Below are positions 1 to 22,726 of a DNA stretch of 22,726 nucleotides, piece after piece (the first letter of the stretch is position 1; every line of letters starts with the position of its first letter). The notes under the pieces are model-generated. The model had not been told where the DNA came from. It made no database searches and was given only the letters and a program-made list of their open reading frames with translations. This DNA comes from a virus. The stretch lies in the IMG/VR virus record IMGVR_UViG_3300030329_005208, positions 1-22,726 of that record; one strand, 5' to 3'. The position numbers were made by a program, and so were the translations under genes.

Positions 1-116
1 CCCTCAGAAACACCCACTTTCTTAGCGATTTCTTTATTTGTGAGGTTTGTATATGCACAATAATCAATTGCGAGGGTTTTAGCTGGCTTTTTCTTTAATT
101 CTGATACTTTATCCAT
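1..116 (-). CDS. N-terminus of helix-turn-helix protein, candidate terminase small subunit (partial)
   Basis: This leftward gene runs off the left edge, so only 38 codons are visible. The start is the ATG at 116; an in-frame TGA lies upstream with no better start between. The N-terminus is basic and is followed by a segment with the pattern of a recognition-type helix-turn-helix (TNLTNKEIAKKVGVSEG). Such HTH domains open many phage terminase small subunits, and the position at the head of a leftward operon fits that role, but a transcription regulator is equally compatible with so short a fragment. No Shine-Dalgarno sequence precedes the ATG. A TTGAAA/TATATT promoter-like pair would place the transcript start at about the ATG itself. 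Confidence 0.6.
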   Translation of the reverse strand, partial: MDKVSELKKKPAKTLAIDYCAYTNLTNKEIAKKVGVSE

Positions 117-121
117 ATAGT

Positions 122-150
122 AATATAAGAATATATAAACTTTATTTCAA
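122..150 (-). promoter_or_regulatory. Candidate sigma70-type promoter for the leftward gene at 116
   Basis: On the minus strand TTGAAA (150-145) and TATATT (127-122) are separated by exactly 17 bases, an ideal spacing for a sigma70 promoter. The expected transcription start falls at or next to the ATG at 116, which suggests a leaderless mRNA and agrees with the missing Shine-Dalgarno sequence. In DNA this AT-rich, promoter-like hexamers arise often by chance. Confidence 0.35.
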
Positions 151-465
151 ACTTAACAGGAAATATTTTTTTGAAACTTAAAATATGGTTTTGGTGGGGA
201 GTGTGAACCCTTATAGAGAATAAAAATGTATCCTCTTATAGGGGGTGATGATTGTTACAAAATATTACTAGCATATAAAAAAAATCGCACAGCCTTAAAA
301 AATACTTGCATATGTTAAAAGTTCTCATATAAAAAAAGTGATAAATAGTAACCGATATTAACAGCAAATTAACTAACAAAAATAATAAGATCTAATTCTA
401 ACTGATCTAAATAATTAACTTTTTGCAAAATAAATAAAGAAAATAAATAAAAAGCTTTGCTTTTA

Positions 466-481
466 ATGTAAACTTTTGTAA
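466..481 (+). promoter_or_regulatory. Pair of WTGTAA boxes, candidate operator upstream of the early genes
   Basis: ATGTAA (466-471) and TTGTAA (476-481) lie ten bases apart, one helical turn, about 55 bases before the first early gene. The same WTGTAA word occurs four times in the 79-base gap before the HTH repressor-like gene at 4562. A shared operator read by that regulator is an inference. Confidence 0.3.
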
Positions 482-535
482 TTTATAGCAGTTAAATATA
501 GTAATTAAATAAACATAGCATAAGGAATAAAAAAA

Positions 536-703
536 ATGAGAAAAAGAAAATACACAAAATATGAAATAATTTGCGCTCTGTTACAATGGGATATATTAAA
601 CATTCTTGATATTAAATTATGGAAATTAAATTCCATGAAAAGAGCTAAGCTAGTAGAGATATATAATTCGGCTGACATTGAATATGATAGAAGGATCAAA
701 TAA
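536..703 (+). CDS. Hypothetical basic protein, 55 aa, first early gene
   Basis: I do not recognise this protein. It is the first rightward gene after the divergent control region. The ATG at 536 follows AAGGAATAAAAAAA, the same ribosome-binding leader style used by the next genes (compare 975-991), which supports it as real. The 55-residue product is rich in Lys and Arg at both ends (MRKRKYTKYEI at the start) with a hydrophobic, Leu/Ile-rich middle and could be mostly helical. An open frame on the opposite strand covers the same bases, but it has no ribosome-binding site and encodes an improbable Tyr/Leu/Phe-rich string. Confidence 0.6.
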   Translation: MRKRKYTKYEIICALLQWDILNILDIKLWKLNSMKRAKLVEIYNSADIEYDRRIK

Positions 704-758
704 TAGTAATACAATTTAACTTAGTAGAATTTAAAAAGCAAATAAAGGAGATAAAAAA

Positions 759-974
759 ATGAAATTTACACCAATGAGTCTAGACAACAAAAAAGAAGAT
801 CAAATATATGATTTTATAGTTTTTAATAAAATTGCTACAGAAGATGAAATTGTTTTAGTAACTAATATTAATGGATATAATATAGAAACTTTAAATAATA
901 TTATTTATGCTAAAATTGGATACCATGATATGAATCAAGTTTTAGAATGTGAACCAAAAAAATACAAAAAATAA
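759..974 (+). CDS. Hypothetical protein, 71 aa
   Basis: I do not recognise this protein. The ATG at 759 follows AAAGGAG with an A-rich spacer. The product has a balanced charge and looks like a small soluble alpha/beta domain: a helix-prone acidic stretch (residues 10-20), a hydrophobic strand-like segment around residues 27-36, then an Asn-rich middle and a Lys-rich tail. It is followed 17 bases later by another gene with nearly the same leader, so it belongs to the early transcript. Codon use is strongly AT-biased, like its neighbours. Confidence 0.65.
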   Translation: MKFTPMSLDNKKEDQIYDFIVFNKIATEDEIVLVTNINGYNIETLNNIIYAKIGYHDMNQVLECEPKKYKK

Positions 975-991
975 AATAAAGGAATAAAAAA

Positions 992-1189
992 ATGAAATTT
1001 AAATATGATTTAAATGATAGTAACTCAAAATATAACACAGATACAGCATATACGACAGCATATTATACAAAATATGCTAAAGGCTTACAGATTGCCGAGT
1101 CTTTAAAGATCGAGACAAATATTTTTAAAATAGTTTTTATTGGTTGTTATTTAGTAATTAAAAGAATTTTAAATAAAATAAAGAGGTAA
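992..1189 (+). CDS. Hypothetical protein with C-terminal hydrophobic segment, 65 aa
   Basis: I do not recognise this protein. The ATG at 992 follows AAAGGAATAAAAAA. The first 40 residues are polar and Tyr/Thr-rich. Residues about 43-56 form a hydrophobic stretch (NIFKIVFIGCYLVI) followed by a strongly basic tail (KRILNKIKR), consistent with a tail-anchored inner-membrane protein whose basic end stays in the cytoplasm. Such small early phage membrane proteins often act on the host envelope or in superinfection exclusion, but nothing here shows which. Confidence 0.6.
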   Translation: MKFKYDLNDSNSKYNTDTAYTTAYYTKYAKGLQIAESLKIETNIFKIVFIGCYLVIKRILNKIKR

Positions 1190-1192
1190 AAA

Positions 1193-1354
1193 ATGAATAA
1201 AATAAAATCTAAATGTAATAATTGTAATAAACAAAAAGAATTAATAAAAGTAACATATTTTAATCCCTATTGCATATATAGCAATCCATACAGAATGTTA
1301 TGTGTTAGTTGTAAGAATGAAAAAAAGCCAATTAAAAATTGGGGTAAATTTTAA
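1193..1354 (+). CDS. Small zinc-ribbon protein, 53 aa
   Basis: The frame from the ATG at 1193 starts three bases after the previous stop, behind AAAGAGGTAAAA. It contains two CxxC knuckles (CNNC at residues 8-11 and CVSC at 37-40), spaced as in a zinc ribbon, in an otherwise Lys/Asn-rich chain. That arrangement predicts one structural zinc ion and possible nucleic-acid or protein binding. Function is unknown. It is the leftmost of at least six tiny CxxC/CxxC proteins in this early arm; the others cluster at 7112-9548. Confidence 0.62.
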   Translation: MNKIKSKCNNCNKQKELIKVTYFNPYCIYSNPYRMLCVSCKNEKKPIKNWGKF

Positions 1355-1382
1355 ATAAAATAAAATAAAGGAATAAAAAAAC

Positions 1383-2081
1383 ATGGATCAAAATTTATAC
1401 TTAAATAATAGTAGTATTAAAAATAATAAATATTTTAAAACTCATGAAGAATTATTAGCTTTAAGTAATAAAGAATTACTAGAAATTAAAGCATATAAAA
1501 AGAGTACTGGCTTTTTAAAAAATAGTAATAAAAAATTAGGAAAAAATATTTATGCCTTTGATTTACCTGCTGTTGTAAGTTGTCCTAATTCAGATGTATG
1601 TTTTAAAACTTGTTATGCTAACAAAGGATCTTATATATGGAAATCAGCAAAAAATTCTAATACTTTTAATTTTGCTATTGCTTTAAATGATATTAAATAT
1701 TTACAAAAAGAATTAATAAAAGAGATAATAAAAAAGAAAATAAAAGTAATTCGTATTCATTCTAGTGGTGATTTTTTCTCTAAAGAATATTTTTTGATGT
1801 GGTGTAACATTGCTAAACATTTTAAAGATTTAAACATATTTACATATAGCAAAGCCCCACAAATTAAGAATTTAAAAATACCTTCAAATTTAAACATAAT
1901 TAATAGCTTTATTACTATAGATAATACAAATTATTTAAATTATGGATTATATAAAGATATTGTTAAAATGAGGGCTAAGATCAAGGGTATTATTTGCCCT
2001 GTAACAATAGGCAAAAAAATTGATTGTAGTGCCTGTAAGTATTGTATAACTAAAAATAAAGTGCTATTTGTACAGCATTAA
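1383..2081 (+). CDS. GP88-like (gene product 88 family) cysteine-rich protein
   Basis: The 232-residue product matches the pattern I know from the phage GP88 family. It has a KLGKNIYAFDLPA segment (51-63), a cysteine cluster CPNSDVCFKTCYA (Cys67, 73, 77), a conserved core IRIHSSGDFFS (123-133), then a strand and loop with TYSKAP (154-159), and a C-terminal cysteine set (Cys205, 215, 218, 221). The paired clusters could bind metal or an iron-sulfur centre; a relationship to radical-SAM-like folds is my speculation. The biochemical role of the family is not established to my knowledge. About 50 N-terminal residues precede the family core. The ATG at 1383 follows AAAGGAATAAAAAAAC. It is the only recognisable protein in the first 3.7 kb and sits among micro-ORFs, suggesting a host-takeover or accessory role. 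Confidence 0.75.
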   Translation: MDQNLYLNNSSIKNNKYFKTHEELLALSNKELLEIKAYKKSTGFLKNSNKKLGKNIYAFDLPAVVSCPNSDVCFKTCYANKGSYIWKSAKNSNTFNFAIALNDIKYLQKELIKEIIKKKIKVIRIHSSGDFFSKEYFLMWCNIAKHFKDLNIFTYSKAPQIKNLKIPSNLNIINSFITIDNTNYLNYGLYKDIVKMRAKIKGIICPVTIGKKIDCSACKYCITKNKVLFVQH

Positions 2082-2108
2082 ACAATAATTAAAAAGAGGT
2101 ATAAAAAA

Positions 2109-2246
2109 ATGATAGATTTTATATTTATTATAGTATGGTTGTTTGTTGTTATAGTATGTTTTGAAGGTATGTTTATTATAATTATGTCATGGTATTATGA
2201 TTATAAAAACAATAAGAAATTAAAAAAAGATTTAAAAATAAAATAA
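2109..2246 (+). CDS. Small single-pass membrane protein, 45 aa
   Basis: The ATG at 2109 follows AAAGAGGTATAAAAAA, the same ribosome-binding leader as the next gene at 2260, which supports translation. Residues about 3-27 are almost entirely hydrophobic (Ile, Phe, Val, Trp, Met) with one Glu at position 19. A Tyr-rich junction and a Lys/Asn-rich tail of about 15 residues follow, giving a one-helix membrane protein with a basic cytoplasmic tail. It is not recognisable as a known holin or superinfection-exclusion protein, although either would be possible for this architecture. Confidence 0.55.
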   Translation: MIDFIFIIVWLFVVIVCFEGMFIIIMSWYYDYKNNKKLKKDLKIK

Positions 2247-2259
2247 AGAGGTATAAAAA

Positions 2260-2565
2260 ATGAATAATAAAATAAATGTATTTGTTAAAAAATGGTTTGA
2301 TGATGTTAATGGAAATACATACCATAATGTTAATTTTAATTATAATAATAAAAATTATAATTCAGGTTTAACATATGGATATGGATCACAATATAAAACA
2401 ACATTAAAAGATTTATTAATTAAAAATAATCTAATTAATGAAAATATAATAAATAATGATTATTATAAATTAAGAGATTTTATTAATGATAATTTTAATT
2501 GTATTGTAATGGATGTTAATACAGAACAAGAGCTTGAAAAAATAGATTATTTTAATCAAATATAG
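2260..2565 (+). CDS. Conserved phage hypothetical protein (KKWFD..NGNTYH type), 101 aa
   Basis: The N-terminal strand and loop FVKKWFDDVNGNTYHNV (residues 8-24) is a pattern I recall from small hypothetical proteins of several unrelated phages; no function is assigned to them that I know of. A Tyr/Gly-rich loop around residues 36-46 (SGLTYGYGSQY) is followed by helical, Asn-rich sequence. It looks like a compact alpha/beta domain. The ATG at 2260 follows AAAGAGGTATAAAAA. Codon use is extremely AT-rich. Confidence 0.68.
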   Translation: MNNKINVFVKKWFDDVNGNTYHNVNFNYNNKNYNSGLTYGYGSQYKTTLKDLLIKNNLINENIINNDYYKLRDFINDNFNCIVMDVNTEQELEKIDYFNQI

Positions 2566-2576
2566 GAGATTATAAA

Positions 2577-2846
2577 ATGAATTATATATATAATAATAAT
2601 GTCAATGACATCAATTTTAGGTATATTTTAGAAACTAAAAAAGATCATTCAGTAATACATAAATCTATAAAAGTAGATTATTATAAAATGCTTAATATCT
2701 TAGAATTTAATAATAAATGTGATGATATTGGAGTTAATTATAATAAGGGTACTACTAGGCAATTACAATTTATACAACATCTATTATTAAAATGTGATGA
2801 AGTTATAAAATGCAATGTATATGTAAATGATCAAATTATATTATAA
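2577..2846 (+). CDS. Hypothetical protein, 89 aa
   Basis: I do not recognise this protein. The ATG at 2577 comes 11 bases after the previous stop, behind TAGGAGATTATAAA. The product is soluble, Asn/Tyr/Asp-rich and contains a basic segment at residues 20-36 plus a helix around TTRQLQFIQHLLLKC (59-73). Two cysteines near residues 73 and 79 do not form a metal motif. Its position between similarly sized unknown genes and the shared leader style are the only context. Confidence 0.62.
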   Translation: MNYIYNNNVNDINFRYILETKKDHSVIHKSIKVDYYKMLNILEFNNKCDDIGVNYNKGTTRQLQFIQHLLLKCDEVIKCNVYVNDQIIL

Positions 2847-2861
2847 AATGGAGGTTATAAA

Positions 2862-3068
2862 ATGAAGAAAATAAAAGTATATGACATAGAAGGTTATTAT
2901 TATGTTGAGGATAATTATTTATGTTATTATTGTGATGATTTAGATGATGATATAGATGTATCAGATTTATCTGATTTAACTATATCTCAATATAATGATT
3001 TAGTAAGTAAATTAAATAAATATTATCCTGAATATCCAATAAATCACTTAGAAGGAAGGTTTATATAA
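2862..3068 (+). CDS. Hypothetical acidic protein, 68 aa
   Basis: I do not recognise this protein. It is strikingly acidic in the middle: residues about 17-36 are dominated by Asp and Tyr, with the run DDLDDDIDVSD. Strongly acidic small phage proteins sometimes mimic DNA or bind host enzymes; that is only a possibility here. The ATG at 2862 has a good GGAGG ribosome-binding site. The stop overlaps the next start in a TAATG arrangement, implying coupled translation. Confidence 0.64.
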   Translation: MKKIKVYDIEGYYYVEDNYLCYYCDDLDDDIDVSDLSDLTISQYNDLVSKLNKYYPEYPINHLEGRFI

Positions 3069-3178
3069 TGAGTGAAGCATTATATGAATTAATATTTATA
3101 ATAGAGTTTTTAGCTAATGTTAGCTTTAAAATTATAATACTGATACTATTAACAATGTATATAAAGGAGAAAAAATGA
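3068..3178 (+). CDS. Very small membrane protein, 36 aa
   Basis: The ATG at 3068 shares its A with the stop of the preceding gene, behind GAAGGAAGG. The 36-residue product has two hydrophobic stretches (about residues 8-20 and 21-31) separated by a single Lys at 21, and ends in KEKK. It could be one long membrane helix or a hairpin. It overlaps the next gene by ATGA, and its last codons carry the GGAG site for that gene. The overlaps on both sides support it as a real micro-ORF. Confidence 0.5.
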   Translation: MSEALYELIFIIEFLANVSFKIIILILLTMYIKEKK

Positions 3179-3333
3179 ATAAATATTTAAAAGTTACAAT
3201 AATAGACGAAAATGGAGAAGAAGAAACACATAATAGAGTATCTAATATAAATTTCTTTAAAAATTATTCAGGTTATAATCTGTTATTTAAAGTTGAAAAA
3301 TTAACAGATCAAGAATTTAATGAAACTAAATAA
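3175..3333 (+). CDS. Hypothetical protein, 52 aa
   Basis: I do not recognise this protein. The ATG at 3175 overlaps the preceding TGA (ATGA) and has AAAGGAG upstream. The first ten residues read as a beta strand (YLKVTIIDENG), followed by an acidic Glu-run turn, a basic Asn/Phe segment and a second strand. It is probably a small beta-rich soluble domain. The next gene follows after 21 bases with the same AAAGGAGAAAAAATG leader. Confidence 0.55.
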   Translation: MNKYLKVTIIDENGEEETHNRVSNINFFKNYSGYNLLFKVEKLTDQEFNETK

Positions 3334-3354
3334 CAAAATCAAAAAGGAGAAAAA

Positions 3355-3555
3355 ATGAAAAAATATAGTATATTAGGTTGGTTTGATGATACTTGGACAG
3401 AGCCAATGACAGCAAATGAATTAAGAAATAGATTTTGGTGTTTAGAAGACAGTAGAACAAAACATTACAAAGATTTTACAACAGAATGGATTGAGATGTG
3501 TTGGAATGTTAAGTTTATAGAATATAAAACAAAAGAATGGGAGGAGAAAAAATGA
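3355..3555 (+). CDS. Hypothetical Trp-rich protein, 66 aa
   Basis: I do not recognise this protein. It contains six Trp residues within 66, in GWFDDTWTEP, FWCLED, EWIEMCW and KEWEEKK. The last 25 residues are charged and helical. It could be a small globular protein that binds another protein through aromatic residues. The leader AAAGGAGAAAAAATG is strong, and the stop overlaps the next start by ATGA, so translation of the pair is probably coupled. Confidence 0.62.
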   Translation: MKKYSILGWFDDTWTEPMTANELRNRFWCLEDSRTKHYKDFTTEWIEMCWNVKFIEYKTKEWEEKK

Positions 3556-3713
3556 ATAAAGAAAAAGCAATAAGCAGATTGAGAAATATGCTAAAATGGA
3601 GTGATAGGATTGGATCAGATGAAGTTTATGAGATTGTTTGTATTATGAACTTATTAGAGGGCAAAAAAAGATTTAATGAAGAAAGTATAATAAAACAATG
3701 GAGTAAAAGATAA
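3552..3713 (+). CDS. Hypothetical helical protein, 53 aa
   Basis: I do not recognise this protein. The ATG at 3552 overlaps the previous TGA by ATGA and sits behind GGGAGGAGAAAAA, the best Shine-Dalgarno site in this part of the window. The product looks entirely helical: a basic amphipathic helix (residues 2-16), a turn at RIGSDE, and a second helix rich in Ile/Leu/Val (25-36), then a charged tail. It is the last gene before the 341-base non-coding stretch. Confidence 0.6.
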   Translation: MNKEKAISRLRNMLKWSDRIGSDEVYEIVCIMNLLEGKKRFNEESIIKQWSKR

Positions 3714-3733
3714 GTGATTAATACTATATTATA

Positions 3734-3819
3734 CTATCCCTTTATATCTGTATGTGCAGAATCTATCCCCTGGAGTTATAATCCAGGAGTTAGATCTGCA
3801 ATACTATCCCCTTATAGAG
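3734..3819 (+). repeat. Three CTATCCC direct repeats
   Basis: CTATCCC occurs at 3734-3740, 3763-3769 and 3804-3810. The first and third continue as CTATCCC(C)TTTATA/TTATAGAG. The third shares the 11-mer CCCTTATAGAG with the divergent region at 208-218. The middle copy forms part of the left arm of the 3755-3800 hairpin. The repeats are spaced 29 and 41 bases apart, which does not match a simple helical periodicity. Confidence 0.45.
3755..3800 (+). ncRNA. Long imperfect hairpin in the non-coding region
   Basis: TGCAG (3755-3759) pairs with CTGCA (3796-3800), ATCTA (3761-3765) with TAGAT (3791-3795) across one bulged A, and CCTGGA (3769-3774) with TCCAGG (3782-3787) around a GTTATAA loop. That is 16 base pairs in 46 bases, unusual for DNA this AT-rich. 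It is not followed by a T run, so it is not an obvious intrinsic terminator. It could also act as a DNA dyad bound by a regulator. Confidence 0.55.
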
Positions 3820-3923
3820 CCGAGAAAGTGCGAATTATAATAGATAGTAATTATAATCTGAGTAACCATTTTAGTGTTTTCTATCACACCCCAAGAAAGT
3901 ATTTTACCTATTTAATCTACTTT

Positions 3924-3959
3924 GCATTGTATACTTGGATTCCCCTTTTTGTGCAATGC
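3924..3959 (+). ncRNA. Second predicted hairpin in the non-coding region
   Basis: GCATTG (3924-3929) pairs with CAATGC (3954-3959). Four further inner pairs, including two G-U wobbles, extend the stem to ten pairs. The 16-base loop ends in CCCCTTTT. The loop's C-rich run could make a tertiary contact, but I see no clear partner. Confidence 0.4.
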
Positions 3960-3968
3960 TTTATATTT

Positions 3969-4008
3969 AACCTGATCCAAAAAGTATTTAACCAAAAAAA
4001 TCAGGGTT
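3969..4008 (+). ncRNA. Third predicted hairpin in the non-coding region
   Basis: AACCTGAT (3969-3976) pairs with ATCAGGGTT (4000-4008) with one bulged G. The loop contains the second copy of the AAAGTATTTAACC repeat. It ends about 45 bases before the next start codon and could influence translation or transcription of the following operon. Confidence 0.35.
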
Positions 4009-4054
4009 ATAATTTAACAAATTTTTATAACAAAACAAAATGGAAAGGAATGAA

Positions 4055-4258
4055 ATGAAGAAAGATTTAGAATATTTTAAAATACTACATAAGAGTGGAT
4101 TACCAAAAGCAGAAGATGTTAAAAAAATGGTAGAGTTTATAAGAGATGTATCAAATGTTGCTGCAAGGATAAATGGAATGACAAATGCAACAGAAAGGCG
4201 AAACATCTGTGAAAATATACAAAGGTTGGTAAATAACTATAAAAAGGAGAACGAATGA
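4055..4258 (+). CDS. Hypothetical helical protein, 67 aa
   Basis: I do not recognise this protein. I chose the ATG at 4055 because it follows AAAGGAATGAA; an in-frame ATG at 4040 has no ribosome-binding site. The product looks fully helical, with an amphipathic segment at residues 20-33 (EDVKKMVEFIRDVSN) and a charged C-terminal helix. It is the first gene downstream of the structured region and overlaps the next gene by ATGA. Confidence 0.62.
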   Translation: MKKDLEYFKILHKSGLPKAEDVKKMVEFIRDVSNVAARINGMTNATERRNICENIQRLVNNYKKENE

Positions 4259-4482
4259 ATAGAAAAGAAGCAGACAAATGGTTTATAAACAACAAGAACA
4301 ATAACTTGTGGATAACTGAAGCAACTGGAAGTTATGATAATCCACATAAAACTAAATACTCAAAAGGATTATTATATGTTTGGTGGGATCAAGATGATGA
4401 TTATGTAGATGTCTATGATACATCAAATATGTATGGTGAGTGTGAATACGAGGAGAGCATAGAGTTTTTTAATAATTTATAA
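4255..4482 (+). CDS. Hypothetical acidic protein, 75 aa
   Basis: I do not recognise this protein. Its ATG at 4255 overlaps the preceding stop (ATGA) with AAAAGGAGAACG upstream. It starts with a basic, Asn/Lys-rich half containing KEADKWFINNKNNN and ends in a strongly acidic, aromatic half (WWDQDDDYVDVYD at residues 43-55). A beta-rich fold is likely. The acidic patch could mimic nucleic acid, which is unproven. It closes a two-gene unit before the regulator. Confidence 0.62.
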   Translation: MNRKEADKWFINNKNNNLWITEATGSYDNPHKTKYSKGLLYVWWDQDDDYVDVYDTSNMYGECEYEESIEFFNNL

Positions 4483-4484
4483 TT

Positions 4485-4535
4485 ATGTAAAAGAAAATGT
4501 TTGTTATTGTAAATTATAATTTGTAAGTTATGTAA
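4485..4535 (+). promoter_or_regulatory. Cluster of four WTGTAA boxes upstream of the regulator (candidate operators)
   Basis: ATGTAA (4485-4490), TTGTAA (4507-4512), TTGTAA (4521-4526) and ATGTAA (4530-4535) crowd the 79-base gap before the HTH gene. AAATTATAATTT (4511-4522) is a perfect 12-base palindrome containing a TATAAT box. The arrangement suggests a promoter under autoregulation by the adjacent Cro/CI-like protein. Two further boxes lie at 466-481. Confidence 0.4.
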
Positions 4536-4561
4536 ACGATATTTAGTCTAAGAGGAGAAAC

Positions 4562-4792
4562 ATGAATTATATTAAAGATGTTATAAATAAAAGTGGTTAC
4601 AAGTATAAAAGAGTAGCCGAAGAAGTAGGTATATCTGCAACAGAGTTATCTAATTATATTGCAGAAGTTCGCAAACCTAACCACACCAGGTTAATAAAAT
4701 TAACACAAACTTTAAAATGTAAAATAACCGATCTATATCCTAATGCTAAGAGGATAGTATATTGGGATTTATTTGGATCAGAAGGGAGATAA
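4562..4792 (+). CDS. Cro/CI-type helix-turn-helix regulator, 76 aa
   Basis: A small DNA-binding protein of the XRE/Cro superfamily. The HTH spans about residues 14-40: YKRVAEEVGISATELSNYI has the helix, the tight turn (VGISATEL) and the recognition helix expected, and the helix-4 region LIKLTQTLKCKITDLYP (44-60) is typical of this family. It ends after about 15 more residues, so there is no dimerisation or peptidase domain; the size matches Cro-like or excisionase-like regulators. The ATG at 4562 has AGAGGAG upstream. The preceding gap carries repeated WTGTAA boxes that could be its operators. It probably times early transcription, and it precedes the recombination genes in the same direction. 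Confidence 0.82.
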   Translation: MNYIKDVINKSGYKYKRVAEEVGISATELSNYIAEVRKPNHTRLIKLTQTLKCKITDLYPNAKRIVYWDLFGSEGR

Positions 4793-4993
4793 ATGGGAGC
4801 AGTAAAGGAATATTACCACCACAAACAAAAAGAAATAGATTCTAATCATGAGGAGTGGTACATGGAACAATGGAAGAAAGAATCTGTTAAGAAAAAAGCA
4901 GATAAGATTAAAGATCATTTTAAAAAAGATGAAGATTTTGATGATAAGCACTATACTACTGCTTACATAGAAGATAAAATAGGAAAGGAATAA
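4793..4993 (+). CDS. Hypothetical charged protein, 66 aa
   Basis: I do not recognise this protein. Its ATG at 4793 directly follows the regulator's stop (TAAATG), with GAAGGGAG inside the end of the regulator gene, so the two are probably translationally coupled. The product is highly charged, almost all Lys, Glu, Asp, His and Trp, and predicted helical throughout, with a YYHHKQKE segment at residues 7-14. It lacks a hydrophobic core and may fold only on a partner. Confidence 0.6.
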   Translation: MGAVKEYYHHKQKEIDSNHEEWYMEQWKKESVKKKADKIKDHFKKDEDFDDKHYTTAYIEDKIGKE

Positions 4994-4999
4994 AATAAT

Positions 5000-5218
5000 A
5001 TGGATAAATTACTAAATAATGCAGAGTTTGCAGAAATAATAGATATTGAAACTAATAGAGTTGAAAGAGAAACTGAATTTAAAAAGCAATATCACAGAGG
5101 TTTAAAGATTGTTATAAGTAAGGGCAATATTTTCTACGAAGTTGAAGGTGTAGAAAAGTTAAGACAAAAGTATAATAAATTAGTAGATATATTAAATGAA
5201 AGGAATAACAATGAGTAA
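5000..5218 (+). CDS. Hypothetical coiled-coil protein, 72 aa
   Basis: I do not recognise this protein. The ATG at 5000 follows AAAGGAATAAAATAAT. A short helical N-terminal half is followed by a strand pair (LKIVISKGNIFYEV, residues 35-48) and a C-terminal helix with heptad-like leucines (50-68). It overlaps the annealing-protein gene by eight bases and carries that gene's ribosome-binding site, so it belongs to the recombination operon and could be an accessory factor. Confidence 0.6.
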   Translation: MDKLLNNAEFAEIIDIETNRVERETEFKKQYHRGLKIVISKGNIFYEVEGVEKLRQKYNKLVDILNERNNNE

Positions 5219-5645
5219 AGAAATAACATTCAAAGATGTATGGGAAACTCTAAGAGCAATAGATACATCTAAGATTGAAGTTCAAAAAAGTGGATTATCT
5301 TATGTTGGTTGGGCAGATGCCTGGGCTTGTATAATGGAGCATTATCCTGAAGCAACATATGATTTCCCTGAGCCTACCTTCTATGGCTTAGAAGATAGTA
5401 AAACTTGTGAAGTGCATTGTAGTGTTAGCATAGGAGATCTAACAAGAGAATTTTCTCTACCAGTAATGACAGCTATGATGCCCATGAAATCAATAACCAA
5501 TCCAACATCAAGAGATATATCAGATGCTAAAGCTAGATGCTTAGTTAAGGTTTTGGCTATGTTTGGTTTAGGGTTGCATTTATGGGAGAAAAAAGACAAC
5601 AAACAAACTGGAAAGCCTAAAGCATTTGATGGTAATCCATTTTAG
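5211..5645 (+). CDS. Single-strand annealing protein, DUF1071/Sak-like
   Basis: A 144-residue phage recombinase of the single-strand annealing type, which pairs complementary ssDNA during recombination-dependent replication and repair. Family hallmarks visible are LSYVGWADAWA (29-39) early in the domain and the C-terminal core TSRDISDAKARCLVKVLAMFG (99-119) followed by LGLHLWEK. The last residues, FDGNPF, resemble the tip by which SSB recruits partners, which fits a protein working at the replisome. I chose the ATG at 5211 behind AAAGGAATAACA; an in-frame ATG five codons upstream lacks a site. The SSB-like gene at 5751 lies one micro-ORF downstream, and two nucleases lie 3 kb further on, forming a recombination set. 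Confidence 0.85.
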   Translation: MSKEITFKDVWETLRAIDTSKIEVQKSGLSYVGWADAWACIMEHYPEATYDFPEPTFYGLEDSKTCEVHCSVSIGDLTREFSLPVMTAMMPMKSITNPTSRDISDAKARCLVKVLAMFGLGLHLWEKKDNKQTGKPKAFDGNPF

Positions 5646-5654
5646 AAAGGAATA

Positions 5655-5741
5655 ATGATGAATATAGATATAGGGATGTTGGAATTAACAACAATATGTT
5701 TCACGATAGTAATTGTAGTATATTTAACTAAATTCAAATAA
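5655..5741 (+). CDS. Putative membrane micro-protein, 28 aa
   Basis: A 28-codon frame with tandem ATGs at 5655 and 5658 behind AGAAAGGAATA. It begins with a short polar stretch and has a hydrophobic helix at about residues 9-24 (Leu, Thr, Ile, Val, Phe) with a basic end (LTKFK), the form of a one-helix membrane peptide. It fills the gap between the annealing and SSB-like genes without leaving spare bases, and its end carries the ribosome-binding site AAGGAGAACGA for the next gene. Its size limits certainty. Confidence 0.42.
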   Translation: MMNIDIGMLELTTICFTIVIVVYLTKFK

Positions 5742-5750
5742 GGAGAACGA

Positions 5751-5990
5751 ATGGAAAGAAAAGATAACTCAGGTGCTTTATTTAAAGTAGATGAGGTTAA
5801 ATCAGAAAAACACCCAGTTTATACTGGTAAGGCATTAATAGATGGTAAGGATAAATATATTAGTGCTTGGATTAATACATCAAAAGCAGGAAATAAATAT
5901 ATGTCTTTAAAGTTTGAAGATCCAAAACCTAAAGATGAATATTTTACATCAACTGCTACACCTGTGCCAGAAGAAGAAGTTCCATTCTAA
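5751..5990 (+). CDS. Minimal SSB-like protein (DUF736-like OB fold) with PF tip
   Basis: The 79-residue product begins NSGALFKVDEVKSEKHPVYT and continues with GKALIDGKDKYISAWINTSK and GNKYMSLKF, the pattern of DUF736-type small OB-fold proteins found in phages and plasmids. The linker from about residue 58 is charged and then Thr/Pro-rich, and it ends EEEVPF, like the acidic ...PF tip of bacterial SSB that docks repair enzymes. A role coating or handling ssDNA alongside the annealing protein is an inference. The ATG at 5751 follows AAGGAGAACGA. Its stop overlaps the next start (TAATG). Confidence 0.72.
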   Translation: MERKDNSGALFKVDEVKSEKHPVYTGKALIDGKDKYISAWINTSKAGNKYMSLKFEDPKPKDEYFTSTATPVPEEEVPF

Positions 5991-6085
5991 TGGAAGAATT
6001 TATAGATTCAATAGATGAATTTTTCAATTCAATACTAGGTGTGCTAGACTCAATTTTTCAGGCAATATTTGGTGAAGTTGAGTAA
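5990..6085 (+). CDS. Acidic amphipathic micro-protein, 31 aa
   Basis: A 31-codon frame overlapping its neighbours by TAATG at both ends (5988-5992 and 6083-6087), which argues for coupled translation. The peptide alternates acidic residues with Phe, Ile and Leu (MEEFIDSIDEFFNSILGVL) and has no basic residue at all. It would form a strongly amphipathic acidic helix, suitable for binding a protein groove. I do not recognise it. It lies between an SSB-like and a replication-like gene. Confidence 0.48.
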   Translation: MEEFIDSIDEFFNSILGVLDSIFQAIFGEVE

Positions 6086-6558
6086 TGCCACTTTTCCTTG
6101 AAATATTAATAAGGGAGAATGGTAAAGAGAGGTGGGTGGACTCTCGAAAGTTATTCAAGTATCTCTTGGAGGATTACTCAAAGGTCGATTATAAAGGCAA
6201 ACTAGTCGATCCCTACAACACTCGGATCAAGAAGTTTTACTCAAATATCCCCCAAGAGTTACTTGATACTTGGAAAAAAGCATATCCAAATGTGGACATC
6301 CAAGAACAATTAAAAAAATGTGAAGCATGGCTTTTAAGCAATACCAATAAGGCTAAAAAAGATTTCAAAAGATTTACGAACAATTGGCTTTCTAGAGCAA
6401 TGGAATTTGGAGGAAATATTCCAATTCAAGTTGATACTCAAATAGAAAAGCAAATCAAAAAACAACAAGAGTATAATAGACAAGCAGAAATTGATTCTGC
6501 CCCACAAGAATGGGTTCAGGATCTACTTAAAAAAACAAAAGAGAATATGAGCAAATGA
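6085..6558 (+). CDS. Putative phage replication accessory protein, 157 aa
   Basis: The central part carries a motif I associate with C-terminal regions of phage replication initiators, replisome organisers and helicase loaders: WKKAYPNVDIQEQLKKCEAW (63-82), LLSNTNKAKKDF (83-94) and KRFTNNWLSRA (95-105). The N-terminal 60 residues look like a separate basic domain (VDSRKLFKYL), possibly a helix-turn-helix remnant or DNA-binding lobe. The C-terminal 45 residues are Gln/Lys/Glu-rich and helical. The expected role is loading or organising replication proteins at the phage origin. No helicase or polymerase is visible in this window, so the partner would be host-encoded or outside it. The stop overlaps the next start by ATGA. 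Confidence 0.6.
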   Translation: MPLFLEILIRENGKERWVDSRKLFKYLLEDYSKVDYKGKLVDPYNTRIKKFYSNIPQELLDTWKKAYPNVDIQEQLKKCEAWLLSNTNKAKKDFKRFTNNWLSRAMEFGGNIPIQVDTQIEKQIKKQQEYNRQAEIDSAPQEWVQDLLKKTKENMSK

Positions 6559-6788
6559 TTGAAGAAAAAACAGATGGCATTATAAAATCTTTAAGTGATG
6601 AGTGTGAAAGACTGCAAAAAGAAAACAGACTTTTAAGGGATAAACTTTCTGTTGCAATAGAAGGTTTGGAAGTATTATTTTCTGATGGTAATATAAATGG
6701 TATTCCACAAAAAACACTTGAAGCAATAAAATCTTTAGAAGAATTGCCACAAGACACAAGCACAGAAGAAGACAAAAAAACAGAATAA
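6555..6788 (+). CDS. Coiled-coil protein, 77 aa
   Basis: The ATG at 6555 overlaps the end of the preceding replication-like gene (ATGA). Residues about 8-43 form a clear heptad-containing coiled coil (IIKSLSDECERLQKENRLLR), then a loop with DGNINGIP (residues 44-51) and a second short helix, ending in an acidic Thr/Glu/Lys tail. A homodimer or a partner of the preceding protein is likely. I do not recognise a family. Confidence 0.62.
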   Translation: MIEEKTDGIIKSLSDECERLQKENRLLRDKLSVAIEGLEVLFSDGNINGIPQKTLEAIKSLEELPQDTSTEEDKKTE

Positions 6789-6835
6789 CAAATAGGTGTG
6801 TTTATTTCAGTCGGATGAGAAGTTTTGTGGCACTA

Positions 6836-6903
6836 TGGTGGTAGGTGGCGACAGGTTTTTATTATTCCTTTACCTGTGGGGGGTTCGATTCCCCCACCAC
6901 CAC
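6836..6903 (+). ncRNA. tRNA/tmRNA-like element lacking a D stem
   Basis: TGGTGGT (6836-6842) pairs fully with ACCACCA (6896-6902) as a seven-pair acceptor stem. GGGGG (6879-6883), TTCGATT and CCCCC (6891-6895) form a perfect T arm directly before it. ACAGG (6851-6855) pairs with CCTGT (6873-6877) around a 17-base loop where an anticodon arm would be. Between acceptor and this arm there are only AGGTGGCG, so there is no D stem. CGACAGG at the loop/stem junction resembles the conserved D-loop segment of tmRNA. There is no room for a tag-peptide reading frame. It could be a tRNA mimic, a reduced tmRNA domain, a decayed phage tRNA or an attachment site borrowed from a tRNA/tmRNA 3' end. Confidence 0.6.
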
Positions 6904-6933
6904 AAGGGTATCAATAAATAACAAAGGCTAATT

Positions 6934-7158
6934 ATGGACAAAACTCATCAAGTAATCCTGGACACCTATCGGTTCAGGTTAAGGAATTATTGCGAAACTG
7001 GTATCGGCAATAAATCTAAAGTAACAGGAACTACAATAACAAAAACAATGATATTTAATTGCTTAGATAGATATATAGAGCTAGGTGGCGATCTGTCAGA
7101 GGTTAAAATAGATGATAAAATATATCAAGAATTTCAGTCAGAGATGTCAATGTTGTAA
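6934..7158 (+). CDS. Hypothetical protein, 74 aa
   Basis: I do not recognise this protein. It is the first gene after the tRNA-like element and restarts the rightward run; the ATG at 6934 has only a weak site (AAAGG at 6923-6927). It is helical, with a basic N-terminal segment DTYRFRLRNY (residues 10-19), a Gly/Thr-rich loop (23-37) and a hydrophobic helix IFNCLDRYIELGG (40-52). Two cysteines (Cys20, Cys43) are too far apart for a zinc knuckle. It overlaps the start of the next frame. Confidence 0.58.
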   Translation: MDKTHQVILDTYRFRLRNYCETGIGNKSKVTGTTITKTMIFNCLDRYIELGGDLSEVKIDDKIYQEFQSEMSML

Positions 7159-7330
7159 TGATTATAAAATGAATGCACCATTCTATGAATGGCACTCTGA
7201 AATAACAAAAAAGTTTATAGGTGTAATCTGCAAGAAGTGTGCAGTCAGGGAATTGTTTGGCACAAAATACAAGCAAAATCCAAGTTATAAAAAATGGATA
7301 GAGGAGGAAAATGGAAGAAGTAAAATGTAA
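7112..7330 (+). CDS. Small zinc-ribbon protein, 72 aa
   Basis: Two cysteine pairs, RCQCCNDYK (residues 11-19) and CKKCAVRELFG (40-50), form a CxxC-x25-CxxC zinc ribbon. Because the first knuckle is upstream of the internal Met (residue 20), translation must start before it; the only visible start is the ATG at 7112, which overlaps the previous gene by 47 bases and has a poor ribosome-binding site. The pattern after the second knuckle suggests a short helix, and the tail is charged (KKWIEEENG). Nucleic-acid binding is plausible but unproven. It overlaps the following zinc-finger gene. Confidence 0.55.
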   Translation: MIKYIKNFSQRCQCCNDYKMNAPFYEWHSEITKKFIGVICKKCAVRELFGTKYKQNPSYKKWIEEENGRSKM

Positions 7331-7508
7331 TATATGTGATTCTCCAATTGAAGAAGATGAAGGTATTGCAGGATATTTTGGAATATGCCCTGTTGCCTTT
7401 TGCTGTTGGTGTATGTCCTCTATGACAGACATGGTTATACAAACTCAAGGTTTTAATGATATAGATATGTTAGAAGAAAGAATAAGGGAATTAAAAGATG
7501 ATATGTGA
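7311..7508 (+). CDS. Small cysteine-rich zinc-finger-like protein, 65 aa
   Basis: The ATG at 7311 sits behind GGAGGAAA inside the end of the preceding gene. Cysteines lie at CNIC (6-9) and around ICPVAFCCWC (25-34), enough ligands for one or two zinc ions in a treble-clef or ribbon-like knuckle. The C-terminal third is a charged helix (IDMLEERIRELKDD). I do not recognise a family. It forms part of a set of four successive tiny CxxC proteins. Confidence 0.58.
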   Translation: MEEVKCNICDSPIEEDEGIAGYFGICPVAFCCWCMSSMTDMVIQTQGFNDIDMLEERIRELKDDM

Positions 7509-7626
7509 AAAATGTAAAAAGAAGATAAACAAACCAAGTGAAACACCACAAGAGGCTATGAGGAAGTTTGCACTTAAACTTAAAAAAGAAAACGAAAAAA
7601 TTAAAAAGGAAAAAAGTGGAAGCTAA
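7498..7626 (+). CDS. Very small CxxC protein, 42 aa
   Basis: A 42-codon frame from the ATG at 7498 overlapping the end of the previous gene by 11 bases, with AAGGGAATTAAAAG upstream. It has a single knuckle, CEKC at residues 3-6, then a Lys/Glu-rich helix that makes up most of the chain. One CxxC could bind zinc only as a dimer or with a partner. Its end overlaps the probable GTG start of the PP-loop gene, so it may serve translational coupling. Confidence 0.45.
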   Translation: MICEKCKKKINKPSETPQEAMRKFALKLKKENEKIKKEKSGS

Positions 7627-8449
7627 AGACATATATAAAAAATATGCTAAAGGAAATAAAGATGCACCACTTAAAATTATATCATTGGGCTTAGGTGTCC
7701 AATCTACTGCTGTATATTTAATGAGTTCTATGGGTTATAAACTGCCTAGGGCAGATTATGCTGTGTTTGCTGATCCTGGTGCAGAGCATCCAAAAACTTA
7801 TAAAATATTAGAATGGTTATTGGAGTGGAAGGAAAATAATAATGGCATTGATATTATAACTAATAAAGATAGAAATCTTTATGAAGATATAATTAATAAA
7901 ATACCTAAAGGAGAAAGAGTTGCATCAATTCCAGCATTTTCTAAAAATAACGATGGTTTACTAATGAGGCAATGTACAAGTGAATATAAAATACAACCTG
8001 TAATCAAAACTGCAAGAAGTTTACATAATCTAAAGCCAAGACAAAGAATGTTAGAAACAGAAATGTGGCTAGGCATATCTTTAGATGAAATAGAGAGAAT
8101 GAAAGAAAGCAACCTTTACAATATTAAGTATTTTTATCCTCTAGTATATCATGTGTTATCAAGAAATGATTGTATTGACTTTTTTAAAGATAATAATTTT
8201 CCCATACCTGTTAAATCATCTTGTGTTTTTTGCCCATATCATTCTAATAAATTTTGGAAAGAGATGAAGTCTGATCAAAATGTATGGGATGATATTATTA
8301 AAGTAGATAAAACTATTAGAAACAACAAAAGATTGAAAGAATCTCAATATTTACACAGATCGTGTACCCCTATAAATGAAGTAGATTTCGAGGATAATCA
8401 ACTAGAAATGTTTGAAGGATATGATTGTGAAGGTTATTGTGGATTATAA
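7616..8449 (+). CDS. PP-loop ATPase, PAPS-reductase/DndC-like family
   Basis: A 277-residue member of the adenine-nucleotide alpha-hydrolase/PAPS reductase superfamily. The PP-loop is SLGLGVQST (23-31), followed by a strand ending FADPGAEHP (51-59). RQCTSEYKIQP (118-128) is the conserved substrate-side motif, and Cys120 with CVFC (203-206), Cys250 and a C-terminal CEGYC (271-275) could hold an iron-sulfur cluster or zinc. Such enzymes activate substrates with ATP for sulfur transfer or reduction; the substrate here cannot be read from sequence. I chose the GTG at 7616 (AAAAAGG upstream, overlapping the previous stop by 11 bases). A TTG at 7568 would add 16 Lys-rich residues out of the shadow of the previous gene. 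A role in nucleic-acid thiolation or modification is a guess. Confidence 0.75.
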   Translation: MEAKDIYKKYAKGNKDAPLKIISLGLGVQSTAVYLMSSMGYKLPRADYAVFADPGAEHPKTYKILEWLLEWKENNNGIDIITNKDRNLYEDIINKIPKGERVASIPAFSKNNDGLLMRQCTSEYKIQPVIKTARSLHNLKPRQRMLETEMWLGISLDEIERMKESNLYNIKYFYPLVYHVLSRNDCIDFFKDNNFPIPVKSSCVFCPYHSNKFWKEMKSDQNVWDDIIKVDKTIRNNKRLKESQYLHRSCTPINEVDFEDNQLEMFEGYDCEGYCGL

Positions 8450-8468
8450 TACAAATAGGTTTATTTTT

Positions 8469-8603
8469 ATGGGTTGGAATGGTAATAATTGTGAAAATTG
8501 TAACTACACAATAGCAAGATTATTAGATAAGCATAATAGAGATGAAAAAATAAGATATTGCTATAATTGTAAATTAAAGGAGAAAAATGACACATCCAAG
8601 TAA
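8469..8603 (+). CDS. Small zinc-ribbon protein, 44 aa
   Basis: CENC (residues 7-10) and CYNC (32-35) form a tidy CxxC-x21-CxxC zinc ribbon in a 44-residue chain, basic at the end. I chose the ATG at 8469, nine bases behind AGG (8457-8459); an in-frame start at 8412 lies inside the PP-loop gene and would add 19 residues. The 3' end overlaps the next gene by 17 bases and carries its AAAGGAG site. Being directly after the PP-loop enzyme, it may be a partner. Confidence 0.5.
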   Translation: MGWNGNNCENCNYTIARLLDKHNRDEKIRYCYNCKLKEKNDTSK

Positions 8604-8955
8604 AGTAAAAGGTAATACCTACGAAAGAGAGATTGTAGAAAAGTTTAAAGAACAAGGAATTGAATGCAAAAGAGCATGGGGATCTAATGGTCAAGCATTC
8701 GGTATGCATGAAGAAGTTGATTGTTTAGCTAATGGAGAGCTTAGAATACAGGCTAAAAGGCGAAAAAACATAGCAAAATGGCTAAAACCTAGTGTGTTTG
8801 TAGATGCAGTAGTGGTTAGAGAAGATAGGGGGCAAAATTTCATTATTTTAAGATTGGAAGATTTCCTTGAAGATTATAAGAAATTTTTAGAATTTAAGAA
8901 AATAGCAGGGAAAGATGTTGAAAGGTTTTTGGAGGGTGAAAATGCCAAACCATAA
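8587..8955 (+). CDS. PD-(D/E)XK endonuclease, Holliday-junction-resolvase-like
   Basis: A 122-residue nuclease-fold protein. KGNTYEREIVEKF (8-20) supplies the conserved N-terminal helix Glu, WGSNGQAFGMHEEVDCLA (31-48) the glycine loop and catalytic Asp45, and ELRIQAKRRKNIAKW (51-65) the Q-x-K catalytic pair on the next strand. This order (E...D...[EQ]xK) matches the Hjc/archaeal-type resolvase fold used by many phages to clear branched DNA before packaging. Substrate specificity is inferred from fold only. The ATG at 8587 follows AAAGGAGAAA. The gene overlaps the following nuclease-like gene by 14 bases. Confidence 0.76.
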   Translation: MTHPSKVKGNTYEREIVEKFKEQGIECKRAWGSNGQAFGMHEEVDCLANGELRIQAKRRKNIAKWLKPSVFVDAVVVREDRGQNFIILRLEDFLEDYKKFLEFKKIAGKDVERFLEGENAKP

Positions 8956-9397
8956 AGAACATTTTAATGTAAGAAAGAAAAATAACACAGCAGAAAAATT
9001 CTTTGAGTTTTATTGTGCTAGAAACAATATAACTTGTGCTAGGTATGGAATGGATCAGTTAAACTCAGGAATTACAGGCAAAGAATTTATAACTATAGAT
9101 AAGATGATTAGAAACTCTCCTGATTATATTATGATTAGCAAAGGCACTTATTTTGTTGAAGTTAAAGGTTGTAAGGATTCACTGGGAATGAAATTATCAG
9201 ATATTAAGTCTTACAAAATATGGAATGAAGTAATGCCTCTTTTGTATTTCTTCTACTCTGCAAGTTTTAACCAGTATAAAATAATGAAACATGAAGATTT
9301 TATCGACTTAGCATGTTCATGTGAAACCAAGAGGTATCCTGATAATAATGAAGAATATTATTGTGTTCATTGGGGGGTGTTAAATGAGAATATGTAG
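8942..9397 (+). CDS. Second PD-(D/E)XK nuclease-like protein
   Basis: A 151-residue product with the PD-(D/E)XK signature: an N-terminal helix with Glu18 (NNTAEKFFEFYCARNN), NSPDYIMIS (58-66) giving Pro-Asp61, and YFVEVKGCKDS (70-80) giving the Glu73-x-Lys75 pair. I chose the ATG at 8942 behind the excellent GGAGGGTGAA; an in-frame ATG at 8915 lies in the preceding gene without a site. The region after the core is hydrophobic and aromatic (LLYFFYSASF), then Cys/Asp/Tyr-rich. It is not clearly related in sequence to the resolvase just before it. Roles could include recombination, host DNA degradation or restriction-like activity; no methyltransferase is nearby. Confidence 0.65.
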   Translation: MPNHKEHFNVRKKNNTAEKFFEFYCARNNITCARYGMDQLNSGITGKEFITIDKMIRNSPDYIMISKGTYFVEVKGCKDSLGMKLSDIKSYKIWNEVMPLLYFFYSASFNQYKIMKHEDFIDLACSCETKRYPDNNEEYYCVHWGVLNENM

Positions 9398-9548
9398 GAA
9401 ATGTGGAGATAGAATAACACATAAAAATCAATTAAGGAATCATCATTATCCAGGAATACAAACAATTTGTAAGCCATGTAAGAACAAATACTTAAAAAAA
9501 CTCAATCAAAAAAAGTATAAAACTATAAAAGACAATCCTCTTTGGTAG
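9384..9548 (+). CDS. Small zinc-ribbon protein, 54 aa, last rightward gene
   Basis: The frame from the ATG at 9384 overlaps the end of the nuclease-like gene by 14 bases, behind GGGGGGTG. CRKC (4-7) and CKPC (28-31) form a zinc ribbon followed by a long Lys-rich helix, KNKYLKKLNQKKYKTIKDN (32-50). The basic helix suggests nucleic-acid binding; small HNH-like or recombination-endonuclease-VII-like proteins can look like this at the N-terminus, but the catalytic part is missing. Its stop lies in a palindrome shared with the converging late gene. Confidence 0.6.
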   Translation: MRICRKCGDRITHKNQLRNHHYPGIQTICKPCKNKYLKKLNQKKYKTIKDNPLW

Positions 9549-9557
9549 TCTACCAAA
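9541..9557. terminator. Palindrome spanning both converging stop codons (candidate bidirectional terminator)
   Basis: TTTGGTAG (9541-9548), one central T and CTACCAAA (9550-9557) form a perfect inverted repeat. The + strand stop TAG occupies 9546-9548, and the - strand stop is the complement of CTA at 9550-9552. Both reading frames end Trp-stop within the arms. As RNA it gives a short hairpin. The T run downstream on the + strand (9567-9571) is weak, so termination efficiency is doubtful. Confidence 0.45.
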
Positions 9558-10563
9558 CTTCCACAATTTTTAAGCTAATATCATAAACTTTGTAAGCTGA
9601 TTGACTTATTCTTAAAGAATCTTGATCAAACTTACAAATATAAAAGTCATCATTATGATTACTATCAGGTTGAAATATGAAGTGCAAAGCTCCCCCTAGT
9701 GTTTTGTTCCACACTTGTGCATAGAAGGAATCGTCTGTTTCTATATTGAATCCTAGGTATGAGCTGGATGTTGGCTCTCCATCAGTTAAATTATCTAAGT
9801 CACTTGTTTCATAAGTAGAATCATTGGGATGTTCTGTATAGCTACTGGCTCTAGGGTTAGATGAGAACAAGTCGGTATCACTTATATAAGAGAATTTTAA
9901 AGACCACGATTTTCTTCCATTCCTTCTAGCTCCTGTTGAGGTAACATCTAATGAGCTTGAGTATACATCAAAAGGATTTGTTTTATAATTTTGAAATATC
10001 CATAAAGGATTTCCTGTATATTTAATATTAGATATACTTCCACCACCTGATGTAGTTATGGTATCAACTCCATCCATTTCTATTTCCATATTTAATTTTA
10101 AGTCAGGAGAGTGGGGCATAGTATATTGAATGCCTGTGCTAATAGCTCCTACACCAAAATCTGCACTAAGGGTAAGAGAGCTTACACCTGTTGTAGTGGT
10201 TGTAAATATTGTTGAACCCTTTAAAGGGCTCATACTATTGCCATTTTCAGTATTTTCTAAATTTGCATTTAACACCTCGGTAAGACTCATTGAAGATTCA
10301 GTATCAGGTGTCATAGTTACTGTTGGAGTAAGAGCATGATTTAAAAAAGCAAAATAGTATTTCATATTTCCATTAAAATCATATTTGTCGGTATTTACAG
10401 GGAGATTAATAGGATTAGAACTTGAGTATACATCTGTATATGTAGTAGGGGAAAGGGTAAAGGCATCGCTTGGTTCGTTAGCTGTAATACTCGTTCCTAT
10501 TGTTTTGTGATATAAATAATTATCTATATAAAATACTGGTGTCCCTAAATTACTATAAGCCAT
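9550..10563 (-). CDS. Putative tail/virion protein, 337 aa
   Basis: The last gene of the leftward late operon. It is Ser/Thr/Asn/Gly-rich and looks beta-structured throughout, like distal tail or adhesin-type virion proteins. No collagen repeats, peptidase or lysozyme motif is visible. A segment with RRNGRKSWSLKFSYISDTDL (residues about 214-233) reminds me of a pattern in hypothetical structural proteins of marine phages. There is no signal peptide. The ATG at 10563 has AAAGGATTTATGA upstream. The position after the tail-tip proteins suggests a tail-tip, fibre or decoration component; receptor binding is a possibility, not shown. Confidence 0.62.
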   Translation of the reverse strand: MAYSNLGTPVFYIDNYLYHKTIGTSITANEPSDAFTLSPTTYTDVYSSSNPINLPVNTDKYDFNGNMKYYFAFLNHALTPTVTMTPDTESSMSLTEVLNANLENTENGNSMSPLKGSTIFTTTTTGVSSLTLSADFGVGAISTGIQYTMPHSPDLKLNMEIEMDGVDTITTSGGGSISNIKYTGNPLWIFQNYKTNPFDVYSSSLDVTSTGARRNGRKSWSLKFSYISDTDLFSSNPRASSYTEHPNDSTYETSDLDNLTDGEPTSSSYLGFNIETDDSFYAQVWNKTLGGALHFIFQPDSNHNDDFYICKFDQDSLRISQSAYKVYDISLKIVEVW

Positions 10564-10577
10564 TCATAAATCCTTTC

Positions 10578-11033
10578 TTAATCATAAAATTTGTCAGATG
10601 ATATTCCAACTATATTTTCATTTGTGTTAATATTGCTTTTTGTATCAGATGGTAATTCTGTTTCAGCAATAAAATGTGATTGCCCCCAGCCAAAAACTAC
10701 AACTTTTTGAAACTTTGTTATTAATCCTCTGAATCTAAGAAAAGCACCATCTTGTATTTTCTGCTTAAAGGGATTAAGTATTACAATTTTGTTTTTATGT
10801 TTGTTTACCTTTATTATTATATTTGGATAATTACTATTAACTTTAATTATTTTTCCAATGTAGTTAATTTCTAACATCTTAAATACACCACTTGACTCGA
10901 TATTTATAATATAATTGAGGTTTTTGTAGCCTAAAGCATCAGGATCTGATTCTAAAGAAAGTTTACAAAGTGTAATTTTCTCCACATCCTTAAATTTATT
11001 CTTTATAATATTTTTTCTTTTTATAAGGTTCAC
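10578..11033 (-). CDS. Tail-associated hypothetical protein, about 151 aa
   Basis: A basic, Ile/Lys/Asn-rich protein. The core (IGKIIKVNSNYPNIIIKVNK) reads as alternating beta strands, and the end is polar and Asn/Ser-rich. I placed the start at the GTG at 11033, which overlaps the upstream stop as GTGA and has a GGAA sequence a few bases upstream; a TTG at 11048 would add five residues but has no ribosome-binding site. The tight overlap implies production alongside the large tail-tip protein, perhaps as a tip or adaptor component. I do not recognise a family. Confidence 0.58.
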   Translation of the reverse strand: MNLIKRKNIIKNKFKDVEKITLCKLSLESDPDALGYKNLNYIINIESSGVFKMLEINYIGKIIKVNSNYPNIIIKVNKHKNKIVILNPFKQKIQDGAFLRFRGLITKFQKVVVFGWGQSHFIAETELPSDTKSNINTNENIVGISSDKFYD

Positions 11034-14000
11034 TCGATTCCATCCCAATCATCAGTACTATTAAACTCTGTCATTAATTTATTTCCATAAAATAAATTGT
11101 AATCAGAGTGAAGTTCATTCGAAAAATGTGGAAAATGCTCTGACCCAGGTAAACCCTGATCATTTATGTGATATGTTGGGAATAATGGCATACGAAAAAC
11201 CGATCCATTAAAAGGTGGGTTACTTGCTGTCCAATATTCAGTTAATGGAAGGGCTGTATTTACAATTCCTACTACACCAACCATTGGATGACCTGCCACT
11301 GCATCACCAGTTTCAGGATTTCCATAATTTTGAATAGTTATTTTATGTTGTCCCATTGTTGTAGTGTCTAGTATAGTTTCAGGTATGTTTCCTAATTCTA
11401 CATCTAAAAGAAGTTCTGATACCCAAGGTGGGTTTGTTCCACCATTTATTAACATCATTGGAGTGTAAATTGTTATTTTAAAAATATCTGTGTCAGGAAA
11501 ATTAACCCAAATTTCACCATTTTCTCTTATAGAAATTGATTTTGGTGGCATTTCGCTAGGGTTGGTAACTCTTGTTTCCATATACATACTCAAAAAATCT
11601 AAAGGATAATAATCCAAAGTTTCACTAAGAATTGATAAATCATAAGCATCTATAGTTTTATCTCCATTCATATCACAATTATAAGTTTGTCCCTCAGTTA
11701 TATATTCTTTAGGATAAGAAATATGATTAAATATACTGTCATGATCTGATGAATCGACTATCCCATTTCTATCAAAATCACCACTTGCAGAGCTTAACAC
11801 ATTAGAATTTCTGTTTAAATTGTGCATTTGCAAACACTCAATTTTTATATTTTTTGTTCCTTTTGTGATTTTTGTTACCATAAAATAAGGATATATTTCT
11901 TGACCATTCCTTGTGTTTAGTATTGTGTAATCTTCACCAAAACATTTCAAATCATTAATCAGGCTGTCAAACCTAATTATGTCTGTTATCTCTAAGCTAA
12001 CATACTTTAATGGTAGTGTTACTTTTATAATATTGTGTTGATTACAGTTATATGCTAATATAAAATCTCTTAATTTGTAAGGTGTTGTAGCATCAAAATA
12101 ATCTCCAAATATATAATTTGATGGATACCTTGTGTAATTACTTTCAAACTCCAAAACAGAATCTCCAGGATTGTTTGGGTCTAAAGCAAAACTTCTTTTT
12201 TTATAGCCATTTGGAAAATTTGTTACATCTGTATCACCATTGCCATAAAAATCATAAGCATCTACATAACTTGTTATATCATAAGAATCATCCTCATAAT
12301 CTTTGCTATGCTTAACCCTTACCATAGTTTTTACTTTTTCTACTTTAGTTCTATCAAAAGATATGTCTATTATATCTTTTGGAAAAATAACATTATCAAC
12401 ATCGCTTTCAGCATATTCATTTTTTATTATAGACATTCCTAATTTAGCATCTGACCTAAATAAAGGTATAATCGGTGAGTTTTTTGCAATATCTTCTATT
12501 AGTTTTTTTGAGTTCATTTTTTCTGTTACAGAAAAAGCCATAGACCAATCAGAAATAATATCCTCAGTTATCCAATAGCTTTCATGCAATTGTATTGGAA
12601 TCTCTAGTTCTTCTTCTATTATATTTCTTATAACTGATGTTGGAGGAGATGATTCATGCATATTAGAAGTATTTCTTCCCAATGACTCAATATAAAAATT
12701 TTTATTAAATATGTTTTCAATTTCAAACACATGCTTCATAGCCAAATGGTTAAACCTAAAAGATGCTGTAACTGTATTACCAGGTTCAAAAATAAATTCT
12801 AAGGTTGCTGCATTAAATCTAGATGGAATATCCCAATCATAGGAAAATTCATGTCTTTGTTTTGGAACTATCTCATGTGCACTACCATGCTCAGCATCAT
12901 CATAACTACCACTACCAATTACACTCCTCATGCTGTCATAAAGAGTAAGAGCACCTTCATGATCATTTAATTGAAATAACGATACTGTTGAGAGAGCCCC
13001 TACAAACATCCCTTCTGTTTCAGATGCTTCTTCAACATCTGCAAAACCTAAATATAATCCAAAATAATCATTATTATCTGAGGTTGTATTTTGGTCATTT
13101 AATATTTGAATTTTTCCATGAAAATATGTTAAACCTGAATCATCTATCGCATCATCTACATTTGCATCAGGAAGGGTGAAAAGAAAAGCAATGCGATCAT
13201 TTACATCATACCAATCCTCCTCAGAAGTCATTGTTAGAAAATTTTCATTATAAGTAAGTGGAACTGAATATTCTATATCTGATTGTTTGCCTGCTAATTT
13301 TGCATAAGGATTTTCCATACCTAAATCATATGGATAATCTTCATAAGGATGAGCTTCAGGCATAGGAACAGCTAAAGGAAACATAGAGCCTTTTGGAACT
13401 TTAAGTCCTGAATCACCATGCATATCCCAATCTTCTAGGAAATGTACATGCCAACCTGATTTTGAAAAGTATTTATTCCAATCATCTTGATTGTGGTGAA
13501 ATAGACTTCCATCACCATCACTTTTCACACCAAACCAAGTACCATAAGTAGCAGTTTCAAAGTTATTTTGAAGATCACCTCTATGAGTTCCATTCCATAG
13601 TGTGTAAAAAATATCTTTGTATACTAAAACTTTTTTATCATTTGATGAATTGCCTGGGTTTCCAAAATCGTAAATTCTTTCTGAAGTTTCTCTTGAAACA
13701 TTTTCTATTTTAAACCTTGGTAAATCTTCATATTGAAAACCATTAAATGCTAATAAATCCCAAAATTCTATATTAGCTTCCATGCTACCATCACCTGTGT
13801 TGATTCCACCTGCACTTGTTATATTTGAAACACCATCACTATTATACCCTGATATTTGATTTCCTTCATAGTCAAGACCAAAACAGATAAACTGTGCCCT
13901 TGATGGAGGATCAGGGTGTCCTAGTTCCCCTGTGGGGTCTAAATCAACTAAATGCCATGGCTCTACATTCATTGCTATTTGAAATAAATAGCCTGGTGTG

Positions 14001-15790
14001 GTCATTGACCCTGTTGAAGCAAGTTGATCTAAGTGTTGATAACTTGATGCAAGGGAATCTCCTATTACTTCATATCCATTTATTTGGTTAGCTAAATACC
14101 CACCTGACTCAGAATAAACATCATCATGTAATTGGAAATCTAAAGGAGTTCCCCATTGATGTTTAAATATATTATCCCAATAAAGGTTGCCATTAGAAGA
14201 TACTCCTGGAGATTCTGTATTGTCACTCCATGACCTTATATTGTTTAAATCTCTGTTAATCCCATTAATACTATATCCTGCAATTGATTGAGCAGTTATA
14301 TCAATAGGAGAAGAATACCAATTTTTATACATGTCAAATAATTTTTTAGCTGTTGGAATGTATATAAATTCTATATCACATTCTTCTGAAATGCTGCCAA
14401 GGTTTCTCATAATATAACGATGAATTTGCCAATATGCTACATTTTCAGATCCAAGGGTTATATTAGAATCAGTTTCATCCCAAACTGTGCTCCAATCATT
14501 GCTAGTAGATTCTCTATCTAGTATAGCATTAAGATAACTTCCAGAAGTATTATAGTCGGAACTTAATGAGTCTGAACACATTGAAAAATCTACATTAAAA
14601 TTAACATCATCAGAATCAGGAACATCTTCCAGTGTAGTTAATGCAGAATCAGGGCAAGTTGCATAACTATCATAAGAATTATCAAAAGCTAAATGTTTAT
14701 TGTGTATAAAAACACCAGTATCTTCGCCTAGCCAATTATCATTATATCCTGCCCAAGTTGGTTGATAATAAGAAGGTCTAGGGGAAATAGATAAATGATT
14801 AGCAGGTCTATGTAGCATAACCTGCATTATTTCCATAGATATGTGGTTAGTTGGAACAAATCCACTATACATTGCACTAAGATAAGTTCTTGAACCAAAA
14901 CCTCCATTATCACTAACCCAAGTTTCTGTATATAGCTGTCTCCTGTCTTCGTCTATAACTCCCTCATCTACTTTTTCATGCATATATGGTTCTTCCATAC
15001 ATTTTAAATAAGAGCCTGAATGAATATATAAAAGTCCTGTGCTGATACCACCTTCACTACTATGATTAATCATATAACCTGCTTGAGCATATATTTCATA
15101 GTTATCTTCTGTTAAAGCCCAATCAAAATAAGGTTCTAAAGCATCTCTGCTGTTGGTAATTCCTGGCTTTATGGGCATATCAAACCTATCAGGCAAGCAA
15201 TATATTCTCTTTTGTCTATCTGTGTCTAAATCTAAATCTTTATATAAAATACAAGGAGCTTTTTGAACATCCCCAAATGTCATTGGGATTATTTTATTAA
15301 TGTCGCTATCTCTCACAGCATTGATAGAACTTAACCTTGTTATTGGTACTTCTTTATGCATTACAGATTCTGTTAAATCTTCTAAGATTATTTTTACATT
15401 ATTGTAATCATGATTTACTCTTTTAATACTAGCTCTATATATGTGCAAACAATCATCTATGGATGTAGAAGATTGCGATTTATAATATATATCAACAAAA
15501 ACATTTAGAAAATTTCGTGCAGAAAATAGGTCGCTAAACGAATCCTTATTAGAAACAGTTAAAGTAATGTTATTAACTTTCATATTTCTAGTTTCTAAAT
15601 CTACAGATTCTTTTATAGAGGGAACTTTTAAGTTTAAGGCTTTAAAGTTGGTTTTTACACCATTATACTCTATAACTTCTTCAATTTGTGATAGGTATAT
15701 TTCAGGATCAGTTCTTATTATAACTACAGGATGTATATTAGTAGTAGAGCCTTGTATATCTTTTTCAAATATTTCAGGTAAGGTAAGCAT
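11030..15790 (-). CDS. Large tail hub/tip protein with dockerin-like insert, 1586 aa
   Basis: The giant protein after the tape measure is where siphoviruses encode their tail tip or hub. The N-terminal 190 residues (PEIFEKDIQGSTTNIHPVVI, then RDSDINKIIPMTFGDVQKAP) look like a hub entry domain that follows the distal tail position. Residues about 230-1050 are long, Ser/Asp/Trp/Tyr-rich and beta-like, with no repeats I can see. Residues about 1050-1320 resemble a hub or baseplate domain again (VEKVKTMVRVKHSKDYEDDS). Residues about 1335-1392 carry two 12-residue calcium loops in dockerin arrangement, and the C-terminus is a further beta region. No peptidase or muramidase motif is evident. The start shares TAATG with the tape-measure stop. 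Confidence 0.75.
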   Translation of the reverse strand: MLTLPEIFEKDIQGSTTNIHPVVIIRTDPEIYLSQIEEVIEYNGVKTNFKALNLKVPSIKESVDLETRNMKVNNITLTVSNKDSFSDLFSARNFLNVFVDIYYKSQSSTSIDDCLHIYRASIKRVNHDYNNVKIILEDLTESVMHKEVPITRLSSINAVRDSDINKIIPMTFGDVQKAPCILYKDLDLDTDRQKRIYCLPDRFDMPIKPGITNSRDALEPYFDWALTEDNYEIYAQAGYMINHSSEGGISTGLLYIHSGSYLKCMEEPYMHEKVDEGVIDEDRRQLYTETWVSDNGGFGSRTYLSAMYSGFVPTNHISMEIMQVMLHRPANHLSISPRPSYYQPTWAGYNDNWLGEDTGVFIHNKHLAFDNSYDSYATCPDSALTTLEDVPDSDDVNFNVDFSMCSDSLSSDYNTSGSYLNAILDRESTSNDWSTVWDETDSNITLGSENVAYWQIHRYIMRNLGSISEECDIEFIYIPTAKKLFDMYKNWYSSPIDITAQSIAGYSINGINRDLNNIRSWSDNTESPGVSSNGNLYWDNIFKHQWGTPLDFQLHDDVYSESGGYLANQINGYEVIGDSLASSYQHLDQLASTGSMTTPGYLFQIAMNVEPWHLVDLDPTGELGHPDPPSRAQFICFGLDYEGNQISGYNSDGVSNITSAGGINTGDGSMEANIEFWDLLAFNGFQYEDLPRFKIENVSRETSERIYDFGNPGNSSNDKKVLVYKDIFYTLWNGTHRGDLQNNFETATYGTWFGVKSDGDGSLFHHNQDDWNKYFSKSGWHVHFLEDWDMHGDSGLKVPKGSMFPLAVPMPEAHPYEDYPYDLGMENPYAKLAGKQSDIEYSVPLTYNENFLTMTSEEDWYDVNDRIAFLFTLPDANVDDAIDDSGLTYFHGKIQILNDQNTTSDNNDYFGLYLGFADVEEASETEGMFVGALSTVSLFQLNDHEGALTLYDSMRSVIGSGSYDDAEHGSAHEIVPKQRHEFSYDWDIPSRFNAATLEFIFEPGNTVTASFRFNHLAMKHVFEIENIFNKNFYIESLGRNTSNMHESSPPTSVIRNIIEEELEIPIQLHESYWITEDIISDWSMAFSVTEKMNSKKLIEDIAKNSPIIPLFRSDAKLGMSIIKNEYAESDVDNVIFPKDIIDISFDRTKVEKVKTMVRVKHSKDYEDDSYDITSYVDAYDFYGNGDTDVTNFPNGYKKRSFALDPNNPGDSVLEFESNYTRYPSNYIFGDYFDATTPYKLRDFILAYNCNQHNIIKVTLPLKYVSLEITDIIRFDSLINDLKCFGEDYTILNTRNGQEIYPYFMVTKITKGTKNIKIECLQMHNLNRNSNVLSSASGDFDRNGIVDSSDHDSIFNHISYPKEYITEGQTYNCDMNGDKTIDAYDLSILSETLDYYPLDFLSMYMETRVTNPSEMPPKSISIRENGEIWVNFPDTDIFKITIYTPMMLINGGTNPPWVSELLLDVELGNIPETILDTTTMGQHKITIQNYGNPETGDAVAGHPMVGVVGIVNTALPLTEYWTASNPPFNGSVFRMPLFPTYHINDQGLPGSEHFPHFSNELHSDYNLFYGNKLMTEFNSTDDWDGIE
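11615..11788 (-). other. Dockerin-like double EF-hand-type calcium-binding segment inside the tail protein
   Basis: Residues 1338-1349 read DFDRNGIVDSSD and residues 1373-1384 read DMNGDKTIDAYD. Both fit the 12-position loop DxDxNGxVDxxD / DxNxDxxIDxxD used by dockerins and other calcium-binding loops, and the 35-residue spacing is close to the usual dockerin repeat. A short Tyr/Pro-containing spacer separates them. Calcium binding is strongly suggested; a cohesin partner is unknown. Confidence 0.78.
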
Positions 15791-17979
15791 TAAACTCCTA
15801 TATCCCCACCTCTACGAAGTGCTTCTTGAATCTGAGGCACAATCTCATCTTCAATCATATCTTTGCCTAAGATAGGGTTGTTTATAACAATAGTAGAGCC
15901 ACCTCCACCACCTAAGCCTGTATTCATTCTATTTAAGTTTTCAATACCAATAGCTTCAGTAGCATCTCTACTCATAACAAATTCACCCTGCTCTGCCTCA
16001 ATCATAGTTCCACCTTGAGAGTGCCTTCTACCACCAACTAAACCACCATATTGATACTTTTGACCTTTTATAGCTTGAATTTGTAGTGCACCTGATGTAG
16101 CAATCAATGCAGCCAACATTACATTTAATGGAAAAGGCTCATCCCAAGCAGCAGTTATACCTAGTGCAGTATTTGATATAGCTTCAGCAACTTTAACCTT
16201 TTTCATTTTCTCTTTATGCTTTCTTGTTTTCTCAGCATATTTAGCTTCTATTTCTTCTAATTTTTTAGTTCTTATTCTTTCGTTTCTTATGCCATTAACA
16301 GAATCAAGTTCAGCTTGTTTTGCTTGGTTTATTTGTTGCATTTTTACTTTATCATAAGCATTAGCCACATCCATAATAGCATTAACCATTTTAGTAGTAC
16401 CTTGGATTGCTTCTTCATTCATTTTACTTTGAACACCTAACAATTGTTCTTCTAACATTGCTAAAACAGCTATTAACTCAGGAGTTGCTCCTGTTGTTTC
16501 TATCATAGCTTCTGTCATTTTTATTTGAGCTTCGATTAATTGTTTTTGTCCTTCTGGTGTTTTTTTGAACAAGTCATTTAATACTGTTTGCTTATCAACA
16601 TAATCATCCATACTAGAAAAACCATTTTGTAGTATATCGATATATCTTTCTATTAATTCTAACTGTTTTTCATAAGGATTAAATGAATCAGTTATCAAAG
16701 CATTCATAACAGCTTGTTGGTGTATTAATTCTGCTAAAGAAAGTTTCATTAAACCTTTAGCTAAAGCATCTGTTTTTTGTGCTGTTAAGTCAATATTATC
16801 GCTTGCATCTTCAAATATACCTGAAAGCATTAAGACTTCTGTTGCTACCACCCCAACAGCAGTTGCGAATGCACCCCATCCTAATCTAGTTTGCCATATG
16901 ACAGCTTGCTGTAATGTTTTAACATAAGCAGCCATAGCAACTACTAATACAGACCCAATAACTGTTGCATAAGCTCTAACTCTTTCAGGGGTCATTACTT
17001 CTGATATTTTTGTCATAGCCCTCATTAAAGGTAAAAATGCTTTGCCTAATCCTTCTCCAATATTGGCTGCTAAATTATCCATAGCAGCATCAAAGGCATC
17101 TATTTGGTCTTGAGTTGTTTCTACTTCATCACCAAGTAAAGCTACTTTTTCTCTTGCTGCCTCCATAGTGGCATTTAAAAATGCTTGTTTCTTTTCTGTG
17201 TCAGTTAATTGGCTAACACTTTTGTTTAAAGACCTTGCATATTTTATATTAGCTTCCTCTACCTTAGTAATGATTCCAATATTGTCCAACATAAGACGAG
17301 ATTGACGACCTATACCAGTTACAAGAGATTCAATTGATGTTTTAGTATCCCTTCCTAGCACCCTTCCAAGTCTTTGTGCAATATCAAACATCTCTGCCAT
17401 TTCATCTGAATTTTTAGTAACTCCAAGTATCATAGCATTGTTAGCTTGTTGGAAAAGGTCAAATTCAGAAACTGTATCATTAGTTGCTTTTTTTAATTTT
17501 TCTAATGCTCTTGTGCTATTTTCTGAAGCTCCTGTTAGGGTATTAAAACCTCTCTCCATAGCTTCAACTTTTGCAGCTTCTCTTGTGAATTGTATTAACT
17601 GCCTACCACCCAAAGCCATTGCGAAGTTAAATAAAAGCAATCTAGATCTTAAGACAGCAAAACTACCACCTAATACTCTATTAACTGTATTTTGTTTTTT
17701 ATAAGCCCTTCTTAGTTTCTCTATAGCTACTTGATTTCCTCTCATAGCTTTAGATACAGTTCGAGTTTTAACACCTAAATCTTGCCATCTTTTCCCTTGA
17801 GCAGCAAGTTGAGCAGTTAATTTAAGTGTGGTAGAGTTTAATTTTGTAGATTGTGCTGTTACTTTCTTTTCAGCATTACTAAATTTTTCCATTGCAAGTG
17901 AAAGAGCAGTAAGTTTGCCTAGTAATTTTTTATCACCAGATGCATCAAATTTTATCGTAAATTGTTCTACTTGTGCCAT
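15790..17979 (-). CDS. Tail tape measure protein, 729 aa
   Basis: The tape measure sets tail length and helps DNA entry. Features: helical and basic N-terminus (1-105); a typical tape-measure core at about 130-240 with MERGFNTLTGASENSTRALE (141-160), DTVSEFDLFQQANNAMILGV (168-187) and LDNIGI (231-236); two hydrophobic segments at about 337-353 and 368-388 that can insert in the membrane; a coiled-coil region at about 550-600; another hydrophobic stretch near 605-640; and a glycine-rich C-terminus with GGLVGGRRHSQGGTMIEAEQ, as in many phage tape measures, ending IGV. At 729 residues the tail would be moderate (roughly 100 nm by the usual 0.15 nm per residue rule). No lytic domain is visible. 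The ATG at 17979 follows the chaperone stop directly (TAAATG). Confidence 0.92.
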   Translation of the reverse strand: MAQVEQFTIKFDASGDKKLLGKLTALSLAMEKFSNAEKKVTAQSTKLNSTTLKLTAQLAAQGKRWQDLGVKTRTVSKAMRGNQVAIEKLRRAYKKQNTVNRVLGGSFAVLRSRLLLFNFAMALGGRQLIQFTREAAKVEAMERGFNTLTGASENSTRALEKLKKATNDTVSEFDLFQQANNAMILGVTKNSDEMAEMFDIAQRLGRVLGRDTKTSIESLVTGIGRQSRLMLDNIGIITKVEEANIKYARSLNKSVSQLTDTEKKQAFLNATMEAAREKVALLGDEVETTQDQIDAFDAAMDNLAANIGEGLGKAFLPLMRAMTKISEVMTPERVRAYATVIGSVLVVAMAAYVKTLQQAVIWQTRLGWGAFATAVGVVATEVLMLSGIFEDASDNIDLTAQKTDALAKGLMKLSLAELIHQQAVMNALITDSFNPYEKQLELIERYIDILQNGFSSMDDYVDKQTVLNDLFKKTPEGQKQLIEAQIKMTEAMIETTGATPELIAVLAMLEEQLLGVQSKMNEEAIQGTTKMVNAIMDVANAYDKVKMQQINQAKQAELDSVNGIRNERIRTKKLEEIEAKYAEKTRKHKEKMKKVKVAEAISNTALGITAAWDEPFPLNVMLAALIATSGALQIQAIKGQKYQYGGLVGGRRHSQGGTMIEAEQGEFVMSRDATEAIGIENLNRMNTGLGGGGGSTIVINNPILGKDMIEDEIVPQIQEALRRGGDIGV

Positions 17980-18692
17980 TTATTTATTCTCTTTCTTAGC
18001 TTTATTTATCATAGCATTTTCTCTTTTAGCTAAAGCCTTTTTAATTATAAAATACCTATCAACCCATAAAGCTGGTTGTTCGTCATAAGCCCCACTATAT
18101 GGTGGGACATTGCATTCGTTGCAATACAAGTACCTTTTTATATCTTTTTGTATATCTTTGTCATGAATTATATTCCTACATGTAAAAAAAGGCAATTGAG
18201 AATTGATAGATTGTGCAACATCAAACTCCTTGCCTTTTTGATTATTCTCATAAACTTCCTCTATTAATACATCTATCACTTCCCAAACATCCTCTTTACA
18301 TGTGAAAGTTCTAACCTCTCTTTTCCCATCAATAAGTATTGGAATTTGAGCAGTATAAGGGAACTCATGATATTGACAGCCTCCACAGCCATCCCCTAAA
18401 ATGTTAAGTTCTACTTGGAGGCTTTGTCTTCCCCCACAAAAAACATTGTCTGTAATTCTGTGAAGATCTCACTTTTTTCTTCTAAAGTAAGACTCATAAG
18501 GAACTTATCAGAAGTATCGCCATCTAAGCAAGTTCTCATCCATTTAGTCATAGTAGAGTGCATCATAGTGACACCTCTCATAGTGCCATCTTCTTTATAG
18601 TCATACTTCACACTATCAAGCAAATCATCTCTTTCATCTAAAGTGATGTTTTTAACTTTTAAGGTGCGACCACCTTTGAGTTTGATTTCCAT
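17980..18692 (-). CDS. Tail assembly chaperone, frameshifted long form (gpG-T type), about 237 aa
   Basis: Long-tailed phages make a long chaperone by a -1 ribosomal slip near the end of the short one. Here the frame one base back is open from just before the short form's end to 17980, where the tape measure starts. A GGGGGAA heptamer (18435-18429), in register with the zero frame, is the best slip site. The fusion keeps about 88 residues of the short form and adds about 149. The extension begins GRQSLQVELNILGDGCGGCQ, carries a CxxC pair and continues HEFPYTAQIPILID, CKEDVWEVIDVLIEEVYENN and a Lys-rich helix. The downstream frame has no separate ribosome-binding site; a GTG at 18279 inside it is not a convincing start. 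Confidence 0.82.
18411..18692 (-). CDS. Tail assembly chaperone, short form (gpG type), 93 aa
   Basis: It lies between the major tail proteins and the tape measure, the invariable place for the tail chaperone. The protein begins with a beta hairpin, MEIKLKGGRTLKVKNITLD, then charged helices (DERDDLLDSVKYDYKED and LTLEEKSEIFTELQTMFF), as in other short chaperones that bind the tape measure during tail assembly and are not in the virion. The ATG at 18692 has AAGAGGTAAT upstream. It terminates at 18411-18413 unless the -1 slip occurs. Confidence 0.78.
   Translation of the reverse strand: MEIKLKGGRTLKVKNITLDERDDLLDSVKYDYKEDGTMRGVTMMHSTMTKWMRTCLDGDTSDKFLMSLTLEEKSEIFTELQTMFFVGEDKASK
18429..18435 (-). 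promoter_or_regulatory. Candidate -1 ribosomal frameshift site GGGGGAA
   Basis: In the chaperone frame the codons are GTG GGG GAA, giving the heptamer G GGG GAA. A -1 slip re-pairs glycine tRNA perfectly and leaves glutamate tRNA on GGA with one G-U pair. It lies in the only stretch, about 60 bases, where both frames are open (between the -1 frame's upstream TGA and the zero-frame TAG). A TTTTTT run just upstream (codons TTT TTT) is a weaker alternative. Confidence 0.7.
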
Positions 18693-18708
18693 ATTACCTC
18701 TTATTTAA

Positions 18709-19722
18709 TTATGCTGTCCAATCAAGTGATAGTAGTGATTCAGAACCATCATCAATTGCTTTCCCTGATATATCTAACATCATTATATCACCCTCTGATA
18801 AAGCAACATTAGTTAGTATATAATCATTAATCTGTATATCAAAATTCGCACTATTTACAATCTTCAATCCATCTCCATCAGTAGCAGCAGTTTGAGTATC
18901 AAAAGTATTTATTAAACCTTTAGTTAAATCATCATATTTGACCTGAGCATCAAATGTAATAGAACATTCTTGTGCTCTATTGACTACTTCAAACCCTAAC
19001 GATCCTGCCCCTGTCCAAACAGCAGGAAAGTCTACTACAACTGAAAACGACTGCAAGGTAGCATTAATATCTGCAACTTTAAGTGTACTTGCATTTATTC
19101 CTCCCATTGTAACATTTGTACTGTTTAAGTATGAAGCACTTGGTGCAACTGAAGTGCTAGATGCTAATGCTTGATAATTTCCACCAGTAGAAAAAGTAGC
19201 ACTATATTTATATCTTCCACCATCTGTTCCTATGTCAGCAGATATTTGAAAATTAGTACAAACACAATTATGAAAAAGCATGTGTTTAGCATTTGTAGTT
19301 TCAGGTGCAGCTATTGCAATCGTAAACAAATGATGAGATGCCATAGTTCCTGCTGATATACTCACTCCATTGCCAAGGCTTTGAGGTTGATGTCCTTGTA
19401 AAAATGAAACAAGGTCGTTAGATGTTCCTTGATTCGATAAGTTAAGAAAAGCATATTTATGTGCTGCATCAGTATGGAAATTCCCTGAAAATGTCATTTC
19501 TCGAACAGTCATCTTATTATCTTGAAAGAAATCTTCATCATTAAATGTTCTGCCACTTGTATTCCTTAAATCAATAGACTGGTTTAAACCTAAAGAAGGC
19601 ATAGATATACTATCAACATCAAGTTGATACATGTCTGTTCCTGCTTCTGTTTCACCCCATTCTGTCTGAGGTCTTATTAATACTGTCCATTCTTTTGGTG
19701 AAAAAGCTGTATTACTTGCCAT
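18709..19722 (-). CDS. Major tail protein paralogue 2, 337 aa
   Basis: It forms, or shares in, the tail tube. It starts MASNTAFSPKEWTVLIRP and shares with the next gene upstream a series of blocks: MYQLDVDSISMPSLGLNQS (about 31-49), a D-R-x-T-x-GRT block, DFFQDNKM, the FSGNFHTDAAHK block, CVCTNFQISADIGTDGGRYK, VVNRAQE with QVKYDD, INTFDTQTAA, and the C-terminal TNVALSEGDIMMLDISGK. The two are clearly a tandem duplication, more diverged in the middle. The ATG at 19722 has AAGGGGGTAGAAT upstream. It lies immediately before the chaperone, the usual place for a tail tube gene. Which copy builds the tube cannot be told from sequence. Confidence 0.82.
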   Translation of the reverse strand: MASNTAFSPKEWTVLIRPQTEWGETEAGTDMYQLDVDSISMPSLGLNQSIDLRNTSGRTFNDEDFFQDNKMTVREMTFSGNFHTDAAHKYAFLNLSNQGTSNDLVSFLQGHQPQSLGNGVSISAGTMASHHLFTIAIAAPETTNAKHMLFHNCVCTNFQISADIGTDGGRYKYSATFSTGGNYQALASSTSVAPSASYLNSTNVTMGGINASTLKVADINATLQSFSVVVDFPAVWTGAGSLGFEVVNRAQECSITFDAQVKYDDLTKGLINTFDTQTAATDGDGLKIVNSANFDIQINDYILTNVALSEGDIMMLDISGKAIDDGSESLLSLDWTA

Positions 19723-19733
19723 ATTCTACCCCC

Positions 19734-20726
19734 TTAAAAGTCTAATGTTACTAATGCATCTGTTCCATCATCTACAGATTTCATTGAAACATCAATCATC
19801 ATTAAATCACCTTCAGATAAAGCGACATTAGTTATCACAGCATTATCAATTTGAATCCCACCTGCATTAGAAGCAGTTATTTTAAAAGGATAATCTGTAG
19901 TAAATGCTGCTGTTTGAGTATCAAAGGTATTAATAAACCCATCTGTATTAGCATCATACTTCACTTGACAATCAAGATTTACAACAAACTCAGCAGCCCT
20001 ATTTATAACATCATAGCCTGCTGCACCTAATCTAACCCCTGAAAATATTGCAGGATTCTCTAATGTTAAACTAAATGAACTTAATGTGGCATCTTCATCT
20101 AATACTTCTGTCGCAGTTGCAGATGATAATTTGAAAAAATCAGTATTAACATAAGCAGTACCACCTGCATTTGTATTCTCATTAAAATCACAAGCACATC
20201 CTGTTTGAATAGTAGCAGACCATTTATACATCCCCCCATCGGCAGTTGCATCAGCAGACAATACAAAATTTGTCACCACACATCCTGGCATTTCTATGTT
20301 TTTACCATTTGTTTGGTCTGGAGCTTTTAACACAAGTGTGAATGTATCAAAATCACCAGCAGTTTCACTTTCGCCATACTGTAATGCTTCAGGAGTATAT
20401 CCTGATGGAACAGTAAAGTTCTCCCCTGCCTCTGATGTTATGTTTTCAATAAGTGCTTTGTGAGCTACATCATCATGAAATCTTCCTGATAAGGATAACT
20501 CCACAACTCTTAAATTATTGTCTTGGAAAAAATCTTTTGTTTTAAGTGTCCTTCCTTTTGTACTCCTTACATCTAAACTCTGAGTTACATTTAAACTTGG
20601 CATACCAATAGAATCTACATCTAATTGATACATGCCACTCGTTGCAGTAACTGCTGTTCCTAAAGTACCTTCTCCTAATATCCAAACTTCCCACTCCTTA
20701 GGGGAAAACCCTATATTACTTGCCAT
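19734..20726 (-). CDS. Major tail protein paralogue 1, 330 aa
   Basis: The upstream member of the tandem pair, starting MASNIGFSPKEWEVWILGEG. Blocks shared with its paralogue are MYQLDVDSIGMPSLNVTQSL, GRTLKTKDFFQDNNL, LSLSGRFHDDVAHKA, CVVTNFVLSADATADGGMYK, YDVINRAAEF, CQVKYDANTDGFINTFDTQT and VITNVALSEGDLMMIDVSMK. Beta-rich, no signal peptide, acidic: typical of tail tube subunits. Its Shine-Dalgarno site AGGAGGT (20738-20732, inside the previous gene) is the strongest of the late operon, which fits a highly expressed virion protein. Its start overlaps the preceding gene by 11 bases. Confidence 0.84.
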   Translation of the reverse strand: MASNIGFSPKEWEVWILGEGTLGTAVTATSGMYQLDVDSIGMPSLNVTQSLDVRSTKGRTLKTKDFFQDNNLRVVELSLSGRFHDDVAHKALIENITSEAGENFTVPSGYTPEALQYGESETAGDFDTFTLVLKAPDQTNGKNIEMPGCVVTNFVLSADATADGGMYKWSATIQTGCACDFNENTNAGGTAYVNTDFFKLSSATATEVLDEDATLSSFSLTLENPAIFSGVRLGAAGYDVINRAAEFVVNLDCQVKYDANTDGFINTFDTQTAAFTTDYPFKITASNAGGIQIDNAVITNVALSEGDLMMIDVSMKSVDDGTDALVTLDF

Positions 20727-20937
20727 TTTTTACCTCCTGTTTTTTTGTTGAAGAAGGCTTAGGTGGAGCAACTTTAACTTCTTCTACTTTATCTTTGCTT
20801 TTTTCAGGGATATTAGCAACATCTACTATTTTCCCATCATTTAAGGAAAACCAATTACTTTTAGTAAACCCCTGATGAGAGCCTGATGAACATAATCCTC
20901 CTGATTCTAAAACTTCTTTTTTTAATTTTATTTTCAT
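20716..20937 (-). CDS. Hypothetical protein between connector and tail tube genes, 73 aa
   Basis: I do not recognise this protein. The first 45 residues contain a Gly/Ser/Phe stretch (GGLCSSGSHQGFTKSNWF) and a short strand (KIVDVANIP). The rest is Lys/Pro/Glu/Val-rich and likely disordered (VKVAPPKPSSTKKQEVK). Similar short proteins with a basic, low-complexity tail lie at this place in other tail operons, possibly as tail-completion or assembly factors. The ATG at 20937 follows GGAGGGCTT, a strong site, and its 3' end overlaps the tail protein gene. Confidence 0.6.
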   Translation of the reverse strand: MKIKLKKEVLESGGLCSSGSHQGFTKSNWFSLNDGKIVDVANIPEKSKDKVEEVKVAPPKPSSTKKQEVKNGK

Positions 20938-20945
20938 AAGCCCTC

Positions 20946-21383
20946 CTAGCCTACATTACCTAAATGTTGGCATTTCCATGCCCATTCTGTTATATAAATA
21001 CCTGATTCTTCATCTGTATTTAAATCTGTACTTTCAAATCTGCAATTAAAGGCATCACTACCATCTGATAAATCCATTGACATATTATCATGTATTAAAG
21101 CCTCTATACGAGATATATATCTTAATATATGATCTAATGCTGTTTCCTTAACATTAACTTCTGCAAATATAAATCTTACTGTAATAGAAAATTCTCTTGT
21201 TTCTGAGGTTATATTATACTCACTCAACACACTCCCTGTAGGAATAAGCTGAAGTGCCTGATTTACACCTTTAGGTACAGTATTACCTTTGTAGACAGGT
21301 AGAGCTCCTTTAAATTCTGTTTCCAAAACAGACTCTAACTTATCTAAAATATTCTTCCAATTGTTTGTAAAAGTTACTGCCAT
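20946..21383 (-). CDS. Putative tail terminator/neck protein, 145 aa
   Basis: It sits immediately upstream of the tail-tube genes, where siphoviruses encode the tail terminator (gpU/gp17-like) or tail-completion protein. The sequence fits the small alpha/beta terminator fold: an N-terminal helix (NNWKNILDKLESVLETEF), a PVYKGN loop, a long beta strand EFSITVRFIFAEVN, a second helix (ILRYISRIEALIHDN) and a last strand ending in EWAWKCQHLG. A pattern of helix, strand, helix, strand with aromatic ends is typical. The ATG at 21383 has only a distant GGAAAA as ribosome-binding site. Assignment rests on context and general shape. Confidence 0.62.
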   Translation of the reverse strand: MAVTFTNNWKNILDKLESVLETEFKGALPVYKGNTVPKGVNQALQLIPTGSVLSEYNITSETREFSITVRFIFAEVNVKETALDHILRYISRIEALIHDNMSMDLSDGSDAFNCRFESTDLNTDEESGIYITEWAWKCQHLGNVG

Positions 21384-21412
21384 TTTCTATATTTTCCAAA
21401 TTAGGTTAAACA

Positions 21413-22633
21413 CTATTTTCTCGTCATTCTAACTGAGTTTATAGCAGAGTTATCTACTTCCTCAGCCCAACCTGCAACTTCTACTTCCCATTCATTTGAA
21501 GCTGTTGCAACACTAGCATCTGTAGAACCCCCAAATCTTATTTGAAGCCCACCTGCTAAAGGTTGATAATCCCCTGTTATAACTTCTTCAGTTACAACTT
21601 GGTTGTTTTTTAAACCATCTGAATCTTTTACATACACATTATATTTAGCAGTTCCTATAACTCCTGCTGTAGAGGCACTAATAGAAACTTTTACTAAGTC
21701 CCAAGAGCCTGACCATCTTCCTCTTGTATCTACTGGTCTTACACTTCCTGATGTATAAGTAACATCTCTTATAATTCCTTTTGATGAGTCCCCAGTTGTC
21801 TGCCATGATAAAGCTGCTCCTCCACTATTTAAAGAATCTATGTTTCCTTGTGCATCTTCCATTAATGCATTTGCAACCTCTGAAGTTGGATCATGTGCTC
21901 TTATAAGGAATGTAGCAGCGAGCAAAGCAGTTGTTCTAACTATAATGTAGTCATAATTACCTTCTTTATCTTTTAATTGTTCTTTAGGTAAATTAGGATC
22001 TAGTTTTGCATCTAAATATCTACTAGCATTTGCTGTCATTCTTGTTATTAATGTAGAAAAATCTTCCCCTGCTTCCATATTTAAATCATTTGGGTCTACA
22101 TCATTGTTAAATGCAGCAACAAGCAAATCTAAATTTTCATCATAAAAAAACCAATTTTGGTCTAATGAATCTACTTCATCTTCATCTACTGCAAGAAAAA
22201 CATTAGCATCTACAAGATGGTCTTGAATGTGTGTTCCAAATAAACCCCTACTGCCTGAAACCCCAAGTGTAGTTCCATCAGTAACAACACTTGTTAAAAA
22301 CCACTCATTGTCAATTCTAAATAAATCATAAGCTCCAAAATTTGTTGTAGAATCTACAGATATGGCAGTAGCACCATCTTCTATTTTTGTTGCTACTTGT
22401 GTTTTTGCAGAGTTTAATTTACTAGTCAGATTAGTCATTAATGCACCATCTTTAAATAATTGTGTTACTAACCCTACATTATGAACATAGTAAATATTCA
22501 CATTAGAATGAGTGCCATAATCTTCTAGTTCTTTAGTCCATCCATAAATAGCTCTTTTATTATCAAAAGAATCTACTTGAGGAAAAACATCTTTTAATTG
22601 TCTATGTGTGCAATATGTTGGTGCTGTTGCCAT
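21413..22633 (-). CDS. Head-tail connector-like protein with inserted beta domain, 406 aa
   Basis: Residues about 1-30 and 190-260 look like a head-tail adaptor: APTYCTHRQLKDVFPQVDSF, then SRYLDAKLDPNLPKEQ and an IIVRTTALLAATFLIRAHDP helix, in the arrangement of gp6/DUF1320-type connectors. Between them, residues about 80-155 form a beta domain (ISVDSTTNFGAYDLFRIDNE, then SGSRGLFGTHIQDH) of a kind I know as an inserted module in phage structural proteins. The C-terminal 140 residues are also beta-rich (VKVSISASTAGVIG). The long form with extra domains is unusual for an adaptor, so it may also be a neck or tail-completion protein. The ATG at 22633 has GGAGGGTTAAT upstream. Confidence 0.6.
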   Translation of the reverse strand: MATAPTYCTHRQLKDVFPQVDSFDNKRAIYGWTKELEDYGTHSNVNIYYVHNVGLVTQLFKDGALMTNLTSKLNSAKTQVATKIEDGATAISVDSTTNFGAYDLFRIDNEWFLTSVVTDGTTLGVSGSRGLFGTHIQDHLVDANVFLAVDEDEVDSLDQNWFFYDENLDLLVAAFNNDVDPNDLNMEAGEDFSTLITRMTANASRYLDAKLDPNLPKEQLKDKEGNYDYIIVRTTALLAATFLIRAHDPTSEVANALMEDAQGNIDSLNSGGAALSWQTTGDSSKGIIRDVTYTSGSVRPVDTRGRWSGSWDLVKVSISASTAGVIGTAKYNVYVKDSDGLKNNQVVTEEVITGDYQPLAGGLQIRFGGSTDASVATASNEWEVEVAGWAEEVDNSAINSVRMTRK

Positions 22634-22634
22634 A

Positions 22635-22726
22635 TTAACCCTCCACTACTAAGTTTATTTTTCCTGTTACTTTAGCATTCATTGATCTAACTTTTATTTC
22701 TTCTATAGTATTTTTAGTAGTTTCAG
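22635..22726 (-). CDS. C-terminal end of an upstream structural gene (partial)
   Basis: The last 29 codons of a leftward gene that enters from the right edge and stops at 22637-22635, one base before the next ATG (TAATATG). The visible end is basic with alternating Val/Ile/Lys (TIEEIKVRSMNAKVTGKINL). Too little remains to identify it. By operon order it would be a head or head-completion gene. Confidence 0.6.
   Translation of the reverse strand, partial: ETTKNTIEEIKVRSMNAKVTGKINLVVEG

Follow-up and report, generated by a model that had tools for sequence, protein, structure and literature searches.

We found that an element at positions 6837-6902 (+ strand) of a 22.7-kb virus record (22,726 nucleotides, analyzed whole and called the window below) folds like a tRNA without a D arm and carries, where the anticodon loop belongs, a large loop that matches the ribosome-binding sites (RBSs) of the phage's own early genes. 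Such a match suggests that a tRNA scaffold has been made into a base-pairing switch for early translation, and we give about even credence to the reading that the element is a trans-acting antisense RNA that would block early mRNAs. The initial annotation of this DNA was right to describe a tRNA mimic without a D stem, which we found to be conserved with compensatory changes in relatives, and it missed the main point, which is the match between the large loop and the early RBSs. The phages that carry the element are uncultured and probably marine.

The sequence and fold described earlier at 6836-6903 were borne out with small corrections. The acceptor stem joins GGTGGT (6837-6842) to ACCACC (6896-6901) in six pairs, and pair 3-70 of the window is U3-A70. 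Seven acceptor pairs had been claimed, of which these six stand; the seventh (U-A, 6836/6902) is present in the window and is an A-A mismatch in the related locus L016. An 8-nt linker, AGGTGGCG (6843-6850), replaces the absent D arm, in agreement with the eight bases counted before, and its GG at 6847-6848 occupies the position of tRNA G18G19. The middle arm was also real, but what had been taken for five pairs and a 17-base loop is better read as six pairs (ACAGGT, 6851-6856, with ACCTGT, 6872-6877) enclosing a 15-nt loop, UUUUAUUAUUCCUUU (6857-6871), a candidate anti-RBS sequence complementary to early-gene RBSs. The T arm is as perfect as reported (GGGGG-TTCGATT-CCCCC, 6879-6895). The 3' acceptor strand runs into a discriminator-like A6902 and a CAA tail (6896-6905 together), with no CCA encoded. 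The minimum free energy of the element is -27.3 kcal/mol, and 3 of 200 shuffled sequences folded equally well.

Searches for known RNA classes did not assign the element to any of them. ARAGORN, used as a check for a canonical tRNA model that would refute the mimic, called no tRNA and no tmRNA in the window. It was negative in the relatives too, except for L021, which was called tRNA-Gly(UCC). We rejected this glycine anticodon, as the UUCC belongs to a longer pyrimidine run matching RBSs and the loops are far larger than 7 nt. A tRNA has a four-arm cloverleaf with a D arm and a 7-nt anticodon loop; here there is no D stem and the loop measures at least 10 nt. All ten aligned elements (10/10) combine the D-loop GG with a T-loop TTCRA without a D stem. 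Rfam at its gathering threshold gave zero matches in the window. The best full-length match below threshold was to mascRNA-menRNA (RF01684; 19.5 bits, E 0.096, cut-off 42.5 bits). The mascRNA and MEN beta RNAs are likewise small and tRNA-like, but they form a eukaryotic family, and we claim no homology at 19.5 bits.

Relatives were collected through a 157-aa ORF (6085-6558, +) that serves to locate syntenic loci and is not a predicted target. This ORF led to 26 loci in IMG/VR, and to more through its alignment; it had no relatives in the GTDB genome collection and only weak partial matches in cultured phages. In about 20 related contigs the element occupies the same position within the early region, where the gene order is SSB, the 157-aa ORF, a coiled-coil-like ORF of about 70 aa, the element, an ORF of 60-80 aa (6934-7158, +, directly 3' of the element in the window) and a Cys-rich ORF. 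The distance from the 157-aa ORF to the element is about 265-360 nt in most relatives, and the next ORF follows the element after about 30-45 nt in most families. In L025 and L162, a small transmembrane-like ORF (MSSSDILLYLL... and MTTEVIMIAVG..., respectively) separates the element from the conserved ORF that follows. The early region of the window also holds a GP88-family gene (PF17338, 1383-2081) and a phosphoadenosine phosphosulfate reductase-like gene (7568-8449). Scans with a pattern from the window's own GGTGGCGACAGG segment gave chance-level matches only, and a generic T-arm pattern returned mostly ordinary phage tRNAs and tmRNA tails.

We grouped the loci by scaffold. The tRNA-like families are A (the window and L009-L013), B (L016 and L018), C (L025, L026 and kin), C2 (L027 and L030), D1 (L021) and D2 (L162). 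Hairpin families without a T arm are E (L014, L017, L022, L023, L034, L177 and others), F (L160) and H (L024/L171). Plain hairpins occupy the same locus in E, F and H, and their loops contain CCUUUCU in E and F. Because the locus and the loop motif persist in some relatives whose tRNA body has given way to a hairpin, the loop appears to be the working part. The same replacement indicates that the body probably serves processing and stability.

For the structural comparison, we hand-aligned ten tRNA-like members, built a covariance model from six of them and ran it over 472 kb, where it found exactly one copy per tRNA-like genome. In the model alignment, 92% of cells were paired, versus 42-65% for slid versions. 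The acceptor and T stems (helices 1 and 3) were paired in 100% of cells, with double-sided changes at 7 of 11 pairs, including 4 of the 5 T-stem pairs; these are the compensatory changes that the initial annotation had proposed looking for in related phages. The two acceptor strands covary across families, as GGTGGT/ACCACC, GGAAGC/GCTTCC, GGGGGTG/CACCTCC, GGGGGCG/CGCCTCC and GGGAGTT/GACTCCC. The middle arm is misregistered in the model alignment, and its covariation comes from the hand alignment (ACAGGT/ACCTGT, TCAAGTT/AACTTGA, TCAGGCT/AGCTTGA, CAAGCTA/TAGCTTG and CATAAGG/CCTTATG). The D-loop GG and the T-loop TTCGA are constant in the ten members, and the acceptor continues into ACA(A) in nearly all of them. 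Within family A, the loop is invariant, save one extra U in some members, and the stems vary. Since the model finds one copy per tRNA-like genome and the acceptor and T-stem pairs are kept through double-sided changes, the element is more than a chance fold. Among the tRNA-like families, the alanine signals G3-U70 and A73 occur in only two, D1 (L021, 5711-5791) and D2 (L162, 3701-3777), both of which also have a tmRNA-like D loop.

Directly upstream of the element lies TTGTGGCACTAT (6825-6836, +), a variant of a motif, TTGTGGTAATAT, seen with element types A, D, E and H. TTGTGGTAATAT itself adjoins the element in L171, L162, L014 and L009 and has no exact copy elsewhere in those genomes. It looks like an extended -10 promoter element (a perfect one in the case of L171, TGTGGTATAAT), whose implied start would fall inside the acceptor stem. 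Further upstream is a hairpin with a GTCGGA loop (6805-6821, +), with a constant loop and family-specific stems in relatives. A T run follows this hairpin in some relatives, and it is possibly a terminator or a protein-binding site. Scans with the two motifs revealed no further families.

The loop of the window is complementary to seven RBSs on the + strand. The matches measure 9 nt at 522-530 (gene start 536), 11 nt at 977-987 (start 992), 11 nt at 1366-1376 (the GP88-family gene, start 1383), 8 nt at 4044-4051 (start 4055), 10 nt at 4984-4993 (start 5000), 10 nt at 5199-5208 (a Sak single-strand annealing protein gene, start 5211) and 11 nt at 5646-5656 (a small ORF of 27 aa, start 5658). 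Duplex energies with the loop, for those of the window's predicted targets for which they were computed, ranged from -10.4 to -15.4 kcal/mol, compared with -7.0 to -8.1 for non-targets. Across genomes, perfect loop matches at early RBSs of the same phage run 9-15 nt, with a 15-nt match (AAAGGAATAATAAAA) in L009 and L010 and a 13-nt match (AATAGAAAGGGAA) at the ERF gene of L021. The matched sites read AAAGGAATAA(TAA) before many family A genes, TAGAAAGGAAT in L018, AGAAAGGAA in E, and GGAATAAAAT / AATAAAATGAA in C and C2, where they reach the start codon.

These matches concentrate at gene starts on the early strand. Using the contigs behind the loci and genes from a simple home-made caller, we searched the interval between -25 and +6 around each start for complementarity to the loop of that genome. 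Gene starts accounted for 47 of the 72 sites of at least 10 nt on + (early-strand) transcripts and for 0 of 12 on - (late-strand) transcripts over all genomes; the contigs are fragments and are related within families, so these counts are not independent. In family A, own-loop matches of at least 9 nt occurred at 31 of 122 early-strand versus 0 of 97 late-strand genes (Fisher p 3e-9). Because the loop is rich in pyrimidines and early RBSs in A and G, composition is expected to account for some of the complementarity. Against dinucleotide-shuffled loops, the p values were.071 for A,.058 for B,.026 for C,.005 for C2,.006 for D1,.059 for D2,.038 for E,.12 for F and 1.0 for H, and the nine families combined gave p of about 1e-5. 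The window's own family A alone is thus not significant against these strict shuffles (p 0.07), and mean loop-RBS duplex energies mostly do not beat shuffles. Overall, families A, C, C2, D1 and E show strong RBS complementarity beyond chance; D2, F and H show little or none, with zero RBS matches of at least 9 nt.

Loop and sites appear to vary together in several families, most clearly in A against E. When loops were swapped, the A loop matched A genomes 31 times and E genomes 7 times, and the E loop 0 and 20 times. The swap is not clean for C and C2, whose loops often match A genomes because A-rich spacers are common. Where the match was extended from an AAAGG anchor, the own loop was best in A, B and D1, tied in E and lost in D2 and F. 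The better fit came from the D1 loop, which shares CCC, in D2 genomes and from the E loop in F genomes.

To judge by loop complementarity, the most consistent predicted target is the single-stranded DNA-annealing protein gene, despite its changing protein type. When conserved gene families were ranked by own-loop match, ERF came first (9.8 nt, against 6.5 for foreign loops) and Sak second (8.4 nt, against 7.5). A third type, Erf/Rad52-like, had a 10-nt match in four A genomes, and in F its match was 8 nt long. The neighboring SSB gene had a loop match of only 4-7 nt, and the paired difference between annealing gene and SSB gave p 0.0006 over 17 genomes and p 0.016 over nine families. The annealing gene (5211-5645 in the window) encodes Sak, ERF or an Erf/Rad52-like protein depending on the relative, in an unchanged neighborhood.

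In the mechanism that we propose, host enzymes of tRNA processing would probably cleave the early-region transcript on either side of the tRNA-like fold, yielding a stable RNA of about 66 nt. The acceptor arm, the T arm and the D-loop GG would form a tRNA elbow and protect this RNA, and the anticodon arm would present a single-stranded guide loop of 10-17 nt, longer in two families. In the cell, the guide loop is predicted to pair at several of the phage's own early genes, where it would cover the Shine-Dalgarno sequence, the spacer and, in C and C2, also the start codon. Such pairing, most consistently at the annealing protein gene, would block 30S binding and lower the amount of early protein; we infer repression rather than activation. 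In a further-reaching version, which we consider rather doubtful, the tRNA mimicry would itself be functional: host tRNA machinery would mature the RNA and, in some families, charge it with alanine, and the expanded loop would guide it to chosen mRNA starts, making it a retargetable, tRNA-shaped regulator of initiation.

An unlikely alternative to a trans-acting RNA is a cis-acting leader or processing site, in which tRNA enzymes cut the fold, or the fold covers the Shine-Dalgarno sequence of the next ORF, and only that ORF is controlled. Both the fixed position about 30-45 nt before the next ORF in most families and the anti-Shine-Dalgarno sequence in the loop, which in L021 has a 7-nt match to the downstream site, are in keeping with this. 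Yet the loop matches the downstream Shine-Dalgarno sequence over 5-7 nt, compared with mostly 9-13 nt at annealing-protein RBSs, and the downstream ORF family is unremarkable among conserved families by own-loop match. Moreover, the small ORF in L162 and L025 separates the element from the orthologous ORF.

We regard it as improbable that the loop is a mimic of the 16S rRNA 3' tail that titrates ribosomal factors or Shine-Dalgarno-bearing mRNAs generally, with no specific targets. Families B and E come closest to this: their loops read UCCUUUCU, like the usual 16S tail, their matched sites also pair 8 nt with the tail, and the E loop is hardly distinguishable from a copy of it. In A, C, C2 and D1, by contrast, the matches extend 10-11 nt, against the 5-8 nt that 16S rRNA can pair, and seem to shift along with the mRNA sequences. 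In most families, 16S complementarity is about as good at late genes, yet these lack loop matches.

It is very improbable that the element is a reduced tmRNA or a tRNA acting in translation through an aminoacylated, EF-Tu-bound 3' end. Like the tRNA-like domain of tmRNA, it has acceptor and T arms, no D stem, the D-loop GG and a long arm where an anticodon arm would be, and it retains the tertiary GG and T loop; D1 and D2 add G3-U70, A73 and the tmRNA-like D loops GGTTCGA / GGTTTCGA. Unlike tmRNA, it has no peptide-tag frame, as the initial annotation had observed, and no conserved D-loop sequence, and its loop matches RBSs. The CGACAGG segment that had been likened to tmRNA is not conserved even in the nearest relatives, the Rfam tmRNA models (RF00023 and RF04321) match only the 17-nt T arm, below cut-off, G3-U70 is missing in all but two families, and some relatives have no tRNA fold at all; the earlier suggestion of a reduced tmRNA thus went unsupported. 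The other suggestion made then, that the element is an attP site copied from the 3' end of a host tRNA or tmRNA and used in site-specific integration, draws on the resemblance of the element's 3' half to a tRNA 3' end. It is largely refuted, indeed scarcely credible: the two acceptor strands covary, the position within the early region is fixed, and a search of 20 related records, many of which are fragments, found no tyrosine integrase (PF00589).

As a trans-acting antisense RNA, the element would resemble several known regulators. The C-rich (UCCC) loop sRNAs of low-GC bacteria, RsaE, RNAIII, SprD, FsrA and LhrC, use pyrimidine loops to pair with Shine-Dalgarno regions of mRNAs and block initiation (PMC4132741), and the pyrimidine loop of the phage element is proposed to pair over the Shine-Dalgarno sequence in a similar way. 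The RsaE-type sRNAs differ in being host-encoded, with binding sites described in stem-loops and a single-stranded stretch and no tRNA-like body, whereas the phage element shares one phage with its predicted targets and its loop appears to change with their RBSs. The c4 antisense RNA of phages P1 and P7 is likewise a phage RNA whose loops are complementary to an RBS and block translation of a phage gene (PMC12197685); as described there, it has one target (ant), a function in immunity and no tRNA-like fold. Phage T4 RegA competes with the ribosome at the initiation regions of about 30 T4 mRNAs (PMC3014915). RegA is a protein, and the phage element would be a base-pairing RNA with a similar regulatory outcome. 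A search of the open-access literature turned up no account of a phage antisense RNA with a tRNA-like form, which is weak evidence of novelty.

If the proposed mechanism is true, these phages made an antisense regulator from a tRNA fold, with a guide loop against their own RBSs replacing the anticodon, and re-tuned the guide repeatedly as the RBSs changed. The element would then be the RNA equivalent of the T4 repressor RegA and constitute a new control of recombination-protein levels during phage infection, and it would offer synthetic translation control a compact scaffold.
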